From IMG/VR virus record IMGVR_UViG_3300046724_000480, positions 1 through 64,000 of that record: a stretch of DNA of 64,000 bases. One strand, written 5' to 3'. Positions 1 through 64,000 of the stretch are shown here, in pieces. Each line of letters opens with the position of its first letter. Position 1 is the first letter of the stretch. The stretch comes from a virus. The notes beneath the pieces are model-generated. The model saw only the letters and a program-made list of their open reading frames with translations. It had not been told where the DNA came from and made no database searches. A program made the translations under genes and the position numbers.

Positions 1-102
1 CATCGCTACCAGAAACTTTCCAGCAGGTCCGATCTCTTTTGCGGCACCAAGTATTTCTCGGCATCGCGCTTGTTGCTTTGGATAATCTTCGCCGACCGTC
101 AT
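1..102 (-). CDS. Small phage protein, partial
   Basis: The reading frame starts at 102 (ATG, sharing ATGA with the stop of the gene before it) and runs off the left edge of the window, so only about 34 residues are visible, beginning MTVGEDYPKQQARC. This start resembles a widespread short phage protein of unknown role found in early operons (recalled, not searched). It is the last visible gene of the leftward operon; the C-terminus lies outside the window. Confidence 0.6.
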   Translation of the reverse strand, partial: MTVGEDYPKQQARCREILGAAKEIGPAGKFLVAM

Positions 103-323
103 TTCGTTTCCTCTGGATCCGGTTCCAGGCACAGCTGTATTTCGCGGAACTCTTCAGTCAGTTTTGATCCGATGCGAAGCATCGCCGCTCGAATGCTTTT
201 GGCGTAAGGTTGTCTCACTGTGTAACCGCGCAATGGGATTCTGGTTCTTTTCTCGAAGATCATGAAGGCTTCTTCCAGTTGACGAACCGCATAGTGGATC
301 TGACGATCGACTTCTTCGCTCAC
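99..323 (-). CDS. Hypothetical protein, 74 aa
   Basis: The start at 323 overlaps the stop of the upstream gene by four bases (ATGA), and its own stop overlaps the next start in the same way, so it sits inside a translationally coupled run. The sequence is charged and probably helical (Glu/Arg rich, N-terminal EEVDRQIHYAVRQLEEAF), with no cysteine pairs or membrane segment. I do not recognise a family. Confidence 0.7.
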   Translation of the reverse strand: MSEEVDRQIHYAVRQLEEAFMIFEKRTRIPLRGYTVRQPYAKSIRAAMLRIGSKLTEEFREIQLCLEPDPEETK

Positions 324-532
324 GGTTGTTCCTTCGGCCGATTCCAGTCAGCCATTCTATGGAGCTTGCTATCCCCGAAATGTTTCGGCCGGCTCTTCTT
401 CCGCCGCGGTCTCATCTTCAGCGCCGAACGTGGGCGCGACGCATCGAACACGCGGCCGGCGCGACGCAGTGATCGTACGGGAACTTTCCGCTCCCGGATC
501 CGCACCGACATTTCGTCCACAACATCGCTCAT
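320..532 (-). CDS. Basic 70-aa protein, copy 1 of a duplicated gene
   Basis: I place the start at 532 (MSDVVDEMSVRIRERK) because it makes an ATGA overlap with the preceding gene and has an AAGGGAAGGA ribosome site. A longer frame starting at 574 is open but would overlap the upstream gene by 46 bases. The protein is Arg/Lys rich with no recognised domain. A near-identical gene lies at 63589-63801; the two differ mainly in the last third. Function unknown. Confidence 0.75.
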   Translation of the reverse strand: MSDVVDEMSVRIRERKVPVRSLRRAGRVFDASRPRSALKMRPRRKKSRPKHFGDSKLHRMADWNRPKEQP

Positions 533-756
533 CGGGATTGATCCTTCCCTTTGAAGCTTTTTCTCGAGGGGCACGTCGCCCAGTGATTTTCAAACTCTCC
601 GTTGGCGTCGGGAAGATTGAACGGCATCCATCGTTTAGCGGGTGTGACGAACCATTGGATCTGCGCCGGGCAGCCGCGGCACTTTCCGTTCGTGCTGTAC
701 TTGTAGCCGGCCGCCTCGAGCCCTTCGCGTGTTTTGGGAAGTGGTCCTGTTGGCAT
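529..756 (-). CDS. Small zinc-binding-type protein, copy 1 of a duplicated gene
   Basis: The start chosen at 756 (MPTGPLPKTREG) overlaps the stop of the gene before it by one base (TAATG), better than the longer frame from 840. The 75 residues contain a CRGC pair near residue 26 and a HWATC motif near residue 60, giving a C-x2-C...H-x3-C pattern that could hold one zinc ion. A diverged second copy begins at the right edge of the window (63798-64000). The role is unknown; DNA or protein binding is inference. Confidence 0.75.
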   Translation of the reverse strand: MPTGPLPKTREGLEAAGYKYSTNGKCRGCPAQIQWFVTPAKRWMPFNLPDANGEFENHWATCPSRKSFKGKDQSR

Positions 757-1157
757 TACCAGAGCTCCTCGGTGTAACGGAATCCCTGGAAGCCGCGACG
801 CAACATCTTCTCCGGCGGCCGGCTGACCGGTGGCGTGCACGCAACCCAGTACTTCGGATTCCGGATGGATTCATCCCAGCACTTCCGGGCTTCTCCCGGT
901 TCATAGCCGGCGATGTTCAGCCGTAGATCAATCTCTCCGTCGATGATCAGGTAGATGTGAAGCACGTCGAACTTCGGCATGGCCTGGAGGGCAATGTAGA
1001 TCGCATCCAGTTTGCCGGCCTCGAGGAGCTTTATGGATTGCTGGTAGCGCTTGGCGCCGATCGAGCGCGTGGGCGAACCATAGAGGCTGGGGAGTGTCCG
1101 AATGATTCCCGTTGGCCTTTCACTCTCGCGGCCGCGTACTGTGCCGTCTTTTGTCAT
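756..1157 (-). CDS. Hypothetical protein, 133 aa
   Basis: The frame has an ATGA overlap with the upstream gene. A hydrophobic stretch around residues 64-73 (VLHIYLIIDG) is too short and mixed for a membrane span and looks like the core strand of a small alpha/beta domain; the C-terminus is basic and aromatic. No catalytic motif is evident and I do not recognise the family. It lies inside the leftward operon between two small genes. Confidence 0.75.
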   Translation of the reverse strand: MTKDGTVRGRESERPTGIIRTLPSLYGSPTRSIGAKRYQQSIKLLEAGKLDAIYIALQAMPKFDVLHIYLIIDGEIDLRLNIAGYEPGEARKCWDESIRNPKYWVACTPPVSRPPEKMLRRGFQGFRYTEELW

Positions 1158-1312
1158 TTGCCTATCCAGTGGATCCGGATCCGCGTCCAGTCAATGAGCC
1201 TGCCAATGCGATAGAACCAGACGAACTCGAGGGCCCGGTTGGCCGTTGCTGGTTCATAGCGCTTCAGCAGCTTTTCAATCCTGCACGCGAGGGTTACCGC
1301 ATCCGGTTTCAT
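1154..1312 (-). CDS. Hypothetical protein, 52 aa
   Basis: The start at 1312 (MKPDAVTLACRIEKLL) is chosen because it gives an ATGA overlap with the 236-aa gene upstream; the longer open frame to 1483 lies antiparallel in frame to that gene and has shadow-like composition. The protein is short, basic and aromatic (residues WFYRIGRLIDW). Function unknown. Confidence 0.65.
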   Translation of the reverse strand: MKPDAVTLACRIEKLLKRYEPATANRALEFVWFYRIGRLIDWTRIRIHWIGK

Positions 1313-2019
1313 TTCCGTTTCTTGTGCCTTCGGTTGATGTGGCTCGTATCTCGCCGATCGTCCTCGGGCTCGTCTTTGACGCCGGCGGCCGCTTTGACTC
1401 GAGCTTCGGCTTCGGCCGGGGTTTCCTGTTTGTGGATGAACTTGATCTCGCCTACCGCCCGGCCCTTCAGGCACTTCTCGCAAAGGAACGTTTCTTCCGA
1501 GTCGATCGCAACGGCCGGATCCTCGCAGTACTCGCAGATCGGTTCCTCTCCGGTTGGCAGCTCGCGCTGCATGGTTTCAAACGTGAGGAACACTTTCCGT
1601 TTGAAATACTTCCCCATCATCGAGAACGACAGATCGTCTTTGGGCAGCTCGGCCTGGAAGATCAGCGAGAATTTCGGATCCCCAGGGAATAGCTTTCGCG
1701 CGCTGATGCTGGAAATCTGGACGGCCTTGAGCATTACGCCGTGGTCTTCCATCTTCGGATCGTCGACTGGATACATCATCATCGTCTGCAGGTCGACGGT
1801 ACCGATATCGAAGTTAACCGATTCGATTTCGCTGATCGGTTGCGGTGTTCCGGACGCATCGGGCTTGAACAGGCGATCGGCCATCGCCAGCGATACTTCG
1901 CACGCCAGCACGTGAGGGATCGGCGTGATGTAAATCAGGAACCGGACCATCTGATCGTCCTCTTTTCCCTCGAGGGACGCCTTCTGGATAAACGCGGCAA
2001 CTTTCTCTGTTTTGAACAT
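1309..2019 (-). CDS. Zinc-ribbon-containing phage protein, 236 aa
   Basis: The first ~150 residues form a mixed alpha/beta region without recognised motifs. Around residues 162-184 there is a CEYC...CEKC zinc ribbon, then a basic tail (HINRRHKKRK). The zinc ribbon and tail suggest nucleic-acid contact (inference). It is spaced from its upstream neighbour by nine bases with GGAG before the start. No named family recognised. Confidence 0.75.
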   Translation of the reverse strand: MFKTEKVAAFIQKASLEGKEDDQMVRFLIYITPIPHVLACEVSLAMADRLFKPDASGTPQPISEIESVNFDIGTVDLQTMMMYPVDDPKMEDHGVMLKAVQISSISARKLFPGDPKFSLIFQAELPKDDLSFSMMGKYFKRKVFLTFETMQRELPTGEEPICEYCEDPAVAIDSEETFLCEKCLKGRAVGEIKFIHKQETPAEAEARVKAAAGVKDEPEDDRRDTSHINRRHKKRK

Positions 2020-2028
2020 TCTTCTCCT

Positions 2029-2478
2029 TTACGATTCGGTCGGTGCGGGTAGCAGTTTCTGAATGCCGGCCGACAGCGCTCGTTTGTAGAGCGATTCCTT
2101 CGGACCGGTCTGGACGTAGGCAAACATCACTTCACCAGGTTCTACCATTCCGGTTTCGATCATCGCGACTTGAATGAGAACCCAACGATAGACCTGGCGC
2201 CATGCGACGCGTTTGGCTTGGGAACGATCCCTGGCTTCGTCTTTGTTGAACCGGTTGGCGTGCATGATCTTGTAGATCGGTTCCACGCGCGCCGGCAATT
2301 CAAACGGCATGCTCTTGCCGTCGACGTTCATTTTGAAGTACAGACCGGACGGCTCGCCGTCCTCGAATTCCGTCATGATCGACGTCGCGCCCATCCGGAT
2401 CAGATAAGTCTGAATCTCGGCGATCGACTGGACGGCCTCCACCTTTGTATTCACCATGTACAGATCCTTGCGCTTCAC
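2029..2478 (-). CDS. Conserved phage protein of unknown function, 149 aa
   Basis: The pattern GATSIMTEFEDG in the N-terminal third, followed by an FELPA segment, a basic QAKRVAWRQVYRWVL helix and a VMFAYV strand, matches from memory a common uncharacterised family in early phage operons. The start at 2478 overlaps the previous stop (ATGA); an internal Met at 2457 is an alternative. No enzymatic motif is seen. Confidence 0.75.
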   Translation of the reverse strand: MKRKDLYMVNTKVEAVQSIAEIQTYLIRMGATSIMTEFEDGEPSGLYFKMNVDGKSMPFELPARVEPIYKIMHANRFNKDEARDRSQAKRVAWRQVYRWVLIQVAMIETGMVEPGEVMFAYVQTGPKESLYKRALSAGIQKLLPAPTES

Positions 2479-2726
2479 TTCTTCTCTCCAGTCTTTGCCG
2501 GCAGCTGGGCCTGTTTCGATCGCGGCATGAACAACTGACTACTGGCCGCCTCTCCAGTGACCTCGAGGAACTTCACTTCGACTTTCGCGGATTCGATGAT
2601 CTGGCTGGCAACTTCGGACACCGCGCGCGCTCGATCGATCTCCATCGGCTTCTCTTCATCGCGGAGGGCCTCGAGGGTTTCGAACAGGTGATCGCGTAAA
2701 TCTTCAAGACTGTTTTTGGCTGGCAT
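2475..2726 (-). CDS. Conserved small phage protein, 83 aa
   Basis: The pattern LRDHLFETLEALRDEE followed by RARAVSEVASQIIESAKVEVKFL fits a small helical protein family seen in many phage early regions, with no assigned function. It overlaps the 3' end of the HNH gene by 23 bases. The conserved residues suggest a DNA-metabolism accessory protein, but that is inference. Confidence 0.75.
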   Translation of the reverse strand: MPAKNSLEDLRDHLFETLEALRDEEKPMEIDRARAVSEVASQIIESAKVEVKFLEVTGEAASSQLFMPRSKQAQLPAKTGEKK

Positions 2727-3381
2727 CGTTCTTCACCCTTTTTCGTATTGCTCGCTTCACACGGCCGGCAAGCTGGATTGTGTCCTTCAGCTCCGGCGGT
2801 AGATTGTGGATCGTGGTTCGCCGCATGTGCTCTTTGTCGGTGAGCAGCTCCAGGTTCTCGAGTTTGTTGTTGGTGTGGTCTTTGTCCCTCCACCAGATTC
2901 GATGGCCCGGAGCAATGGGACCGTAGGCCGCTTCCCATACGCGCCGGTGCACGAACTCCCAGTTTTTCGAAGCGGCGCCCTTCTGTCCGGCCGGCTCCGG
3001 AGCATCGCTCACTTTGATTCGTAGGTATCCATCGGCGTTCGCTTTGATCGTTCCTACCGGCAGGATGTTCTTCGGCGACTGGCCCTTCCGGAACTGGGTT
3101 TCGCGCATGCGGCCAACGGACCAACCTGGTCGACGCATTCCTTTGTTGGGAGGGTACTGTCCTTTAACAAACTGAGTCTCTTTCCCGATCTGACTGCCTT
3201 TCTGCATACGGCAAAACTTTGCGAGAAACTCTTCGGATTTCGCGGTTCCAATCTTCTTCGCCTGGCCGTAGGTGGCGCACTTGCTTCGCCCGAGCAGCGT
3301 GGCGATCTCCTCGGTAGGATGATCCGGATACAGCTTGAACAGTTTCCGGTTGTCGTCGTCGGTCCATACGCGGCCGTTCAT
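2704..3381 (-). CDS. HNH homing-type endonuclease
   Basis: The start at 3381 (MNGRVWTDDDNRKLF) gives an ATGA overlap with the gene upstream. The N-terminal ~50 residues look like a Myb/SANT-type helix-turn-helix (WTDDDNRKLFKLYPDHPTEEIATLLGRS). The C-terminal half has the HNH signature: HRRVWEAAYGP, then GHRIWWRDKDHTNNKLENLELL, i.e. the H, the N and the NLE helix of HNH nucleases. The middle holds repeated QFxKGQ-like segments as in DNA-binding linkers of homing enzymes. It is an intact free-standing gene within the operon and may be a mobile homing endonuclease or a packaging-type nuclease. No intron is seen around it. Confidence 0.85.
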   Translation of the reverse strand: MNGRVWTDDDNRKLFKLYPDHPTEEIATLLGRSKCATYGQAKKIGTAKSEEFLAKFCRMQKGSQIGKETQFVKGQYPPNKGMRRPGWSVGRMRETQFRKGQSPKNILPVGTIKANADGYLRIKVSDAPEPAGQKGAASKNWEFVHRRVWEAAYGPIAPGHRIWWRDKDHTNNKLENLELLTDKEHMRRTTIHNLPPELKDTIQLAGRVKRAIRKRVKNDASQKQS

Positions 3382-3659
3382 GCAACCACCGATGCGCCGA
3401 ACTTGAATCGGTTTCCGTTGTTGCGCCAGCTGTTGAAGTGCGGACGGCACAGATCGATTTCATTTCCGATGTTGTTGCGGCAGTCGTTACACATCCAGGT
3501 ATCGCAGGTGCCCTTTCGGTTGTTGCGCAGCACCGGGTTGTCACATTGAAACTCGGCGATCGCAGTGCAGTAGAAGCAACGGTGCTTGCTCCTCTTGCCC
3601 CGGCCACCACAGAGGATCCCGGTGGTTCCGTCTGGGAAACGGACAGTAGCGCAGCCCAT
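3378..3659 (-). CDS. Multi-cysteine zinc-binding phage protein
   Basis: The 93-aa protein has cysteine groups CFYC, QCDN, CDTWMCNDC and LCRPHF, enough for two zinc sites. This layout matches a recurrent small phage zinc protein whose function is not established. The stop overlaps the HNH gene start by four bases; the start shares one base with the next gene's stop. Confidence 0.75.
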   Translation of the reverse strand: MGCATVRFPDGTTGILCGGRGKRSKHRCFYCTAIAEFQCDNPVLRNNRKGTCDTWMCNDCRNNIGNEIDLCRPHFNSWRNNGNRFKFGASVVA

Positions 3660-4129
3660 CAGTTCTGATCGTCTCCTTCGCCGATGGTTCCCAAGAACGC
3701 CTTGACTTCATCGTCGATCGTCGTCATCAGCGCGATCGCCCTGTCTTCGTCTTTGCTCGAGGACTTGACGATGAGCTCGAACATCGAGACGCATCCCATA
3801 TAGAACGCGCGACGGGTTTCTTTGATCTGTGTGAGAGTGGCATCTCGAGGCAGGATCTTCCGGTAGATCGCCCACAGATTCGCGAGCGGATGCGCGGACA
3901 TTTTCTCTTCTGTGCTCACCGGTCCGCACCTGGAACAGAGACCAATTCCGGTTTTGCGATTGACCGATATCCACGAGCAGCCGCCCTCACAAGCGTTCGA
4001 ATCTGTACATCCGCATATCTCACACGTGCATTCGAGAACGTCAGCCACCAGAGATCGCGGCTTTCGCGCGGCGCGGATCGATTGTTTCGAAATCCGAGGT
4101 TTGACGATTGGGTGATCGGTGTTTGCCAT
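3659..4129 (-). CDS. Two-part protein: zinc ribbon plus helical phage domain
   Basis: Residues ~34-70 hold a CEICGCTDSNAC...GLCSRC zinc motif known from small stand-alone phage proteins. From residue 77 (MSAHPLANLWAIYRK) a helical domain follows with RRAFYMGCVSMFELI, which also resembles a separate common phage protein. Here both are in one 156-aa frame, so this looks like a fusion. An internal start at residue 77 could still make the second half separately. Function unknown. Confidence 0.7.
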   Translation of the reverse strand: MANTDHPIVKPRISKQSIRAARKPRSLVADVLECTCEICGCTDSNACEGGCSWISVNRKTGIGLCSRCGPVSTEEKMSAHPLANLWAIYRKILPRDATLTQIKETRRAFYMGCVSMFELIVKSSSKDEDRAIALMTTIDDEVKAFLGTIGEGDDQN

Positions 4130-4130
4130 T

Positions 4131-4319
4131 TCACATTTTCTCCTTCGCCCTGGCTTCCCTGGCCTTCACGGCCTGGGGACACTGGCCGTACGGCGTCTGT
4201 GTGGATTTGTGGCGCGTGTTGAGTCCACCAGGTTGTTGCGCCTCGATCGTCATCAGGCAGAATCCGCAGGCGCCGACGTCCTGCCACTTCACGGTAGATT
4301 GCGCTTCTGGCATTTTCAT
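4131..4319 (-). CDS. Small cysteine-containing protein, 62 aa
   Basis: The start at 4319 (MKMPEAQSTVKW) is set by an ATGA overlap with the exonuclease gene; the longer open frame to 4619 is its antiparallel shadow. Residues around CGFC and the later GQCPQA cysteine suggest a metal site. The C-terminus is a charged helix. Unknown function. Confidence 0.65.
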   Translation of the reverse strand: MKMPEAQSTVKWQDVGACGFCLMTIEAQQPGGLNTRHKSTQTPYGQCPQAVKAREARAKEKM

Positions 4320-4912
4320 GTGAGCTCCACTTCCAGGCCGAGATTCGAAAGCGACTTCGTCAGAAACAGAAAGATGCGCATCGTCAGATCGATGTCGTAC
4401 ATCGCATCGTGCGCCTTGGCCTCGTCGACGTCGACCTGGAGGAAGTGCGCAACCTGCGTCAGTCTGAAGTTGACCATCTCGTGCCGGCGCGGCGCCAGCT
4501 GCAGCCCGGCCAGCTTCGACACATCCAGAATCGGGTACCAGAACCACGAACCGAAATACGGATCCCCGTTCTTCTCGAAGAACTCCCTCACAAAGTCGGC
4601 GTCGAAATCCGCGTTCCAACCGGTGAAGTGCATCTTGTCCTGGCGGTGGTACCGATCGCAGTGCTTCGAAATGATGTCGATGAATTGGCGATAGGCCGCC
4701 TTCGGAGTCTGGTAGCTGCGAATGATCATTTCGGTCAGACCGTTCACGGCCAGCGCTTCGGCGTCGATGACGTCGTCGGGAAACGGCGCCGCGGTAATAT
4801 TGAACGTCTCGACGATCTTGCCGTCGATCACGATCTTGCCGGCGAACTGGATCAGGCCGTGCTTTTTCTTGTCAACGCCTGTGGTTTCGCAGTCGATGAA
4901 ACAAAACTTCAT
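4316..4912 (-). CDS. DnaQ-like DEDDh 3'-5' exonuclease
   Basis: The 198-aa protein shows the three exonuclease motifs of the DEDDh family: Exo I FIDCETTG (D7, E9), Exo II NADFDADF (residues 100-107) and Exo III H168-x4-D173 (HDAMYD). These residues bind two metal ions and remove nucleotides from 3' ends. The start at 4912 gives an ATGA overlap with the preceding gene; the frame extends upstream but without a ribosome site. No DNA polymerase is in the window, so it may assist host proofreading, RNA turnover or recombination. Confidence 0.9.
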   Translation of the reverse strand: MKFCFIDCETTGVDKKKHGLIQFAGKIVIDGKIVETFNITAAPFPDDVIDAEALAVNGLTEMIIRSYQTPKAAYRQFIDIISKHCDRYHRQDKMHFTGWNADFDADFVREFFEKNGDPYFGSWFWYPILDVSKLAGLQLAPRRHEMVNFRLTQVAHFLQVDVDEAKAHDAMYDIDLTMRIFLFLTKSLSNLGLEVELT

Positions 4913-5145
4913 TTGGACTTCCCTCCTTTGGTCAGCTGCCGTTTCGCGATGATGTCGGAGAGCCACTTCAACTGGCCGATGGAAACGTAAGTGTTCTCGT
5001 ACCGGCGGTTGAATCGCGGGATCTGATCGTTGAAGAATTCCGCGGACTTGATGACCTTGAACACGGCGCCGGCCGCGAGCTTCTTTTGAATCAACTGGAA
5101 CAGCCGATACCCTTCGATCGATCGTTCCTGATCTGTCATCGGCAT
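4909..5145 (-). CDS. Hypothetical protein, 78 aa
   Basis: A basic, helical small protein, MPMTDQERSIEGYRLFQL at its start and QLKWLSDIIAKRQ near the end. AAGG lies seven bases before the 5145 ATG; the second Met at 5139 is also possible. It is the first gene after a leftward terminator, so it may open a second transcript leading into the exonuclease gene. No family recognised. Confidence 0.65.
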   Translation of the reverse strand: MPMTDQERSIEGYRLFQLIQKKLAAGAVFKVIKSAEFFNDQIPRFNRRYENTYVSIGQLKWLSDIIAKRQLTKGGKSK

Positions 5146-5201
5146 AATTGAACCTTAAAGGATCGGCCGGAGTCCTTGCCTGAGCCCTCCGGCTTCTCCT
5201 G

Positions 5202-5226
5202 AAAACACCGCAGACATCCCGCGGTG
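5202..5226 (-). terminator. Rho-independent-type terminator, leftward
   Basis: Read on the minus strand there is a CACCGC/GCGGTG stem with a nine-base loop followed by TTTTC. It lies in the 106-bp gap after the HAD phosphatase gene. A second hairpin (TCCGGC/GCCGGA arms at about 5165-5193) follows. Together they could reduce read-through into 4909-5145. Confidence 0.55.
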
Positions 5227-5251
5227 ATCCCCTCCTTGGCAGTGGGGGATA

Positions 5252-5764
5252 TCAAGTTGCTGTAGCTCGCCAATCCTTGGACCACATGAACTTCAGCCCG
5301 GCGTTCTCTGCGCACTGGCGATCCTCGTCGCGATCGCCAACAAACAAACCGAATGCCGGCGGATAGTACTCGTTGGTGTAACTGGCCAGACCTAACATCG
5401 TCTCGACGATCATCCCAATGCGCGGCTTTCGGCACCAGCACTGGGCCATTTCCGCGTCGCGTGCCTGGGGATGATGACGACACCAGGCGATCTTGTCGAA
5501 GAGACGTTCGCAGAGCTCATGCGTGCGCAGCATCGTCGCGGCGCATTGCTCCAGGGTGAAGTGTCCCAGAGCAATCCCGCCCTGATTGCTGATGCCGACG
5601 ATCCGGTGACCTTCGGCTTTTGCTTTTCGCATCAGGACCAGCGCCTCTGGGAAGATGATCACGTCATCGGGCGTGTTCACGAAACGGCCCAGCTCGTCGA
5701 AGCCGTGGCGCACGGTACCGTCGAGATCCAGGTACAGAACTGGAGTTGGCGAATCCATGCTCAT
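5252..5764 (-). CDS. HAD-superfamily phosphatase (HisB-N/GmhB type)
   Basis: Motif I is DLDGT at residues 13-17 with the catalytic Asp pair; SNQGG (about 59-63) is the motif II region; VGDRDED (142-148) is motif IV. Between them a C-x-H-H...C-x-C-R-K-P segment (residues 95-114) matches the zinc-binding loop of histidinol-phosphate and heptose-bisphosphate phosphatases; polynucleotide 3'-phosphatases share the fold. The enzyme removes phosphate from a small sugar or nucleic-acid end. The sugar role would fit the glycosyltransferase cassette, the end-repair role would fit neighbouring nucleases; the sequence alone does not decide. Confidence 0.85.
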   Translation of the reverse strand: MSMDSPTPVLYLDLDGTVRHGFDELGRFVNTPDDVIIFPEALVLMRKAKAEGHRIVGISNQGGIALGHFTLEQCAATMLRTHELCERLFDKIAWCRHHPQARDAEMAQCWCRKPRIGMIVETMLGLASYTNEYYPPAFGLFVGDRDEDRQCAENAGLKFMWSKDWRATAT

Positions 5765-6972
5765 GCTCCCAGCGTTCCCTGTTCTTCGGGCTCGCCCTTC
5801 TTCTTGCGCTTCTTCGGTTCGGCGGCCGGCTTCTCTACTTTCGGAACCTCCGGCTTCACATCCTGAACGCGTACCAGGCTGACGGAGAACTGGCCTTTGG
5901 GATTGTCGGTGGTATAGCCGGCCACGACGGCTTCGTACGCGATCGTGGCAGCATTGAACTTCGCCTGATCAGCTTCCGGAACAGCGAGCTCTTTCTTCTT
6001 CTTCCACTTCCCGGAGATCACCAGGCCACCGACGATACCGGTTTCCACGCCGCGGAACTGTTGGCCCTTCCACTTGTCCAGCTTGCTATACTCACTCCAT
6101 TCCTCGTCCGACATCTTGCGCTCGAGCTCATTGAAGCGCTCGGCCTTCTGCACCACTTCCGGATCCGTGAATACCTGGGCGCCTTCGCCGAACGTCATCG
6201 GCGGATTGCAATTACGGCCGAAATGGGGACAGAACTTGCATTCCTCTTTGTCCTGGATGAAGTCCGGCAGTGTGCCGGCTTCCTTGTGGTCCATCGCAAT
6301 TTCAGCTTTCTCGAGAAACTTTTCCATCTTGTCAAGATTCGGATAGAGCTCCACCGGTATCAACGCCGGCAGTCCGCTACGATCGAGCAGGAAGAATCCC
6401 AAGGGTACGTTCTCTGCGAAGATGTAGGACAGCAATTGGTAGGCACCGGCTCGAGTCCAGCGGCTCTTGAACAGATCCTCGAATACGTCGATGTGCGCAA
6501 CCAACTGTGCACTCCAGGCCTTGGCCTCGATCGGAGTACTCCGCTGTCCGTGCAGGAACTTCAGGTTCTTGTAATCGCGGAACACCAGACGGCCGTCGAT
6601 CTTGCCGGTGATGCACACGCGCCCTTTCTTGTCCCGTATCTCGAACCGTTCCTGTTCGCCAGCCACTTCGAACGACGGTTCGGAATTACGGCCGACTTTC
6701 TTCAAGTCGGCCATTAGGTCACGTTCCCGATCATTTCCACGACGAAAGCGCGCAAGGGTATCGGCATCGAAGCCGGGCAGCGTGTCGCCGTGGGTCATAT
6801 CGAGAACCATCTGGCGTGTGCACTCCCGGTAGGCCGATGCGTAGACGTTGTTACGCTTGGACATTGGCCGCGAGTCCTGATTCATGAACTGGGCCCACGC
6901 CGTTTCAATGGCCTGTCCCATCTGAACCGCGGTCATCTCTTCGGGCTTGACGATCTTCTCTTCCGTGCTCAT
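5761..6972 (-). CDS. Cas4-like PD-(D/E)XK nuclease with Fe-S cysteines
   Basis: The 403-aa protein has GKID (D126) and IEAK (E149, K151), the D...ExK core of RecB-family nucleases, and a later AYQLLSY helix. Four cysteines are placed as in Cas4/AddB iron-sulphur enzymes: C51 near the N-terminus and C245, C248, C255 (ECKFCPHFGRNC) after the core. The C-terminal 150 residues are an extra domain ending in a Lys/Pro tail (AEPKKRKKKGEPEE). Such enzymes resect DNA ends from 5' or 3'. With the exonuclease and the 287-aa neighbour this looks like a phage recombination or DNA-processing set; no CRISPR genes are nearby. Confidence 0.88.
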   Translation of the reverse strand: MSTEEKIVKPEEMTAVQMGQAIETAWAQFMNQDSRPMSKRNNVYASAYRECTRQMVLDMTHGDTLPGFDADTLARFRRGNDRERDLMADLKKVGRNSEPSFEVAGEQERFEIRDKKGRVCITGKIDGRLVFRDYKNLKFLHGQRSTPIEAKAWSAQLVAHIDVFEDLFKSRWTRAGAYQLLSYIFAENVPLGFFLLDRSGLPALIPVELYPNLDKMEKFLEKAEIAMDHKEAGTLPDFIQDKEECKFCPHFGRNCNPPMTFGEGAQVFTDPEVVQKAERFNELERKMSDEEWSEYSKLDKWKGQQFRGVETGIVGGLVISGKWKKKKELAVPEADQAKFNAATIAYEAVVAGYTTDNPKGQFSVSLVRVQDVKPEVPKVEKPAAEPKKRKKKGEPEEQGTLGA

Positions 6973-7244
6973 ACGTTCTTCTCACTTTCGGCGATCATTG
7001 CGTCGGCATATTCGAAACGGAGTCTTGCGACTAACTCCATGAAGTGAGTCCGCCAATGATAAGTGGATGGCTCAATTCCCAGAATTTCCGCACATTGGCC
7101 TACAGTAAGGGTGTCGATCAACCCAGCGATATCGGGCGCCGTACCCGCGAACCATTGCCGGAGGGTCATTCCTTCGTTTGCCACGGTCATCCCACTTTCC
7201 AGCCAACTGACAGGAAATGCGCGCTTCGAACTATCCTTTGGCAT
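6969..7244 (-). CDS. Conserved small phage protein, 91 aa
   Basis: The motif GMTLRQWFAG followed by a helical C-terminus RLRFEYADAMIAESE matches from memory a small family common in phage early operons. The chosen start at 7244 (MPKDSSKRAFPVSW) overlaps the upstream gene by 14 bases; the frame also has a Met at 7271. Function unknown. Confidence 0.7.
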   Translation of the reverse strand: MPKDSSKRAFPVSWLESGMTVANEGMTLRQWFAGTAPDIAGLIDTLTVGQCAEILGIEPSTYHWRTHFMELVARLRFEYADAMIAESEKNV

Positions 7245-8094
7245 CGTCGGCCTTCGCTTTTCGATCGGCAATCTGCTTCAGCAAAACGTCATGCTGGATA
7301 ATCATTTTGTCGCTTTCGTGCTTCTTGTAGTTCCGGCAGCCCCAGAACTTCTTTTCTGGACGGAACACCAGCCGCTCCGGTGGTTCACAGAACGAGCAGA
7401 ATGGAATATCCTGAACGTCCACGCCCCCGTTCTTGTCGCTGGATCCGCCAGCGCGTTCGTCAGCGGTACCAAACCCTCGCCCTTTTGGAGAGAGCTTTGT
7501 CGTCTTGTATTCGCCCATTCCGGCAACTTTCCAGATGTTGTCAAGTTCTTCCATTGGAACGGACTTCATACCCGCGAGCTCACGCACAATGCTTCCATGC
7601 AAGTTGGCACGTGCGGCTTTCTTCACTTCGGTTTCTACCTGCAGCCGCGGAAGTCGACGTTTGGTGATGAAGTCCTCGTAGGAATAGCGCGTCCCGCTGA
7701 TTCCGGTCACAATCTGGCCGGTACGCTTCGACATACCGTCGCCGGTGATCGTCCAGGAGAATGTCTTGTCGTCCGGATCTTCTGCGCGAAGCCATTCCCC
7801 CAGATTGTAAATTTCGATTCCCCAGATATCGGAGAACCGTTGGCAGCCGGCATCCTGGCAGTAGCCGGTAATCCGGTCATCGGCCTTGAACAGAACCCAG
7901 TCGTGCGGATAAGTCAGGGCGATCGATGCCGCACGCAGCACTTTCATGATTTCAATGCCGCGCTCGAGTACGACAAGGCCTTCCTCGGTTTGTGCGAGCT
8001 GTTCGACCGTGGCCGCCTGTGTGGCGGCAATCGATGTATCCGGCGGAACGACCTCGGCTTCAACGCGTTTGGCGTTTGGATCTTCTTGACTCAT
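7231..8094 (-). CDS. Phage protein of unknown function beside the Cas4-like nuclease
   Basis: The 287-aa protein has a helical N-terminus, a conserved-looking core (LTYPHDWVLFKADDRITGYC, then GCQRFSDIWGIEIYN), and a C-terminal zinc-like segment CSFCEPPERLVFRPEKKFWGCRNY. The core suggests a beta-rich nucleic-acid-binding domain, and its place one gene before a RecB-family nuclease recalls nuclease plus annealing-protein pairs in phage recombination modules. That pairing is inference; no RecT, Bet or ERF motif is evident. Confidence 0.7.
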   Translation of the reverse strand: MSQEDPNAKRVEAEVVPPDTSIAATQAATVEQLAQTEEGLVVLERGIEIMKVLRAASIALTYPHDWVLFKADDRITGYCQDAGCQRFSDIWGIEIYNLGEWLRAEDPDDKTFSWTITGDGMSKRTGQIVTGISGTRYSYEDFITKRRLPRLQVETEVKKAARANLHGSIVRELAGMKSVPMEELDNIWKVAGMGEYKTTKLSPKGRGFGTADERAGGSSDKNGGVDVQDIPFCSFCEPPERLVFRPEKKFWGCRNYKKHESDKMIIQHDVLLKQIADRKAKADDAKG

Positions 8095-8258
8095 GTGGTG
8101 GAACCTTCTTTCTTTTTGGCAGCTTCGCGCCGCGCGTTCTCAATGTTGACATCTCGAACCGCTTGCAGCCAGAGATACAGTTTCTCCATTGCCTCTGCCG
8201 GCAGTTGAATGATGGTATCTTTCAGTTTTTGAATCGGGTCAGCCTTCGTTCGTGACAT
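8091..8258 (-). CDS. Small helical protein, 55 aa
   Basis: An ATG at 8258 opens a frame MSRTKADPIQKLKDTI ending KKKEGSTT; its TGA overlaps the start of the 287-aa gene as ATGA. The coding sense is supported by this coupling and by the highly charged helical composition. Its first 20 bases overlap the gene before it. Unknown function. Confidence 0.7.
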   Translation of the reverse strand: MSRTKADPIQKLKDTIIQLPAEAMEKLYLWLQAVRDVNIENARREAAKKKEGSTT

Positions 8259-8535
8259 CGTTCTCCTCTTTGCTCGGTGGCATTGGCGTTACATCGACAA
8301 CTCCTGGTTCGCGGTCCTGCCGTCTCATGTATTCCCGGATGAATTCGCCCAGCTCCTTCGTCCACAGTTTGAATTTGCGCAGGACTTCAGGTTCCATTGC
8401 GATCCTGTTTCGCGGATCGTCGGGATAGCCGTTGTTGGTGGTGATGATCACGCAGTAACCATCAAACTCGATGTAGACACTGTCGCCCAGGTAACGCTTT
8501 TCCGGCGGTCCTATCGGCTTGTCGTATTCGCTCAT
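8239..8535 (-). CDS. Conserved small phage protein, 98 aa
   Basis: The stretch RYLGDSVYIEFDGYCVIITTNNG then NRIAMEPEVL is characteristic of a frequent phage protein of unknown function, usually in early operons. Beta-rich N-terminal half, helical C-terminal half. ATGA overlap with the preceding tiny gene. Confidence 0.75.
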   Translation of the reverse strand: MSEYDKPIGPPEKRYLGDSVYIEFDGYCVIITTNNGYPDDPRNRIAMEPEVLRKFKLWTKELGEFIREYMRRQDREPGVVDVTPMPPSKEENDVTNEG

Positions 8536-8630
8536 GGCTTTCCTTTCGTTGCTTCGATATAGGAGAGCACCAGCACCAGGACCGCTCCGGCGAACACCAT
8601 CAGCCCTACAACGAAAATTGATTCGGTCAT
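8532..8630 (-). CDS. Tiny single-pass membrane protein, 32 aa
   Basis: Starting at 8630, MTESIFVVGLMVFAGAVLVL and onward gives one transmembrane helix with a short charged tail. Its TGA overlaps the next start (ATGA). Too small to identify; may alter the host membrane. Confidence 0.6.
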   Translation of the reverse strand: MTESIFVVGLMVFAGAVLVLVLSYIEATKGKP

Positions 8631-8631
8631 C

Positions 8632-8814
8632 TCAGTACCTCCACATGCCGGCAAACGTTCGGTCATAAGCCTCGGCCGCCCAGAGCTCCCGCATCCCGCT
8701 TTCGTCCTGATGGGGAATTGAATGCGGAAACGGATCCAGCGGTAGCTTGTGGTCCATCCGGACGTCATCGTCGACAGTCAGCAGAATATTCAGCGGCGCT
8801 TTTTCGGTCGGCAT
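8632..8814 (-). CDS. First gene of the leftward early operon, 60 aa
   Basis: A short frame starting MPTEKAPLNILLTVDDDV. It is directly downstream of a TTGACG/TACTGT promoter, with the start codon only about nine bases beyond the -10 region, so the message may be nearly leaderless; no clear ribosome site is seen. The composition looks coding but no family is recognised. Confidence 0.55.
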   Translation of the reverse strand: MPTEKAPLNILLTVDDDVRMDHKLPLDPFPHSIPHQDESGMRELWAAEAYDRTFAGMWRY

Positions 8815-8822
8815 GGACCGGA

Positions 8823-8851
8823 ACAGTACTCGGAACCTGAAAAAGCGTCAA
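8823..8851 (-). promoter_or_regulatory. Leftward sigma70-type promoter
   Basis: On the minus strand TTGACG (8846-8851) and TACTGT (8823-8828) are separated by 17 bases. It faces the early operon starting at 8814 and would drive all genes to the left edge. Confidence 0.6.
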
Positions 8852-8859
8852 GAATAAAG

Positions 8860-8894
8860 TTTGCATAGATGCAAATGCGCAATTTGTGTATGAT
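8860..8894 (+). promoter_or_regulatory. Palindromic operators and rightward promoter
   Basis: A perfect palindrome TTTGCATAGATGCAAA (7+2+7) lies at 8860-8875, overlapped by CAAAT-N5-ATTTG at 8872-8886; a TATGAT -10 box follows at 8889-8894. The sites sit between two divergent promoters and immediately before a small helix-turn-helix gene, as in Cro/CI switches. Binding by that protein is inference. Confidence 0.6.
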
Positions 8895-8902
8895 GCCGCA
8901 CC

Positions 8903-9106
8903 ATGAAAACGCTTTCGCCGAGAATCAAAGCGATTAAGTCTGAAATTGATCGGCAGAGGATATCGGTAACCGATCTGGCCTATACCTGCAAGATATCCTT
9001 TTCAACGCTTTACCGGATGCTCGGTGGGGAAACCGATCCGACATTATCGAACGTCGAGGAACTCGAAAAGATCCTTCGAATTTCTTACAAGAGGATAGAC
9101 CGATGA
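8903..9106 (+). CDS. Small XRE-family (Cro/CI-like) DNA-binding protein
   Basis: 67 residues, almost entirely one HTH_XRE domain: VTDLAYTCKISFSTLYRMLGG is the helix-turn-helix and SNVEELEKILRISY the following helix. There is no dimerisation or cleavage domain, so it is Cro-like in size. It lies next to palindromic operators and probably represses the divergent promoters. It overlaps the following gene by ATGA. Confidence 0.8.
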   Translation: MKTLSPRIKAIKSEIDRQRISVTDLAYTCKISFSTLYRMLGGETDPTLSNVEELEKILRISYKRIDR

Positions 9107-9468
9107 CACTTCAGGAACGAATCAGCCGCCAGATTTCACAGATGCGCGGCACCGAACACCATAAGCATGATTGTGTGTGCGTGTGCTGTACGCGCGACTG
9201 GTATAGCGACGAAAGTTGGCCGATCCTGTTCCGGGAACTGCCCAAGGGATCGCGACTCTATCAGCCCCAGGAGAATTCCGAGCCGTGCGCCTGGAAGCTG
9301 TGTGCGTGTATGGCCGACGGTCAGTTCCGCGGCTGTCATCCGGGCGACTCGCCAGGGGAAGTGGTCTCCAAGGCGTGGCTGGCGTTCGCGCTGGCGAAGG
9401 ATTTACTTCCAGATATCGAAAAGATTCGGGCAATACTAGCGAGCCCGAGTAGTGGTTCAGTCAATTAA
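9103..9468 (+). CDS. Cysteine-rich hypothetical protein, 121 aa
   Basis: The N-terminal half has HHKHDCVCVCC and later CAWKLCACM and GCH groups, enough ligands for one or two metal ions; the C-terminus is helical. It is translated with the repressor-like gene (4-base overlap). I do not recognise the family. Confidence 0.65.
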   Translation: MTLQERISRQISQMRGTEHHKHDCVCVCCTRDWYSDESWPILFRELPKGSRLYQPQENSEPCAWKLCACMADGQFRGCHPGDSPGEVVSKAWLAFALAKDLLPDIEKIRAILASPSSGSVN

Positions 9469-9492
9469 AAGGTTCAATTCAAAGGAGATTAC

Positions 9493-10002
9493 ATGATGCT
9501 TCACTTTCCACGCGCTCTTGTCTTGCTGATGCTCGTTGCTCTAACTGTCGGTTTGTTTCAGTTTGCCGACCGCCCGGTCCACGCAACCCTGGGTACCGGT
9601 GCCTACACCACGGTTCCCTACGATTCGACTAATTTCGGCGCAACCGCCGGAATGACATTTGCCGTCGGTACCCAGAATACTTACCGTTACAACGTCGACG
9701 ACAACAAGCAGCTGCATCTCATGGTGGATATCCTCAACTCGTCGACTTCCGGCGCGCCGGCCAGCGCATTTATCACCGTTAAGATTCCGGAGGGACGTAC
9801 CGCTGGCCGGACCGTCACATCGGCCGCCCTGATGGCAACCGACAACGGAAACGCCGGCGTATGGGAAACCTGTTATGTCATTGCCTCCCAAGGATCCAAC
9901 AGTTTGCTGATCCGGCGTGCCAGTGGCGCCAACTGGCCGATTATCTCCAATACCCTCCGGATCGATCTCAATTTAACCCTCGAAGTCAACGACGCTCCGT
10001 AG
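9493..10002 (+). CDS. Secreted protein, 169 aa
   Basis: A Sec signal peptide is evident: positive/His start, hydrophobic LVLLMLVALTVGLFQF, and a likely cleavage after VHA near residue 31. The mature part is beta-rich with many Thr/Ser and one cysteine. An AAAGGAG site precedes the start. It lies between the regulator genes and the replication module and could be an exported factor acting on the host surface; function unknown. Confidence 0.7.
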   Translation: MMLHFPRALVLLMLVALTVGLFQFADRPVHATLGTGAYTTVPYDSTNFGATAGMTFAVGTQNTYRYNVDDNKQLHLMVDILNSSTSGAPASAFITVKIPEGRTAGRTVTSAALMATDNGNAGVWETCYVIASQGSNSLLIRRASGANWPIISNTLRIDLNLTLEVNDAP

Positions 10003-10009
10003 AATCCTG

Positions 10010-10039
10010 TTGACAGTCCCCGGCGAGGGGGCAGAGAAT
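10010..10039 (+). promoter_or_regulatory. Promoter of the replication module
   Basis: TTGACA (10010-10015) is 18 bases from GAGAAT (10034-10039). The -10 lies in the loop of an 8-bp inverted repeat (GCGAGGGG/CCCCTCGC, 10023-10047). TTGACAGT also occurs at 33568 and, on the minus strand, at 20162-20169. Predicted transcription start about 10046. Confidence 0.55.
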
Positions 10040-10045
10040 CCCCTC

Positions 10046-10145
10046 GCTGGCGGACTGCTTCGGGATTGATCCCCTGGAGTGAAGTCTCCCATCACCGGAC
10101 ATTGAGTCCGCCAGCTTCTCAACTTTCGGTGATGTACAGGTGATG
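10046..10145 (+). ncRNA. Structured leader RNA before the replication initiator
   Basis: An 11-bp perfect stem (10046-10056 with 10105-10115) encloses two small hairpins (GGGA-TTGA-TCCC at about 10062-10073; GGAG-N6-CTCC at about 10076-10089). The unpaired CATCACCG (10090-10097) is complementary to CGGTGATG at 10127-10134 and, over seven bases, to the ribosome-site region at 10139-10145. A pseudoknot that hides or frees the initiator's ribosome site is therefore possible. No known riboswitch class recognised. Confidence 0.6.
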
Positions 10146-10149
10146 ACCG

Positions 10150-10932
10150 TTGAACAAGGACATCGATTGGGCATTAAAGCAAAAGGCGCCGCACACCTGT
10201 AAGTACGTTCTTTTCATCCTTGCCAACCGCGCGAACAAATCCCATCAGTGCTTTCCGTCTCTAAGTTCAATCACACACGATACAGGCCTTGACCGACGGA
10301 CCGTCATGCGATCATTGACGATCCTTGAGGAACTTCAACTGATAACCCGCCGACAACGCGGAACCGATACAACCCTTTACACGCTAATGGTAGGGGCACA
10401 CCGCCCCCACACAGTAAAGAATACGGAGCCGGGTATAGTAGGGGCACAAAGCCCCTACGACCAAGGGCAAGGTGCCCCTAGGGGCACAGCGCCCCCAGGG
10501 GCAGAGAGTCCACTAGGTAGGGGCATTGACGACACCGAGGTAGGGGCACAGCGCCCCCCGGAACCCAAAGGAGAACCCAAATTAACCCAAAGGGGAAAGA
10601 ATATAAGGCAGAAGACCGAGGCGCCGGAGTCGATCGCGATCACGGAAGACATGCGGAAATGGGCAGCGACAAACGGGGTCACAGTGAACCTGGAAACCGA
10701 AACGGAAGCCATGCTCGACCACCACCGCCGGCATGGCAATCTGTGGGTCGACTGGATTGCCACCTGGCGGACATGGATGCGGAACTCAGTGAAATTCGAA
10801 AAGCGGAACGGAGGAAACGGAAATGGAAACGGGCAACGAGGAATCTTTACGGAAAATTCGGGAGGATCTCAGCAAAAGATATTCGGAGCAGTCCCAGCGC
10901 CCTATACCCCAAAGCAGCGAGATCCAGTGTGA
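10150..10932 (+). CDS. Replication initiator with N-terminal winged helix (lambda O-like organisation)
   Basis: The start is TTG at 10150, with AGGTGA six bases before it. Residues ~1-80 form a winged helix-turn-helix (KYVLFILANRANKSHQCFPSLSSITHDTGLDRRTVMRSLTILEELQLI) typical of phage replication proteins. Residues ~80-150 are a low-complexity linker with repeated VGAxxP units encoded by DNA iterons. The C-terminus has a helical WVDWIATWRTWMRN region, as in O/DnaA-like partner-binding domains, and a Gly/Asn tail. A helicase loader overlaps its 3' end, as O is followed by P in lambda. It probably binds the iterons within its own gene and recruits the loader and host DnaB. Confidence 0.8.
   Translation: MNKDIDWALKQKAPHTCKYVLFILANRANKSHQCFPSLSSITHDTGLDRRTVMRSLTILEELQLITRRQRGTDTTLYTLMVGAHRPHTVKNTEPGIVGAQSPYDQGQGAPRGTAPPGAESPLGRGIDDTEVGAQRPPEPKGEPKLTQRGKNIRQKTEAPESIAITEDMRKWAATNGVTVNLETETEAMLDHHRRHGNLWVDWIATWRTWMRNSVKFEKRNGGNGNGNGQRGIFTENSGGSQQKIFGAVPAPYTPKQRDPV
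10389..10610 (+). repeat. Iterons and A-rich tract: candidate replication origin
   Basis: The unit GTAGGGGCACAGCGCCCCC recurs at about 10390, 10438, 10478 and 10540, with shorter forms near 10497 and 10517. Several copies are themselves inverted repeats, for example GTGCCCCTAGGGGCAC at 10472-10487. They are followed at 10561-10610 by an A-rich stretch with three AACCCAAA units. Iterons plus an adjacent melting region inside the initiator gene is the arrangement of lambda ori. Confidence 0.7.
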
Positions 10933-11530
10933 ACTGTGCCGTGACACGGGACACATTTCCATCGAAGCCGGCGTGGTCCGCTGCGAATGCCAGAAGCAAC
11001 GGATCATTGCCAAAAAGCTGGCTTCCATTCCCGCGCGATTCCGCGCGGCCAGCTTTGCAAACTATCAACCGATCGATGGAAAGCAGACTCGCGCCAAAGA
11101 ACGGATATCGGCCGAATTCACGAAAAGTTATTTCATCTCCGGACCGTACGGTACCGGCAAGACGCACCTGGCCACGGCCCAGTATATTCAGCTGGTTCAC
11201 ATCGAGCAGCCGTGCATGTTTGTGACGATGGGCGAATTGATCAACGAACTCCGACGCGCGGAACTGGAGCAGGACACCTACTACTGCCAAGTCCGGGAGA
11301 AGTGTCGCTATGCGGATCGGTTCCACCTGTTCATCGACGACCTGGATAAATTCAAGCCCACGGACTTTAAGGCCGAAGCGCTGTTTGATCTGATCGACAC
11401 GGTTTACAAACGAAACCTGATGCTCACCATCACCAGCAATTACAGCCTTCCGGAGCTGTCCGCGATCCAGAGCATTCATCCATCGGTCCTGCGTCGAATC
11501 GACGATATTTGCGGAGTTATCGAACTTTGA
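10823..11530 (+). CDS. DnaC-like AAA+ helicase loader
   Basis: Domain order: an N-terminal zinc finger (C36, C39, C54, C56) then an AAA+ core with Walker A GPYGTGKT (107-114), Walker B HLFIDDLD (168-175), sensor TSN (204-206) and an RR pair (224-225) as arginine finger. This is the DnaC/DnaI loader pattern that places the replicative helicase on the origin. The 235-aa length is normal. The gene overlaps the initiator by 110 bases in another frame and has its own AGGA site. No DnaB-like helicase is in the window, so the partner is probably the host's. Confidence 0.92.
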   Translation: METGNEESLRKIREDLSKRYSEQSQRPIPQSSEIQCELCRDTGHISIEAGVVRCECQKQRIIAKKLASIPARFRAASFANYQPIDGKQTRAKERISAEFTKSYFISGPYGTGKTHLATAQYIQLVHIEQPCMFVTMGELINELRRAELEQDTYYCQVREKCRYADRFHLFIDDLDKFKPTDFKAEALFDLIDTVYKRNLMLTITSNYSLPELSAIQSIHPSVLRRIDDICGVIEL

Positions 11531-11545
11531 GAGGAGAGTAGCCGA

Positions 11546-12058
11546 TTGAAACCGCTCAACCACCACGGGGGAAATCCGGCAATTGCGCATCTGCGCAGCA
11601 AGGAACGGGCCCAGGTCATCATCAACGAAACGCGCCGACGCCGAGCTGGCGACTGGGGAGACTGGGAACCTGTCAGCCGAGCGGAATGCCTGCAGATCAT
11701 GGGCGGAATGACCGGCTGGCTTCGCGACATCCGCGGCGCGTATCGAAACGCCGTGTTCAGCGTGCTTGAAAGGCTCGACGTCACCGGTGTCATTCACATC
11801 GGCGTTGCGTCGCTGTCGGGGATCCGGCCGACGTGGTACGAAATGCAGCGGATCAAAAACGAGCTCTTCGGCCTGGAACTGACGGCCGTTGAAATCTATC
11901 CGCCGAATTCCGAAGTCGTCGACGGATCCGATATGTTTCACATGTGGATCCTGCCTGGTGCAATTCCGTTCGGACTCACAAAACTCGACGCCTCGCGCGG
12001 CGCCGCCACGCCGGCCGGCGAGCTGCTCCTGTCGGGAATCCAGAAAGTGAATAAATGA
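11546..12058 (+). CDS. DUF7694-like domain protein
   Basis: The TTG start at 11546 follows GAGGAG. The C-terminal half, RPTWYEMQRIKNELFGLELTAV then EIYPP...FHMWIL, fits a phage domain of unknown function that I recall as DUF7694. The N-terminal half is basic. It lies between the helicase loader and the resolvase with a 4-base overlap to the latter, so a role in replication is plausible but unproven. Confidence 0.7.
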   Translation: MKPLNHHGGNPAIAHLRSKERAQVIINETRRRRAGDWGDWEPVSRAECLQIMGGMTGWLRDIRGAYRNAVFSVLERLDVTGVIHIGVASLSGIRPTWYEMQRIKNELFGLELTAVEIYPPNSEVVDGSDMFHMWILPGAIPFGLTKLDASRGAATPAGELLLSGIQKVNK

Positions 12059-12675
12059 ATATTCTGGGAATCGATTTGAGCGTACGCGCGACAGGCCTGG
12101 CGATGATCAGTTTCGACGAGCATCGCGACAGCGTGAGCATGGAAAAACTTCCGGGCTCGAAGAAGCTGATCTTCAATCCACCAGACCGCGCCTACACCTA
12201 TCGCGGCGCTCTCGCAATGCGGACTTCGGAAGACAAAATCGGGCGCATCGAAGATATTCTCCTGCCTGTGCTCGATTGGGCGATGCACGCCCACGCCGTC
12301 ATCATCGAGGGTTACTCGTACGGATCCCAGAATATGCACGCCGTTGCCGAGCTGGGGGGAATCATTCGCTACCACCTGCGAAAGATCGGGCAATCGCCCG
12401 TTGAAGTGGCACCAACGTCGCTGAAGAAATTCATCACCGGCAGCGGCGCCGCGGATAAGGATCAAATGCTCGATGCGGTTCAGCGTGCCGGCGTGCCGAT
12501 TGTCGATCACAACATGGCCGACGCCTATGGCCTGGCGCAATTGGGATACGCGCTGCAGCTGCCAGACTCGGCATACATCGTCTACGAACGGCCGCAACGT
12601 GAGACGATCCACGCGATCAAGTATCCCGTGCTCAAAACGAAAAAACGGAAGGAGCCCAAACTGTGGGCAAAGTAG
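12055..12675 (+). CDS. RuvC-like Holliday-junction resolvase
   Basis: An RNase H-fold nuclease: GIDLS with D7, E85 in the IIEGYS strand, a Lys pair in TSLKKFITG (residues 121-129) and H152/D156 in HNMADAYGLAQLGYA. These match the D-E-(K)-D layout of RuvC resolvases, which cut four-way junctions; in phages they debranch DNA before packaging. 206 aa is within the family range. ATGA overlap with the previous gene. Confidence 0.88.
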   Translation: MNILGIDLSVRATGLAMISFDEHRDSVSMEKLPGSKKLIFNPPDRAYTYRGALAMRTSEDKIGRIEDILLPVLDWAMHAHAVIIEGYSYGSQNMHAVAELGGIIRYHLRKIGQSPVEVAPTSLKKFITGSGAADKDQMLDAVQRAGVPIVDHNMADAYGLAQLGYALQLPDSAYIVYERPQRETIHAIKYPVLKTKKRKEPKLWAK

Positions 12676-12866
12676 GCAGACTGTTCGCGATTTTATGCAC
12701 GTTGAGCGTGACTTCATGCGTGCCGGAGGATTTTCAAGGCGTGGAATTTGATGTTCAAATCAATTCGGGCCCGGCGCCGCAGCTGGTTCAGCCGGCCACG
12801 CCGACGCCGCCACTTCCAACCGATCGCCTACACCCGATGAGCGAATGGCCGCCGACGAAACCGTAG
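12663..12866 (+). CDS. Small proline-rich lipoprotein, 67 aa
   Basis: GTG start inside the end of the resolvase gene. A signal sequence (LFAILCTLSVTSC) ends in a lipobox-like V-T-S-C at about residue 19; the mature part is Pro-rich (PATPTPPLPTDR). Size and proline content recall outer-membrane spanin (Rz1) lipoproteins, but it is far from the lysis genes and lacks a nested partner, so a spanin role is only a possibility. It suggests an envelope with lipoprotein processing. Confidence 0.65.
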   Translation: MGKVGRLFAILCTLSVTSCVPEDFQGVEFDVQINSGPAPQLVQPATPTPPLPTDRLHPMSEWPPTKP

Positions 12867-13156
12867 ACGATCAGCCTGGATCCCTGATTGGTATCGTCCT
12901 GGCGAACCTGGTGGAACGCGTGACAGCGTTAGAGCGCGGTCACAGACCGCGCCTACGTCCAATCGTTCTGGAGCAGGACGACGACGAGCCCCGCGGCAAA
13001 GCGGCCGTCCGCGCCGACATGGCGAAGATGTACACGGTGGAAGGCTGGACGATGGCCAAGATTGCCGCGGTCATGGACTGCGACCCGAAGACTGTTCGAT
13101 CGTATTTGAGAGCTGCCGGCGTGATACCGCCGGCGCAGAAAAAGGAGAAAGTATGA
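12845..13156 (+). CDS. Helix-turn-helix protein, 103 aa
   Basis: The C-terminal third, WTMAKIAAVMDCDPKTVRSYLRAAG, is a clear helix-turn-helix of the Hin/resolvase-like type; the N-terminal part is acidic with a short helix. It overlaps the lipoprotein gene by 22 bases and the next gene by four. Probably a small transcription factor or DNA-binding subunit. Confidence 0.7.
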   Translation: MAADETVDDQPGSLIGIVLANLVERVTALERGHRPRLRPIVLEQDDDEPRGKAAVRADMAKMYTVEGWTMAKIAAVMDCDPKTVRSYLRAAGVIPPAQKKEKV

Positions 13157-13710
13157 AATTGAAGTTTCCGTGGAACCTGCTGATTACTGGATTGCTGGCC
13201 ACTGTCGTCGCTTGGCCAATAATGAGCTTAATGGACGCCGCGCAACTGCCCGTGAAATCGTTCCCCGATCACGACGTTGCATACAGCTGCCTTCCCACCA
13301 TCGGCGACGGGCCGGCCATCACGTTCAAGTTTACGAATGTGCCGAACCCACGTTTCGACGTATCCGTCAGCACGACGCCAGCGACGACGGACCTGGAACT
13401 TCCCGTCATCGCCAGCGTCACCAATAGCGCCGGCATCGATATCACCAGCGGCGCCGTAAAACTGGTAACGGCGACGGCCGGCCTGGCCGCGACGGTAACA
13501 GCGACCGACAACACGGGAGTTGTGATCGGAAAGTTGGAAGTCGATGGAAAAATCGCTACCCCGTTCGGAAATGGCTTGGACGTTTTACCAAACTCGTTCT
13601 ATGTTCGCTGGAACGCGAAATCAGTTTCCGCCGGCGCGCACGTTTTTCGACTCGCGGTGTGCGATGCTGCGCTAAATTGCGCCGTCAAGACCTGGAGCAT
13701 GACGAAGTGA
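13153..13710 (+). CDS. Secreted or membrane-anchored Ig-like protein, 185 aa
   Basis: A hydrophobic N-terminus (WNLLITGLLATVVAWPIMSLM) serves as signal peptide or anchor. The rest is Thr/Val-rich beta structure ending AHVFRLAVCDAALNC, as in bacterial Ig-like (Big) folds. Exported phage Ig-like proteins may bind surface glycans. AAAGGAG precedes the start. Confidence 0.65.
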   Translation: MKLKFPWNLLITGLLATVVAWPIMSLMDAAQLPVKSFPDHDVAYSCLPTIGDGPAITFKFTNVPNPRFDVSVSTTPATTDLELPVIASVTNSAGIDITSGAVKLVTATAGLAATVTATDNTGVVIGKLEVDGKIATPFGNGLDVLPNSFYVRWNAKSVSAGAHVFRLAVCDAALNCAVKTWSMTK

Positions 13711-14231
13711 AATTTATTGAGATTCATATCCACATTCATATTCCCGACGAAACCAAGGCTGCCGGCATATCTGAGCAGATTCGCGCCGCAACCGAATTGC
13801 TGTCCCGTTCTAGTTCGAAACTTTCAACCGCCCTCGGCTCTACGGCGCCAGCCGGCGCGCCGGGTACAACCCCGACCTCGGAGGAACGTTCTATGGATCC
13901 ACTTTCTCAAGCTGTCGCAGATCTCACGGCAGCAGTCGAAGCCGAAACCACAGTCGCTGATTCGGCAATCAAATACATTCAATCCGTGCCGGCATTGATC
14001 GATGCAGCTGTAGCGGCCGACGTCAACAACGGCGCCCTGCCGCAGAACCTGGCGTCAATCACCGGACTCGCGTCAAAGCTTCGCTCCGAAGCCGATGCGA
14101 TTCAGGCCGCGCTGTCGACGAACACGGTACCAGCGCCCATGCCCGACCCTGTTCCTGTTCCGGATCCCACGCCGGTTCCGGATCCGGCGCCCACGCCTGA
14201 TCCGGTCCCTGTCGACGATCCCAACCCGTAA
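13707..14231 (+). CDS. Helical protein with PDPxPVPD repeat tail, 174 aa
   Basis: The GTG at 13707 overlaps the previous stop (GTGA), which supports this start; an upstream in-frame ATG at 13659 lacks that coupling. After a His/Ile N-terminus there is a helical domain (DPLSQAVADLTAAVEAETTV...) typical of small phage proteins predicted to form coiled coils, then a low-complexity tail of Pro-Asp-Pro-Val units from about residue 145. Last gene before the terminator. Function unknown. Confidence 0.7.
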   Translation: MKFIEIHIHIHIPDETKAAGISEQIRAATELLSRSSSKLSTALGSTAPAGAPGTTPTSEERSMDPLSQAVADLTAAVEAETTVADSAIKYIQSVPALIDAAVAADVNNGALPQNLASITGLASKLRSEADAIQAALSTNTVPAPMPDPVPVPDPTPVPDPAPTPDPVPVDDPNP

Positions 14232-14236
14232 ACACG

Positions 14237-14271
14237 ACGGCCGGGGAGTATTTCTACTCTCCGGCCGTTTG
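14237..14271. terminator. Strong bidirectional terminator
   Basis: A 14-bp stem (ACGGCCGGGGAGTA with TACTCTCCGGCCGT, one G-T pair) and a TTTC loop, 14237-14268, followed by T residues, lies between convergent operons ending at 14231 and 14297. It can end transcripts from both sides. Confidence 0.85.
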
Positions 14272-14284
14272 GTTCATCATCGTT

Positions 14285-14300
14285 CGAGCCCCGGCCCTAA
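14285..14300 (+). repeat. Intergenic GC repeat, copy A
   Basis: CGAGCCCCGGCCCTAA at the 3' end of the leftward operon; related copies at 16814-16830 and 17257-17273 (see there). Function unknown. Confidence 0.5.
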
Positions 14301-14494
14301 TCATCCTGGCTGCGAAACTTTTTCAACATTTCCCAGTGCCGGCCCAGATCGCTCGGCCGGCATTTATGCACAATGGACAAGTAGTACCGCGCGCCGCATT
14401 TCACGCAGCACGGCCGGCGGTCAAATGGCGTGGCGATCTGTCCGAGCCGGCGCCAGAGTATTTCCTGATTCCGCGGACTTCGTCGTGTTCTCAT
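14297..14494 (-). CDS. Small zinc-type protein, 65 aa
   Basis: A basic protein with CCVKCGARYY and a later HKC, so one zinc site is likely. ATGA overlap with the upstream gene; last gene of the leftward operon before the shared terminator. Unknown role. Confidence 0.65.
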   Translation of the reverse strand: MRTRRSPRNQEILWRRLGQIATPFDRRPCCVKCGARYYLSIVHKCRPSDLGRHWEMLKKFRSQDD

Positions 14495-14868
14495 GCCCGG
14501 CGCCGTTTCATCAGTCGTTGTTCCTCGCGCGCCTTGCGTTCGTCATCCTCTCTCACCTGGCGCCGGGCTTCCTGATAGGCCGGCGTGCACTTGTTGTTAA
14601 TGATCAACGTTGTCAGCTGCTCGATAACGCACGGATCGTTGGTGTCGATTGAGAACACGTGCGAGAGCTCAAAGAAGTTTCCCCAGAATCTCAGCATTGC
14701 CGGCTGGTGATCGCCAGACGGCGCCCAGAACCAGAAATCCCCGTACTTCTCGAATACCGGATTCAGCGTGTAAGACTGAAGTACTTCGTAAAGTTTCTCG
14801 ATGTGATCCGGCGCCTGGCCGGCCCACTTGCTGCCATTGGATTCAATGACTGTTGTGTAGCTGCTCAT
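14491..14868 (-). CDS. Hypothetical protein, 125 aa
   Basis: Aromatic-rich central part (YGDFWFWAPSGDH...FWGNFFELSHVFSID) and a charged C-terminal helix rich in Arg/Glu. ATGA overlaps on both sides. I do not recognise the family. Confidence 0.7.
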   Translation of the reverse strand: MSSYTTVIESNGSKWAGQAPDHIEKLYEVLQSYTLNPVFEKYGDFWFWAPSGDHQPAMLRFWGNFFELSHVFSIDTNDPCVIEQLTTLIINNKCTPAYQEARRQVREDDERKAREEQRLMKRRRA

Positions 14869-15209
14869 GATTGCGCCGCCTTTTTGCTGGCTGCCATCCA
14901 GCGGACGATTGTTGTTTCGCGCCGGCCGTCAAGATCCTTTTTCCATGTCTGCAGATCGTCAGCATCCAGCGCGATCACCGAAACGCAGTTGGGCCGGATG
15001 TCATCGATAATTGCGCGCGCTTGCTCTGGGCCGGCTGCCATCACGGCATCAGCATAGGGAACCTGTTGGTCATTGTCGTAGCTGATCACCATGAATTTCA
15101 CGAGATGGCACCAGCATTCGCAGTCTTTTTTGCAGACGGGCCCCAGCACGCCGGCCGGGCCCGTCTGTCCGCAATTGTGCGTATGCTTCTGCGCTTTTGC
15201 TGACTTCAT
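14865..15209 (-). CDS. Cysteine-containing hypothetical protein, 114 aa
   Basis: The start at 15209 (MKSAKAQKHTHNC) overlaps the previous stop; the extension to 15404 is the antiparallel shadow of the larger gene. HTHNC and CKKDCECWCH form a possible metal site in the first 40 residues, followed by an alpha/beta stretch with QVPYADAVMAAGPEQARAII. Unknown function. Confidence 0.7.
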   Translation of the reverse strand: MKSAKAQKHTHNCGQTGPAGVLGPVCKKDCECWCHLVKFMVISYDNDQQVPYADAVMAAGPEQARAIIDDIRPNCVSVIALDADDLQTWKKDLDGRRETTIVRWMAASKKAAQS

Positions 15210-16786
15210 AATCCCCCCTTGTTTTGGAAAACCTTGTGAACCAGATTGCCAACGAGCAGATGATTGATTTTCTCGACGAAATCGCGATACCAGCGCGTCG
15301 ACGTATACGCGAGCGCGTCGGCCAGCGTTCGGAATTCGATTGTCATCACGACCATGTTGCCGGCTTCTTCGGCCAGCACGCGCGCGCCGATCGGCGCCGA
15401 GCATCCCAGCAAATGGTTTTGCATTTCGCTGGCCACGGCCCTAACCTGATCGGCGCTTATCGTTTCACCGATCACCATACGCGTATACCCTGGGCCCGGA
15501 TCCACGGCCGGCGGCGCCGGTTTTTCCGGCGCTGGTTTGTTCTGCTCGGCTTCCAGCGCTTTGTCGAATTCGAGGGCTTCGGCATCGTAGGCCGTGCGAG
15601 CTGCGATAAACTCGCGATCACCGATCAGCTTCGCGCGGTACTTCTTGCAGGCTTCCCGATACACTTTGGCCGCGGCGCCGTGCTTCACATAGGCCAGCTT
15701 GTACGCTTCGGATCCCTCCGGCGGCGCCGCGGCTGGCCGATCCGGCCGCGGATTATGCGCATGATCGTTGTTCAGATCCGTCTCTTCGTTGCACGCGTTA
15801 CACCGCACGGCTTCGTAACCAAGGGCCCCATCGTAGTAGCTGGTATCCTGGCTGCCGCATTGTGGGCATGGGATCTTATTCGACATAATTTCTCCCTTCG
15901 GTTCGTTGGTTTCGACAGTTGCTGTAGTTTCCGGAATCGGATCCGGATCAGCTGAGACCGGCCCGTAATCGACAGACTCAATGTCGGCGCGCTCGGGATC
16001 CGTCAAGGTGTCTTTGAATGGCATCACAATGTAACGAAATTCCCCTTCGGCCGGTTCGAACATCAGGGCATGCGCCGGGCCCTGATACCAGACGTGTAAA
16101 GGCCATGCGCCGCACAGCTGCTCTAAGTACTTCCCATTTACGGCCGCATGCCATGACGTCGCGCTATTGCTCGCGAGGGCTTCACAGAAGCTGCCGCTAT
16201 CGTCCGAGCTCGCGATCTTCAACGTCATCACGCCTTGCGGATTCAACGAGCAGACAAGCTGGATTTTGTCTGAGGGCCCAGCCATTACCAGCGCGCGCTT
16301 TACCACGTGATGGAATTCCGGATCCGTAATTGAGCAGACAAGTTTCGAGTTGTTGAAAGTCGTCTCGAATGCTGTCGAGGGTTCTCCGGATCCTGGCCCC
16401 TTGCCTAATAGGCACGTGGGCCCGTCTGTCGCTGCAATGTAGTAACCGAATTGCACCGGCCGGCCGATCCAGCGCGCGTTATTTTGCGCGCGATCCTTTG
16501 CCGCGCGTTTCACGATGGCATCTTTCAGACGTTCGAACGTTGCCGCGGCGCCGTCGTTGCGCGGATTCATGGCAGGTAAGCGAAACGGCTTCGAGCCCGG
16601 CGCCGCATCCTTCAGGCAGTTGGGATTCTGGTACGAAACGGTACCATCCGGCTTAATCCTGAGATACGAGCCCGGCCGCGCGCGCCATGTTGGCGGAAAC
16701 TTGAAATCCCTCGACATTCGCAGGTTTTGGCGGCCGTCTGTTACTTCCGTTGTTGCCTGGGCTTTGGACAGTTCTGTGGTTTGCAT
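15206..16786 (-). CDS. Protein with beta-clamp-like domain and zinc ribbon; internal start
   Basis: 526 aa. Residues ~145-256 resemble the third domain of DnaN sliding clamps: VNGKYLEQL, then a LMFEP strand and the terminal FRYIVMPF, in the order seen where clamps end ...YVVMPM. After an acidic linker, a zinc ribbon CPQCGSQ...CNACNE (307-332) and a helical C-terminal half follow. An ATG at 15886 (residue 301, MSNKIPCPQC) is preceded by AAGGGAG at normal spacing, like the ribosome sites of this operon, so a shorter second product of 226 aa is likely. The clamp-like part is too short for three domains. It may mimic or bind clamp partners; function is inference. Confidence 0.7.
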   Translation of the reverse strand: MQTTELSKAQATTEVTDGRQNLRMSRDFKFPPTWRARPGSYLRIKPDGTVSYQNPNCLKDAAPGSKPFRLPAMNPRNDGAAATFERLKDAIVKRAAKDRAQNNARWIGRPVQFGYYIAATDGPTCLLGKGPGSGEPSTAFETTFNNSKLVCSITDPEFHHVVKRALVMAGPSDKIQLVCSLNPQGVMTLKIASSDDSGSFCEALASNSATSWHAAVNGKYLEQLCGAWPLHVWYQGPAHALMFEPAEGEFRYIVMPFKDTLTDPERADIESVDYGPVSADPDPIPETTATVETNEPKGEIMSNKIPCPQCGSQDTSYYDGALGYEAVRCNACNEETDLNNDHAHNPRPDRPAAAPPEGSEAYKLAYVKHGAAAKVYREACKKYRAKLIGDREFIAARTAYDAEALEFDKALEAEQNKPAPEKPAPPAVDPGPGYTRMVIGETISADQVRAVASEMQNHLLGCSAPIGARVLAEEAGNMVVMTIEFRTLADALAYTSTRWYRDFVEKINHLLVGNLVHKVFQNKGGL

Positions 16787-16813
16787 AAATACTCCCTTTT
16801 ATTCGTGATGATG

Positions 16814-16840
16814 TGAGACCGGGCCCTAACGAGCCCGGCC
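16814..16840 (+). repeat. Intergenic GC repeat, copy B
   Basis: TGAGACCGGGCCCTAAC followed by GAGCCCGGCC, in the 62-bp gap between two leftward genes. Shares the GCCC-GGCCCTAA core with copies A and C; forms a CCGGGC/GCCCGG hairpin without a T-tract. Confidence 0.5.
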
Positions 16841-16848
16841 GCCGGCCG

Positions 16849-17229
16849 TTAGCGTTTTTTGTTCTTGTACTTCATGAAGCCCGGCAATTCGCCACGATCC
16901 TTACGATCCTGCGCAACGAGTTTCGCGGACTTGCTTCGAGACTTGGCTGACAGCTGATCCCGCTGGCGTGCGATCACGGCCGCCACTTTCTCAGGGAGTA
17001 CTATTCGGACAGTTCCCGATTGATCAACGCACTCAAGGAAAATGGTATCGCCTTGATCCTTTTGCCGGTAAGTCTGGACTATGAAAGTCTGGGATCCACC
17101 GACACCTAAAGGTGGTACCACGCGTAGGACAGACTCGCGCGTCGAAACAACATCCGGTAAGCCATGCAAGGCGCCTAGCAGTCTGTCGAAATTGTCGGGC
17201 ATTTTGTTGGACGTTTCATCGTTTGGCAT
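16849..17229 (-). CDS. Hypothetical protein, 126 aa
   Basis: A central beta-rich segment (SQTFIVQTYRQKDQGDTIFLEC then GTVRIVLPEKVAAVIARQRD) and a basic C-terminus ending MKYKNKKR. AAGGGG precedes the ATG. This shape is common in actinophage-like early genes but I cannot name a family. Confidence 0.7.
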   Translation of the reverse strand: MPNDETSNKMPDNFDRLLGALHGLPDVVSTRESVLRVVPPLGVGGSQTFIVQTYRQKDQGDTIFLECVDQSGTVRIVLPEKVAAVIARQRDQLSAKSRSKSAKLVAQDRKDRGELPGFMKYKNKKR

Positions 17230-17256
17230 ATGTTCCCCTTTTGATTTGAAGTTGTG

Positions 17257-17273
17257 CGAGCCCTGGCCCTAAC
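17257..17273 (+). repeat. Intergenic GC repeat, copy C
   Basis: CGAGCCCTGGCCCTAAC in the gap between leftward genes, followed by a GGCC palindrome. Same core as copies A and B; on the coding strand each copy lies just after a stop codon. Confidence 0.5.
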
Positions 17274-17287
17274 GGCCGGGCCCATCG

Positions 17288-18004
17288 TTATCTGGTTTCC
17301 TTGGCTTTGGTGTCCAACGTTGCGCGCAGACGTGCGATCGTTTCCTTCCATGCCGAACGGCTCTGGGAAGGATCGGCAATAAAGGCCTCTGTCAACGCGT
17401 CAATGGTGTCGTACCAGTCGAAATTCAGGTATACGCCTTCCACTTCAGTAAGCACGTTGGCACATTCGAAAAGGCCTTGTATGAATCCGGCCCAGCCATC
17501 ACCATGTGACATTATTTCGCGCGCTTTGAGGGCTCTGGGATTTTTGGCGCCGAGCTCGTAGCCTACCTGCGCAGCAAGCCCGGCTATGTTTTCGTCGTGG
17601 GCCCGTGTGATGGCGCCGCTACGATAGGCGGCCGCGGCCGTTCTGGCCAGCTGCTCTGTCGCATGATCCGATTGCCAGTCAGCAAGCCCGTTTTTCGGAT
17701 CCCGTTTGTACACTGCGAAGTAATGCCGATTGCCGCATGTGCCCTCTTTGCAAACTTCGGCCGTTGGTTCGTTGATCGGCAGGTGTACGCGTTCCACTTC
17801 GAATTCGCCATAATCGGGCCGTTCGAAGTCGACTTCAGAGAAGTTGATCTGCTCGCACAAGGTGTCAATGGCGCCGAGCGTAATCGGCTTGTCGATACCG
17901 TCGTTGAGAATGTCAAACATGTCGTGAGTTAACCGGCCCGTTGAGAAACCAGCCTGCAGACATCGAAGCCCGGCCAGAATTGCGTTTCGCTCTATCTTTT
18001 TCAT
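17288..18004 (-). CDS. Hypothetical protein, 238 aa
   Basis: The start at 18004 (MKKIERNAILAGLRCL) has AGGAAGG eight bases upstream; the extended frame to 18058 has none. The protein is mainly helical with two cysteines in VCKEGTCGNRHYF and conserved-looking WYDTIDALTEAF near the end. Length and composition suggest a soluble early protein. Not recognised. Confidence 0.7.
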   Translation of the reverse strand: MKKIERNAILAGLRCLQAGFSTGRLTHDMFDILNDGIDKPITLGAIDTLCEQINFSEVDFERPDYGEFEVERVHLPINEPTAEVCKEGTCGNRHYFAVYKRDPKNGLADWQSDHATEQLARTAAAAYRSGAITRAHDENIAGLAAQVGYELGAKNPRALKAREIMSHGDGWAGFIQGLFECANVLTEVEGVYLNFDWYDTIDALTEAFIADPSQSRSAWKETIARLRATLDTKAKETR

Positions 18005-18041
18005 ATCGTATTCCTTCCTTGGATTGATTGAAGTTTGGGAA

Positions 18042-18068
18042 GCCCGGAGGGTACTCAATCCTCCGGGC
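18042..18068. repeat. 9-bp stem hairpin in intergenic leader
   Basis: GCCCGGAGG and CCTCCGGGC arms around a nine-base loop in the 109-bp leader of the 238-aa gene. On the minus strand it lies before the ribosome site, with no T-tract, so it is more likely an mRNA-stability or regulatory hairpin than a terminator. Confidence 0.5.
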
Positions 18069-18113
18069 CCTGCGCACTAACTGGGCCCGGAGGGAGTCCG
18101 AGCCCGTACCACG

Positions 18114-18962
18114 TTAGCCGCGGATTTCGGCCATTTTTTCGGCCAGCATCCACAAAGCGCGATTGAGTTTCACATCCTGATCAATGCCCTTTACTTCGCG
18201 CATACCTGTTCGGCGTGCGGCGCCGTTGGCCCGAGCGCTAATGCCGCCTTTGATGACGTTTTCCTGCACTCGATTGAACGTACTCCAAAGATCCTGGCCT
18301 TTGTCGTCGTACCGTCGCGAGCCTAGCAGCTGCTCGGGCCGGATCGGCGTGTTGACATGGCCATCAGAGTCCGCGAAGCGTACGTGATGCGCGGCTTCGG
18401 CATACGCTGTCTGTTGGGCCCTGTCGAGCTGGATTCCCTTCCAACGTTCGATAGCGTCAATGCACTTGGGCATGTTCTCAACGAGCTCAACGGTACCGCG
18501 CGAAACTTCGGCAATGATGTTGCCGCTATGGCGGACGTGGATAGACTCAATCATCGAATCCGCAACAACGAGCCCGTTCGAGCAGACAAGGCGGAAAATC
18601 CCGGCCATCAGCTTATAAGCGCTGGATCCGTCGTGCGAGTTGATCAGGACAATCTCAGGGAACGAATCGCCAACAACGAGCGAAGCGTTAGGCGCGCGAA
18701 ACCGGATCATGTGCTTTGTGTGCTCGCGTTTATCCTCGATTTTCGTACGAGACTGGGAAGCTTGAAACGGCATAAAGCCATTCGACATCATTCCCTCGAT
18801 GACGGCCGAAGTGGGAATGTAAGCGTACCTGTTGGATCGATCATGATAGGCCTCTGTCGCGAATGCAGACGGCGCCGCGCGTCGAATGTCATCCAAGGAC
18901 AATGGCGTATTGCGTCGAATGGCGGCGCCTGTTGTGAAGTTATGAGCAGTTGAGTTAAACAT
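18114..18962 (-). CDS. DUF932-family phage protein
   Basis: The start at 18962 (MFNSTAHNFTTG) follows AAAGGGAG. The sequence carries the pattern of DUF932 phage/plasmid proteins: RRNTPLSLDDIRRAAPSAFA, RYAYIPTSAVIEGM, QSRTK...EHTKHMIRFR, INSHDGSSAYKLMAG and RLVCSNGLVV. The family is widespread in phages and plasmids; its biochemical activity is not settled. 282 aa is typical. The alternative start at 19154 lacks a ribosome site. Confidence 0.88.
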   Translation of the reverse strand: MFNSTAHNFTTGAAIRRNTPLSLDDIRRAAPSAFATEAYHDRSNRYAYIPTSAVIEGMMSNGFMPFQASQSRTKIEDKREHTKHMIRFRAPNASLVVGDSFPEIVLINSHDGSSAYKLMAGIFRLVCSNGLVVADSMIESIHVRHSGNIIAEVSRGTVELVENMPKCIDAIERWKGIQLDRAQQTAYAEAAHHVRFADSDGHVNTPIRPEQLLGSRRYDDKGQDLWSTFNRVQENVIKGGISARANGAARRTGMREVKGIDQDVKLNRALWMLAEKMAEIRG

Positions 18963-19001
18963 GTGAGTATTCTCCCTTTTTCCGAACGTGATACCGGATT
19001 G

Positions 19002-19047
19002 CGTCATCATGACGTTTCCGGATTCGCTGCGAGGGTTTCGAGCCCTC
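19002..19047. promoter_or_regulatory. Palindrome and hairpin before the DUF932 gene
   Basis: CGTCAT-C-ATGACG at 19002-19014 is flanked on both sides by CCGGATT, and a GAGGG/CCCTC hairpin lies at 19031-19047. It may be an operator or a processing site between the tiny membrane gene and the DUF932 gene. Confidence 0.4.
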
Positions 19048-19057
19048 GGGCGCCGTG

Positions 19058-19144
19058 TTAGCGGCCGTATACCATCACCAGCGCGGCAAACCAGATCAGA
19101 ACAACGAGCCCGAAGCCGAGTGTTAACTTCTGTCCGAACGTCAC
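19058..19144 (-). CDS. Tiny membrane protein, 28 aa
   Basis: A GTG start at 19144 overlaps the TGA of the gene before it (GTGA). The product, beginning VTFGQKLTLGF, is one hydrophobic helix ending in VYGR. Coupling and composition support translation. Unknown role. Confidence 0.55.
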   Translation of the reverse strand: MTFGQKLTLGFGLVVLIWFAALVMVYGR

Positions 19145-19314
19145 AAGCCCTCACTGTCGTCGCTGATCCCGAGAATCCATTCCAGAGCTGTTATCCGGTT
19201 CGAGGTATCGGCCCAGTCTGGTTCATCGTTATCTTCGGCGCCGTCAAAATCATCCGCTTCCAAACGGGCCCGAAGCTTTGCCAGTTCCGTCTCGATCTGT
19301 TCGCGCGTTTTCAT
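19141..19314 (-). CDS. Acidic helical protein, 57 aa
   Basis: The start at 19314 (MKTREQIETELAKLRAR) gives an ATGA overlap with the upstream gene. Charged coiled-coil-like N-terminal helix, acidic middle. Not recognised. Confidence 0.65.
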   Translation of the reverse strand: MKTREQIETELAKLRARLEADDFDGAEDNDEPDWADTSNRITALEWILGISDDSEGL

Positions 19315-19508
19315 GATCGGCCACCATTGGAACAAACCAGACGAACAGGTACTTCGGCAACCTGCAAGGCCTTCGCTGTCGCATCCGTCGAATTCACTGT
19401 TATGGCCACAACTCGGCCGAAAACCGGCTTCACTGTCGACTTGCTGAAAATCTGCTTATTGGTCTCTGTCATCAGCAAAACCCAAGTCTGTTCCGCATTA
19501 CTTAACAT
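19311..19508 (-). CDS. Hypothetical protein, 65 aa
   Basis: Short protein with a beta-rich centre (KPVFGRVVAITVNSTDATAKAL) in the coupled run of small genes; overlaps neighbours on both sides (ATGA and 11 bases). Not recognised. Confidence 0.6.
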   Translation of the reverse strand: MLSNAEQTWVLLMTETNKQIFSKSTVKPVFGRVVAITVNSTDATAKALQVAEVPVRLVCSNGGRS

Positions 19509-19743
19509 CGTCGTTTCCTCCCTCGAATGCTTCGAATAATTCCCAAGTGACCGGGCCCAGCTCTAAGCCCGTGATATCGCTTGCTGCGCATTCTGCGCAC
19601 ATGTCGACAGACCATTGATCATCGTCCGATGATGCTGTCCCAATCGCTTTGTTGGTGCACCGATACTGCTCGGCGTGTTCCCAGCATCCCGGATCTTCAC
19701 ACTCGCACCGCCTGACATCATCCCGTCTGTATCGTGTTCCCAT
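19498..19743 (-). CDS. Cysteine-rich zinc protein, 81 aa; first gene of its operon
   Basis: RRCECEDPGCWEHAEQYRC and MCAECAA give two CxxC-type groups as in small phage zinc proteins. It is the first clearly coding gene downstream of the regulatory region. The ribosome site is weak. An overlapping frame starting at 19805 has a better site (AGAGGG) but lacks these features beyond its first 25 residues. Confidence 0.65.
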   Translation of the reverse strand: MGTRYRRDDVRRCECEDPGCWEHAEQYRCTNKAIGTASSDDDQWSVDMCAECAASDITGLELGPVTWELFEAFEGGNDDVK

Positions 19744-19805
19744 GCACTCTGGTAAAGCACGGGCCCGGCCAATGCGTAACTCCCTGCAATATCAACGAGA
19801 TCCAT

Positions 19806-20550
19806 TTTCCCTCTGATCCCGTTTTGACACTTCCTGTCACTCGTTTACACGCGTTTACCTCAACGTTTACGGGTTAAATCCAATCATCGCCGGCCTTTAC
19901 GCCTGGCATTTCCAAGTGACATGTTTTCGCATCGAAAATGACAATCTACGTCAAGCCCTTTTGTCTCTCTGTTCTCAGTCATCCCCGGATCAATCCCCGG
20001 ATCCCTGATGTATATCTCTTTCCCTTACCACGTTGCCGACAGGCCGAAGTGCAGCGATAGCGAAACGAGCCCTTCCATAAACCAGTCTTCCGAAGGAAGG
20101 AAGACACGCGAAGCTTTCCCGTCTGTACACTCTTGATTGAGAGAGAAAGACAGCATGTGGTACTGTCAAGCCGTGAGAGAGAGTTGCCGATACCGGATCA
20201 GAGCTGGCCGAAAATCCCGCATTTCAGCGTTTTCAACGTCTTAGGTAGTCATCGGATTCCGCACCATAACAACCGTTATACGACATTGAATTGTAAGTAA
20301 CGCAATCATTCGACTTGCGCGCGGCCGAGATCATAACGGAGCTCTTGACGCCGTCTTCCTGCCATCAGAGACCGGAGAAATCCCAAGTTTTGCCCAGATC
20401 CGGGCATTTTCGAGTTGTCCGGACCTGGCCGCGGCGCGCCGGCGTCGACGCCTTTCACGTCTTGATTCACAAATTACAAAAAAATAAATCGGACAAAGTG
20501 AAGACAAAGAGGTTTTCAAAACTCCAAAAAAAAAGTAGAGTGACGCCACG
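19806..20550. promoter_or_regulatory. Long non-coding control region between divergent operons
   Basis: No convincing gene. Contents: three CGTTTAC copies at 19842, 19852 and 19864 spaced 10 and 12 bp; TTTTCGCATCGAAAA (19924-19938), an inverted repeat overlapping a minus-strand TTGACG; the direct repeat ATCCCCGGATC at 19981 and 19993; TTGACAGT on the minus strand at 20162-20169; ATAAC-AACC-GTTAT at 20266-20279; and a plus-strand promoter candidate at 20462-20490. The last 90 bases are A-rich. It probably controls both flanking operons. Confidence 0.6.
20462..20490 (+). promoter_or_regulatory. Rightward promoter candidate
   Basis: TTGATT (20462-20467), a 17-base A-rich spacer and TAAATC (20485-20490), about 60 bases before the helix-turn-helix gene at 20551. 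It would serve the long rightward operon. Confidence 0.5.
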
Positions 20551-20808
20551 ATGTCAGTAGGAATTTTGGAAACGAATCGCGAAAAGAGGCGATTTTCGGC
20601 GCAAATGAAGCGATTTCGGAAGACGAACTTATTGTCGCGAGAAGACGTGGCGGAGTTGATGGGAGTGCACGCGAGCACGGTGAAGAACATCGAACTGTGC
20701 AACCATGCGCCGACGAGGGTGGTGTTGTTGAAGTTCCGGGATGCGAAGCGAGCGGTGAAGGCGGGGTTGCGGAAGTCGGACTGGCAGTTGAAGAGGAGTC
20801 CGCGGTGA
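20551..20808 (+). CDS. XRE-type helix-turn-helix protein, 85 aa
   Basis: The centre, LLSREDVAELMGVHASTVKNIEL, is a helix-turn-helix of the XRE class. Both ends are very basic. It is the first gene of the rightward block and next to the control region, so it may be a transcription regulator acting there. The ribosome site is weak. Confidence 0.75.
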   Translation: MSVGILETNREKRRFSAQMKRFRKTNLLSREDVAELMGVHASTVKNIELCNHAPTRVVLLKFRDAKRAVKAGLRKSDWQLKRSPR

Positions 20809-21587
20809 TGGAGACGAGGTACGTATGTCAGTTTAGCTGCGGTGCGGCATCGGCGGTAGCGACGAAACTGACGCTGGCGGAATTCGGGGCCGAGCGGGTA
20901 TTGATCGTGAACGCGTTCGTCGTCGAGGAGGAGGCGGATAATCGTCGGTTCCTGGCGGATTGCGAGAAGTGGTTCGGCCACCCGGTAAGCGTTCTTCGGG
21001 ATCGGAAGTACGGCGCGTCGACGAAGAACGTTTGGATGAAGCGGCAGTTCATTAAAGGGCAGCGGGGAGCTCCGTGTTCGGAGGCTCTGAAACGGTCGGT
21101 ACTCGAGTCGGTTCAGATGCCCGGCGACGTGGTGGTCCTGGGATACACGTCGGAGGAAGATGGCCGGTTTCAGGACATTCAGAAGAACTTTCCGGAGAAA
21201 CGGTTCAAGGCGCCGTTGATTGAGCGAGGATTGAGCAAAAACGATTGCTTGACGATGGTGCTCAGGGCTGGCATTGAAATTCCCCGGATGTACCGGCTGG
21301 GCTTCGACAACGCCAACTGCATCGGGTGTCCGAAAGGCGGTCAGGCGTACTGGCAGTGGATCCGGCATCACTTTCCGGCGGAGTTCGAGGAAATCGCCGT
21401 GATTCAGGAATCGATCGGGCCGGGGGCGTATTTCCTGCGATTTCGAAGTGGTCCGCGGAAAGAGGAGCGAATGTCACTGCGGGAACTGCCTGAAGGGCTC
21501 GGGGATATGGGGGCGGAGCCGGGGTTTTCCTGTTCGTTTTTCTGTGCTGCGGCCGAATATGAGTATTCCGAAGAGGTTTCCCGATGA
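20808..21587 (+). CDS. PAPS-reductase-like PP-loop protein
   Basis: The start at 20808 shares a base with the previous stop (TGATG). SCGAAS at residues 10-15 is a variant of the SGGxxS ATP-pyrophosphatase loop; CIGCPKGGQAYWQWIRHHFP in the C-terminal part is characteristic of phage PAPS-reductase-family proteins. Relatives adenylate a substrate or reduce PAPS; phage members have no firm function and DNA modification (as with DndC) has been suggested. The missing second glycine in the loop makes activity uncertain. No dnd-type partners are in the window. Confidence 0.82.
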   Translation: METRYVCQFSCGAASAVATKLTLAEFGAERVLIVNAFVVEEEADNRRFLADCEKWFGHPVSVLRDRKYGASTKNVWMKRQFIKGQRGAPCSEALKRSVLESVQMPGDVVVLGYTSEEDGRFQDIQKNFPEKRFKAPLIERGLSKNDCLTMVLRAGIEIPRMYRLGFDNANCIGCPKGGQAYWQWIRHHFPAEFEEIAVIQESIGPGAYFLRFRSGPRKEERMSLRELPEGLGDMGAEPGFSCSFFCAAAEYEYSEEVSR

Positions 21588-22012
21588 TCACAATCCTGGA
21601 AGCGCAATGGCAGTTGACGGAGAAGATCCACGGGTTGGAGCGACTCGAGGGGGCCGCGGCGATCTACGAATGGCAGGAGGGGCACGGGATTTCCCCAAAG
21701 CAACGGATACCGGCGACCGACCACGTCCGTAGAATTTGGGTCAAAGACGGCGGCCGGTACGGGTGCGAGGAGTGCGGGACGATGCCGGATTATCTCGAGA
21801 ACGAAGAGGATTCGGCGAAGTTGCTGGATTGGCTGATAGGTGAGGGGTACCAGGTGATTTTCGATTCCATTGGCAAATTTGTAGAAGTGGTGGCGCGCCG
21901 GATACCGGGCCCGTCGGCTGCCGAATATAACGAGAAGAGGCGAGCGGCGTTGCTGAAGGTGGCGTTAGCGATCCAGTCAATCGAGATTCCCCAGGAGCTG
22001 GAGCAGACGTGA
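21584..22012 (+). CDS. Hypothetical protein, 142 aa
   Basis: Contains a YGCEECGTMP cysteine pair in the middle and an alpha/beta C-terminal half (DWLIGEGYQVIFDSIGKFVEVVARR). ATGA overlap with the PAPS-like gene. Not recognised. Confidence 0.65.
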   Translation: MITILEAQWQLTEKIHGLERLEGAAAIYEWQEGHGISPKQRIPATDHVRRIWVKDGGRYGCEECGTMPDYLENEEDSAKLLDWLIGEGYQVIFDSIGKFVEVVARRIPGPSAAEYNEKRRAALLKVALAIQSIEIPQELEQT

Positions 22013-22200
22013 AACCGCGGATCTGGCTCCGGATTCTGCTTATGACGCAGGTCACGTTGTGGCTGACGACGGGGATGGTGGCGATCATGCCGGGAGTGAC
22101 CACCACGAGGCAATTCTGGACCGCCGAGGGACTGGCGTCGGTGGGATTCCTGATTTTGGCGCTGGTGGTTCGATATCTCGAGAAGGGACGGTCCGAGTAA
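22009..22200 (+). CDS. Two-helix membrane protein, 63 aa
   Basis: GTG start overlapping the previous stop (GTGA). Two hydrophobic helices, LRILLMTQVTLWLTTGMVAI and ASVGFLILALVVRYL, separated by a short loop, with basic ends: a holin-like topology. Holin function is not supported by context, since the lysis genes are at 39 kb. Confidence 0.65.
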   Translation: MKPRIWLRILLMTQVTLWLTTGMVAIMPGVTTTRQFWTAEGLASVGFLILALVVRYLEKGRSE

Positions 22201-22334
22201 TGCGATATCCACGAATTCGGAAGATCCGGTGCATGTTGAAGCGGTATTTCTCGAAAACCCAGGTCCAGGCGATGACGGATAGCGAGTGCCTGGTCCGGTC
22301 CAAGTTGATTAAATTGGAAGGGGCGAAGCGCTGA
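22200..22334 (+). CDS. Basic small protein, 44 aa
   Basis: ATG overlapping the previous TAA by one base; product MRYPRIRKIRCMLKRYF... ends EGAKR. Highly basic with two cysteines. Coupling on both sides supports it. Unknown. Confidence 0.6.
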   Translation: MRYPRIRKIRCMLKRYFSKTQVQAMTDSECLVRSKLIKLEGAKR

Positions 22335-22498
22335 TGTGCCCGGTGTATCAGTGTCGGATCCACGGAAGGGTGATGATTGGTCACGGAGCTCATTGCCAGG
22401 TATTCCGAGAGGAAATGAGGGAATGGCGCCGTCGTCTGGTGATAAAGCGAGCCGACGCGAAACTGAAATCGCTTCAAGAGAAAGAGCCGGTTCGATGA
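22334..22498 (+). CDS. Small zinc-type protein, 54 aa
   Basis: TGATG coupling to the gene before. MCPVYQCRIHG and HGAHCQVF give a C-x5-C...H-x3-C pattern for one zinc ion; the C-terminus is a basic helix. Unknown. Confidence 0.6.
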   Translation: MCPVYQCRIHGRVMIGHGAHCQVFREEMREWRRRLVIKRADAKLKSLQEKEPVR

Positions 22499-22626
22499 TC
22501 AAAGGCAAAGAGAGTCCGTTGTTCGCGGCGATCAAGGCGACCTGCCCGAAGTGCGACGGCGAGAAGGCGGCTGCAGTGTTACTTCCGATCATCATGGACG
22601 CGAGCCGGACGAAAGTGGCGGAATGA
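22495..22626 (+). CDS. Small protein with CxxC motif, 43 aa
   Basis: ATGA overlap on both sides; MIKGKESPLFAAIKATCPKC... ends TKVAE. A single CPKC pair. Unknown. Confidence 0.55.
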   Translation: MIKGKESPLFAAIKATCPKCDGEKAAAVLLPIIMDASRTKVAE

Positions 22627-22853
22627 GCGCCTACACTCGAATGTGTCAGGCTCGAGAGGCTTACTTGTCGAAACTGTTGAAGATTGAGCCGGTCCAGATC
22701 GAACTGACCCTGCACTTCAACAAGGATGTTCGTGAGATCGGAAATGAGTTTGATGCGGGTTGGATGGAGGCAGCGCGAGACCGCGAACTGGATAACCTTG
22801 CGGTCCAGTCGATGGAACGGCGCTATTCGCCGGGCTTCAAAAGAGGGGATTGA
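22623..22853 (+). CDS. Hypothetical protein, 76 aa
   Basis: The start at 22623 overlaps the previous stop (ATGA). Sequence with QIELTLHFNKDVREIG then a helix DAGWMEAARDRELDNLAV. Not recognised. Confidence 0.6.
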   Translation: MSAYTRMCQAREAYLSKLLKIEPVQIELTLHFNKDVREIGNEFDAGWMEAARDRELDNLAVQSMERRYSPGFKRGD

Positions 22854-22910
22854 GCGGTCAACGCCGGCAAACCGCCTTCAATTGCTGGCAATTCTATGGA
22901 GTTAGAACCC

Positions 22911-23060
22911 ATGAATGATGTTGAAAAGCATGTGGAAAAGTTGATTGAAAAAGCAGTGGGCAGCGATAATTCAGATGCCGCATTGAAATACTCTCAGGCA
23001 GCATTGAACGTTGCTCACGCGAATCAGGTTTTGGCTCAGGTGAAGCAGATACAGGTTTGA
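22911..23060 (+). CDS. Helical small protein, 49 aa
   Basis: MNDVEKHVEKLIEKAV then ALKYSQAALNVAHANQVL resembles a common short phage protein (recalled). GGAG lies 11 bases upstream; an in-frame ATG at 22896 would add five residues. The preceding 57 bases are non-coding. Confidence 0.6.
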   Translation: MNDVEKHVEKLIEKAVGSDNSDAALKYSQAALNVAHANQVLAQVKQIQV

Positions 23061-23065
23061 TATTC

Positions 23066-23134
23066 ATGACGAAAGCCTCCGTAGTTTTCCACTTGTCGCT
23101 ATCAGAGTGGGGCGGAAGGGAAAGAGGCGAGTAG
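23066..23134 (+). CDS. Possible 22-aa peptide
   Basis: A short frame MTKASVVFHLSLSEWGGRERGE six bases after the previous stop. No strong ribosome site. The stretch to 23214 otherwise holds only a 15-codon frame at 23171-23218 with ATGA coupling to the next gene. Weakly supported. Confidence 0.25.
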   Translation: MTKASVVFHLSLSEWGGRERGE

Positions 23135-23214
23135 CGTATCCGGCCGCCGGGGATACTAACCGAGCACGCTATGAGGGAATCTCCCCGGATGGTCCGGAAC
23201 GAACTGGAGGAACG

Positions 23215-23502
23215 ATGACTGAGACAGTGAATTGCTTTAGTGTTCCGCCGCGAAAGAGAACGATATTTGACCGACTTTTCCCGGCGAAGTACGTGGATCT
23301 TCCTGATGCACCATCCGAGTTCAAGGACGTGCTTCATGTGAACAGCCGATGGACTCTTGACTGGAAGGATCGAATCCGCGTTTTACTATCCGGGAGGGTG
23401 GAAACTCGCGTCAAGGTCGTTTGCGAGAACGAAGTCGGTGCGACTGTTTCGAGGTCAGAATATTGGGCCGTCAATCCGTTCTCGAAGGAATACGATGGCT
23501 GA
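23215..23502 (+). CDS. Hypothetical protein, 95 aa
   Basis: The start at 23215 (MTETVNCFSVPPRKR) follows GGAGGAACG, a strong ribosome site; the frame is open upstream to 23107 without one. Beta-rich C-terminal half (WKDRIRVLLSGRVETRVKVVCENEV). The family resembles small phage early proteins but is unnamed. Confidence 0.65.
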   Translation: MTETVNCFSVPPRKRTIFDRLFPAKYVDLPDAPSEFKDVLHVNSRWTLDWKDRIRVLLSGRVETRVKVVCENEVGATVSRSEYWAVNPFSKEYDG

Positions 23503-23695
23503 AACCAACGAAGCTCGGTACTGGGCAGCACTCAAGCGGATTTCCAGTTTCGATCGTCCTGAGAAACTCAGGCGCAACTCGGAGAAATCCTACGGACTGG
23601 AATACTCGGAAGCTTTAGAGTACGCATACGAAAATGTCATTGAAGCTGCGAAGTCCGCTATTCGCGGCAGACGAAAACCAAAGGAGATTGCATGA
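23495..23695 (+). CDS. Conserved small phage protein, 66 aa
   Basis: ARYWAALKRISSFDRPEKLRRNSEKSYGLEYSEALEYAYENV is the pattern of a common short phage protein of unknown role (recalled). Start at 23495, overlapping the gene before it by eight bases. Confidence 0.7.
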   Translation: MAETNEARYWAALKRISSFDRPEKLRRNSEKSYGLEYSEALEYAYENVIEAAKSAIRGRRKPKEIA

Positions 23696-23934
23696 GAACA
23701 AAAACGCTGGGTAACATCGGTTACGACGCTTACTGTAAGTTCACAAACAACAAGAGCCTGGTCAGCGGCGCCGAACTGCCGACCTACGATCACCTTCAGG
23801 TCCGGATTCAGGAGGCCTGGGAGAAGGCCGGACAGGCGGTTGCGGCCAGCGTTGGCCGTGCCGGAGAAATTGTCGGCCAGGCCGACGAGCCGTCGCCGGA
23901 ACCGGAAACCGGTTCGACAACGATTGTGAAGTAA
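23692..23934 (+). CDS. Small phage protein, 80 aa
   Basis: N-terminal MRTKTLGNIGYDAYCKF, a helical middle (WEKAGQAVAAS) and a Pro/Glu tail. Similar helical proteins occur in many phage early operons. AAAGGAG before the start; ATGA overlap. Unknown function. Confidence 0.65.
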   Translation: MRTKTLGNIGYDAYCKFTNNKSLVSGAELPTYDHLQVRIQEAWEKAGQAVAASVGRAGEIVGQADEPSPEPETGSTTIVK

Positions 23935-24089
23935 TGAGCGCGTGCGAATTTGAAGTGGATTTCGACGCGCAACGAAACGTTGCAACACTGTGCGGTAAAC
24001 CCGTTGTTTGCGAACTGTGGTTCCCCGGAGAACCCATTCCGGAAGCTCGCTTCTGCGAACAACACCAACCTGAAGTGAGGCTAATTTGA
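23934..24089 (+). CDS. Small cysteine-containing protein, 51 aa
   Basis: TAATG coupling to the previous gene; MSACEFEVDFDAQRN then LCGKPVVC and RFCEQHQP: the three cysteine groups with His suggest a small zinc fold. Ends overlapping the next TTG start. Confidence 0.6.
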   Translation: MSACEFEVDFDAQRNVATLCGKPVVCELWFPGEPIPEARFCEQHQPEVRLI

Positions 24090-24496
24090 GAGAACTGACA
24101 GCACATATCGTTCAAGGAGATTCGGCCAACCACCAGTTGAAGATCGAAGTGATGGATGAGCCCGGCGCCGGCAACGCGAATCACCTATATCGGATTTCCG
24201 GGTTCAATTCGCAGACAAACGTTTCCGACCCTTGGACTGCCAAGCATGGTTCGCCGGGCGTTGATGCGCTGCGGCTGTTCCAAAACGGCCCGATCAAGGA
24301 AGTCGGCGTGAACGGCACGACTCACGAAGCCGAAGCCGCGATATTGATCGATCGCTTTGAAGGATTCCAGAAGGGTCCGTACGCTTGTGCGGACAACGAA
24401 GAGGCGCTATTCCACCTGAGAGCATTTCTGGAGTGCTGTCAGCGTCGTACTCGAGCGCGTATCGCTCGCGGTGTGGAAGGGACGCACCAGAAGTAG
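24086..24496 (+). CDS. Acb2/Tad1-like hairpin-domain protein (candidate anti-defence sponge)
   Basis: TTG start at 24086 overlapping the previous gene. The C-terminal half, FQNGPIKEVGVNG, then FEGFQKGPYACADNEEALFHL and RTRARIARGVEGTHQ, matches from memory a phage family annotated with the Acb2/Tad1 homologous domain. Characterised members bind cyclic nucleotides or gcADPR signals and block CBASS or Thoeris immunity. The N-terminal ~60 residues are a separate beta-rich part. Ligand specificity cannot be told from sequence; some relatives may have other roles. Confidence 0.6.
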   Translation: MRELTAHIVQGDSANHQLKIEVMDEPGAGNANHLYRISGFNSQTNVSDPWTAKHGSPGVDALRLFQNGPIKEVGVNGTTHEAEAAILIDRFEGFQKGPYACADNEEALFHLRAFLECCQRRTRARIARGVEGTHQK

Positions 24497-24510
24497 TATC
24501 GTGTCGAAAT

Positions 24511-24584
24511 CGCGCGGTAGCTCAGTTGGTTAGAGCATTCGCCTTATAAGCGAAAGGCCGTACGTTCAATTCGTACCCGCGCAA
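24511..24584 (+). tRNA. tRNA-Ile, anticodon UAU
   Basis: Full cloverleaf: D stem GCTC/GAGC, anticodon stem TTCGC/GCGAA with loop CTTATAA, five-base variable loop, T arm GTACG-TTCAATT-CGTAC. The acceptor pairs positions 2-7 with 66-71 (GCGCGG/CCGCGC); position 1 is C opposite A72, a mismatch best known from initiator tRNAs. CCA is not encoded. It reads AUA, usually decoded in bacteria by a lysidine-modified CAU tRNA. Confidence 0.88.
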
Positions 24585-24717
24585 TTGCCGATAGGGGGAG
24601 CCAACGGAAGGAGGGCTGTGCCGGCGCATTCACCGGCGTAACTGGTGGGCGGAGAGAGAACCGCTTTCTAGGCGTGAAGACCGAGATACCTTTCGAAAGC
24701 GATGATCCCTTCGGCAA
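24585..24717 (+). ncRNA. Closed structured RNA next to tRNA-Ile
   Basis: The ends pair: TTGCCGA (24585-24591) with TCGGCAA (24711-24717), then after one bulged base AGGG with CCCT, giving an 11-bp closing stem. Inside are GCCGG-N8-CCGGC (about 24619-24636), GCGG/CCGC, and CGCTTTC with GAAAGCG enclosing an AGG/CCT pair. The region starts at the tRNA's last base and ends before the ribosome site of 24736, so it is either a separate small RNA processed from the tRNA transcript or a cis-acting leader. No known class recognised. Confidence 0.6.
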
Positions 24718-24735
24718 AATCAATCAGGAGATTTC

Positions 24736-24939
24736 ATGGCAATGTTCACCACAGTCCAGCTGAACGCCGGTAGTGAGCTCGTCGCTCCAGTGGAGCTACC
24801 TGCTTTCCAGCCGATGCCAGATGTCATAGTGTGGGGAGATCGATTTTTTCAGAAACGACCGGGCAAGCCGAACGATGCGCTTATCGAAGCACACTATGAC
24901 GAAATTTTCGCCTACGTTGTTCCAATCCTGGAGGGATAG
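24736..24939 (+). CDS. Hypothetical protein, 67 aa
   Basis: CAGGAG lies six bases before the ATG. The protein has a beta-rich N-terminus with many Pro/Val and FFQKRPGKPND then a short helix. It follows the structured RNA directly and may be its regulatory target. Not recognised. Confidence 0.65.
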   Translation: MAMFTTVQLNAGSELVAPVELPAFQPMPDVIVWGDRFFQKRPGKPNDALIEAHYDEIFAYVVPILEG

Positions 24940-24942
24940 GCC

Positions 24943-25098
24943 ATGCCATTCGAAAAGGTCGGACCGGATGAGTATCAAGGGCCCAGCGGAAAGAAATTCG
25001 ATCTGAAGCAAGTCAAACTAGCTGAAGTCACTGACAACTTTAAACACATGGGGAAGGCGAAGCGAATCGCTGGAAAACGCGCAGCGAGGAAACGATGA
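24943..25098 (+). CDS. Basic small protein, 51 aa
   Basis: MPFEKVGPDEYQGPSGKKF to GKRAARKR; very basic C-terminus. ATGA overlap with the next gene and GGAGG upstream. Unknown; similar Lys/Arg-rich peptides recur in this genome. Confidence 0.65.
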   Translation: MPFEKVGPDEYQGPSGKKFDLKQVKLAEVTDNFKHMGKAKRIAGKRAARKR

Positions 25099-25484
25099 GC
25101 GACGAGAAGGTTTACTGGCACGGTGAAAAGCCGATTGTCAGCGTCGACGTAGCGAGCGGCGCCGACTACACGACGATCTACAGCACCGCTGATGGGATCC
25201 ACTTTACCGAACTGGGTACTTTCCCTGGAGTTCCGGTCGCGCCGCCAATCGTTAAAGACGGCCCGTTCTCCGGCAAGAATCGGCCGCGGACGCGCAACGA
25301 TCTGATCGAACGTCTGATGAAATACGACTGGGGCCAGCAGTTGGACATTCTCCAGTACATGAAGCGCTTTGATACATGGGATGCCCTGTACGCGGATCTG
25401 GATCGACGGGCCGCCGACAGTGAGCAAGGAATTCGAAACGTAACGCCCGAAAAACCAAAACAATTGAGGGAAAACAATGGCTGA
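25095..25484 (+). CDS. Hypothetical protein, 129 aa
   Basis: The N-terminal part KPIVSVDVASGADYTTIYS resembles a first strand-loop of an RNase H-like fold, but no further catalytic residues are visible. The C-terminal half is helical. Overlaps both neighbours. Not recognised. Confidence 0.65.
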   Translation: MSDEKVYWHGEKPIVSVDVASGADYTTIYSTADGIHFTELGTFPGVPVAPPIVKDGPFSGKNRPRTRNDLIERLMKYDWGQQLDILQYMKRFDTWDALYADLDRRAADSEQGIRNVTPEKPKQLRENNG

Positions 25485-25911
25485 AATCGCGATCCCCGAA
25501 CCACTGTCTGGACAGGAAATTATCGAAGCGCTCATATTCCGAATTCGGCAGCAACTGATTCAGGACTGCTATCTGAATCCCAGTGTGGCCTACGAAAGCT
25601 TCTCCGGAGAGATCACCATCAAGATCCGCGCGATCGATTGCGGCCGTAGTGCCGTTGTCGAAAAGACAATCGTCGCGGAGTCCGGTGTTCCGTTCAATCC
25701 TGAAGCGGAAGGCGCTCTCGAGCTCACCACGGTTCAGGAGATTCCCACCGAGCCACCAAACGTCGTTCGCCGCGAAAGTGGACAGGGCGTTCCGGTGATG
25801 ACGGAAGACTCCGGCGGCCGCAAGGAAGTCCGGCGAGTGCACTACGCACGCAAGGGTAACGCGAAAGCCGCGGCGAAGAATGCCAAGAAGGCTGGCGCCG
25901 AAAAAGAGTAG
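25477..25911 (+). CDS. Hypothetical protein, 144 aa
   Basis: Helical start (GQEIIEALIFRIRQQL), a beta hairpin (EITIKIRAIDCGRSAVVEKTIV) and a basic Ala/Lys-rich tail (KGNAKAAAKNAKKAGAEKE). The tail suggests nucleic-acid contact. Unknown. Confidence 0.65.
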   Translation: MAEIAIPEPLSGQEIIEALIFRIRQQLIQDCYLNPSVAYESFSGEITIKIRAIDCGRSAVVEKTIVAESGVPFNPEAEGALELTTVQEIPTEPPNVVRRESGQGVPVMTEDSGGRKEVRRVHYARKGNAKAAAKNAKKAGAEKE

Positions 25912-25920
25912 GCGCGGTCT

Positions 25921-26172
25921 ATGACCACCGAAGAGCGCTTCGCAAAGCTGACTCCCCAGCATCACCACTTTGCAATAGTGCCCGATCCTTGGCATCTGGC
26001 CGTTCTGGGCCGGTTCCCCTGGTTCCGGCAGGCCTTCATGGAAGGGCGCGTCCAGCCCGGTACCGGCGACGGCCTACACTCGGGTCCGATCGAGAACGTC
26101 TGGTTCTCGGTCGACATACACGGGAATCTCCTGCAGGAGTGGGGATTCGATGCACCACCGGCAATTCAATGA
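25921..26172 (+). CDS. Hypothetical protein, 83 aa
   Basis: Rich in His, Phe and Trp (QHHHFAIVPDPWHLAVLGRFPWFRQAF). Nine bases after the previous gene; overlaps the next by ATGA. Not recognised. Confidence 0.6.
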   Translation: MTTEERFAKLTPQHHHFAIVPDPWHLAVLGRFPWFRQAFMEGRVQPGTGDGLHSGPIENVWFSVDIHGNLLQEWGFDAPPAIQ

Positions 26173-26405
26173 CAGAAGAAATCGATTTCGAATCGCTCCA
26201 GGAAATGTGGGAGTCTGCGGCCGAAGTTAGAGACATAGGACCATCGAGCGGATTGATGACCCTCGGAACTGCTCGTTATATTGCGTCAAGGATGGGCGAC
26301 GATTATCAGGTTCATCCAGGATTGAAGGAAGTTTTTGACAATCCAGAGTACTCCGATTCGATGTTTGTCGAATTTGTCGGCGAAAGCTTCATGGTGAGGA
26401 AATGA
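26169..26405 (+). CDS. Hypothetical protein, 78 aa
   Basis: Acidic protein, start MTEEIDFESLQEMWESAAEV; ATGA overlaps on both sides. Longer frame to 25989 is a shadow of the previous gene. Not recognised. Confidence 0.6.
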   Translation: MTEEIDFESLQEMWESAAEVRDIGPSSGLMTLGTARYIASRMGDDYQVHPGLKEVFDNPEYSDSMFVEFVGESFMVRK

Positions 26406-26617
26406 AATTCGATGGAGTTCTTCCCAAGGATTCCTATTATCACTGCCTGTTGTGCGGTGGCGACTTCAAACGCGGAAACCGTAAGTGTGCGGTAGTTCAT
26501 CCACCCGGCGTCTGTTGTCACGAGTACGACGAACCTTTCCTGAAACCGTTCGTGGATAAGAATCCGACGATGTTCTTTCTCAACTCCGACAAGTTCAAAT
26601 TCAAAATCGTAAAATGA
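26402..26617 (+). CDS. Small zinc-type protein, 71 aa
   Basis: YYHCLLCGGDFKRGNRKCAVVHPPGVCCH has a C-x2-C and C/H groups for a zinc finger; basic aromatic C-terminus. ATGA overlaps. Unknown. Confidence 0.65.
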   Translation: MKFDGVLPKDSYYHCLLCGGDFKRGNRKCAVVHPPGVCCHEYDEPFLKPFVDKNPTMFFLNSDKFKFKIVK

Positions 26618-26952
26618 CACCTGAACAGGAAGAGCGGCTCGTCGTTGCGTTCGAGTCGATGGCCGAGACGTTCGACTTCATCGCCGGTACACTCGATGGC
26701 ATCGGCAAAACTCTCTACAGGCATCACCGCAAAACTTTTCCGAAACGGAAAAAACCCGCTGACGCTACAATCACGCACATACTGACACCAGAGGAGCAGT
26801 TGCGTGCAGACCAAGGCGAAAGCGACGAACCAATCGACGAGTGGACAACGCTCGGTCCGCGAGAGGCCGCGTACATCAAAGCCCACCCCGACGAAAAAGA
26901 AAAATTCCCAACCGGACCTGGAATCGAAGACGACGAAGAAACCAAAGACTGA
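26614..26952 (+). CDS. Hypothetical protein, 112 aa, overlapping the small terminase
   Basis: Helical N-terminus with heptads (QEERLVVAFESMAETFDFIAGTLDGI) and an acidic C-terminus (EDDEETKD). The last 149 bases overlap the next gene in a different frame. Unknown; may be a DNA-packaging accessory by position. Confidence 0.6.
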   Translation: MTPEQEERLVVAFESMAETFDFIAGTLDGIGKTLYRHHRKTFPKRKKPADATITHILTPEEQLRADQGESDEPIDEWTTLGPREAAYIKAHPDEKEKFPTGPGIEDDEETKD

Positions 26953-27538
26953 GAAGTTCAGCACAGAACTTATCGAAGCCCTGCTTGTTAAACACGACGT
27001 GGACGAAGACGAGCTCCGCTGTGCGGCCAGGCTGACTCCCATCCTCGAGGAAGCCGAAGGCGGAATCCCGGCCGTCGTCACCGCCATGCGATTTTCCACC
27101 GATCCGTCGATCGTCAAGTTTCTTCGGGAATACGATCGGGCCAGTGAACGCGATCGCGCTGCAATTCCGTTTGAAGCGTGGGGGGTCAAAGCCAAAGTCG
27201 ACATGAACACGTTGCTGGGCGAAATCATCTTCGCGTTGCGCCAGCATTCGGTAAACGCCGTTAAGGTGTTGGCAATCACTTCTCACCCCGACGTTATACG
27301 CGCGCGAATCAAAGCTGCAAAAACGCCTCGAGGCTACAAGGACCGCGACGCGATCGATACCGCAATGGGATTCCTGCCACAACCGAAGGGCGCAACATTC
27401 ATCGGCAAGTACTTCGCCGGCGGCACGCCCGAGACTCCGGATCCGACTCCGGATACGACACACCCGGAAGAGCCCGACGTCGACGAACTATTTCCCGACC
27501 TCGAGTCGACGCAGATGCTGTTGACGGATGGCCAATGA
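26804..27538 (+). CDS. terS: Terminase small subunit (candidate)
   Basis: GTG start with AGAGGAG eight bases upstream. The first ~50 residues are Lys/Pro/Thr-rich and disordered-looking and lie over the previous gene. Then a helical core (ELIEALLVKHDVDEDELRCAA...VKFLREYDRASERDR...VDMNTLLGEIIFALRQH...) that fits small terminase oligomers, and an acidic Pro-rich tail. The position two genes before the large subunit supports the call; the sequence family is not certain. It would recognise the packaging site. Confidence 0.6.
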   Translation: MQTKAKATNQSTSGQRSVRERPRTSKPTPTKKKNSQPDLESKTTKKPKTEKFSTELIEALLVKHDVDEDELRCAARLTPILEEAEGGIPAVVTAMRFSTDPSIVKFLREYDRASERDRAAIPFEAWGVKAKVDMNTLLGEIIFALRQHSVNAVKVLAITSHPDVIRARIKAAKTPRGYKDRDAIDTAMGFLPQPKGATFIGKYFAGGTPETPDPTPDTTHPEEPDVDELFPDLESTQMLLTDGQ

Positions 27539-27957
27539 AACTGGCTCCAATAACGCGCTTCCGTGTTCATCCTGTGGGATCGACGCTGTTCTTTTCCGTC
27601 GCCGTTTTTGAAACAAAGAAGGCAATGTATCGCTACTACAAAAAGTCTCAGAGGGGCTTCAAGAGAGTAGGACTCGGCTTCGAAGCAATCGTGGTCTCTC
27701 GCCATACCGTGGATTACAGGGGTAAAGTTGGCCGCTCACGTCCCAAGATGGGAGAAATGCTCTTCGTTCGACGTAGTCTGACAATGAACATCATCACGCA
27801 CGAATCCGGACACGCTGCGCTTGTGTGGTATCGCCGAAAGTTTCCGCAACAGTCGTTCATGGAAAGAATGGACCGCGAGGAAAAGTTCTGCTATGCGTTA
27901 GGCGATATCGGACGACAGATCGTGATTCGGACCCAAAGATATTTTCTAGGAGACTGA
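27535..27957 (+). CDS. HEXXH-motif putative metallopeptidase
   Basis: HESGH at residues 89-93 is the zinc-binding signature, with E115/E116 as a possible third ligand in the following helix, as in gluzincin-like folds. The fold is small (140 aa) with basic beta strands first. ATGA overlap with the small terminase gene. A protease between terminase genes might process capsid or scaffold, but the motif alone could be chance. Confidence 0.6.
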   Translation: MKLAPITRFRVHPVGSTLFFSVAVFETKKAMYRYYKKSQRGFKRVGLGFEAIVVSRHTVDYRGKVGRSRPKMGEMLFVRRSLTMNIITHESGHAALVWYRRKFPQQSFMERMDREEKFCYALGDIGRQIVIRTQRYFLGD

Positions 27958-27973
27958 CATCTACTCAAAGCGG

Positions 27974-30079
27974 TTGATCGAACAGAAGCTCCACGCCTAC
28001 GCGCAAAAGCTGAAATGGGAAATGGTCTATCACACCATCGACCAGATCAGCGAGTTCAAGGAATACGTCAACAAAGTCACAAAGATCGTCAGCAATTCTA
28101 AAAACTCCTACGTGCAGGTCACGCAGCGCATGACGGAAAACAAAAAACGTCAACTCAAGCGCTGGGTTCAGAACGAACAGATTATCTGTGCCTGTGACGC
28201 TCACTACTTCCAAAGCCGCTACGCGTTTATCTGCGATGAGAAGGGCGACATTTTCCGCTTCGATCCACGCATCTCGCAGGAAATCTTCTTTCAGCTTGTC
28301 GCGCATTTCGAAGACCTGGAAGTCGCGATCGAAATCTTCGTACTCAAGGCGCGCCAGGTCGGAATCTCGACTGAGACCGCGCTGTTGTTCCTTCATCGGC
28401 TCCTGTTCATTCCCAACACACAAGCCGTCATGGCTTCGGTCCAGCAGGACAAGTCCGAGTTGATCGGCCGCATCATCGAGATTTGTTATCAGCGTTGCCC
28501 GTGGTGGCTGGTACCGCGACAGACCAAAGATCGAATCGGGCAGATGGGATTCAGCAATGGATCGCTCCTATCGATCCAGTCTGGATCCCAGGCCACCGGC
28601 ATCGGGCAAGGATGGACGCCGACAGCGATTCATATTTCCGAGCTCGCCGATATTCCCAATCCCAAAAAGACAATCGAGGAAGGCGTATTGCGCGCCACTC
28701 ACCCGTCGAGAAAACTTTTCCAGGTCTTCGAAGGTACCGGCGGCGGAAATACCGGATGGCAAGCTGACTTCTGGCGCACCGCAAAAGAAGGGTTTCCTCT
28801 GGGGATTTCCAGGTTCTGTCCGCTGTTCATCCCCTGGCCGCTGGCAACGGATCTGTATCCGGAGGCGGACTGGGTCAAGAAGTTCCCGATCCCTGAAGAC
28901 TGGATGCCGATCAAGGAAACTCGCAAGCACGTTCAGCGCTGCGAGCTCTACATCCGATCGACGCCGTTTCTTTCTGAAGTGGCCGGCGCAACCTGGCACA
29001 TGCCGCGCGAGCAACAGTGGTTCTGGGAATTCAATTACCTTGAGGCGCTGAAGAAACACACCGAACGGACTTGGGCCTCGCAGATGCCGGCCGACGACTT
29101 AGAGGCGCTCACCGGCAAGAACGACGTCGTGTTCGGACCCGATGTCATCGAAGTCCAAACCGAAGCGCGAAAGGTGGATTTTCGATCCTACGCCGTGTTG
29201 GGAAAGTCCATCGACGACGGTTTCGAACCGGATCCGGAAATGGTCGACTACGAAGCCGATCGCATCGAGATCGAATGGCGATCCCACCGCGGAGAAGATT
29301 ACAGTTGGATCCTCGTTCCGTTGCTGCCGATCAGCGAAAAGGAAGAAACGCCGTGGCTGGATCGTTTGATCATCTACGAGGAACCGAAGTCTGGCCGCGA
29401 TTATTCCATCGGCATCGACACGGCCGATGGCATGAATAAGCCCGATGAGGATCGTACGGTGATCAACGTCACCAATAGCGCGAAAGGCAATTTCCCCGAC
29501 GTCCAGGTTGCCGAGTTCACCAGTTTGCGAGTCAATCCGGCGCAAGCTGTCGGATTTGCTGCGGCGCTCGGCGCATGGTACGGAAAGAAATGCCGCGATC
29601 CTCGAGGCGCGAAGTTTTGTATTGAGCAGCGCGAGCGGCCCGGCGATGACTGTCAGCACCAGTTGAAAATGATGGGCTTTCTCTACCACCATCAGATGAT
29701 CCGGTACGACAACAAGAAAGTCGTTGAGACCAACTCCGTCAAAGACGGCTTCTACTCCGGAACCTGGTCGGTACCGATTCTGATGAATCGTTTCATCGAT
29801 GCTGTGACCAACGGCTGGTATAAGGCCAACAGCAAATGGCTGATCCTGGAAATGCAGGATCTGGAACGAAAGATCACCGTCGCCGGCAAAACCAAAATCG
29901 AACACCAGAAAAACAAAAAGGACGATCGCGTTCGCGCCGCGGCGATGGCTTACTTCACCCGCCACCACATGGACGTGACGGCCGAACGCAGTGAGAAGAC
30001 CTATCAGATACGGAAAGGAACTTTGCCGGAATTGAAAGAGGAATATGCTAACGTGGCGTCGATGAGCGTAGGAGACTAA
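27974..30079 (+). CDS. terL: Terminase large subunit
   Basis: ATPase domain: KARQVGIST (residues 125-133) as the Walker A-like loop and AIHISELAD (218-226) as Walker B with catalytic E223, then a nuclease domain with IDTADG (481-486) as first metal-binding Asp and later Glu/Asp. Packages DNA into procapsids and cuts concatemers. The annotated TTG start (27974) is 21 bases from AGGAG. An ATC codon at 27959, in frame and six bases after AGGAG, is better placed and would give MYSKRLIEQKL-like starts; a rare ATC start or a base error is possible. Confidence 0.93.
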   Translation: MIEQKLHAYAQKLKWEMVYHTIDQISEFKEYVNKVTKIVSNSKNSYVQVTQRMTENKKRQLKRWVQNEQIICACDAHYFQSRYAFICDEKGDIFRFDPRISQEIFFQLVAHFEDLEVAIEIFVLKARQVGISTETALLFLHRLLFIPNTQAVMASVQQDKSELIGRIIEICYQRCPWWLVPRQTKDRIGQMGFSNGSLLSIQSGSQATGIGQGWTPTAIHISELADIPNPKKTIEEGVLRATHPSRKLFQVFEGTGGGNTGWQADFWRTAKEGFPLGISRFCPLFIPWPLATDLYPEADWVKKFPIPEDWMPIKETRKHVQRCELYIRSTPFLSEVAGATWHMPREQQWFWEFNYLEALKKHTERTWASQMPADDLEALTGKNDVVFGPDVIEVQTEARKVDFRSYAVLGKSIDDGFEPDPEMVDYEADRIEIEWRSHRGEDYSWILVPLLPISEKEETPWLDRLIIYEEPKSGRDYSIGIDTADGMNKPDEDRTVINVTNSAKGNFPDVQVAEFTSLRVNPAQAVGFAAALGAWYGKKCRDPRGAKFCIEQRERPGDDCQHQLKMMGFLYHHQMIRYDNKKVVETNSVKDGFYSGTWSVPILMNRFIDAVTNGWYKANSKWLILEMQDLERKITVAGKTKIEHQKNKKDDRVRAAAMAYFTRHHMDVTAERSEKTYQIRKGTLPELKEEYANVASMSVGD

Positions 30080-30108
30080 CCACTACCCAAGTCTGGAGAA
30101 ACAAAAAC

Positions 30109-30354
30109 ATGGATACCCCAGAGAAAAGCGTCGGGCCAATCGCGGAGCAGGATAGCTTGGCGACACAGTACGCAAAGCAGCAACAGACCGCTTCCGACGT
30201 TGCGAAGACGGCAAAGAACAAGGCCACTCAGGGCAAGATTAACGATATCGTCAATTCCCGGAAACAAGTGTCCAGCGGGATTCCGAACCGATCGATTGCG
30301 AAAGCACCGCCTTCGAAGAAAGTCTCGGAGAAGGCGTTACCGTATAAGCGATGA
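30109..30354 (+). CDS. Hypothetical protein, 81 aa
   Basis: A Lys/Ala/Gln-rich, probably disordered or coiled protein (EQDSLATQYAKQQQTASDVAKTAKNKA). GGAG lies ten bases before the start. Between terminase and portal, so likely structural or packaging-related. Not recognised. Confidence 0.6.
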   Translation: MDTPEKSVGPIAEQDSLATQYAKQQQTASDVAKTAKNKATQGKINDIVNSRKQVSSGIPNRSIAKAPPSKKVSEKALPYKR

Positions 30355-30830
30355 CAAAGCTCTTCTTACCAGCGAGCATGGCGCCGCGCCAGCGAGCGCC
30401 CGAAATCTGGATCCCTGGCCAGAGTCGGCCGGCCGTCAAGAAGATCGCGATCGTGTTCTATCACCAGAAGTCGACCGGCCGGATCATGGTCGGAGCTCCG
30501 GAGCAATTCCCGCTTCCTTCGCTGTTCGCAAGAATGGGATTCGAGAAGATCGTCTGCAGGACGGCGTCGGAAGTCGATCGCTGGGACAAGAAATATCGCG
30601 AGCAGGAAAAGCGCGAAAACGAAATGACCGACGAACAGCGCGAATCCATTGAGGGTCCAATTCGTCAACAGGTACGCGCCGAACTGGTCACGTCCATGAT
30701 GAACGCGCGAAACGAAGTCAATCGCGAGTTCTGTCGCGCTGCGATCGCCAGACTCGACGAGGATTGGGAAAACAAGAAGATGAAGCGCGAGAGTTTCCAG
30801 CATATCGTCGGATATGAGGATGGACACTGA
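30351..30830 (+). CDS. Hypothetical protein, 159 aa
   Basis: An N-terminal beta domain (KKIAIVFYHQKSTGRIMVGAP) and a long charged helical C-terminus with heptads (KYREQEKRENEMTDEQRESIEG...). ATGA overlap. Genes of this shape before the portal are common, function unknown. Confidence 0.65.
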   Translation: MTKLFLPASMAPRQRAPEIWIPGQSRPAVKKIAIVFYHQKSTGRIMVGAPEQFPLPSLFARMGFEKIVCRTASEVDRWDKKYREQEKRENEMTDEQRESIEGPIRQQVRAELVTSMMNARNEVNREFCRAAIARLDEDWENKKMKRESFQHIVGYEDGH

Positions 30831-31171
30831 TGAGTTTCACTTACGAAGAGTGTAGGCCGCTGATGTGTCCGAATTGTGGTACCGGTCGGCTGTCTGACGA
30901 CGGACACAGCGGAAACAACATGGTTATTGCGCCAGATGGCCGTATTGGAATCTGGTACAACGGTTTCTTCGAAGGGAACTGGAGTCCCACGCCTCCAGGA
31001 TGTTACGACTGCAAAAAATTCTACACATTGCCAGACTTGATTGAAATCCCGTACGGTGCACGATTCTGGGTTCTGGATAAAGGCGATCCCGACGACGAAA
31101 AATTGAGAACCCCAACAGGTGGCTATCACACTCGCCGATCGTTCAACGTGCCTGTTGAGGAAAAAGTATGA
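30830..31171 (+). CDS. Zinc-type protein, 113 aa
   Basis: MCPNCGTGRL and GCYDCKKFY form two CxxC pairs, so a zinc ribbon is likely; beta-rich middle. Shares one base with the previous stop and four with the portal start. Unknown. Confidence 0.65.
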   Translation: MSFTYEECRPLMCPNCGTGRLSDDGHSGNNMVIAPDGRIGIWYNGFFEGNWSPTPPGCYDCKKFYTLPDLIEIPYGARFWVLDKGDPDDEKLRTPTGGYHTRRSFNVPVEEKV

Positions 31172-33330
31172 GCGTCGTACTTCGAGAAGTCCTGCCCACA
31201 AGCACAAGCTGGCAGGTACCACCTTTTGAGGCAGCCCCGACGATTCGCCTCGGCTGGGTAGAGGAAGCCATCCAAGAGGGTGAGGGTTACATCTCCGGCC
31301 AGCGCTCCTACCGGAACCTGGCCCACAACATGAGGATATTCGACGGCATCTTCAATGATCGCCGGCGATCGACTCTGGTCAGTAATGACCTGAAGTACAA
31401 CATCCGCAAGTTTGTCGAAACCATCTCCGACGTTCGCGAAATCGGTACTGTCGGTTCAGACGCCACACAGTATAAGCAATTCGCTGAAATCGAAAACAAC
31501 GTGATGAAGTGCATCTACACGGAGGCTCAGTTTCCGCGGCAGTTGCGCAAGGCTCTTCAGTGGGCCGCCGTTACCGGCGTTGGATATCTTTGGCCCAAAT
31601 GCAAAGCCGAGGATTATGGCTTCGGCGAACGACAGATCATTTTCGATGCCCTGGGATTGCTCGATGTGCTTCCGGTTCAGGTACCGGCAAACAACGATAT
31701 CCAGGAAGCCTACGCAGTCACCATCTACGAGTACATGCCGATCGCCGAAGCTCACGCGCGATTCCCGTTGTTTCAGGCAAGCCTGTTGCCGGTGAATCAA
31801 TGCACGTATCCTTCGCGCTTGACGGCAAAGCGGCTGGACTGGGCCGAGAAGTTTCGATACGGCGGAGAAACCAGAAACTGGGGAAACCTGTACTGCGAAA
31901 TCCGTTACACGTTCGTCCGTGATCTTCGGATCAACAAAACTGGGTTCGAACTACCGATGGGCGATGTTGACACCAGTTGGTTTTACAAGGTGCCGACGCT
32001 GGGCCAGGACATTCCCGGCGGTGTCCTGAACAATCAGCACGTCATGCGTAAAGCGCAACTGCAGGACTGCCGTGTGTATCCCAATCTTCGCCTGATGATC
32101 ACCAATCCCGGAGTGTCGATGCCGATGTATGACGGGCCGGCGTTTGACTGGCACGGGAAAATGCCGGCCGTAGCCTATACCGTCGACGACTGGCCGTGGG
32201 AAGCGTTAGGGCTGTCGCTGGTGGAATCGGTCAGTTCGGTTGAGCAGACAAAGCGCAAGCATGAACGTGGAATGGACGAAGTACTAACCGCGCGCATGAA
32301 TCCGCCGATGGGCTACGATCGAACATCGACGGGTGGCCCGAAAGTTGAAAACTTCGATATCTTCGAGCCCAACGTTCGCATGGGTGGCGACGGGATCCCG
32401 AAGCAAACCTTTCAGTCGCTCCTACCTGACGAAGTCCAGATCACCGATACGAATTACAAGTTTCAGCAATTCCTAAAGGAGCAGGAAGAACGGCAGTTGG
32501 GCATCAACGACCTTGGTTCGCTGATGGACGCGAAACTGAATCTATCGCCCGACAGTTTCGACAAGGCACTGGAAAGCGTTGGCCCGATCGCAAAAGGAAT
32601 TGCGACGTCGATGGAATCGGGCAACGCCAAAGTGGCCAACATGCTCAAGGTGATGATCCCTCAGTGGATGGATACGGCCAGGATCATCGAATACGTTGGG
32701 CCCGACAAGGTCACCTCCGTTCTGATGGACTTCGATCCCTCCAGCATGATTCCGTCCCATCTGATAGACGAGTATGTAAACGGGGAATTGCCTTTCGATA
32801 TGGTCGAAGGCGAAGTCGTCAGCCGAGCGTCGATGTACGACCAGCTCACGCGCGCACGCAGTTTTGCCAAGAAACTTCGACTCGTTTCGGTTCCGTCGAC
32901 GTTGCTGAAGATCACACAGGCGCAGGAACAGGCGAAGTATATGGCACTCTACAGCCGCGACTTTCCGATATCGCCGCATACGGTCGCAAAGAAACTGGGG
33001 ATTGAAAACTTCGGTGAGATTCCTGGCGATACCGAGTTTGAAAAGTGGGTGAACTGGAAGAAGATCCAGATCGCGATTCTTGCGCAGGAACGTCAGTTCG
33101 CCGCCGAGCTCGGCATCGGTGGTCCCGACAGTGGTGCTTCTCCCAACGGTGCGCCTCCACCAGAAGGCGGCGGTGCGCCAAGCGGAGGCGGCCCCGGCGC
33201 GCCGCAAAAATCACCACCACACCAGGGCGTTCACGGAGGCGGCCGACCGGCATCGGACCAGGCGCCACCGAAACTTATCGTCAAGGATAAGAAAACCAAT
33301 CCGCGGCCGGTCATCAAAACCAGCAAATGA
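31168..33330 (+). CDS. Portal protein (podovirus-type, 720 aa)
   Basis: Large portal with helical wing segments, a central VSSVEQTKRKHERGMDEVLTARMNPPMG region typical of portals where the tunnel loop follows a long helix, and LLPDEVQITDTNYKFQQFLKEQEERQLGIND. A Gly/Pro-rich C-terminal tail (about residues 645-700) precedes a basic end. Placement directly after the terminase block supports the call. The ring closes the capsid vertex through which DNA passes. Confidence 0.85.
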   Translation: MSVVLREVLPTSTSWQVPPFEAAPTIRLGWVEEAIQEGEGYISGQRSYRNLAHNMRIFDGIFNDRRRSTLVSNDLKYNIRKFVETISDVREIGTVGSDATQYKQFAEIENNVMKCIYTEAQFPRQLRKALQWAAVTGVGYLWPKCKAEDYGFGERQIIFDALGLLDVLPVQVPANNDIQEAYAVTIYEYMPIAEAHARFPLFQASLLPVNQCTYPSRLTAKRLDWAEKFRYGGETRNWGNLYCEIRYTFVRDLRINKTGFELPMGDVDTSWFYKVPTLGQDIPGGVLNNQHVMRKAQLQDCRVYPNLRLMITNPGVSMPMYDGPAFDWHGKMPAVAYTVDDWPWEALGLSLVESVSSVEQTKRKHERGMDEVLTARMNPPMGYDRTSTGGPKVENFDIFEPNVRMGGDGIPKQTFQSLLPDEVQITDTNYKFQQFLKEQEERQLGINDLGSLMDAKLNLSPDSFDKALESVGPIAKGIATSMESGNAKVANMLKVMIPQWMDTARIIEYVGPDKVTSVLMDFDPSSMIPSHLIDEYVNGELPFDMVEGEVVSRASMYDQLTRARSFAKKLRLVSVPSTLLKITQAQEQAKYMALYSRDFPISPHTVAKKLGIENFGEIPGDTEFEKWVNWKKIQIAILAQERQFAAELGIGGPDSGASPNGAPPPEGGGAPSGGGPGAPQKSPPHQGVHGGGRPASDQAPPKLIVKDKKTNPRPVIKTSK

Positions 33331-33560
33331 ATACTGACGCGATCATCAAAAAGAACGAAGATTACCTGATTACGGAAACCGTGTTGGACTCGAGCGTGTC
33401 GATCGAGAAATTGATTTCAGTTGTCCGATCCCAGCGGACGACTGGACAGTTGACGTTGTCTCTCAAGGAAGGCGGAATTCGCACGATTGTTCTCATTGAG
33501 CGCACCCGCGCGACGTCTCCGGAGCGCGATAAGATCCGCGAAATTTTAGGCATGCAGTAG
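33327..33560 (+). CDS. Hypothetical protein, 77 aa
   Basis: ATGA overlap with the portal. Alpha/beta, with DSSVSIEKLISVVRSQRTTGQLTLSLKEGG and ARDxR-like basic C-terminus. Last gene before an internal promoter/terminator cassette. Not recognised. Confidence 0.6.
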   Translation: MNTDAIIKKNEDYLITETVLDSSVSIEKLISVVRSQRTTGQLTLSLKEGGIRTIVLIERTRATSPERDKIREILGMQ

Positions 33561-33567
33561 AATTCGG

Positions 33568-33596
33568 TTGACAGTGTTGAATCTGTTGGCGTAATT
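33568..33596 (+). promoter_or_regulatory. Internal late promoter
   Basis: TTGACA (33568-33573), 17-base spacer, GTAATT (33591-33596). Downstream a 14-bp palindrome TCTCTCGCGAGAGA (33625-33638) might be an operator. The TTGACAGT octamer is shared with the replication promoter. Confidence 0.55.
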
Positions 33597-33602
33597 CTTG
33601 TG

Positions 33603-33684
33603 CGTCACGAGATTCCGTTTTGCCTCTCTCGCGAGAGATCCAAAGTCGGCCTCAGCAACGAATTGTTGTTGGGCCGATTTTTTT
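33603..33684 (+). ncRNA. Candidate small RNA or attenuated leader
   Basis: From the predicted start (about 33603) to the T-tract there are about 80 nt without a reading frame. It holds the TCTCTCGCGAGAGA palindrome and ends in a terminator hairpin. It would be a short stable RNA, or a leader controlling read-through into the scaffold/capsid genes. Confidence 0.5.
33646..33684 (+). terminator. Rho-independent terminator before the scaffold/capsid genes
   Basis: A 13-bp stem (TCGGCCT plus AGCAAC, one bulged C, paired with GTTGTTGGGCCGA), loop GAATT, then seven T. It is followed 17 bases on by the next gene, so partial read-through is needed for capsid expression from upstream. Confidence 0.8.
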
Positions 33685-33700
33685 GGCCCGAGGAGAAGCG

Positions 33701-33799
33701 ATGGGGAAGAAAACGAAGATCGTGTCCGCTCACAAGCCGCACATGCGCAAGATGGCTGGTGGTATGAAGCGTGGCGGACGAAAGGGACGCAAAAAGTAA
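33701..33799 (+). CDS. Very basic 32-aa peptide
   Basis: Starts MGKKTKIVSAHKPH and ends RGGRKGRKK; half of the residues are Lys, Arg or His. AGGAGAAG precedes the ATG. Probably a nucleic-acid-binding peptide (virion DNA condensation or assembly) by composition; not recognised. Confidence 0.6.
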   Translation: MGKKTKIVSAHKPHMRKMAGGMKRGGRKGRKK

Positions 33800-34078
33800 A
33801 TGTCGTCACCTACCCCACCGCCGATGGGAGGAGGAGCACCACCGCCACAAGGCGGCGCTCCCGGAGGCGCGCCAGGCGGCGCCCCACCATCTCAGGCACC
33901 AGCGAATCCCCAGCAAGTCATACTCGCCCAGATTTACCAGGTTCTGAAACGACTCTCGCAGGAATCTCCTGTGCTGTCGGCAGGACTTGAAAAGGCCGCG
34001 GCGGGAATCCAGGAAGCGCAATCGGCAATGCTGTCCCAGGCTCCGCAACCAGGACCGGAGCAGAACCCACCCGTTTAA
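33800..34078 (+). CDS. Pro/Gly-rich protein with helical C-terminus, 92 aa
   Basis: Starts right after the previous stop. First ~35 residues are Pro-Gly-Ala low complexity; then a helix (VILAQIYQVLKRLSQESPVLSAGLEKAAAGIQEAQSAM). Between portal and scaffold; likely virion assembly. Not recognised. Confidence 0.6.
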   Translation: MSSPTPPPMGGGAPPPQGGAPGGAPGGAPPSQAPANPQQVILAQIYQVLKRLSQESPVLSAGLEKAAAGIQEAQSAMLSQAPQPGPEQNPPV

Positions 34079-34087
34079 GGAGAAAGT

Positions 34088-34945
34088 ATGCCAACCGTTG
34101 CAGAAACATTGAAAGCTTCCGGACTCACCGACGAACAGATCGCCGGGCTCGATGCCCGAATTATCGCCGGCTTCGACACCGTTCTGACAACCGCAGAACA
34201 GGCCCGTCAGTCGGCCGCGCAACTGAAGGAACAGGCCGAAACGGCCCAGCGTGCACAGGCCCAGCAGTACGACACGAAGATCGCGCCGGCGCTGGATCAG
34301 TGGGGCAACGAAAAAACGATGCTCGAAGCCGAGCTCCAGTTCTATCGCACTCAGAACGAACAGGGTCGCGCTAACGGTTTTATTCCCAAGGAAGCTCCCG
34401 GATACAACCGGAACGCGAATCCCAATCCGAACCCGAATCCCAATCCCAACGGATACGTTGCCAATACAAACGTGGTACCGGGTTCCCCCTCGTTTATGAC
34501 GAAGGAAGAGGGCCTCCGCGCGGTGGCCAATGCCACATGGGCGGTCAGCGAGTATCAGCGGCTGCACGGAGCTCCGATCCCGGACGACATCGAAACACTT
34601 TCGGCCGAAGCCGAAGGCCGGCACATGAAGTTCCGTGACCATGTCGCGCAGAAGTACAACTTCGAGGCCAAGCGTGCCGAGATCGTTGCGACACGCCAGA
34701 ATGCCGAAATCGAAAAGCAGGTCAACGAGCGTTTCCAGAAAAAGGAACGCGAACTGGTCGAACGCCTCGGCAATAACCCGAACGTGCGGATGGGCGCACC
34801 GTCGGAGTTTACGAATCTGAGAAAGGGTGTGGATTCCAAGACAGTTAAGGATCCGCTCTCCATGAGCAAACAGGAGCGACACCAGTACACACAGTCGCTC
34901 ATTAACCAGGACATCGCGCAGAACGCCAGTTCGACCGTGAACTAG
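34088..34945 (+). CDS. Scaffolding protein (candidate)
   Basis: Placed directly before the capsid gene, 285 aa, strongly helical and charged with coiled-coil segments (TTAEQARQSAAQLKEQAETAQ and FEAKRAEIVATRQNAEIEKQVNERFQKKERELVE). The middle has an Asn-Pro repeat (residues ~108-120) as a linker. Scaffold proteins guide capsid assembly and leave or are degraded. AAGGAG before the start. Confidence 0.7.
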   Translation: MPTVAETLKASGLTDEQIAGLDARIIAGFDTVLTTAEQARQSAAQLKEQAETAQRAQAQQYDTKIAPALDQWGNEKTMLEAELQFYRTQNEQGRANGFIPKEAPGYNRNANPNPNPNPNPNGYVANTNVVPGSPSFMTKEEGLRAVANATWAVSEYQRLHGAPIPDDIETLSAEAEGRHMKFRDHVAQKYNFEAKRAEIVATRQNAEIEKQVNERFQKKERELVERLGNNPNVRMGAPSEFTNLRKGVDSKTVKDPLSMSKQERHQYTQSLINQDIAQNASSTVN

Positions 34946-34961
34946 CTGAAGGAGTTTCTCA

Positions 34962-36200
34962 ATGCCTTTTACTCTAGGTGATCCGCTCTATAACGAAATC
35001 GACGCGACAAATCTGGAATCGGTCCGGAAGAACGTCGTGTTCCAGAACCTGTTCGTCGACACGCCGTTTCAGGCGAAGCTGCGACGTGCCGGCGTCTGGG
35101 ATCCGTTCCTGGGCGGTTCGGGAATGTTCGAAGGTTTCATCTACGGACGTCCCCAGGGCGCCGCGGTTGCTCCTGGTTCTACGGTGACGGTCACCCGTCA
35201 GCAGCAGAACACAGGTATGAAGTTCCAGCCAAAGGCCTACGTCTCCTGGAACCCGCTCGATGACTGGGAGCTCGATGACGGCTCCGGTACCGGCGGCGTG
35301 ATCAACTCTGGTCCGTCGATGATCGCGAACCAGTACCAGATCCTGATGGAAAACATGGTCGAGATGATCAACACCATGTTGGAGATGGACTCGTTCCGTC
35401 ACGGTCAGGCCTCCGGTACCGGCGTTTCCCAGAATCGCGTTCTCAACTCCAACGGACTGTCCGAGGCGTTGAATAACGGTGTCGATCCGTCGTGGGATGG
35501 AAACATCTTCACGACCTACGGTGGCGCCACACGAAACACGGTCATCGGGCCGGCACTGAACAGCGTGCCGCTGTTCCTTGGAAATTCCTCCGGTACTCCC
35601 GGCCAGATCGACTTCAACGCGCTGATGCGCCTCTGGGGTCAGACCACAGTCACCGGCGGTAAGCCCGACCTGGGTATTACCAACGTGCTTGGATTTGTCG
35701 CGATCGCCAACGCGCTCGATGCGCAACGGCGCGACGTGTCCAACAAGAACCACGATATTCAGTGGGATGGTTTGACGTTCAACGGCGTTGAAATCTTCGC
35801 CGATCCGCTGGCTCCCTCGTCCCTGGCAGCCGACTTCCTGTCGCTGGCAGCAACAGGCGGTATCGGTGGAAACAACAATCTCGTCGACGGCTCCGGCCTG
35901 TCGACGCAGACAGGATCGTTCCTGTCGCCCACGTACGCAGGATTGGCCACCGGTGCAATTTCTCTGACCGGATCCAATATCCCTTCGAACACGACAATCA
36001 CGGTCGGCGAAGTGTTGTTCTTCCTCGAGGCGTCATCCTTCAAGATTCGGCCGACGAACAAGAAGGGCTGGAACTACGGACTGCGTCGGGCGCCGATGCC
36101 GAACAACGTCAGCATGGACGCCCTGTTTATGCGACTGGGCACGAACCTTTACAACGTCATGCCACGCCACAACGCTCAGGCGTACGGCTTCCAGGCTTAA
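34962..36200 (+). CDS. Major capsid protein
   Basis: 412 aa following the scaffold. A mixed alpha/beta protein beginning MPFTLGDPLYNEIDATNLESV; contains the N-arm and E-loop-like region and a long helix (ANQYQILMENMVEMINTMLEMDSFRHGQ) as a spine helix, then loops ending KGWNYGLRRAPMPNN. Size, position and composition support an HK97-fold capsid subunit of podovirus type. Confidence 0.85.
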   Translation: MPFTLGDPLYNEIDATNLESVRKNVVFQNLFVDTPFQAKLRRAGVWDPFLGGSGMFEGFIYGRPQGAAVAPGSTVTVTRQQQNTGMKFQPKAYVSWNPLDDWELDDGSGTGGVINSGPSMIANQYQILMENMVEMINTMLEMDSFRHGQASGTGVSQNRVLNSNGLSEALNNGVDPSWDGNIFTTYGGATRNTVIGPALNSVPLFLGNSSGTPGQIDFNALMRLWGQTTVTGGKPDLGITNVLGFVAIANALDAQRRDVSNKNHDIQWDGLTFNGVEIFADPLAPSSLAADFLSLAATGGIGGNNNLVDGSGLSTQTGSFLSPTYAGLATGAISLTGSNIPSNTTITVGEVLFFLEASSFKIRPTNKKGWNYGLRRAPMPNNVSMDALFMRLGTNLYNVMPRHNAQAYGFQA

Positions 36201-36212
36201 AGGAGAACGACA

Positions 36213-36812
36213 TTGCCTTTTCAACCAATTCTTCCCACATGGTTTGCTCTCAACGCGGCCAATGATACGTCTCCGACGTCTCTGACCGATCTTCGCACTG
36301 GCAATCCGATTTTTGCCGGTGGACTGAACCTGGGCGACTTCTTTGACTTGACCGAATCCGAAGCCAATCAGTTGTCCTACACGACGTTGCCACAGGTGCA
36401 ACTCCATGCCGGCCGATATCGACGCGTTCTGGTCGACTCCGGCGCGACGTCGAGCAACGTCAAGGTCGGAACTGTCGGTCTGATGCTGGCCGGTGGACAA
36501 CCCCAGCTGAATCGCGTCACCAGTTTCGACAAGGGCATCGTCGGGGCCCACGTCGTGGTGTTCTTGAACGCGATCACGCCTGGCAACTACGGCTTCGTTC
36601 AGGAGCTCGGTGTTGCAAGCGTGCTGATGGGCGCCACACTGCAGAAGGCCGCTCCGGCAACGGGCGACGTGATCACCTATACGACACTCGGTGTCGGACA
36701 GGACACGACGGCTCAGACCATCGACGCCGCAAATCTGGGTGTCGCGCTGTCTCCGCCAAGCCCGAACACACTGGGCCTTGTGCTGATGGATCAGCCTTCA
36801 CTGCAAGGGTAA
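36213..36812 (+). CDS. Capsid decoration or head protein, 199 aa
   Basis: TTG start with AAAGGAG. Beta-rich, Gly/Thr/Val-rich sequence (GFVQELGVASVLMGATL and GVALSPPSPNTLGLVLMDQP) typical of small head-decoration or cement proteins. Directly after the capsid gene. No named family recognised. Confidence 0.6.
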   Translation: MPFQPILPTWFALNAANDTSPTSLTDLRTGNPIFAGGLNLGDFFDLTESEANQLSYTTLPQVQLHAGRYRRVLVDSGATSSNVKVGTVGLMLAGGQPQLNRVTSFDKGIVGAHVVVFLNAITPGNYGFVQELGVASVLMGATLQKAAPATGDVITYTTLGVGQDTTAQTIDAANLGVALSPPSPNTLGLVLMDQPSLQG

Positions 36813-36820
36813 GGAGTCGC

Positions 36821-37144
36821 ATGAATCTGCAACTGTATAAGGGTTATCCCGACAGGATCGGAAAACGGCTTGCCTTCGCTGGCTTTGGGACGGGACCGAC
36901 ATCCTACTCCCAGGCCACCAGGGATCCGGTTTCGATCAATGCCTTCCAGAACTACATCGATGTTCTGCACGGCGCGATCACGGTTAGCGGTACGTTCACG
37001 GTCCAGCCAATTCCTTCAGGTCCCGGTCCACGCCAGACCTGGAAGTTGCGCTGGATCGTGTTCGCAACCGGCGCCGAGGTCGCAAATGGAGTCAATCTAT
37101 CCGCTGAAACCGTGGTCCTGGGAGGACTCGGCGGGACGTATTGA
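36821..37144 (+). CDS. Small virion protein, 107 aa
   Basis: Starts MNLQLYKGYPDRIGKR; beta-rich with repeated Val/Thr. GGAG precedes it. Last gene before a strong hairpin. Position suggests a head or connector component. Not recognised. Confidence 0.55.
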   Translation: MNLQLYKGYPDRIGKRLAFAGFGTGPTSYSQATRDPVSINAFQNYIDVLHGAITVSGTFTVQPIPSGPGPRQTWKLRWIVFATGAEVANGVNLSAETVVLGGLGGTY

Positions 37145-37165
37145 GTTAGGGTACGAGCAAGGGGC

Positions 37166-37204
37166 AATGGCGTCCGTCCGGCGGTTTTCGGACGGGCGCC
37201 ATTT
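37166..37204 (+). terminator. Strong hairpin terminator in the late operon
   Basis: A 15-bp stem (AATGGCGTCCGTCCG and CGGACGGGCGCCATT, one G-T pair) with loop GCGGTTTT, followed by TTCGTTT. It separates capsid genes from the connector/tail genes and may set relative amounts. Confidence 0.75.
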
Positions 37205-37221
37205 TCGTTTAAGGAGGGGCA

Positions 37222-37392
37222 ATGGCCAAATTCATTCAGAAAGCAGTCGAAGGGATGGAAGAAAAGGGGACTGTCGGTAAGTTCGGCAAGGCGACTGCAA
37301 AGAAGATTTCCGCCGGCAAGAAAAAGGGCGGCGTCATGAAAAAGGAAGCCGTCTTCGCTGAGAACATGAAAAAGATCGCGAACAAGCGGTAA
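37222..37392 (+). CDS. Very basic 56-aa protein
   Basis: MAKFIQKAVEGMEEKGTVG...ends KKIANKR; about a third Lys/Arg. AAGGAGG site. Possibly nucleic-acid-binding virion component; unknown. Confidence 0.6.
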   Translation: MAKFIQKAVEGMEEKGTVGKFGKATAKKISAGKKKGGVMKKEAVFAENMKKIANKR

Positions 37393-37403
37393 GAGGTAAA
37401 TCG

Positions 37404-38414
37404 TTGGCTTATTCAAACATGAGTTTCAGCCTTCACGGCCAGGTACCGGGCCTGGAATTTCCGCTGGCTCAGAGTTTTATCAACGAGGCGCTGGGTCACT
37501 GCTACGACGTTCTGATGTGGTCGTTTCAGTTCAAGGAATCTGGCTGGCTTACGCCTGGTTTGCTATTCCAGGTCGGCAGCCCGATTCAGAGCGCCGGAAC
37601 GATCACGGCGACGGCATACAGTGATCAGATCGTGGGCGATGCAACCGCGGCCGCGGCGTGGCTCGCGTACCAGACAGCCGGCACATTGCCGCTTCTGACG
37701 TCGTTTCAGATCCGAAATCCGTTCTATTCGATCTACAACATCGTGGCGTTCGATGGTGTCAACACGTTCACGATCGACCGGCCGTGGATGGATGTTCCCG
37801 GCGCCGGACTGACCTACATGGTCTATCAGTGTTATTTCCCGGTACCGGTGATCGACTTCAAACGGTTCTTTGAAATCCAGGATCCGGTCAATGCCGCACC
37901 GATCGACTTCTGGACAAAGACGCGTGACGATCTGGCATTGGACGATCCGCAACGGACCAACTTCAACTTGCCGGCGTTTGCGATTCCCTACGAGGTCGAC
38001 GCGCGGGCGGGAAGTCCGACTCTTGGATACATGCTCTATGAACTGTGGCCACATCCGCTCGCGGTTCGGCCGTACAACTTCGCGTACTTGCGCCGCGGTG
38101 ATCTTTTGTCGGCGCCGACCGATACGGTACCACCACCGCTGAACGAAGAGTTGATCATGTGGCGCGCGAAGGAAGTCGCCTATCAGTGGAAGGAAGCGCA
38201 AAAGGGTGAGGGGATCGCTCGCGGCGCTGGCGCCGACTGGAGATTCCTATCGGAGCGTGCGGATAAGGAATTCCTCAAGAAACTGAAAATTTGTGCGGAT
38301 CTGGACCGTGACAAGATGATGACGTACTTCCGGAGATTTGTTCGATATGCGGCCATCGGCGCCACCGGTCAGCCGTTTGCAACCATCGGCGGCCAACTGA
38401 ACGTCGGCCGGTAG
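37404..38414 (+). CDS. Virion structural protein, 336 aa (connector candidate)
   Basis: TTG start at 37404 with AGAGG upstream. Mixed alpha/beta with aromatic-rich strands and a helical C-terminus (MWRAKEVAYQWKEAQKGEG... RADKEFLKKLKICADLDRDKMMTYFRRFVRYAAIG). Length and place after the capsid suggest a head-to-tail connector or adaptor of podovirus type. Not recognised by family. Confidence 0.6.
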   Translation: MAYSNMSFSLHGQVPGLEFPLAQSFINEALGHCYDVLMWSFQFKESGWLTPGLLFQVGSPIQSAGTITATAYSDQIVGDATAAAAWLAYQTAGTLPLLTSFQIRNPFYSIYNIVAFDGVNTFTIDRPWMDVPGAGLTYMVYQCYFPVPVIDFKRFFEIQDPVNAAPIDFWTKTRDDLALDDPQRTNFNLPAFAIPYEVDARAGSPTLGYMLYELWPHPLAVRPYNFAYLRRGDLLSAPTDTVPPPLNEELIMWRAKEVAYQWKEAQKGEGIARGAGADWRFLSERADKEFLKKLKICADLDRDKMMTYFRRFVRYAAIGATGQPFATIGGQLNVGR

Positions 38415-38425
38415 AAGGAGAGTTT

Positions 38426-38821
38426 ATGCCTTTTGGATCATTGCAACAGCCGGGATTCTACCAGCCCGGACAGGCTCGCTTACTCAACGCCGGACATCAG
38501 TACTTCCTCTGGCAGAATCAGCGGGTGCTTGCGACACAAGCCAGCGTTGCCGTGGAGCTGGAGCGACAGAAGTCCGCTAATTACCCGTGGGGGGCCGCTC
38601 TACAGGTGAATTTCTCCGGCCCTCCCGGAGTATTCGAAATCGATATCGAGGCCGCGGAGCAGGACATTGACGCTGCCTACGTGTCAATCGTCACCATCGT
38701 TGCGGTGAATTCGAGCAACTTTGGACGCGCTGCGATTGGATTTACCTGGCCCAAGTACGTTCGTGGGCGAGTCGTGACACTGACCAACGATGTCAGTACG
38801 ACGCTTCTCATTACGCGATAA
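38426..38821 (+). CDS. Virion protein, 131 aa
   Basis: Beta-rich; starts MPFGSLQQPGFYQPGQARLL, ends TLTNDVSTTLLITR. Acidic central helix (EIDIEAAEQDIDAAYV). AAGGAG site. Possibly a head or tail collar component by position. Not recognised. Confidence 0.55.
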   Translation: MPFGSLQQPGFYQPGQARLLNAGHQYFLWQNQRVLATQASVAVELERQKSANYPWGAALQVNFSGPPGVFEIDIEAAEQDIDAAYVSIVTIVAVNSSNFGRAAIGFTWPKYVRGRVVTLTNDVSTTLLITR

Positions 38822-38830
38822 GGAGCATCG

Positions 38831-39091
38831 ATGCCTATAGAATTGTTCAAGCCGCAGCACAGGATGAGGGGAGTAGAGACACTGAAAATGGTGAATGAAG
38901 AAGATCGTAACAGCTCCGGCGGCTTGCGAATTCAGCCTTGGGTGTGGGCAATCATTGTCAGCCTTGCGATACAAATTCTCGGTGCGGCTTATGTTACCGG
39001 CAGGGTGACAGCGCAGTTGGATGGAGTCTCCTATCGTGTGGGACGGATTGAAGCTCAAATGGATCGATATTTCGGTGGTGTAAAACCGTGA
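38831..39091 (+). CDS. Single-pass membrane protein (holin or inner-membrane lysis candidate)
   Basis: 86 aa, one transmembrane helix (WVWAIIVSLAIQILGAAYVTG) after a charged N-terminus, then a short helical tail (GVSYRVGRIEAQMDRYF). GTGA overlap with the endolysin gene. This could be a pinholin/holin or i-spanin; topology alone does not decide. Confidence 0.65.
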   Translation: MPIELFKPQHRMRGVETLKMVNEEDRNSSGGLRIQPWVWAIIVSLAIQILGAAYVTGRVTAQLDGVSYRVGRIEAQMDRYFGGVKP

Positions 39092-39480
39092 ACTGGCCAG
39101 GGGTTCAGTTCTTCGATTCAAAGCAGTTCGATAGTCCGGACCTGCCTGGATCCGGCGAAGGGATGAAGTTTGGCTTCGTCAAGAAGCTGGACATTCTCAG
39201 GGATGAGTGCGGTTTCCCGTTGATCGTGGATTCGGGATTCCGCACGCCGGAGCATAACGCGGCCGTCGGCGGGGAAACCGGCTCCGCTCATCTGACCGGG
39301 GAAGCAGCCGACATTCGCTGTTTGGCCTCGAGGACGCGCTACGCGATTCTAGCGAACGCTTTTCGCCTGGGGTTCAAGCGGATTGGAATCGGTGACACTT
39401 TTATTCATTTGGACGATTCGACGACTCTCGATCAACAGGTGGTCTGGCTATACCCAACGGGCACGAAGAAAAAACTTTAG
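39088..39480 (+). CDS. M15-type peptidase endolysin
   Basis: GTG start. The motif SAHLTGEAAD gives H68 and D75, and FIHLD gives H107: the zinc ligands of the D-Ala-D-Ala carboxypeptidase (M15) / L-Ala-D-Glu peptidase group. 130 aa is the catalytic domain only, as in Ply500-like enzymes. Cleaves peptidoglycan peptides for lysis. Flanked by two membrane genes, making a lysis cassette. No signal peptide, so it needs a holin. Confidence 0.85.
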   Translation: MNWPGVQFFDSKQFDSPDLPGSGEGMKFGFVKKLDILRDECGFPLIVDSGFRTPEHNAAVGGETGSAHLTGEAADIRCLASRTRYAILANAFRLGFKRIGIGDTFIHLDDSTTLDQQVVWLYPTGTKKKL

Positions 39481-39488
39481 GAGGAATC

Positions 39489-39668
39489 ATGAAATCAATT
39501 TTCGCTTCGAAAACGTTCTGGCTGAACTTGCTCGGTGGTGCGATTTCCATTGGAGCGTCAGGAATAATTCCACCGAAGTATTCAATGCCGACAATGGCTG
39601 TTGCCAACATCGGTATGCGCTTACTCACCAATCAAGCGGCTTACGTCGTTCCTCCGGTCGGGAAATAA
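39489..39668 (+). CDS. Small membrane protein, 59 aa (holin candidate)
   Basis: ATG at 39489 after AGGAGG. A hydrophobic pair of segments (FWLNLLGGAISIGASGIIPP and MAVANIGMRLLTN) with Lys near the start; matches short phage holin-like proteins that follow a muramidase/peptidase. Ends before the terminator. With 38831-39091 one of the two is likely the holin. Confidence 0.7.
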   Translation: MKSIFASKTFWLNLLGGAISIGASGIIPPKYSMPTMAVANIGMRLLTNQAAYVVPPVGK

Positions 39669-39672
39669 AAAA

Positions 39673-39703
39673 CGGCCGGGATTCGCGGTCCCGGCCGGAT
39701 TTG
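39673..39703 (+). terminator. Rho-independent-type terminator after the lysis cassette
   Basis: Nine-bp stem CGGCCGGGA/TCCCGGCCG with a seven-base loop, then GATTTG. Moderate T content. Confidence 0.65.
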
Positions 39704-39743
39704 AGCAGAAAAGGGTAGAGGCTCCAGCGAGAGCAGCTACGGG

Positions 39744-41114
39744 TTGGAATATAACACAATGGCCTATAGTTACTCCACATTCGCCCAGGCAAAGACAGCG
39801 CTGGCAGAACGGCTCGGTGATCCGACAAAGCAGTTCACCAGCGACGCCGAGCTGGGGGCCTACATCAAAGAAGCCCTGCAGAGCTTCAATGCCCTTGCCA
39901 ACTTCTACCGGGAAGAGTTTGTCTTCAACTCGCAAGCGAATGTGACCTGGTATGACATGACCAACGTGACGCAGATGCCGGCAACGTTGCGCGCGCTTTC
40001 GGAAACCGATCAGACCCTTATCAGTTTGATCGAATATCACCTGTTGGAGCCCCAGACTCCCACCTATCCCCTGGCATGGACTGGTTCCCTCCAATTCAAC
40101 CTGACCGATATCCTCAACGCGATCCAGCAGGTGAGAGATGAAGTTCTGTCCGAAAGCCGATGCACGATCACCGAGAGCTTGATCGCCGCGGCCGCTGGCA
40201 GGACGTTTATGGTGCAAACCGTCATCGGACTCCGGCGTGTGGTCTGGATCCCGAATACCGGGCTCGGCTACAGCTTGAATACGCTGGTGCCATCCGACCT
40301 CTGGGCCCAGCAAGCATTTGAGTCCGACTTTGTACAGGCCGCACCGGGGATCCCGTTGACGTATCGGCTGTCGACGGAACCGCCCCTTGCCTTCGACGTC
40401 GACATTCAGCCGGCGGTACCGGGCCAGTACGACATCCTCACGGTCAATGCCGGTGCGGATCTGTCGACGCTGAGCGCCACGGTTTTGCCAATTCCCAACG
40501 ATTGGTGCTGGGTGGCAAAGTGGGGCGCGCTGTCACAACTGTTGGGCCGTGACAGCGTTGCCTCAGATCCCTACCGGGAAAAGTACTGCGACATGCGTTA
40601 CAAGGAAGGACTCGACGCCATGCGATCGGCGCCGGCACTCCTGGGCGCGCGTATCAACAACATTCCCGTTATCCCAGTATCGATGACGGCCGGTGATTCC
40701 TACGATGCCAACTGGCAGGGTGCCACGCCTGGGACGCCGACAAAACTCTACTATGCCGGCCTGAACATGATTGCGCTCGCTGCCCAGCCGACGTCGACGG
40801 GCTTCTCTGTTACCGCGAGTGTGGTGCGCAACATGGTGCTGCCGTCGCTGGATGCCGATTTTATCCAAGTCGGCCGTGACGATTTTTCGGCCGTTCTGGA
40901 TGAGGCTCAACACCTTGCCACCTTCAAGTGTGGCGGCGCCGAGTTCGCCGAGACGTTTCCGTTGCATGGAAACTTTCTGCGACGTTGCACGCTGTACAAC
41001 TCGAAGCTGTCTGCGCTGTCGCTGTACCTCGAGTTCCTGGACGGCCGCGGTCAGAGCGATGAACAACTCCATCCATCCTTTCAGGGACAGGATTCAACAA
41101 CGGTGAAGTCATGA
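39744..41114 (+). CDS. Virion structural protein, 456 aa
   Basis: ATG at 39759 (MAYSYSTFAQAKTALAER) is the likely start; TTG at 39744 is open but unsupported, and neither has a strong ribosome site. Helical N-terminus, beta-rich rest with RVVWIPNTGLGYSLNTLVPSDLWAQ. Its place after the lysis cassette and before tail genes points to a tail or connector component. Not recognised. Confidence 0.6.
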   Translation: MEYNTMAYSYSTFAQAKTALAERLGDPTKQFTSDAELGAYIKEALQSFNALANFYREEFVFNSQANVTWYDMTNVTQMPATLRALSETDQTLISLIEYHLLEPQTPTYPLAWTGSLQFNLTDILNAIQQVRDEVLSESRCTITESLIAAAAGRTFMVQTVIGLRRVVWIPNTGLGYSLNTLVPSDLWAQQAFESDFVQAAPGIPLTYRLSTEPPLAFDVDIQPAVPGQYDILTVNAGADLSTLSATVLPIPNDWCWVAKWGALSQLLGRDSVASDPYREKYCDMRYKEGLDAMRSAPALLGARINNIPVIPVSMTAGDSYDANWQGATPGTPTKLYYAGLNMIALAAQPTSTGFSVTASVVRNMVLPSLDADFIQVGRDDFSAVLDEAQHLATFKCGGAEFAETFPLHGNFLRRCTLYNSKLSALSLYLEFLDGRGQSDEQLHPSFQGQDSTTVKS

Positions 41115-41725
41115 AAAAGAAACTCGTCATTCTTTCGGTCATTCTCACGGCGCTGTTCTATTACACACTGCAGCCAACGAAAGCCAATTCCGCGGCGCGC
41201 GGCTGGTGCGAGTACGGCAATCAGACCGTGTCGACCGGCGGCCTGGCATCGACGACGAAAGTGCAGAAGTCCTTTCCTTCATGCACCGTTACGGTTTTTC
41301 TGGCTGGTACCGGTACGCCGGCGACGATCTTTTCCGACAATGCCGGTTCACCGACACCACTGGGTAATCCTTTCACGGCGCAATCGAACGGATCATGGCA
41401 GTTCTATGCCGCACAAGGTCTCTACGATGTGGTCCTGAGTGGGGGCGGTCTTCCGACATCATTCACGTTGTCAGGTGTGGGCCTGTTCGATTCCAATGCG
41501 ATCACGACGATCAACGCGACGACGTTGACCGTGACTGGCGTAACGACATTAGCGGCGACAACGCTGGATTCGCTCGCGTTCAATGGTGTTCTGTTTTCGG
41601 CATTGGGAACGCCCAACAACGGAACGATTAAGTACTGTACCAATTGCACGATCGCGGCGCCGTGCGCCAGCGGGGGTACCGGAGCGATCGCAAAGCGGCT
41701 GAACAACGGCTGGGTTTGTAACTGA
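41111..41725 (+). CDS. Secreted beta-rich protein, 204 aa
   Basis: Signal peptide MKKKLVILSVILTALFYY... with possible cleavage after KANSA. The middle (FLAGTGTPATIFSDNAGSP...GSWQFYAAQGLYDVVLSGGGLP) is a beta domain like those in surface and tail-collar proteins; Thr-rich TTLTVTGVTTLAATTL follows. Four C-terminal cysteines. It could be an exported adhesin-like protein, odd within a tail operon. ATGA overlap with the upstream gene. Confidence 0.65.
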   Translation: MKKKLVILSVILTALFYYTLQPTKANSAARGWCEYGNQTVSTGGLASTTKVQKSFPSCTVTVFLAGTGTPATIFSDNAGSPTPLGNPFTAQSNGSWQFYAAQGLYDVVLSGGGLPTSFTLSGVGLFDSNAITTINATTLTVTGVTTLAATTLDSLAFNGVLFSALGTPNNGTIKYCTNCTIAAPCASGGTGAIAKRLNNGWVCN

Positions 41726-41734
41726 GGAGGTTCT

Positions 41735-42169
41735 ATGCCCGATAAGAAGATGACCGCGGAAGAGGCCAAGGCCACAAAGCAGACGATCACGCATAAGAAA
41801 ATGACTCCCGAGGAAGCCAAAGGGAATGCGATGGAGAACAAGGCTACCGACCCGGACGAAGAGAAGATCGAACAGAAGCGCTTATCGCTGAAAATTCCGA
41901 CGCCGGATGACTACAAGACCGCGGCCTCGCGTCAGGCCCTTGGGCGCCTGAACATGAAGAACGATACCAAGCAGGATACCCCTGACGACATGCTGAAGCG
42001 CCAGGCGAACGAGAAACAGGCGAAGCCCTTCGCTTACAAGAAGGGCGGCCGGGTGAAAAAGGGCGGCTTGGCGTTGATTCATACAGGCGAAAGGGTTTTG
42101 ACAAAGTCCGCCGCGAAGAAATACGGCGGCGGAAACGCTCGCAAGATGGGCGCTGCGAAAAAGTGTTAA
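41735..42169 (+). CDS. Lys-rich small virion-type protein, 144 aa
   Basis: Hydrophilic helical protein with repeated KMT(A/P)EEAK and a C-terminal KKGGRVKKGGLALIHTGERVL segment, then Lys/Gly-rich tail. The KKGGxVKKxGxALVHxGE pattern occurs in short phage proteins near capsid or tail genes. Unknown function. Confidence 0.65.
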   Translation: MPDKKMTAEEAKATKQTITHKKMTPEEAKGNAMENKATDPDEEKIEQKRLSLKIPTPDDYKTAASRQALGRLNMKNDTKQDTPDDMLKRQANEKQAKPFAYKKGGRVKKGGLALIHTGERVLTKSAAKKYGGGNARKMGAAKKC

Positions 42170-42179
42170 GGAATCGACC

Positions 42180-42377
42180 ATGAACGATCAATACGCAAAC
42201 GGAGAAGGAGACACCATGCAGAAGAATGGAGTGAGCGCCGATATTCAAGGCCCCAGCAGCAAGGACAGTTTAGGCGTGAAAATGAATCTGAAGCCGATCA
42301 AAACTCCCGGCAGCCGCGGAATCACGCGAAAGAGGGGACTGCCGAAGCGTTCGATGGGAATGAACTACAAGAAATAG
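42180..42377 (+). CDS. Basic small protein, 65 aa
   Basis: Two plausible starts: 42180 (AAGGA upstream) and 42216 (MQKNGVSADIQ) with the stronger GAAGGAG site; the latter may be the true one. C-terminus very basic (RGITRKRGLPKRSM). Unknown. Confidence 0.6.
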   Translation: MNDQYANGEGDTMQKNGVSADIQGPSSKDSLGVKMNLKPIKTPGSRGITRKRGLPKRSMGMNYKK

Positions 42378-42386
42378 GAGACCGAC

Positions 42387-42791
42387 ATGCCCGTACAGGT
42401 CAACAACGATCTAGTTATTGCCCAACCGCAGGATGTTCCATTCAACGCTGGTGATTATACGGCGTCGTCTGGAACATGGACTGTCACCAGCGGCCAAGTC
42501 ACTACGAACAACCTGATTAAGATCGGGAACAATGTCTATATCTGGAGCCTGAATATCAACGGTGGCAGTCTCAGCGGTACGCCAGCACAAGCAAAGATCG
42601 CGCTGCCGTTCGGGCTGGTTGCCGCCAAACGGGTCGATACGAATTTCTACGGTACTCCACAGGGATTGGCTACTCAATCCCTGATTGCGGCAATTGTTGC
42701 TGCAACATCCCAGTTACTGCTTTTGCCGTACTCGGTGCTTTGGACCTCTGGTGCAATGAATATCGAAGGCCAGATCGTCTTCTGGACGTAA
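42387..42791 (+). CDS. Beta-rich tail-associated protein, 134 aa
   Basis: Starts MPVQVNNDLVIAQPQDVPFNAGDYTASSG; strongly beta (WTVTSGQVTTNNLIKIGNNVYIWSLNINGGSLSG). The pattern resembles repeated phage fibre or chaperone-like head proteins. AGGAG site. Not recognised. Confidence 0.6.
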   Translation: MPVQVNNDLVIAQPQDVPFNAGDYTASSGTWTVTSGQVTTNNLIKIGNNVYIWSLNINGGSLSGTPAQAKIALPFGLVAAKRVDTNFYGTPQGLATQSLIAAIVAATSQLLLLPYSVLWTSGAMNIEGQIVFWT

Positions 42792-42799
42792 TGTGAACA

Positions 42800-43990
42800 A
42801 TGGGATTCCAACGGCCGGAAGGCGGATGGAGATACAACTTCGGTGGAATGAAAACAAACACGGCGGCCGACGAGATGCCGCCGACGAAGTACCCGTACGC
42901 TCGCAATGTCCGGTACGTGAAATCGCTCCAGACTCGGCCAGGCTACGCGCTCCTGTTTGATACCAACCCGACTCCGACGGGATGTTCGTCACTCTTGCTT
43001 ACCGACGAGGCCGTGACGAGCCCCACCGCTGTTTGGGATGTTCTGGCTTATGCTCCTGAGATTCCGCTTCTTTTGACGATAGGAAATACGGGCACTACGG
43101 AAAGATCCGCGACGTCGATCGACGGCGTTACGTGGACAGGGCACAGCTTGGGAATTTTGGGAATGACGGCTGTCGGTATGTGCTGGTCCCCAGATCTGAT
43201 GATCTTCTGTGCTGTTGGTTCCCGCAATGGTGGAGGAACAGCCAACGTGATGACATCGGCCAACGGTTCAGCATGGACACAGCAAACGACGGCTCCAAAT
43301 TTCGATTGGACCTCAGTTTGTTGGTCCCATGAACAGAGCCAGTTTGTTGCCGTCGGAAGCGACCAGTCCGGGTCCGGACTACCCCTTGCGATGACGTCTC
43401 CAGATGGAGTCACTTGGACGCTCCAGACGTTTCCGGGTAACTTCAATCAGCTGCCCAATGCGGTTATCTGGGTTTCCGCACTGAATCTGTTCATTTCGGT
43501 TGGGACAGATCCCAGTTTGAATCAGCCCGTTGTTACTTCTCCCGATGGCGTCGTCTGGACTCAACGGACCGCCGTCAGCGATAACGAATGGCATGCTCTG
43601 GCATATTCGCCAACGCTCGGACTGATTGTCGCCGTCGGTGGACTTGGTTCCGGCGTCGACAATCGGACAATGCACTCCTCCGACGGAATGTCATGGACGC
43701 TCGGAACTATCCCGGTATTTCCATCGGGAGCTGGACTCTATAACGGAGTGGCCTGGTCTACGTCTCTGGGACTGTTTCTGGCAGCGGGTCCGGGTAGTAG
43801 TGCCGGAGGCTTTAACGGTACGTTTGCTCATTCCAGCGACGGAATTCTTTTCGTAGAAGATGCGCCGCCTTTGAACGTAAATAATCTCAATTCGATTGTA
43901 TCTTTCGAGTCGTCATCGGCGTTTGTGTCAACTGGTTCCCACGCAGATAGCAACGGTGCACAGGTTTTCATAACCTGTGCGGATACTTAA
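42800..43990 (+). CDS. Asp-box beta-propeller protein, 396 aa
   Basis: After a short N-terminus (GFQRPEGGWRYNFGGMKTN), at least five Asp-box-like turns S-x-D/N-G-x-x-W-T occur: TSIDGVTWT, TSANGSAWT, TSPDGVTWT, TSPDGVVWT, SSDGMSWT. Such turns mark blades of six- or seven-bladed propellers as in BNR/sialidase-type proteins, here probably without catalysis. A tail hub, nozzle or receptor-binding protein is likely. Shares its N-terminal pattern with the next gene's context. Confidence 0.75.
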   Translation: MGFQRPEGGWRYNFGGMKTNTAADEMPPTKYPYARNVRYVKSLQTRPGYALLFDTNPTPTGCSSLLLTDEAVTSPTAVWDVLAYAPEIPLLLTIGNTGTTERSATSIDGVTWTGHSLGILGMTAVGMCWSPDLMIFCAVGSRNGGGTANVMTSANGSAWTQQTTAPNFDWTSVCWSHEQSQFVAVGSDQSGSGLPLAMTSPDGVTWTLQTFPGNFNQLPNAVIWVSALNLFISVGTDPSLNQPVVTSPDGVVWTQRTAVSDNEWHALAYSPTLGLIVAVGGLGSGVDNRTMHSSDGMSWTLGTIPVFPSGAGLYNGVAWSTSLGLFLAAGPGSSAGGFNGTFAHSSDGILFVEDAPPLNVNNLNSIVSFESSSAFVSTGSHADSNGAQVFITCADT

Positions 43991-46900
43991 ATGGCAGCGA
44001 TTACAGACATTCGGGCTTACTCCACCCTCGAGACCGACAACTTCCCGGTTCTCCTAGTGAGAGATTCGTCCAACCGGATCTTCGTCGACAGCGGACAGGT
44101 TGGCACGCTCAGCGGCACTTCGCAGGGCGCGTGCATGATTCCGTATCGGCCGAATGCGTCTCCCCAAGCCTGGATGTACGTTGCCGGCGCCGAGGATTAC
44201 AAGAAGTACTCCGCTCCGGACATCGTGACGCAGGGTGTCATCGAACAAGAAGTGGGAATCGAGGAGCAACATGATGCGCCTGGCGCTTGTCCGAATGATT
44301 TTGAGTTCACCAGTTATTCTGGTCCCGCGGTCGTCTGGGTAGCCGGCGGAACAGCCAGCGGCCTTGCCGACACCGTTCGTTACTCCGATACCGCAGGAAC
44401 CATCCTTGCCGATCCGGCCGAACAAGGCGTCACCGATATCAAGGCCAGTGTTCAGGTCAGCACGCTCGACGGCCTTCAGATCGGAATGGCCACGCATTTC
44501 AGTACCGGTGAAGATACCGCCGTGACGGAGATCTATCCGGAAATCAACGGCGGCGCGCCGATTGCGATCGAATCGATCTTCTATCTCTCCGGCGGCGCCA
44601 CCGGGCAGTGTGTCATCGTTCCCATACAAAGCCCGGTTTCCAACGCGTTTCAGATATCCGGCACGGCGCCTTCTCCTTACTCGACCAGTCCACTTGCAGC
44701 ATTGGTGCGCGGCTCGATTGTGGAACTCAGTGGCGGCGTCGGTACCGAGTTCGTCTTCGTTCTCAGTGTGACGGTGGGTCCGGATGGAACTGTCTGTTTC
44801 GAAGCGGACACAGTCAAGGCCTTCGTCGCCGGCGACACAATCACCGGAGTTCCGGCTTTCGGATGCCAGGGGATATCGCCAGCATCTACCGGAGCGACAA
44901 TCACGACCGCAGATATCACGTACCTTCAGACTGGCGCCGGCATCGGTACTGTTTCGGTTTCACCGTTTGTCACGAGCCCATTCAACGTTGTTTCGTCAGA
45001 TGGAAGCGCGGTGACGCAGCAGTACGACTATGTCGGCTTTTCCGTCAATATCAGCGATCTTGAACGTCTCGTGGCGGTGACGTTCATTTTCAACACGAAT
45101 CCGACGATCAACTTCACCGACGACGGTTTTTATTACCAGGCTGACGCTTCGCAATTGATCGCTCACCCGCCTGTACAGACTCAGGTCGACGCGCTGTTTG
45201 CTAAGTTCAATGAAGGATTGATCACTCTCGCGCAACTGACGGCCCAGGTCAACGCGCTGTCGATTCTGCCGTCAAGCCAGTACACAACGCTTCTGGTACC
45301 GATCACGTCGCTCAAACGGTTCGGAAGCAACATCGGATTGACACTGTCGGACTGCAATGGCTTCCGGATGCAGATCGAAACCACAGGAACGATCAATGTT
45401 CGATTCGGTCCGAATACGATCGGAATCGGCGATCAGCCGGATATCGGTCCGACCGGCTCCCCTTACTTCTATCGGATGCGTACTCGCAGCAGCTTGACCG
45501 GTGCGGCGTCGAATCCTTCGCCGGCCACACGCTACGGCATCACTTCGCGACGTCAATCTGTCCATTTGTCCATGCAGGACACTGTTCTCGATACTCAGGC
45601 CGATACCTGGGACATCTTCCGCATGGGGGGTGCGGTCAACACGTTCCGCTATATCGGCAGCACGCAAAACACTGGCGGTCTCGACACGTTCACCGACAAC
45701 TATTTCGACACCGCGGCGCTGGGTGGATCCGTCATCGAATTCGACAATTTCCAGCCGTGGCCTACGATCGATCTGCCATACAACGTCACGGCCGGCGGTG
45801 GTGGTGGAATCACGATCACGATCGAAGTCATCGGTACCGTCGTGTTGGTGATTTATTCGTCGGCTTCGGTGTTCACCGATCCGGCACCGGCAACAATTCT
45901 GCGATGGCTGCCTGGCACACTGATGACGCTCGACAACCTCAATGCGTATACGCTATGGAATCGGCCGACAGCGGTGACGCTGACGTCGCCGCCGGCAGCA
46001 CACTATTTCGCGTATATGTTCCGGCTTCTCGAGAACGCCGGCACAGCGACTCCTCAGACGCTGACGATTAAAGAGCCGATCGTTGCGAATCAGGATCTTC
46101 CTTATCTGTGGGGCCCAGACGCGGAGGGAACTGTGTTCGGCGCCGGCGATCCGTTCCGGCCTGGAAACGTGTACTTCTGCAAATCCTTCAATCCGGACTC
46201 GGCGCCGGACAAGTTCAATCAGGAGCTCACCAATCCTTCTGAACCGCTGATGGGTGGTGAAGTCATCAACGGTCTGGCCTTGGTCTCGAGCACCAAACGG
46301 TGGTGGGCGCTGTACCCGAATTTCGGATCCGGCAATCGGTACCAGGCCGTGGAGGCGCCGGTCCCTCGAGGATTGGTGGCGCCGTACGCGCACGCAACAG
46401 ACGGGGTGGTGGTTTACTTCTGGGCAAAAGACGGAATCTGGACCACGCAAGGGCAGAACCTCACCGATGAGGATCTGCACAATATCTTCCCGCATGAAGG
46501 CGTTATCGGCCGCGATTACACCTACGGCGGTCTGACTGTGCACGCTCCGGATTACAAATACGCGTCGTTGTTCCGGCTTTGCTTCAAGAACAACTATCTC
46601 TACGCGGACTATCGAGACTCCGAAGGTCTCCCGCGCACGCTGGTTTGCGACCTTCGCGATCGCGCGAACCCGGCCTGGTCGGTCGATGAGTATGCGGATC
46701 CGATCGGCGTTCACTACAACGTCGAGCAACAGGCCGGCACGCTGCTATCGACCGGATCGATCTACGACGCATTGGTGATGGGCGACGACAACGGGCTGGT
46801 TCACGTTCAAGAAGATCTGGTCAACGACCGTGACGTTCCAATCGCTGGGGCCGTGGCGACATTCGAATGGAACGGCGGTGACGTCCGCTCCAATGAGCTC

Positions 46901-47509
46901 TACAACGACGAATTCATCGACCTGATTCCGGCGGCCGTCAACGGTGTCAACGCCACGATTCTCGAGGGGGGATCGTCCGTTCAGCCGGTATTTGTCATTC
47001 CAACGGCCGCGACACGGCAGCACACGAATGTTCCCATCGGGCTCGAGCTGAGCTACATGGGAGTACTCCTGGATTGGATCGATGACTTCACACAGCAAAG
47101 TGTCCCGACGTTGCTTCGGTCCTGGCAGCCGATGTTCCAGTCGGTACCGGTGTCGCTCAATCTCTGGAAGAACCAGGGCACGACATTCGGAATGATGGGC
47201 TACAAGCACATCTGGCAAATCCTGTTCGCGTATAAGTCCACGGCGCCGGTCACGCTGACGATTACCGTCTACGATGGAACATCGCCGGCCGTGATCACGC
47301 TGCCATCGACGGCCGGCGCATATCAGAAAACTTTGTTCAAGCCGACGTTCAACAAAGGGATGCTGTACTTCATCACCGCCGATTGCGCGGACGCGGAATG
47401 GCAGCCGTATTTGAGCGATTCGGAATTCTACGTCGGACAGTGGGGCCGGGCCGAAGGCTACAGAATCATCCGGGATATTGAAGCCGCAGTCGGCGTTGGT
47501 GAAGGATGA
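43991..47509 (+). CDS. Large tail protein, 1172 aa (nozzle/hub candidate)
   Basis: Starts one base after the preceding stop. Thr/Gly/Val-rich beta structure throughout with a propeller-like half: DGVVVYFWAKDGIWTTQG, HNIFPHEGV and YASLFRLCFKNNYLYADYRDSEGLPRTLVCDLRDRANPAWSVDEY, reminiscent of the beta-propeller nozzle proteins of short-tailed phages (T7 gp12-like). Not a tape measure: no long coiled coil. It is the largest gene and would form the tail tip or a long tubular hub. Confidence 0.7.
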   Translation: MAAITDIRAYSTLETDNFPVLLVRDSSNRIFVDSGQVGTLSGTSQGACMIPYRPNASPQAWMYVAGAEDYKKYSAPDIVTQGVIEQEVGIEEQHDAPGACPNDFEFTSYSGPAVVWVAGGTASGLADTVRYSDTAGTILADPAEQGVTDIKASVQVSTLDGLQIGMATHFSTGEDTAVTEIYPEINGGAPIAIESIFYLSGGATGQCVIVPIQSPVSNAFQISGTAPSPYSTSPLAALVRGSIVELSGGVGTEFVFVLSVTVGPDGTVCFEADTVKAFVAGDTITGVPAFGCQGISPASTGATITTADITYLQTGAGIGTVSVSPFVTSPFNVVSSDGSAVTQQYDYVGFSVNISDLERLVAVTFIFNTNPTINFTDDGFYYQADASQLIAHPPVQTQVDALFAKFNEGLITLAQLTAQVNALSILPSSQYTTLLVPITSLKRFGSNIGLTLSDCNGFRMQIETTGTINVRFGPNTIGIGDQPDIGPTGSPYFYRMRTRSSLTGAASNPSPATRYGITSRRQSVHLSMQDTVLDTQADTWDIFRMGGAVNTFRYIGSTQNTGGLDTFTDNYFDTAALGGSVIEFDNFQPWPTIDLPYNVTAGGGGGITITIEVIGTVVLVIYSSASVFTDPAPATILRWLPGTLMTLDNLNAYTLWNRPTAVTLTSPPAAHYFAYMFRLLENAGTATPQTLTIKEPIVANQDLPYLWGPDAEGTVFGAGDPFRPGNVYFCKSFNPDSAPDKFNQELTNPSEPLMGGEVINGLALVSSTKRWWALYPNFGSGNRYQAVEAPVPRGLVAPYAHATDGVVVYFWAKDGIWTTQGQNLTDEDLHNIFPHEGVIGRDYTYGGLTVHAPDYKYASLFRLCFKNNYLYADYRDSEGLPRTLVCDLRDRANPAWSVDEYADPIGVHYNVEQQAGTLLSTGSIYDALVMGDDNGLVHVQEDLVNDRDVPIAGAVATFEWNGGDVRSNELYNDEFIDLIPAAVNGVNATILEGGSSVQPVFVIPTAATRQHTNVPIGLELSYMGVLLDWIDDFTQQSVPTLLRSWQPMFQSVPVSLNLWKNQGTTFGMMGYKHIWQILFAYKSTAPVTLTITVYDGTSPAVITLPSTAGAYQKTLFKPTFNKGMLYFITADCADAEWQPYLSDSEFYVGQWGRAEGYRIIRDIEAAVGVGEG

Positions 47510-48867
47510 GCACCAACGAGGATCGAGGACGACCAGGACTTCAATATCCGACTGACATCCACCGTGAAAGCGTCCCCGTACAAAAAGCGACGAAAATGAT
47601 CGTCGACAACCTGTTCTTCCTGCACAAGCAGGTAGAGGAGATTGCCGCCACGGCCGGGGTGTCCAGCCAGGCACTTCAGCAGGTCATTCAGCAGACCGTT
47701 AACAATACCTTCAGCGGTGGTGGTGGCGGAGGGGGCGGCGGCGGCGGCGGGGCCGCGATTACGATCATCGTCGGAACGCACTCCACGAGGCTTGTTTCCT
47801 TCAGCGCAGCCAGTCAGCCGGTCGGTACTCTTTTCATCGAAACGGATCGTACGGCGATCTACTACATCACCAACGCAGGTATACCGGCGTGGGTATTCGG
47901 CGCCGGCATGATGACGGGCGCGATTGCTTCAATTCCGAATGATCTGGGATTGAACGATGCGGGATTCTCGTTTGTCGCCACGGACACGACCGAACTGACG
48001 GATTACCTTTGGACGGGTACGAAGTTCATCACAGTCGGAGGACTCCGGCAGGTCATTACCGATGCGGTCACCGCGGCGTCGTCGAATGTGTTCCGGATGG
48101 CGCACCGCTCAACTGGCGTGCCAGCGGCCGGTTTCGGTGCAATCGCACGAACGGAACTGGATAACAACTCCAATGCGCTTACCGATGCTTCGGCGTTGGA
48201 TACGTTCTGGACCAGCGCCGCAGCCGGTACCGAAACCGCGGCGTGGACGGTTCAACTCAAAGTTCTCGGTGCTGCGCTGGCCGACTACTTCCAGGTGCTC
48301 TTCAACGGGATCCGCTTCAGGGTAGGAAGTTTTTTCGGGAAGCTTACTCATGCAAATTCCGCCGATCGCACGTACACGTTTCCAGACGCCGATGGGAACA
48401 TCACCTACGAAACAAGTGTATTAACACTTAACAACTTTTTGTTTGGTGGTGGTGGCGCCCTGGTGAAGGATGCTGGTTTCGCTGTGGTTCCTGCAGCGAA
48501 CGGTGGTACCGGTGTTTCATACAATAGGATCTCTGATACGGTTGCGCTCACCAATCAGGGGGCAGCGATCGGATCGACGAATTTCGCCAACGGTGGAACT
48601 GCAGGAACCTATCGCGTCAGCTATTACCTGGAAGATACAACATTGGATCTGACGGCCGGCACGATTCAGTTGCAGGTCACGTTTACCGACGCGGCCGGTG
48701 CGGTGACCGTATCGAGCACGGCACTTCCGTTGACGGCGCTGGGAAGAACGTCAGGGGTATTTTTCATTCAACTTCAATCGGGAAACATCGCGTATTCGAC
48801 CGTCTTGGTCGGCATCATCGGAACGGCGAAATATGCTCTTTACATTTGCTTGGAACGTCTATCCTGA
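47506..48867 (+). CDS. Tail fibre protein with polyglycine hinge, 453 aa
   Basis: ATGA overlap with the tail protein. N-terminal helix with coiled-coil region (ATKMIVDNLFFLHKQVEEIAATAGVSSQALQQVIQQ), a run of about 12 Gly at residues 70-81, then a beta-rich C-terminal body containing YTFPDADGNITYETSVLTLNN. The N-terminus probably attaches to the tail and the C-terminus binds the host. The Gly run is coded by GGN repeats. Confidence 0.72.
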   Translation: MSTNEDRGRPGLQYPTDIHRESVPVQKATKMIVDNLFFLHKQVEEIAATAGVSSQALQQVIQQTVNNTFSGGGGGGGGGGGGAAITIIVGTHSTRLVSFSAASQPVGTLFIETDRTAIYYITNAGIPAWVFGAGMMTGAIASIPNDLGLNDAGFSFVATDTTELTDYLWTGTKFITVGGLRQVITDAVTAASSNVFRMAHRSTGVPAAGFGAIARTELDNNSNALTDASALDTFWTSAAAGTETAAWTVQLKVLGAALADYFQVLFNGIRFRVGSFFGKLTHANSADRTYTFPDADGNITYETSVLTLNNFLFGGGGALVKDAGFAVVPAANGGTGVSYNRISDTVALTNQGAAIGSTNFANGGTAGTYRVSYYLEDTTLDLTAGTIQLQVTFTDAAGAVTVSSTALPLTALGRTSGVFFIQLQSGNIAYSTVLVGIIGTAKYALYICLERLS

Positions 48868-48903
48868 TCGGGCGCTATAATGCGCGAGTGAACGGAGGAA
48901 ACG

Positions 48904-49494
48904 ATGTCGATCTTCGATGCCTTTAAGGGAGCAGGAAAGGGAGAGAAAAAACAGGAATCGGATACATTCCAGAACCTGGGCAATCTCTTCTCATCCACGT
49001 ATTCAACTGGCGTCGGGCTCGGGGAAAAAGGGGGTAACGCCCTCGACACAGCCGTCGACTACAACAAGCGACTTGTTAGTGGTGATCGTACAGCCGTCGC
49101 GCCAGCGGTCAACGCGGCTGTGGGCGCCTCCGACGCAGCAAAACGCGAACGGGCACAGACCGGTACCGCTCGAGGCGGTGGAGTTGCCGGCGAGAACCAG
49201 GAGATCGAGGATCACACTCATGCTCTGATTTCGTCCTTACTCGGCGAACAGCAAACCAGCGCGGCCGAAAAACTGGGAGCGCTCGGAGAAGGCGAAGTCG
49301 GGGAGTCGATGAATGCACTCGGGATCTCCAGCGGTACCGAATCGAACCTGAGTAGTCTTCTTCACAGGGACGTATCTGAGAAGGACGCAGCGGCGGCAAA
49401 AATGTGGGGATCCTTAATAAGCGGTGGTATCAACTTGGCCAGCGGCGGACTCAGCGGCGGACTAAAAGGTGCACTCGGAAATCTCGCAGGGTAG
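48904..49494 (+). CDS. Internal virion protein candidate, 196 aa
   Basis: TATAAT within a GCGC palindrome lies about 25 bases upstream, and GGAGG precedes the start. Ala/Gly/Ser-rich helical protein with ENQEIEDHTHALISSLLGEQQ, ending in a Gly-rich amphipathic tail (MWGSLISGGINLASGGLSGGLKGAL). Such Gly-Ala helices appear in ejection proteins of podoviruses that insert into the host envelope. Confidence 0.6.
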   Translation: MSIFDAFKGAGKGEKKQESDTFQNLGNLFSSTYSTGVGLGEKGGNALDTAVDYNKRLVSGDRTAVAPAVNAAVGASDAAKRERAQTGTARGGGVAGENQEIEDHTHALISSLLGEQQTSAAEKLGALGEGEVGESMNALGISSGTESNLSSLLHRDVSEKDAAAAKMWGSLISGGINLASGGLSGGLKGALGNLAG

Positions 49495-49501
49495 GTGAAC
49501 T

Positions 49502-51040
49502 ATGGCAGGAGGAGCAGCCGAAGGAATTGCGGTCGGATTGGGTGAAGGTCTGGGCCAGATCGGGGACGTTCTTCGTCAACGACATTTGGAGCAAAGAAAG
49601 GTACGAGATCAACAGGCCGATGCGATTCATCAGCAGATGCAGGAAGTCGCGGCCAATATCGTTCGAATCGGCGGTAAGGACAAGCCTGAAGCCGCGCCGT
49701 TGATCGATCAACTCAACCAGCTCAGCAAACAACACAATGCTCTTTATCCGCCTCATGAGACGCCGGCCTTATTGCAGCGGCTTCGAACGCTCACCGGACA
49801 GGCGCGAAATGCTCCGGTTCCTGATCCGCGCGCGAATGCTTCGGCGGACACGGCGATGGCCACGGCGAAGTTGCCGGAATACAACACAACGCGCGCCGGA
49901 CAGATCGAGCAAGCCGGTACCAGCGGTGAAATCGAAGGTCTCAACAACGACGTTGTACAGAAGATCAAACAGAAAAATAACGATGCCACGATCGCATGGG
50001 CGCAGAAACACAATATTCCAGACGACGTGCTGCAGGATCTTCAGGCCACACTTGCCGGCGTTCCGGCTACGCTACTGAAACCTCCGGCCGAACGATCCGG
50101 GCAGTGGGAAGATCTTACCGGAACGCTGGATGGAAAGCGGGTCACGCTTCACCACAGTAAGGCACTAAACACGACGACCGATTTCCAGGGGAATCCGGTC
50201 GATCCGGAAGTTCTCAAGAGATTCGTCCCGGATGACAAGTTCGCTCCGGTGAAGAACAAACAGGCCTGGATCATCGATCCCACGACGAACAAACCGCTGT
50301 CGATCATGCTCGACGCCAACAATCACCGTATTCCCGGCACTGAAAATCCAGACGCTGTTCCACCGCCGGGACTGTTCGGCCGAATCACGACGACCGACTA
50401 CATTACCGATGACGGATTCGGGAACATCATTTCGATTCCGAAAACGACGGTGTCTGGTCCAGTCGGTACCGGTGGCGCCGCTCCACCGAATTCGGTACCC
50501 ACGCCAACAGGTGCACCAACTGTCTCCCCGGCTGGAGCACCGGGGGGCGGTGCCGGACTACCGAAGACTCCGGCGGAAGCCCGATCGTTACTGCCGCAAC
50601 CCGGCGGAGCTCCGAAGGTGATCGCCAGCAAAGCCTCGAAGCCGTATCAGGAAGCAAAAGTCAACTTCGACAAAGCTACCGGCATTGTCGATTTGGCGAA
50701 AGCGGCCGCGGAAAAGAAAAGCGCGCTCAGTGATCGCAACCTGGCAATCCGAATGGCGCGTGAAGCTTCCGGCCGGTTCAGCATGGCCGAGTATGACACG
50801 ATGATCAAAAACGCTGGTCTTGGCAACACATTCGAGCAGTGGATGAATAACATCACCAGCGGCGCGTTGCCTGACAATATTCGAAACCAGTTGATTTCGG
50901 TGGCCTACGACAATCAGCGCTCAGCAAAGGCCGCACTGGATTCGGCTTCCGGCAAGCCGGCGCCGACGTCGACGACCGATGACGAGATTCTCAAAAAGCT
51001 CGATAAGATCAGCGTTCCAGCCGGTTCCAGGGGACGATAA
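49502..51040 (+). CDS. Internal virion protein candidate, 512 aa
   Basis: Helical N-terminus (LRQRHLEQRKVRDQQADAIHQQMQEVAANIVRI), then mixed and Pro/Gly-rich central linker (PNSVPTPTGAPTVSPAGAPGGGAGLP), then helical C-terminal part. Placed between two similar proteins after the fibre, as ejection proteins often are (T7 gp14-16 order). Confidence 0.6.
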   Translation: MAGGAAEGIAVGLGEGLGQIGDVLRQRHLEQRKVRDQQADAIHQQMQEVAANIVRIGGKDKPEAAPLIDQLNQLSKQHNALYPPHETPALLQRLRTLTGQARNAPVPDPRANASADTAMATAKLPEYNTTRAGQIEQAGTSGEIEGLNNDVVQKIKQKNNDATIAWAQKHNIPDDVLQDLQATLAGVPATLLKPPAERSGQWEDLTGTLDGKRVTLHHSKALNTTTDFQGNPVDPEVLKRFVPDDKFAPVKNKQAWIIDPTTNKPLSIMLDANNHRIPGTENPDAVPPPGLFGRITTTDYITDDGFGNIISIPKTTVSGPVGTGGAAPPNSVPTPTGAPTVSPAGAPGGGAGLPKTPAEARSLLPQPGGAPKVIASKASKPYQEAKVNFDKATGIVDLAKAAAEKKSALSDRNLAIRMAREASGRFSMAEYDTMIKNAGLGNTFEQWMNNITSGALPDNIRNQLISVAYDNQRSAKAALDSASGKPAPTSTTDDEILKKLDKISVPAGSRGR

Positions 51041-53361
51041 TGCCCACAACTCCAGAAGTCGACGATCTTGTTACGACATTCCAGGCGCTTCCTCGAGAAC
51101 GTCAGACCGCGTTGCTCGGCCGAATGACGCCGGAGCAAAAGGACAAACTGAACGCGGCGCTCGATGCCCACCTTGGAACCGCCCCTACAGCTCCGGCCGC
51201 GGCGCCGGCGCCAGAAGGATACGGAAGCGCGATTCTCGGCGCCGTCAAACGTGGACTCACGGCATTGAAGGGCGCCCCCGAAGCGTTAATGAATCCGCCG
51301 GACACGCATTACACCCCGAAGGAGCTCGAGAGCAAACTTCCCATCGTTCCGCGATTGCTGTTCAACATTCCGGCAACAATGGCCAACGCTGTTGAGAACG
51401 CCGAAGCGAATCGGGCGGCGGCCTCGCTCCGCGGTGAAGGCTGGGCCGGGCAAGCACTCGAGTACGGGAAACAGTTGCCAATCATCGGTGACATCATCCG
51501 CACTGCCGAGCCAGCCGGACCCGGCACGCAGGTCGGTCCGCTCAACATCAATCTGTCGCCTCAGAACATCGCTGCAGCGGCCGAAGGTGTGACGATGTCG
51601 GAGGCGCCGAAGCTGGCCGTCGACGCAACGGTGGGTGGACTGAGCAAGGTCGGTGCACTGCGTGAAAGTACACGCGCGATCGCACAAGGCAAAGTCGGCG
51701 CCAGCGCCTACGAAACCACCGACAAGATCGTGGACAAGTACAACCAGGATGCCGACGCCGCAAAGGTTAAACAGGCGGAATCCGACGCTAACGTGGCAAA
51801 AGCCAACGCGGATGCCCAGACGGCGGCACAGCAGAAGACCGCGACCAATCAACAGAAGGTCATCGCCAAAAATGAGTCATCTATGACTCAGGCCGATATC
51901 GACACCGAACAGAACACCGCGGCGACGGCGAAGGCCAACAAGATCCAGCAGGAAGCTCACCAGGCCGCAACGCAGGAAGCCACCACACACAACCAGAACG
52001 TTGCTCAGTTGAAGAACCAGGCGGCCACCCTGGACAGTCAGCTTCGCGAAGGAAGCGAGCAACTGGGCAACGATGTCGTCGATCTGGACAAGAAACTTCG
52101 TCAGGAAGGAAACGGCAAGTATGAGGCCGTACGCGCGAAGGTTGGGGACGATCCGGGCGTTCCGCTTTCCGATATCGCAGCAGCCGCAAAGGAAGCGCAG
52201 GGAAAGCTGAAGGGCGCACCGGAGAGCATTCGTCAGTTCAACGACCTGATGAGGAAAGGCGCCGCAGACGAGGATGCTACCGGCCAGATGGTCAACGGCG
52301 TGAAGCCGGAACCGGGCACTGGACTCTATAAGCTGATGGAGGATCAAGGCCTTCTCGGCGAGCCGGAGAATCTTCCTTTCGATCAGCTTCAGGGTTATTC
52401 CTCCGAACTCGGCCGCAAGCTGGCTGAAGGTGGTCTACCGGGTGACGTTTACCAGGCTGTCAAATATCTGAAGGAACAGGTTGACGCAGCAAAGACCGAA
52501 ATCGCCGAACGCAATGGCGCCGGGCTCGAGCTTCAGGAGGCCGACGGCTTCTGGAACAAATATCAGGATGCGTTCTACGACAAGGACAGCGCCGTTGCCA
52601 ACGTCCGTCGACGTGTCGGCGTGCTGGATCCGGAATACTATTCCGAGCCCTTCACCAAAGGTAAGGCCGCCGGCGTCGGCGCCGCGAAGTTGCGCGCAAT
52701 CCCCACGCAGTACGCCGATGCCGTCAATGCCCTCGCAGCGACCACAGAACGGCTCAGGACAGCGTACGGACAGCGCGGAGCACTGAAGATCCCTTCGGAG
52801 AAGCCGTTGCCCACAGCGCCGACTCCCAAGGCCACAGGACCGCGAGCGATGGCAACGCTGCAGCCGATCCCCGGTGAAGTCGCTCCCCAGGTCACGCCTC
52901 GGACACAGGTACCGGGGCCGGCCGCTCCAACCGTTGGCGAAATCATGGATACCAAAGCCGAGCGCGCTCGCACGCAAGCCTACGGAATGGGACGAGGATC
53001 CAAGTACGACGTGGTCACCGCGGCTGGCGCCCTGTATGCGCTCAGTCAGGGACATCTCTGGACGGCATTGGCGGTACCGGCGATTCGATTCGGAATTCCG
53101 GCGCTTCTCAAAACCGACGGTTTCATCGACTTCATTTCAAAACCAACGGCGGCCGATCTGGCTGCAGCGGACAAGCTGCCACCGGCGGTCCGTCAGCAGG
53201 TGAAAGCCAACATCCAAACGGTGATCAATCAGACCGCGGCCGCGCACCAGCCGATCACGGTGTCGCCGGCGATACAGGCCTGGATTCGAACCGGAGCTGC
53301 AGCCGGTACCGTCACAAACCCTCGAGAAGCCAAGGAAGCATTGGGCCGTCCGACTCCGTGA
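51040..53361 (+). CDS. Internal virion/ejection protein candidate, 773 aa
   Basis: One base overlap with the previous gene (TAATG). A long Ala/Gln/Lys coiled coil at about residues 230-350 (AKVKQAESDANVAKANADAQ... ), a helical middle and a hydrophobic region near residues 655-690 (VVTAAGALYALSQGHLWTALAVPAIRFGIPALL) that could span a membrane. No lysozyme motif seen. These features fit a DNA-ejection protein. The function is inferred from position and composition. Confidence 0.6.
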   Translation: MPTTPEVDDLVTTFQALPRERQTALLGRMTPEQKDKLNAALDAHLGTAPTAPAAAPAPEGYGSAILGAVKRGLTALKGAPEALMNPPDTHYTPKELESKLPIVPRLLFNIPATMANAVENAEANRAAASLRGEGWAGQALEYGKQLPIIGDIIRTAEPAGPGTQVGPLNINLSPQNIAAAAEGVTMSEAPKLAVDATVGGLSKVGALRESTRAIAQGKVGASAYETTDKIVDKYNQDADAAKVKQAESDANVAKANADAQTAAQQKTATNQQKVIAKNESSMTQADIDTEQNTAATAKANKIQQEAHQAATQEATTHNQNVAQLKNQAATLDSQLREGSEQLGNDVVDLDKKLRQEGNGKYEAVRAKVGDDPGVPLSDIAAAAKEAQGKLKGAPESIRQFNDLMRKGAADEDATGQMVNGVKPEPGTGLYKLMEDQGLLGEPENLPFDQLQGYSSELGRKLAEGGLPGDVYQAVKYLKEQVDAAKTEIAERNGAGLELQEADGFWNKYQDAFYDKDSAVANVRRRVGVLDPEYYSEPFTKGKAAGVGAAKLRAIPTQYADAVNALAATTERLRTAYGQRGALKIPSEKPLPTAPTPKATGPRAMATLQPIPGEVAPQVTPRTQVPGPAAPTVGEIMDTKAERARTQAYGMGRGSKYDVVTAAGALYALSQGHLWTALAVPAIRFGIPALLKTDGFIDFISKPTAADLAAADKLPPAVRQQVKANIQTVINQTAAAHQPITVSPAIQAWIRTGAAAGTVTNPREAKEALGRPTP

Positions 53362-53478
53362 TATATTCCCGGAATGGGAACCCTTCGATATCCAAACGGG
53401 TTCGTTTAGGAGATTAGCCGCGCGCCGGCGACCGCGGACGATCCTTGATTTTAAGTCACGTGGTATCCTCCATTCGCC

Positions 53479-53545
53479 TGTCCCGTAGCTCAGCGGCAGA
53501 GCGTCATGCCAAAGAAGGTTGTTGGTTCGAGTCCAACCGGGACAA
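53479..53545 (+). pseudogene. Degenerate tRNA (truncated anticodon arm)
   Basis: Acceptor TGTCCCG/CGGGACA (7 bp), D stem GCTC/GAGC and T arm GTTGG-TTCGAGT-CCAAC are perfect, but only 17 bases separate positions 26 and 49, about five fewer than needed. The visible TGCCAAA could be the remnant of an anticodon loop (GCC, Gly) whose 3' stem is deleted. Probably non-functional as a tRNA; may survive as a tRNA-like element. Confidence 0.6.
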
Positions 53546-53551
53546 GGCAAA

Positions 53552-53623
53552 TGGAGGGTAGCCAAGCGGTAAGGCAGCACACTGTTAATGTGCCCATCGG
53601 AGGTTCGAATCCTCCCCCTTCAG
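53552..53623 (+). tRNA. tRNA-Asn, anticodon GUU
   Basis: Acceptor TGGAGGG/CCCTTCA (one G-T pair), D arm GCC/GGC, anticodon stem GCACA/TGTGC with loop CTGTTAA, T arm GGAGG-TTCGAAT-CCTCC. 72 nt, CCA not encoded. It lies seven bases after the degenerate tRNA and four before the next gene. Confidence 0.92.
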
Positions 53624-53627
53624 TTCA

Positions 53628-54548
53628 ATGAATTCCGCTGAAATCCTTACTGCATACGAAATGTGCAACCGGCGCGGCTACTGGGCCCGACGCTGGGAAA
53701 AGCACAGGATGACGTCAACCGATCTGGTTCGACGTGCCGTTTCCGCTGCCCTCCTCGAGAAAGACCGCGACGACTACGGCGAGTCCGCCGGCGAAGAACT
53801 GGTAACGCTGGCATCTGATCGCGGACTGGATGCCGAGGGTATCAACCTGTACCGATCGGTGATGAATCACGCCGCGATCGCCGATCTGGTTGCCTCCGCG
53901 ATTCGAAAGCCGAATACCCCGCCGTGGCTGCAAGTCCATACAAAAGGTTCTTCGTGGAACTATTCTGCGCTGTTGGATCCATCCGGAACGACCCTTCGAC
54001 GGTTTCTTCCGGTTTCCAGTTGGAACGAAGACCGCAAAGAACATGAGGTTCGTTCCTGGTTCGGTATCGGGGAAGTCTGCATGTTGGAAATGCCGATGCA
54101 AATGATCGTCGCGCAGATGGGTCCGATGAGCGGCGGCCGGCGCCACGGGTTCTGGTCCAAGGCGCTGTTGCATCCGCAGAAAAGTAGTTTGAGATTCAAG
54201 AAACGAAGCCGCGGAACGATCGAGGGATTCAAGGAAACCTGGATCCCGGTGTTTCGCGAGGAGCACGACGAGATTGACCGGCATACCTGGCTCCAGGCCA
54301 TGTTCGAAGACGACGTGCTGCAGGAGTCCTTATTCGTTGTGGAGATACCATTGCCTGGTGAGCTCGAAGCGGGACGAATCCGGGATATGGCGAAACGGAA
54401 GCTCGATATCGTGAGACGCGTTACCGAGCTCCCGGATAAGCAGCTGTCTACGTGCGACGGGCCTCTGGCGCCGTGTCCATTTCGGGACTGTTGCTGGGGA
54501 CAACCAGAATCGGCTCCGGCGATTGAAATCTTTGATGCTGTCTCTTGA
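53628..54548 (+). CDS. Cas4-like Fe-S RecB-family protein (second copy type)
   Basis: 306 aa. N-terminal C13 in AYEMCNRRGYWARRWEKH and a C-terminal cysteine cluster C276, C283, C288, C289 (STCDGPLAPCPFRDCCWG) match the iron-sulphur layout of Cas4/AddB nucleases. A clear D...ExK core is less visible, so catalysis is uncertain. Only distantly like the 403-aa protein at 5761-6972. The 3' end overlaps the convergent glycosyltransferase gene by 101 bases. Confidence 0.65.
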   Translation: MNSAEILTAYEMCNRRGYWARRWEKHRMTSTDLVRRAVSAALLEKDRDDYGESAGEELVTLASDRGLDAEGINLYRSVMNHAAIADLVASAIRKPNTPPWLQVHTKGSSWNYSALLDPSGTTLRRFLPVSSWNEDRKEHEVRSWFGIGEVCMLEMPMQMIVAQMGPMSGGRRHGFWSKALLHPQKSSLRFKKRSRGTIEGFKETWIPVFREEHDEIDRHTWLQAMFEDDVLQESLFVVEIPLPGELEAGRIRDMAKRKLDIVRRVTELPDKQLSTCDGPLAPCPFRDCCWGQPESAPAIEIFDAVS

Positions 54549-55752
54549 AGTACGGGCCCCACTCCGCAGCCCAAAGGTTCTTCCAGTCCAGCCGCGGCGG
54601 TAACAGCGATTTCCCAACCAGAAAGCGGTGCGGTGTCGCGTCGTTCCGAGTTAATGCCTTTTTGATCTTCCACGCCCATTTCTTCGGGTCATAGACCGGC
54701 CGTACGCAGTTGAATACACTCTCCAGACGTGTCAGATCCGGCTTGATCAGGTACTCCGGGTCCATATGTTCGGCGTGGCCGCCGACGCTGCCGGCGATCA
54801 CCGGTGTTCCACATGCCAGGCTCTCGAAGATCGGAAAGCCGAATCCCTCCGGACCGATGCCCAGGGTCAGGTCGCACGCGGAGTAGGCTTTCGCCATTGC
54901 ATCGTCGCTGACCAACTTGACGCTGATGAACGCGCGGTGGATCATATTGAAGTCCTGCAGCAAGGTACCGATCGCCCAGTTCTTCTCGACCTGATCAATC
55001 TGAATGAAAACCCGAATCGGTACCTCTTTATTGACTTCTGACAGCGCTCCGATCGCCAAGCCGTAATCCTTCCGCGTGTTGTTGGTGGCGACGATTCCCA
55101 CGATCTTTTCGTAGTCCTCGAGTACGTTGCCGACAAAGCCGAAGTCCTGGCGAAACACACCGCGGCGATCCGCTTCCCGGCGTGGGTGAAAAACGTGGGT
55201 GTGAATGCCGTGGGGAATTGCGATCAGGTCGCGCGCTTTGCAGTCGAATTCCGAGTAGGTTTCCTCGATGACTTTCTTTTCCCATTCGCTGTAGGCGATG
55301 ATCCGATCGAACCCGTACAAACATTCAGCGTTGGCGATCGACAATTTCCCCATCGGTCCTTCGGCATCCATCGGCGCGTAGATCCACTTTTCGAATGGTT
55401 TCGTCATCAGCCATTCGCTCATTTCCTTGTTACGGCTCCATAGCTTCTGGTCTGGCCGACCGAACCAAAGCAGCCGCGCCGGATCCCATACGCACAACAC
55501 GGCGCCTTTGCGGGTGCCGGCGAAGTTGTACCAGACGTCCTGCAGGGTGGGCAGGAACCATTCGTGCATGTTCTCGATTGGGTACTGAATGAACGGAAGG
55601 TTGCGATCGCCGCTACCTCCATATCCAAAGGTGGCAACTTCGTATTCATTGGGAAGATTGTGATGGATTCCCAGCGCCAGGTCGCGGGTGATTCGGCCCA
55701 GTCCACTTGAAGCCGACGGTGCATCGGAGATGATCAGGAGCGGGACTCTCAT
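54448..55752 (-). CDS. GT4-family glycosyltransferase (GT-B fold)
   Basis: 434 aa. N-terminal Rossmann start LLIISDAPSASSGLGRITRDLA; C-terminal half with the donor-binding motif GPEGFGFPIFESLACGTPVIAGSVGG, the E-x7-E pattern of retaining GT4 enzymes. Transfers sugar from a nucleotide donor to an acceptor. It is the last gene of the leftward cassette, and its 3' end overlaps the Cas4-like gene antisense. Target is unknown: host envelope, virion protein or DNA base. Confidence 0.85.
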   Translation of the reverse strand: MRVPLLIISDAPSASSGLGRITRDLALGIHHNLPNEYEVATFGYGGSGDRNLPFIQYPIENMHEWFLPTLQDVWYNFAGTRKGAVLCVWDPARLLWFGRPDQKLWSRNKEMSEWLMTKPFEKWIYAPMDAEGPMGKLSIANAECLYGFDRIIAYSEWEKKVIEETYSEFDCKARDLIAIPHGIHTHVFHPRREADRRGVFRQDFGFVGNVLEDYEKIVGIVATNNTRKDYGLAIGALSEVNKEVPIRVFIQIDQVEKNWAIGTLLQDFNMIHRAFISVKLVSDDAMAKAYSACDLTLGIGPEGFGFPIFESLACGTPVIAGSVGGHAEHMDPEYLIKPDLTRLESVFNCVRPVYDPKKWAWKIKKALTRNDATPHRFLVGKSLLPPRLDWKNLWAAEWGPYFKRQHQRFQSPEPILVVPSNSPEMDTAPEARRT

Positions 55753-55765
55753 TCATTCAATCCTT

Positions 55766-56227
55766 TCATGGCAAAACTTCTACGCCGCCCGGTTCGGGCA
55801 GGAACCTGTCGTCATCATCACCGCCGGGAAGATTCGTTTTCACAACGCTTCCCTGGGCCTGTGATCCGCGCGCAATCGACGGGTGAGGGGTAATGTAACG
55901 CAGCAAGTGTGGTGGAACACGGCTTATGACGGCCGCTGGCAGTTCCACTGGCGGCGCCGGCGGCCGTGGCGATTCCCGCACCGGCAACGGATTCAGCGCC
56001 GGAGCTGTGGATTTGCCTCCGTGCATGTGGCCCTCGAGTACGCGCTTGACTTCGTCGAGACTGGGAATCTCCTGCTCGAGCGCGGCCATACGAGTTTGAC
56101 ACTTGATGTACTCCGCGATGGCCTTCTCGTACCGTTTCGTCGCCAGTTCCAGCGCGCGGCCGTATGGACTTCGGCGTACCCGTCGCGCCGGCTTCTTGAG
56201 TTTCGGTTTCGGCTTAATCTTTCTCAT
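55766..56227 (-). CDS. Basic/Pro-rich protein, 153 aa
   Basis: Start at 56227 (MRKIKPKPKLKKPARRVRRS) overlaps the previous gene by 14 bases; longer frame to 56272 unsupported. Very basic N-terminus, helical middle (KRYEKAIAEYIKCQTRMAALEQEIP), Pro-rich then acidic end (GGDDDDRFLPEP). Unknown; may be a linker or adaptor for the enzymes. Confidence 0.6.
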   Translation of the reverse strand: MRKIKPKPKLKKPARRVRRSPYGRALELATKRYEKAIAEYIKCQTRMAALEQEIPSLDEVKRVLEGHMHGGKSTAPALNPLPVRESPRPPAPPVELPAAVISRVPPHLLRYITPHPSIARGSQAQGSVVKTNLPGGDDDDRFLPEPGGVEVLP

Positions 56228-56942
56228 CAGGTGCCCCATGTCCGAACATCTCGTAGTACTGCTTGGATCCAACCTTGCAGCCCCACTTTAGCTCGAAGGT
56301 GTACCGGTCCTTGTCGGCCTGTTCGGAGATTGAAGCTTTCTCGCCGGCCGTGGCGCTCTTCAACGTTCCGCTGGCGTAATGAAAGAACGGGATCCCGATC
56401 GTGTAGGCCTCGATGCCGGCTTTGTGCATCCGGACGTGATAGTCCGCGTCGGAGGCGTAGAGTCTCATTGTTTCGTCGAATGCACCGACTTTATCCCAAA
56501 CCGATTTGCGAAGCATGAAACAACTGAAGTCCGGATGTGGGCGCGGTGCTTTCGCCCAGTTGCCTTCGATTCCCTTTAGGTTGTCGACGCTGACGGCCGT
56601 CACAAACTCGCCACCGTCCTCGAGGAGCGATCGATAGGTGTCCGGCCGAAGAACCACGTCGTTGTTCACCACCAGAACGTGGTCTGCCTGGCGAAACGCG
56701 TTGACGATGGCAAAGTTCCATCCGGAGGAGACTCCCAGCGGCGGCCGGAAGGTTTCCAGGTGCGCAACGCAGGACTGCAGGAATTCGGTCGTGCCGTCCT
56801 GGCTGTCGTTGTCAACCACATGAAGCAGTGTCGGGATATCCTGTTCCATCACCGATCGGACCGCGTTCTTCGTCAACTGCAGGGCATTTCTGACCAGCAT
56901 CACCACCGGGTTCACATTGGAGTAGTCCAGTTCTCGTTTCAT
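56214..56942 (-). CDS. GT2-family glycosyltransferase (GT-A fold)
   Basis: Starts with NVNPVVMLVRNALQLTKNAVRSV, then VDNDSQDGTTEFL and VLVVNNDVVLRP, the nucleotide-sugar and DxD-like region of GT2 enzymes. 242 aa is typical for a single catalytic domain. It begins 12 bases after an AAGGAG and overlaps the preceding gene by 131 bases. Confidence 0.83.
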   Translation of the reverse strand: MKRELDYSNVNPVVMLVRNALQLTKNAVRSVMEQDIPTLLHVVDNDSQDGTTEFLQSCVAHLETFRPPLGVSSGWNFAIVNAFRQADHVLVVNNDVVLRPDTYRSLLEDGGEFVTAVSVDNLKGIEGNWAKAPRPHPDFSCFMLRKSVWDKVGAFDETMRLYASDADYHVRMHKAGIEAYTIGIPFFHYASGTLKSATAGEKASISEQADKDRYTFELKWGCKVGSKQYYEMFGHGAPDEKD

Positions 56943-57174
56943 TACGTTTCAATCTCTCCTTTTCGATATCGGCCTTAAACTTTTTGATGTCCTCGATTGC
57001 CTTCTCGAGCTTTGGCACTTCCGCTGGCTTGTACAGTTGAACGTCTGGTTTTAGGTATTCGAAGTAGTCCAGACAGGTGTCCGTCATCATGATCAGCCCG
57101 GCGCAGAAAACTTCGATCAGTTCCGCCGCGGCCTTCAGTTCGGCTTCTTTGATCACGCATTGTCCGCAGTTCAC
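56812..57174 (-). CDS. Hypothetical protein, 120 aa; neighbour of the inserted element
   Basis: GTG start at 57174 lying in the left copy of the 9-bp target duplication of the mobile element. First ~86 residues look coding (CVIKEAELKAAAELIEVFCAGLIMMTDTCLDYFEYL, then a helical Lys/Glu part); the last ~34 overlap the GT2 gene. Its start codon survives because of the target duplication. Not recognised. Confidence 0.6.
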   Translation of the reverse strand: MNCGQCVIKEAELKAAAELIEVFCAGLIMMTDTCLDYFEYLKPDVQLYKPAEVPKLEKAIEDIKKFKADIEKERLKRNETRTGLLQCEPGGDAGQKCPAVDEERGPIGDGTGYPDTASCG

Positions 57175-57175
57175 T
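57167..57175. repeat. Target-site duplication, left copy
   Basis: CAGTTCACT directly outside the left inverted repeat, identical to 57634-57642. Confidence 0.75.
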
Positions 57176-57633
57176 GGCTTTGCCTAATAATCATGGTTTG
57201 CCCAATAATTCAGTAAGGCCCCTCGGAATCCCGAGAGTGCGATCCGTGTAATACAGGGCTCGTTTTTCAAGTTCATGCCAGTAGTTAATGACTTCTTTGC
57301 ATTCACTTTTTGAGATCGGCTCTCTCTTCATCAGATCGATGATTCGATCCCGATTCAGTTCTCTGGAGATTTCCTCGAAAATCACCGCTTCACAGTAATT
57401 TCGGTAATGCCTCCCCTCATGTCCATAGAGTTTTCGGTAGGCATCTTCAGTTGAGCATCGCGGGGCCTCGCCTCGATATTTCGCAATAAAGGCATCGATT
57501 ACTCGCATGGCTAGAAGCCCAACTGAAAGGGCCTCCTTTCTCTGTCTTGACGGTGGCTTAGACCTGCAACACATTTAGCATTCTCCTATTTATTGGGCAA
57601 CCTCACGTTTTCCACAGTTTGTTGGGCAAAGCC
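57176..57633. mobile_element. 458-bp inserted element with terminal inverted repeats
   Basis: Ends GGCTTTGCCTAATAA (57176-57190) and TTGTTGGGCAAAGCC (57619-57633) are inverted repeats, 13 of 15 matching. A second, inner pair matches 11 of 11: TTGCCCAATAA (57198-57208) and TTATTGGGCAA (57590-57600). CAGTTCACT flanks both sides. Inside is one gene (57191-57574, minus). By eye it is more AT-rich than its surroundings. Deleting element plus one CAGTTCACT rejoins AAG-TGA of the methyltransferase with the GTG of the next gene as GTGA, the overlap used throughout this genome. No transposase is present, so it would be moved in trans or by its unrecognised protein. Confidence 0.75.
57191..57574 (-). 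CDS. 127-aa protein carried by the inserted element
   Basis: AGGAG eight bases before the ATG, inside the element. Sequence is Arg/Lys/Glu-rich: LAMRVIDAFIAKYRGEAPRC, YGHEGRHYRNYCEAVIFEEISRELNRD, then ELEKRALYYTDRTLGIPRG. No DDE, HUH, HNH or serine/tyrosine recombinase motif is apparent. The stop codon lies between the outer and inner left repeats, and the last residues (LLGKP) are coded by the inner repeat. Could be a very small mobility protein, a regulator or passenger; unknown. Confidence 0.7.
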   Translation of the reverse strand: MCCRSKPPSRQRKEALSVGLLAMRVIDAFIAKYRGEAPRCSTEDAYRKLYGHEGRHYRNYCEAVIFEEISRELNRDRIIDLMKREPISKSECKEVINYWHELEKRALYYTDRTLGIPRGLTELLGKP

Positions 57634-57642
57634 CAGTTCACT
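57634..57642. repeat. Target-site duplication, right copy
   Basis: CAGTTCACT outside the right inverted repeat, identical to 57167-57175; its TTCA contains the stop of the methyltransferase gene. Confidence 0.75.
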
Positions 57643-58150
57643 TGACTGCCTCCATCCCCAAAATCCATCGATCGTCACGGGCGATATCGGCGCCGGGGAT
57701 TGTGCGCCAGTCGAAGGGCCGGACTTCGCGAAAGTTTGCCGTTCGTGAGAGATATTCCCCCAGTCCCTGTTGCGAGAACCCCCAGCGGTGGCGGTCTGCT
57801 TCATCTCCCATGAACGCTCCATACACGTTGGTCATGTACAACTGTTCGGTGAGCTCCCCTCGCAACCACATATTGGCCAGTTTTCGCATTTCCGGCACGA
57901 ACACCAGAAGGCTCCCACCGACCTTGAGAACCCTGTAGGCTTCCGTCACGAAACCGCTCCCCTCGCCACAGCCGACGTGTTCCAGCGAATGGTGAGATAC
58001 GACAAGATCGACGCTGTTGTCCTCAAACGGCGTCAGATTGTTCCAGTGTCCCAGGACGTCTGGATTCCACCGGGGATTGATGTCTATGTTGCACCATCCC
58101 TGTTCCCTGTCGAAGGGTCGTTGACCGCTACCGCAGTTCAGTCCAATCAT
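57638..58150 (-). CDS. SAM-dependent methyltransferase (class I)
   Basis: Start at 58150 (MIGLNCGSGQRPF) from the ATGA overlap; the frame is open further without support. Motif I variant NCGSGQRPF, then NIDINPRW (acidic end of strand 2), DLVVSHHSLEHV (motif IV-like) and AYRVLKVGGSLLVFVPE (post-motif). 170 aa, small. Likely methylates a sugar or glycan precursor in this cassette. Confidence 0.82.
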   Translation of the reverse strand: MIGLNCGSGQRPFDREQGWCNIDINPRWNPDVLGHWNNLTPFEDNSVDLVVSHHSLEHVGCGEGSGFVTEAYRVLKVGGSLLVFVPEMRKLANMWLRGELTEQLYMTNVYGAFMGDEADRHRWGFSQQGLGEYLSRTANFREVRPFDWRTIPGADIARDDRWILGMEAVK

Positions 58151-58368
58151 CGCTGTATATCCCTCCATTCCTTCACCATCTCGCGCGATGCTGCGCAATG
58201 TTCTTTGCCAGCCGCCAGAGTGAGAACGCAGACATCTTGACCAGTTTGTGAATCCTTGAATCCCAGCCAGAAAGACCTTTCCTGCCCAGGTCGTGAATTT
58301 ATCCAGAAGTCGCGAATGAAATACGGCAGGATGTGGAGAAGCCAGCGCAGCCTGATAAGGAATTTCAT
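58147..58368 (-). CDS. Hypothetical protein, 73 aa
   Basis: ATGA coupled on both sides. N-terminal hydrophobic/basic (MKFLIRLRWLLHILPYFIRDFW) possibly membrane-binding, then a soluble part with two cysteines. Might tether a cassette enzyme to the membrane; not recognised. Confidence 0.6.
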   Translation of the reverse strand: MKFLIRLRWLLHILPYFIRDFWINSRPGQERSFWLGFKDSQTGQDVCVLTLAAGKEHCAASREMVKEWRDIQR

Positions 58369-59114
58369 CGCGGTACCTCGTATGGAAGAACGTCTTTGAA
58401 CTCGTCGTAAATGTACCGGTGGGAATCCAGGTACTGTTTCCAGTGTTTGGGATCCTGCCCAATACCAAGCTTCACGAACGTCTGGCCGCCCAGGTGGTCA
58501 CAGGCCACCCCCACCCGTCGGATCCGGTACCCCAGCCGGCGCGCCATGCAGGACAGCCAGTAGTCGTAGCACACGTAACCGATCGGTGTGTTCAATGGCC
58601 AGCCGCCGGCAGCTTCGAGAACTGCCCTCCTGACTATCAGGGCGAATCCGTCGAGTACGGCGACGTCCCGGCTGCCGGTGAATCGTTCCCCGTGGTTCTC
58701 CGCGTCTCGCATGTTCGAAGCGAAGCCGGCGCGCGCCAGTTGCTGGTATTCGTACGGCTTGTTGTACATGAAGGGATCCCCGTGGCGGGTGGCGCCGCCG
58801 AAGCCAACGAGGCCCACCTTCGGATCTTCGAACTCCCGCATCACCTTAGCAACCCAACCTGGATCGTTGATGATCGTGTCGTCGTGCAGGTAGGCGAGAA
58901 TGTCGTATTCGCCCGTCGCTCCTAACGCATGTTGGAATGCTGGGAGCATTCCCGAGGCTCCGGACGTGATGTAAACCTCGAGTCCGTTTTCGTTCACAAT
59001 CAGGTCTGGTGGAACCATTCCTGCCATCGGTGAGACTTTCTTCCCTACCCAACTTTCTACGGCCCGTTGCAGCGAGTCGGCGCCGGCGTGCGCGGTGATG
59101 ATGCACATTTTCAT
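58365..59114 (-). CDS. GT2-family glycosyltransferase
   Basis: Start at 59114 (MKMCIITAHAGADSLQRAV) from the ATGA overlap. DILAYLHDDTIINDPGW gives the D-D motif of GT-A enzymes binding metal-nucleotide-sugar; later FIVRRAVLEAAGGWPLN. 249 aa. Inverting sugar transferase of unknown acceptor. Confidence 0.83.
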   Translation of the reverse strand: MKMCIITAHAGADSLQRAVESWVGKKVSPMAGMVPPDLIVNENGLEVYITSGASGMLPAFQHALGATGEYDILAYLHDDTIINDPGWVAKVMREFEDPKVGLVGFGGATRHGDPFMYNKPYEYQQLARAGFASNMRDAENHGERFTGSRDVAVLDGFALIVRRAVLEAAGGWPLNTPIGYVCYDYWLSCMARRLGYRIRRVGVACDHLGGQTFVKLGIGQDPKHWKQYLDSHRYIYDEFKDVLPYEVPR

Positions 59115-59758
59115 ACGATGTTCTCCATCGTCTGTCGGTAGGTCGCGCCGAAGAACGCAGTGTTGTCGTTCCAACGTGTGTACCGGTGCGTATGGAGTCC
59201 ATGTTCCTTGAACAGTTGAATCCAGCCGTCATCGGTCTTTGTCTGTTCGTTTGGTTGATCGAAGTGCATCCACAGTTCGTTCGGGCAATAGAAGTAGAAC
59301 CAGCCGGTGTCCTTCAACAACGCGTGGATGTTGTCGAGCGCCGAGGGAAGATCGACGATGTGTTCCAGCGAACCGATACTGACGACGTAGTCGAACTTGG
59401 CCGGGTAGAAGTCATCGAACACCGGAAGGGTCAATCCGTTCCCGATGTCAGCGAGAATCAGTTTCGCATCCGGAGCGCGCAACGTCGTGTGAGCAATTCC
59501 TATCCGGCTCAATTCAATGCCGACGCAACTGACGCGCTTTGTGGCTTCCCGTAGGAAATGCCCGGCGCCGCAGCCCACATCCAGAAGCCACTTCGTCTTA
59601 TCGAACGGCACGCCGATGTCGTCCAGGTGCCGGTTGACCTCGTCGGCCGGCGTGTTCCAGCCGTCGCCCATCTCGAGATACTTCCGGTCGTACCAGTCAC
59701 CGAGCTCTTTCGAATTGTCGTAGACCTTGCGGTCAGACCCCTTTTTTTCGTCGCTCAT
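59111..59758 (-). CDS. SAM-dependent methyltransferase (class I)
   Basis: Start at 59758 (MSDEKKGSDRKVYDNSKELGDWYD). LLDVGCGAGHFLREA is motif I, GIELSRIGIA the strand 2 acid, FDYVVSIGSLEHIVDLP motif IV-like. 215 aa. Resembles sugar O/N-methyltransferases in glycan clusters. ATGA overlap each side. Confidence 0.85.
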   Translation of the reverse strand: MSDEKKGSDRKVYDNSKELGDWYDRKYLEMGDGWNTPADEVNRHLDDIGVPFDKTKWLLDVGCGAGHFLREATKRVSCVGIELSRIGIAHTTLRAPDAKLILADIGNGLTLPVFDDFYPAKFDYVVSIGSLEHIVDLPSALDNIHALLKDTGWFYFYCPNELWMHFDQPNEQTKTDDGWIQLFKEHGLHTHRYTRWNDNTAFFGATYRQTMENIV

Positions 59759-59973
59759 TTTCTCTTCGCTCCTTTCAGGATAAATTCGATGGCCGCCTTC
59801 AGCTTTGTCGTGCAGGCGGAACACACATCATCGAGGGAAAACAGCAGCTTCTTTTCAGCCGGCGTGCTGGCGGTGTAGTCTTCCGCCTCGCAAATATCGA
59901 ACGAATACAACATTTCCTTTTTGTCGTTGTCCGGAACGGTGACCTTGCAGCACTCGCAGATTCTGGCCTTCAT
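59755..59973 (-). CDS. Small zinc-type protein, 72 aa
   Basis: Start at 59973 (MKARICECCKVTVPD) by ATGA overlap. CECC and VCSACTTK pairs, likely one zinc. Between two methyltransferase genes. Unknown. Confidence 0.65.
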   Translation of the reverse strand: MKARICECCKVTVPDNDKKEMLYSFDICEAEDYTASTPAEKKLLFSLDDVCSACTTKLKAAIEFILKGAKRK

Positions 59974-60503
59974 AGCGTTGTCATGCACAGCGCGGTTTCC
60001 GCAAAGTCGTTCAATCGGATCTTGTCCTTATTCGCTGCCCGGAACTCGTCGATCGCCCTGGTGACATCCGGAAGGCTTTCGCGCTTGTAGTCGTGGCAGA
60101 CGATGTACCCCTTAACGATTCTGGTCAACAGGCCCAGGTCGTGGTAAACGGCATCGAATTCATGATCGCCGTCGATGTGTCCAAAGTCCCCGTATGTGGG
60201 AATCCCGATCGCGTCGATCGACTTCGAAACGTGCAGGATAAAGGGATAGTGCAAACTCCGGAGCATCGTGAGCAGCTCCGGTTTCGGATCCGGTTCCACC
60301 AGGTGGACCTCGGCGCTTTTTTCTTTTGCTACCTGCATCAGAATGCTTGTCGATCGGCCGTACTCGCATCCGATCTCGATGATGGTTCCACCGACCGGGA
60401 TCCGCATGGCGATGTTGAACAACAGTCGGCATTCGCGCAGCTCGTAGGCCGTGTTGGAGCTGACCTTGTCCGTAAATTCGTATGCTTGCTCAAACGTCAA
60501 CAT
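59970..60503 (-). CDS. SAM-dependent methyltransferase (Methyltransf_24 type)
   Basis: TIIEIGCEYGRSTSILMQVA is motif I; HLVEPDPKPEL the acidic loop; GHIDGDHEFDAVYHDL is the signature of Methyltransf_24 enzymes found in glycan clusters. 177 aa. ATTAGGATTTCC-type leader with AAGGAAA before the start. Confidence 0.82.
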   Translation of the reverse strand: MLTFEQAYEFTDKVSSNTAYELRECRLLFNIAMRIPVGGTIIEIGCEYGRSTSILMQVAKEKSAEVHLVEPDPKPELLTMLRSLHYPFILHVSKSIDAIGIPTYGDFGHIDGDHEFDAVYHDLGLLTRIVKGYIVCHDYKRESLPDVTRAIDEFRAANKDKIRLNDFAETALCMTTL

Positions 60504-60681
60504 TAGGATTTCCTTTCAATTCTTCGGGTACAAAAATCACGTATTCGGGCTCCTGCGACGCAGTCGGCAGCAGCAGTAGTAGTCCGGTCTCATGCAGGTC
60601 GGTTGTTACCCAACGCTCCGCCGGCTTCAGCAGTTCGACGAGCTCCACGTAAAATTCCAGTCGGCACGGAATGTGCCTCAC
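60490..60681 (-). CDS. Hypothetical protein, 63 aa
   Basis: MRHIPCRLEFYVELVELLK... ; overlaps neighbours at both ends (14 and 4 bases). Alpha/beta with hydrophobic LLLLLPT. Not recognised. Confidence 0.6.
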   Translation of the reverse strand: MRHIPCRLEFYVELVELLKPAERWVTTDLHETGLLLLLPTASQEPEYVIFVPEELKGNPNVDV

Positions 60682-60875
60682 TTCCCGGCCCCTTCTTGCG
60701 TTCCAGCATCAAAGGCACCATTCATCCATTTGCAGATATCCTCAACGTGTTCCTTGTCGCCAAACGATGACGATATTTGCGAGTCTTCAACTGTGTCGAT
60801 GACGGTGTAGTAAGTGTCGTGGCCGCACGTCGGACAGCCTTCTTTGTCGATCGCTACAACAAAACGGTTGCTCAT
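60678..60875 (-). CDS. Small zinc-type protein, 65 aa
   Basis: Start at 60875 (MSNRFVVAIDKEGCPTCGHD) by ATGA overlap with the glycosyltransferase. One CPTC pair and a His; acidic C-terminus. Unknown. Confidence 0.6.
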   Translation of the reverse strand: MSNRFVVAIDKEGCPTCGHDTYYTVIDTVEDSQISSSFGDKEHVEDICKWMNGAFDAGTQEGAGK

Positions 60876-61624
60876 ATAACCCCCAGCGCTCGAGCCCACG
60901 GCTTCAACGTTTCGTCTTTGCCCGTCTCCGGATCCGCGTAGCCGCCAGATAGATGAAGGATGCAGGGATTCGATCCCGTGACCGTATTGAAAACGCGATG
61001 CTTGAATTCTGTCGTCCTCTCCCCTGCAGCATTGAGACTGAATCGCATTTCGCATTTCGCGTTCACATCCGAAACCTGAAAGATTTCGCAATTGTGGTCG
61101 AGCGTCGGCCGGAACCATCCCTCGCGCCAGCCTTCGTACCAGTTGAAGCAGTCGTCGCCGGTTTGGTGCGGCATGTCGACCATTCGCTGGAATGCCCAGA
61201 TCGCCGTGGGGAGCTCCGCCAGGTAGCCCCCACGGTTCGGGTACCGGTAGGTTTTCGATTCATCGAAGCAGCCTTCGTACTTCGACATATCGGATTCGTT
61301 TCCCAGACCGATGTAGGCGGACGCCAGAAAGTCGGGCCGGCCCATCTTGTCGTATTTGAAGAGAATTTCTTCAAGGCCTGTCGTGAAGAACGCGTCCCAT
61401 CCGTCCGTGAACAACACGTGGGTAAAACTATTCGATATCTTCTGGAGTGCGTCCAGCTGCATGTCGAGCATCATCCGTTTGTACCCAGGGAACTGTTGGG
61501 TTCCCATGCCGTACAGGATCGGATCGATGTTGAACTTCTCGCACGATCGGAGAAAGATCCAGAGTTTCCGCCGGGCTTCCCCTTCACTGGGAAATGCGGC
61601 GCACGTGAGTACGGCGAGTTTCAT
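60872..61624 (-). CDS. Procollagen galactosyltransferase-like enzyme
   Basis: Start at 61624 (MKLAVLTCAAFPSEGEARRKL). HVLFTDGWDAFFTTGLEEIL is the PLOD/procollagen glucosyl-galactosyltransferase type motif with a D-x-D equivalent; LPTAIWAFQRMVD and SNPCILHLSGG follow as in this family. 250 aa. Adds sugar to an unknown acceptor. Confidence 0.8.
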   Translation of the reverse strand: MKLAVLTCAAFPSEGEARRKLWIFLRSCEKFNIDPILYGMGTQQFPGYKRMMLDMQLDALQKISNSFTHVLFTDGWDAFFTTGLEEILFKYDKMGRPDFLASAYIGLGNESDMSKYEGCFDESKTYRYPNRGGYLAELPTAIWAFQRMVDMPHQTGDDCFNWYEGWREGWFRPTLDHNCEIFQVSDVNAKCEMRFSLNAAGERTTEFKHRVFNTVTGSNPCILHLSGGYADPETGKDETLKPWARALGVI

Positions 61625-62337
61625 TGAAAAGTCACCCTCCCTCGAATATTCCAGAAGTCCAGAAGCTTGTCGTTCTGTTCGCACAGTTCTTTGTAGCCGG
61701 CGATTCCGGTACCACCGGAGCTCATCAGGCCCGTATGAATCACGCATTGCGGATCTGTTACCGCGAAACGGTAACCAAACTTGTCCCGCGCACGCATACA
61801 CAGGGCGAAATCCTCCGATCCTCCAGGGCCGCCAGGTTCGTCCCACGGACCGACGTCGTCGAAGACTATCCACGGCATCATCATCGCGACCGAAGAGACT
61901 ACCAGCGGGATGCCGTAGAGGGTGCGAAGCTCACCGTCAAGATTCATTGCCGGCTCGCAATGGTTGAACGGATGACTGTACCCGCTGATGATCGATCCGT
62001 GTCCAACCGCAGCCGCAAGCTGCATCAGCCGCATATCCCAGTTCTGGCACATGTACACGTCGTCGTCGAGAAACAGAACGTGTTCCTGCCGGCGGTACCG
62101 GGGAATGGATCCGGCGCCGATGTTCCTCGAGGCGGAAGCGCCCTGCCTTCCATTGTTTCGAATCAATGTTGACGCCGGCCGTGCGAAGTGGGCTTGCTCC
62201 GAGTAATTCTGGCGTTCGTCATCCAACACGATTGTCAGATCGTGAGAACGCCAATCGGCGGCGTTGTCGATCAGGCTCCGGATACTTTGATTGAGTAAGT
62301 CCGGACGAGCCCATGTCGTTATCATTACGATGTTCAT
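61621..62337 (-). CDS. GT2-family glycosyltransferase
   Basis: Start at 62337 (MNIVMITTWARPDLLNQSI). N-terminal strand with STLIRNNGRQGASASRNIG (typical GT2 donor site), HVLFLDDDVYMCQNWD (DDD metal motif), and GPGGSEDFALCMRARD (acceptor helix with ED). 238 aa. ATGA overlaps. Confidence 0.87.
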   Translation of the reverse strand: MNIVMITTWARPDLLNQSIRSLIDNAADWRSHDLTIVLDDERQNYSEQAHFARPASTLIRNNGRQGASASRNIGAGSIPRYRRQEHVLFLDDDVYMCQNWDMRLMQLAAAVGHGSIISGYSHPFNHCEPAMNLDGELRTLYGIPLVVSSVAMMMPWIVFDDVGPWDEPGGPGGSEDFALCMRARDKFGYRFAVTDPQCVIHTGLMSSGGTGIAGYKELCEQNDKLLDFWNIRGRVTFQ

Positions 62338-62528
62338 CGTTTCACCGGTAAGAATCCTCTCTTCGTCATTTCCTCGATCCATTCCCTAACTGAAGAATCG
62401 GCCTCAAGTTGGGCAATCGCCAGTTTGTCCAGATGGTGGCCTGTCGGCGAATAGGCTTCCTGGTAGTGAACGATCAATGAGCCCAGTTTCACAAGCACCG
62501 AAGCGTTAGGCTGTAGCGGATCGTTCAT
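62334..62528 (-). CDS. Hypothetical protein, 64 aa
   Basis: Start at 62528 (MNDPLQPNASVLVKLGSLIVHY) with AAGGAAAT upstream. Helical, acidic. ATGA overlap with the GT2 gene. A similar short protein is widespread in phages (recalled). Unknown. Confidence 0.65.
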   Translation of the reverse strand: MNDPLQPNASVLVKLGSLIVHYQEAYSPTGHHLDKLAIAQLEADSSVREWIEEMTKRGFLPVKR

Positions 62529-62530
62529 GG

Positions 62531-62830
62531 TTATTTCCTTCGGAAAAACGTTGTTTTGGTCCCCTTCGCGAGCCGGATTTTTCGCACAACCAAACCCGCC
62601 AGTTCGAGAGCCAGTAGGTTCCTTCTGTACCATCTGAATTGCGATCGGTCTGCCGGATGAAGGTCTGATATTCGATGAAATGTCTTCCATAATCTGATCG
62701 TTTCCCAGAATTGAAGGAATCGCCGAAGATGCTTCGCGCGAAAAGACATCCTGATTCTGTCTGGACTGTTACGTAGCGAATACCAGTCGAAACTCGAAAC
62801 ACTGATTGTTCGCCGGACTTTCTTCTTCAT
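62531..62830 (-). CDS. Basic protein, 99 aa
   Basis: Start at 62830 (MKKKVRRTISVSSFDWYS) by ATGA overlap with the methyltransferase gene. About a quarter Arg/Lys; helical, with a hint of a helix-turn-helix (RNLLALELAGLVVRKIRL). Not recognised. Confidence 0.6.
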   Translation of the reverse strand: MKKKVRRTISVSSFDWYSLRNSPDRIRMSFRAKHLRRFLQFWETIRLWKTFHRISDLHPADRSQFRWYRRNLLALELAGLVVRKIRLAKGTKTTFFRRK

Positions 62831-63381
62831 CGTCGGATCACCACCATGTTGTCGTCGCGTCCCTTCTCGCCGCGCCAGAGCTCGCCGCCGAACTTGGCGG
62901 CCAGTCCCAGTCCGTTTTCTTCCCAGACGTCCTCGATGATGTAGAGCGAAGGCCTGGTGTACGTGAGAAGTATTTCAGCGGTCCGTTCTTGGTGCTCGGG
63001 AATGTGGGATCCGTCATCGATGATCACGTCGTAGATCAATCCGTAGGTTCCGCACATAATTCCCAGGCCGAATGGATCCGACTGGTCACACATCATTGAT
63101 CGGATTCGGCCGCGATTGATCAACGTGTCTTCTCGAATGTCGCACGCGAAGATGTCCGCGTCCGGAAAGTACTCCTGCCACATGTACAGGCTGGAACCGT
63201 GAACGTAGGAAACTCCCTCCGGCAGGAACGGCTTCATCAGATCGGCATAACCGATGCCAATCTCGAGGAGTCGCTTTACTTCCAGGCCTTCGAACAGTTC
63301 TTCGTATTTCGGAATGTACGAGTGCCAGTACAGCTTGTCACTCGCGTACTTCTGGGCCAGCTGCCTAAGTGATGGTTTCAT
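62827..63381 (-). CDS. SAM-dependent methyltransferase (glycan-cluster type)
   Basis: RLLEIGIGYADLMKPFLPEG is motif I, DIFACDIREDTLINRG the strand-2 acid, IYDVIIDDGSHIPEHQ motif IV-like; the HIPEHQ loop is typical of rhamnosyl/hexosyl methyltransferases. 184 aa. Overlaps the upstream gene by 17 bases. Confidence 0.83.
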   Translation of the reverse strand: MKPSLRQLAQKYASDKLYWHSYIPKYEELFEGLEVKRLLEIGIGYADLMKPFLPEGVSYVHGSSLYMWQEYFPDADIFACDIREDTLINRGRIRSMMCDQSDPFGLGIMCGTYGLIYDVIIDDGSHIPEHQERTAEILLTYTRPSLYIIEDVWEENGLGLAAKFGGELWRGEKGRDDNMVVIRR

Positions 63382-63589
63382 CGGCGTCGCCTTTCTCTTC
63401 GAACAGCGTTTCCCAGGCGATCGTGAAGTCGATCAATTGCTGATGTACCTCTTTTGCGAAAGCTCGTTCTGGTGGAGGCGTGTGCATCGCGACAACGGAA
63501 AGCTTCCCGATCAGAGAGTGGAACGTTTCCAGCATCCAGTCGTATTCCTTGCCGGTGAACTCGAAGGTTTGTTGCGGATCCGTCGACAT
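63365..63589 (-). CDS. Hypothetical protein, 74 aa
   Basis: Start at 63589 (MSTDPQQTFEFTGKEYDW) shares one base with the stop of the gene before it. Helical with EYDWMLETFHSLIGKLSVVAMHT. Replaces the 99-323 gene at the corresponding place in copy 1. Not recognised. Confidence 0.65.
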   Translation of the reverse strand: MSTDPQQTFEFTGKEYDWMLETFHSLIGKLSVVAMHTPPPERAFAKEVHQQLIDFTIAWETLFEEKGDADETIT

Positions 63590-63801
63590 TAACTGTCTCC
63601 TTGCGGCCGATTCCAATTGGCCAGTTTATGAAGCTTGCTATCGCCGAAATGCTTTGTATATTTGCTCTTCTTTCGCGGTCTCATCTTCAACGCCGAACGT
63701 GGGCGCGAGGCATCGAACACGCGGCCGGCGCGACGCAGTGATCGTACGGGAACTTTCCGCTCCCGGATCCGCACCGACATTTCTTCAACAACATCGCTCA
63801 T
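63589..63801 (-). CDS. Basic 70-aa protein, copy 2
   Basis: Second copy of the 320-532 gene. MSDVVEEMSVRIRERK... identical through the middle; differences concentrate in the C-terminal third (for example KKSKYTKHFGDSKLHKLANW). Same start logic (532 counterpart at 63801). Confidence 0.75.
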   Translation of the reverse strand: MSDVVEEMSVRIRERKVPVRSLRRAGRVFDASRPRSALKMRPRKKSKYTKHFGDSKLHKLANWNRPQGDS

Positions 63802-64000
63802 CGGGATTGATCCTTCCCTTTGAAGCTTTTTCTCGAGGGGCACGTCGCCCAGTGATTTTCAAACTCTCCGCTGGCGTCGGGAAGATTGAACGGCATCCAC
63901 CGTTTGTTGGGCGTCACGAACCATTGGATCTGCGCCGGGCAGCCGCGACACTTTCCATTCGTACTGAACTTGTAGCCGGCAGCCTCGAGCCCTTCGCGTG
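63798..64000 (-). CDS. Small zinc-type protein, copy 2, 5' end outside window
   Basis: Counterpart of the 529-756 gene: the same CRGCPAQIQWFVTP region is encoded with changes (for example CRGCPAQIQWFVTPNKRW). The window ends before the start codon. Confidence 0.65.
   Translation of the reverse strand, partial: REGLEAAGYKFSTNGKCRGCPAQIQWFVTPNKRWMPFNLPDASGEFENHWATCPSRKSFKGKDQSR

Follow-up and report, generated by a model that had tools for sequence, protein, structure and literature searches.

Mobile insertion cassettes (MICs) such as MIC231 of Bacillus cereus and mic-qnrD of the Proteeae consist of two inverted repeats around a passenger gene, lack a transposase and are flanked by a target duplication (PMC3913671). 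Their mobilization in trans by a full insertion sequence has been proposed or, for MIC231, reported; the partner of MIC231 is IS231A, of the IS4 family; the ends of mic-qnrD are 24 bp long and its duplication is 2 bp (PMC3913671). In the MITEAba12/ISAba12 system and its relatives, non-autonomous elements make 9-bp duplications: MITEAba12 is 113 bp long, holds no gene, has ends GGCTTTGTTGCAYAAA and is moved by a co-resident insertion sequence of ~1 kb with matching ends (PMC6382973). IS903B, a member of the IS5 family, has ends GGCTTTGTTGAATAAATC and also generates a 9-bp duplication (PMC10569121).

We analyzed a stretch of 64,000 nucleotides (the window), which covers positions 1 to 64,000 of the 64,281-base viral record IMGVR_UViG_3300046724_000480. 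Genes for the large subunit of the terminase and for a major head protein identify the window as part of a tailed phage. At positions 57176-57633 it contains a cassette of 458 bp with one 127-codon gene inside. Like MIC231 and mic-qnrD, this cassette has two inverted repeats around a passenger, no transposase and a target duplication; in contrast to them it has IS903-like ends whose inner sites are iterated, its duplication is 9 bp long, it lies in a phage, and its passenger is of no known family. It shares with MITEAba12 the non-autonomous character and the 9-bp duplication, but its ends read GGCTTTGCCYAAYAA, each end has an extra inner copy, and it carries a gene. With IS903 it has in common the 7-bp tip GGCTTTG as well as the duplication length.

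We conclude, with a probability of roughly 0.93, that this is a mobile insertion cassette which cannot move on its own and owes its transposition to an IS903-like transposase with a SWIM zinc finger and a DDE domain (SWIM-DDE) acting in trans, and that the passenger stands in the place of the transposase gene. The initial annotation had proposed that it may be a non-autonomous or previously undescribed mobility unit. The first half of that description stands. The second stands only in part: this class of object is already known from MIC231, mic-qnrD and MITEAba12, that is, from MICs and IS903-type MITEs, and what is new is the SWIM-transposase family, which we did not find in the literature searched, together with the iteration at the ends, the location in a phage and the passenger gene.

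The Cassette and Its Insertion Site

The cassette is bounded by 15-bp terminal inverted repeats, GGCTTTGCCTAATAA at 57176-57190 (+ strand) and GGCTTTGCCCAACAA at 57619-57633 (- strand), which match at 13 of 15 bases and bear GGCTTTG tips at both ends. Inside them lies one inner copy per end, TTGCCCAATAA, at 57198-57208 on the + strand and at 57590-57600 on the - strand, with 11 of 11 bases matched. The 9-bp duplication CAGTTCACT is exact on both flanks, at 57167-57175 and 57634-57642. These repeats had all been pointed out in the initial annotation, and each was found as described.

The insertion lies between two co-oriented phage genes, both on the - strand: a methyltransferase gene (Methyltransf_11, 57638-58144) and a gene for a 120-aa protein (56812-57174). 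On this strand the duplicated sequence reads AGTGAACTG and includes both the stop of the methyltransferase, whose 3' end is ..GTC AAG TGA, and the start of the 120-aa gene, which opens GTG AAC TGC. With both codons, TGA and GTG, inside the duplicated 9 bp, the two neighbors stay intact: the first copy, at 57634-57642, terminates the methyltransferase with its stop codon intact, and the second, at 57167-57175, opens the 120-aa gene. When the cassette is removed in silico, the joined flanks ..GTCAAGTGAACTGCGG.. regain a GTGA stop/start overlap, as the initial annotation had described.

The cassette looks foreign to the phage, since its GC content is 47% against 56% for the window and the GC3 of the passenger gene is 0.48 against 0.65 +/- 0.06 for 34 larger ORFs. 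A transposase profile search of all 64 kb found no transposase gene in the window. We also scanned the whole window for exact 9-bp direct repeats flanking inverted ends that match at 12 or more of 15 bases, within 5 kb of each other. The cassette was the sole qualifying pair; in 200 randomized windows generated with a first-order Markov model, six such pairs arose in total (~0.03 per window). Taken alone this geometry is suggestive; the matching ends found elsewhere are decisive.

Matching Ends Belong to Complete Transposons

A pattern made of the left tip and one inner copy was searched in IMG/VR and GTDB contigs, and matched 3 stretches in the former and 36 in the latter, many of them by chance. 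A coherent subset, with TTGCCYAATAA-like copies iterated in twos or threes, comprises two viral contigs (L022, L023), five loci of Acidobacteriota (L033, L039, L040, L051, L057) and two of DPANN archaea (L025, L035). The left end sequence of the cassette recurs in L023, L025, L033, L039, L040, L051 and L057. A looser scan with the left end alone returned 119 stretches and zero new pairs.

The element in L022 is complete. It measures 3345 bp, has GGCTTTGCCCAACAA at both tips, identical to the right terminal repeat of the cassette, and is flanked by an exact 9-bp duplication, ACCGGGGCC. Beside one end lies the gene for a 423-aa transposase with SWIM and DDE_Tnp_1 domains; the element further encodes an N6_N4 methyltransferase and a BglII-like endonuclease. 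A Woesearchaeota element spans two contigs, with the duplication CTCAAATTG common to both.

Two scans delimited further elements. The first, on viral loci around the transposase, required only a GG-leading tip and an 8-9-bp duplication, and found 11 complete elements, every one with an exact 9-bp duplication and GGCTTTG tips. The second scan added 11, of which ten lie in cellular genomes; as it was seeded with the tip, the conservation of the tip in this set is in part built in. The duplication of one of these (L291) matches at 8 of 9 positions and the others are exact. In all, we delimited 22 complete elements of 3345-7289 bp, from viral contigs as well as from Acidobacteriota and DPANN archaea; the 9-bp duplication is exact in 21. 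The end repeats of the cassette, which the initial annotation had proposed to search for in other genomes, thus occur there as the ends of transposase-bearing transposons.

DNA methyltransferase or restriction genes were observed in 14 of the 22 complete transposons (L198/L022, L207, L208, L210, L212, L213, L215, L291, L293, L294, L295, L303, L306 and L308). This restriction-modification cargo includes BglII-like, Mrr and HNH enzymes, an EcoRI methylase with GmrSD, type IIG enzymes with specificity domains, and C5 methylases.

Two other loci deserve mention. A solitary left-type end at L023:5804 (IMG/VR 3300044682_000088; L077/L078) is identical to the left end of the cassette at 30 of 33 positions and has inner copies at offsets 22 and 42; neither a mate nor a duplication was found in the 15 kb downstream, and the contig has no transposase. 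In addition, a ~5.3-kb stretch is common to four viral contigs (L205, L206, L218 and L221, where it spans 808-6115), with GGCTTTGCCTCATAA tips around the transposase and no matching duplication; its ends are possibly rearranged.

End Architecture

We scored inner copies in the 44 ends of the 22 elements against each element's own core. Direct copies cluster at offsets 22 (14 of 44 ends) and 42 (8 of 44), and inverted copies at 33 (13 of 44) and 53 (9 of 44), whereas shuffled ends gave ~0.09 matches per end over all 44 offsets. In the cassette, the left inner copy is direct at offset 22 from its tip and the right one is direct at 33 from its own, both of them spacings of the family. One mismatch should be noted: the right-end copy of the cassette is direct, while in full elements the copy at 33 on the transposase side is in most cases inverted. 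At some ends of full elements the copies at offsets 33 and 53 are direct. Because tip, core, offsets and duplication length all agree, we assign the cassette to the SWIM-DDE family. Its inverted repeats match the ends of the SWIM-DDE transposons and bracket a passenger with no transposase inside, and its 9-bp duplication is as long as that of the partner elements, two traits expected of a MIC.

The Probable Partner Transposases

The partner transposases combine a SWIM zinc finger, whose N-terminal position was checked by Pfam on L022, with DDE_Tnp_1. Using a profile built from an alignment of six of them, we found 29 loci in viral contigs; among cellular genomes, 6 of the 297 from the Acidobacteriota-level group and 32 of the 237 from the archaeal phylum had the transposase. 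NF033579 is the best NCBIfam model both for these proteins and for IS903, with which they share a common DDE core. They score 103-126 bits on it, below the cut-off of 140, against 356 bits for the IS903 transposase, to which they are ~25% identical. From these comparisons they are best placed next to the IS903 branch of the IS5 family, as its sister group and not as members of it. Their elements differ from IS903 by the N-terminal SWIM finger, a size of 3.3-7.3 kb, the presence of cargo and the repeated inner sites. No published link between a SWIM finger and such a transposase was found in openly licensed papers, which is weak evidence of novelty. Just upstream of the transposase in L022 (7510-7737) and in L062, there seems to be a small CxxC zinc-ribbon-like frame, read by eye, that could encode an accessory protein.

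A possible course of events can be outlined. A full-length element, in the host or in a co-resident replicon, would provide the SWIM-DDE transposase in trans, and this enzyme would bind the iterated TTGCCNAAYAA sites, both terminal and subterminal. After cleavage at the GGCTTTG tips, it would link these to a target cut with a 9-bp stagger, and repair would yield the duplication. With the insertion placed at the stop/start overlap of two co-oriented phage genes, the passenger could be expressed from the phage operon via its own ribosome-binding site. The trans source, the biochemical steps and this expression are what we infer from the sequences. We know of no host genome carrying both the cassette and a SWIM-DDE transposase. 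The queries used recovered no second copy of the cassette from phages, plasmids, or contigs of IMG/VR and GTDB, so that a single insertion of this unit is known; a scan of IMG/VR also returned no element of near-equal size bearing both tips.

The Probable Passenger Gene

The passenger gene occupies 57191-57574 on the - strand, co-oriented with the phage operon. Its ORF is complete, fits between the end repeats, makes up 84% of the cassette, and is preceded by AGGAG 8 nt before the ATG. No homolog was found by tblastn in phages and plasmids, nor in IMG/VR and GTDB contigs by peptide patterns, a search sensitive to close relatives only, nor in the 24 records linked to the cassette ends. Among 299 Acidobacteriota-class genomes there were three borderline matches and no accepted homolog. 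The one that ranked highest on re-scoring, L075, runs antisense to a phosphatase-like ORF and was discarded.

Pfam, NCBIfam and PADLOC gave no match to the 127-aa protein. A single-sequence AlphaFold model (pLDDT 73, pTM 0.69) is all helical, and Foldseek found nothing better than E ~0.6 for it in PDB or BFVD. The protein is thus predicted to be an orphan helical protein. That it could be a transposase remnant was also considered, and was rejected, as it has no similarity to the transposase profile.

The best-surviving alternative concerns this gene. The unit could be a decayed internal-deletion derivative, that is, a plain MITE, whose ORF is fortuitous or a cargo remnant and not a functional passenger. 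The lack of any homolog would fit such an origin, as would the 18 of 2000 shuffles in which the length of the ORF was reached. Against it, one would rather expect broken frames in a decayed element, while here a complete frame with AGGAG upstream fills the space between the repeats and follows the direction of the operon. A MITE in the strict sense is short and has no coding capacity, a description that does not fit the cassette with its complete 127-codon ORF. We regard this origin as unlikely, though it is the most serious of the competing explanations. It touches the claim of a cargo only and leaves that of mobility unaffected. Because of the ribosome-binding site and the tight fit between the end repeats, the passenger is more likely a real gene than a fortuitous ORF, and this is the weakest part of our account.

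Far less probable is that the unit is an autonomous miniature element, whose ends would be acted upon by the 127-aa protein itself, a small transposase or recombinase of a new kind. This protein is the product of the only gene of the unit, which fills 84% of it, and it has one very weak match in PHROGs, to an 'integrase' family (E=0.028). However, the SWIM-DDE transposase accounts for the same ends and duplication length in 22 other elements, and we found no homolog of the 127-aa protein at the loci of the full elements delimited first. Nor does the protein match the SWIM-DDE transposase profile, any Pfam or NCBIfam model, or any fold.

The Same Junction in Related Phages

The initial annotation had suggested that relatives with an empty site should be looked for. 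Related phages were retrieved via the genes neighboring the cassette, and cassette-free relatives exist: the 15 related viral records have no DNA match to it. The methyltransferase junction is the anticipated GTGA in L003 and an ATGA overlap in L006 and L007, and that of L002 is unlike these overlaps. In L006 the gene that starts in the ATGA overlap with the methyltransferase is homologous to the 120-aa gene (38% over 61 aa, pairwise E=1e-9), and this junction is a homologous but divergent unoccupied site (~73% DNA identity).

The slot between the methyltransferase and a glycosyltransferase (56942-57640 in the window) is variable across these four phages. It holds a cysteine-rich gene of 147-152 aa in L002 and L003, an HNH-endonuclease-like gene of 260 aa in L007 and the homolog of the 120-aa gene in L006.

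Such variability is what one would expect if the passenger were a phage gene acquired by ordinary recombination, with no transposon involved and the repeats arising by chance, but this is the least probable explanation of all given the exact 9-bp duplication and the 13/15 ends, and it is contradicted by independent transposons in which ends, offsets and duplication length are those of the cassette.

Significance

As a mobile insertion cassette, the unit is a gene-carrying, transposase-free element of less than 500 bp that sits in a tailed-phage operon with its neighbors intact. Its tie to a definite transposase family makes trans-mobilization into phages directly testable.

More tentatively, these elements may belong to a largely undescribed family of SWIM and IS903-like DDE transposons, present in bacteria, DPANN archaea and viral contigs, that prefers restriction-modification cargo and spawns one-gene, transposase-free cassettes picked up by phages. 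If this is true, the 127-aa gene would be a selected passenger, for example a defense or counter-defense factor. The restriction-modification cargo of the full elements may be of more interest to readers than the cassette itself, as the SWIM-DDE family may be a general vehicle that spreads restriction-modification systems across bacteria and archaea.
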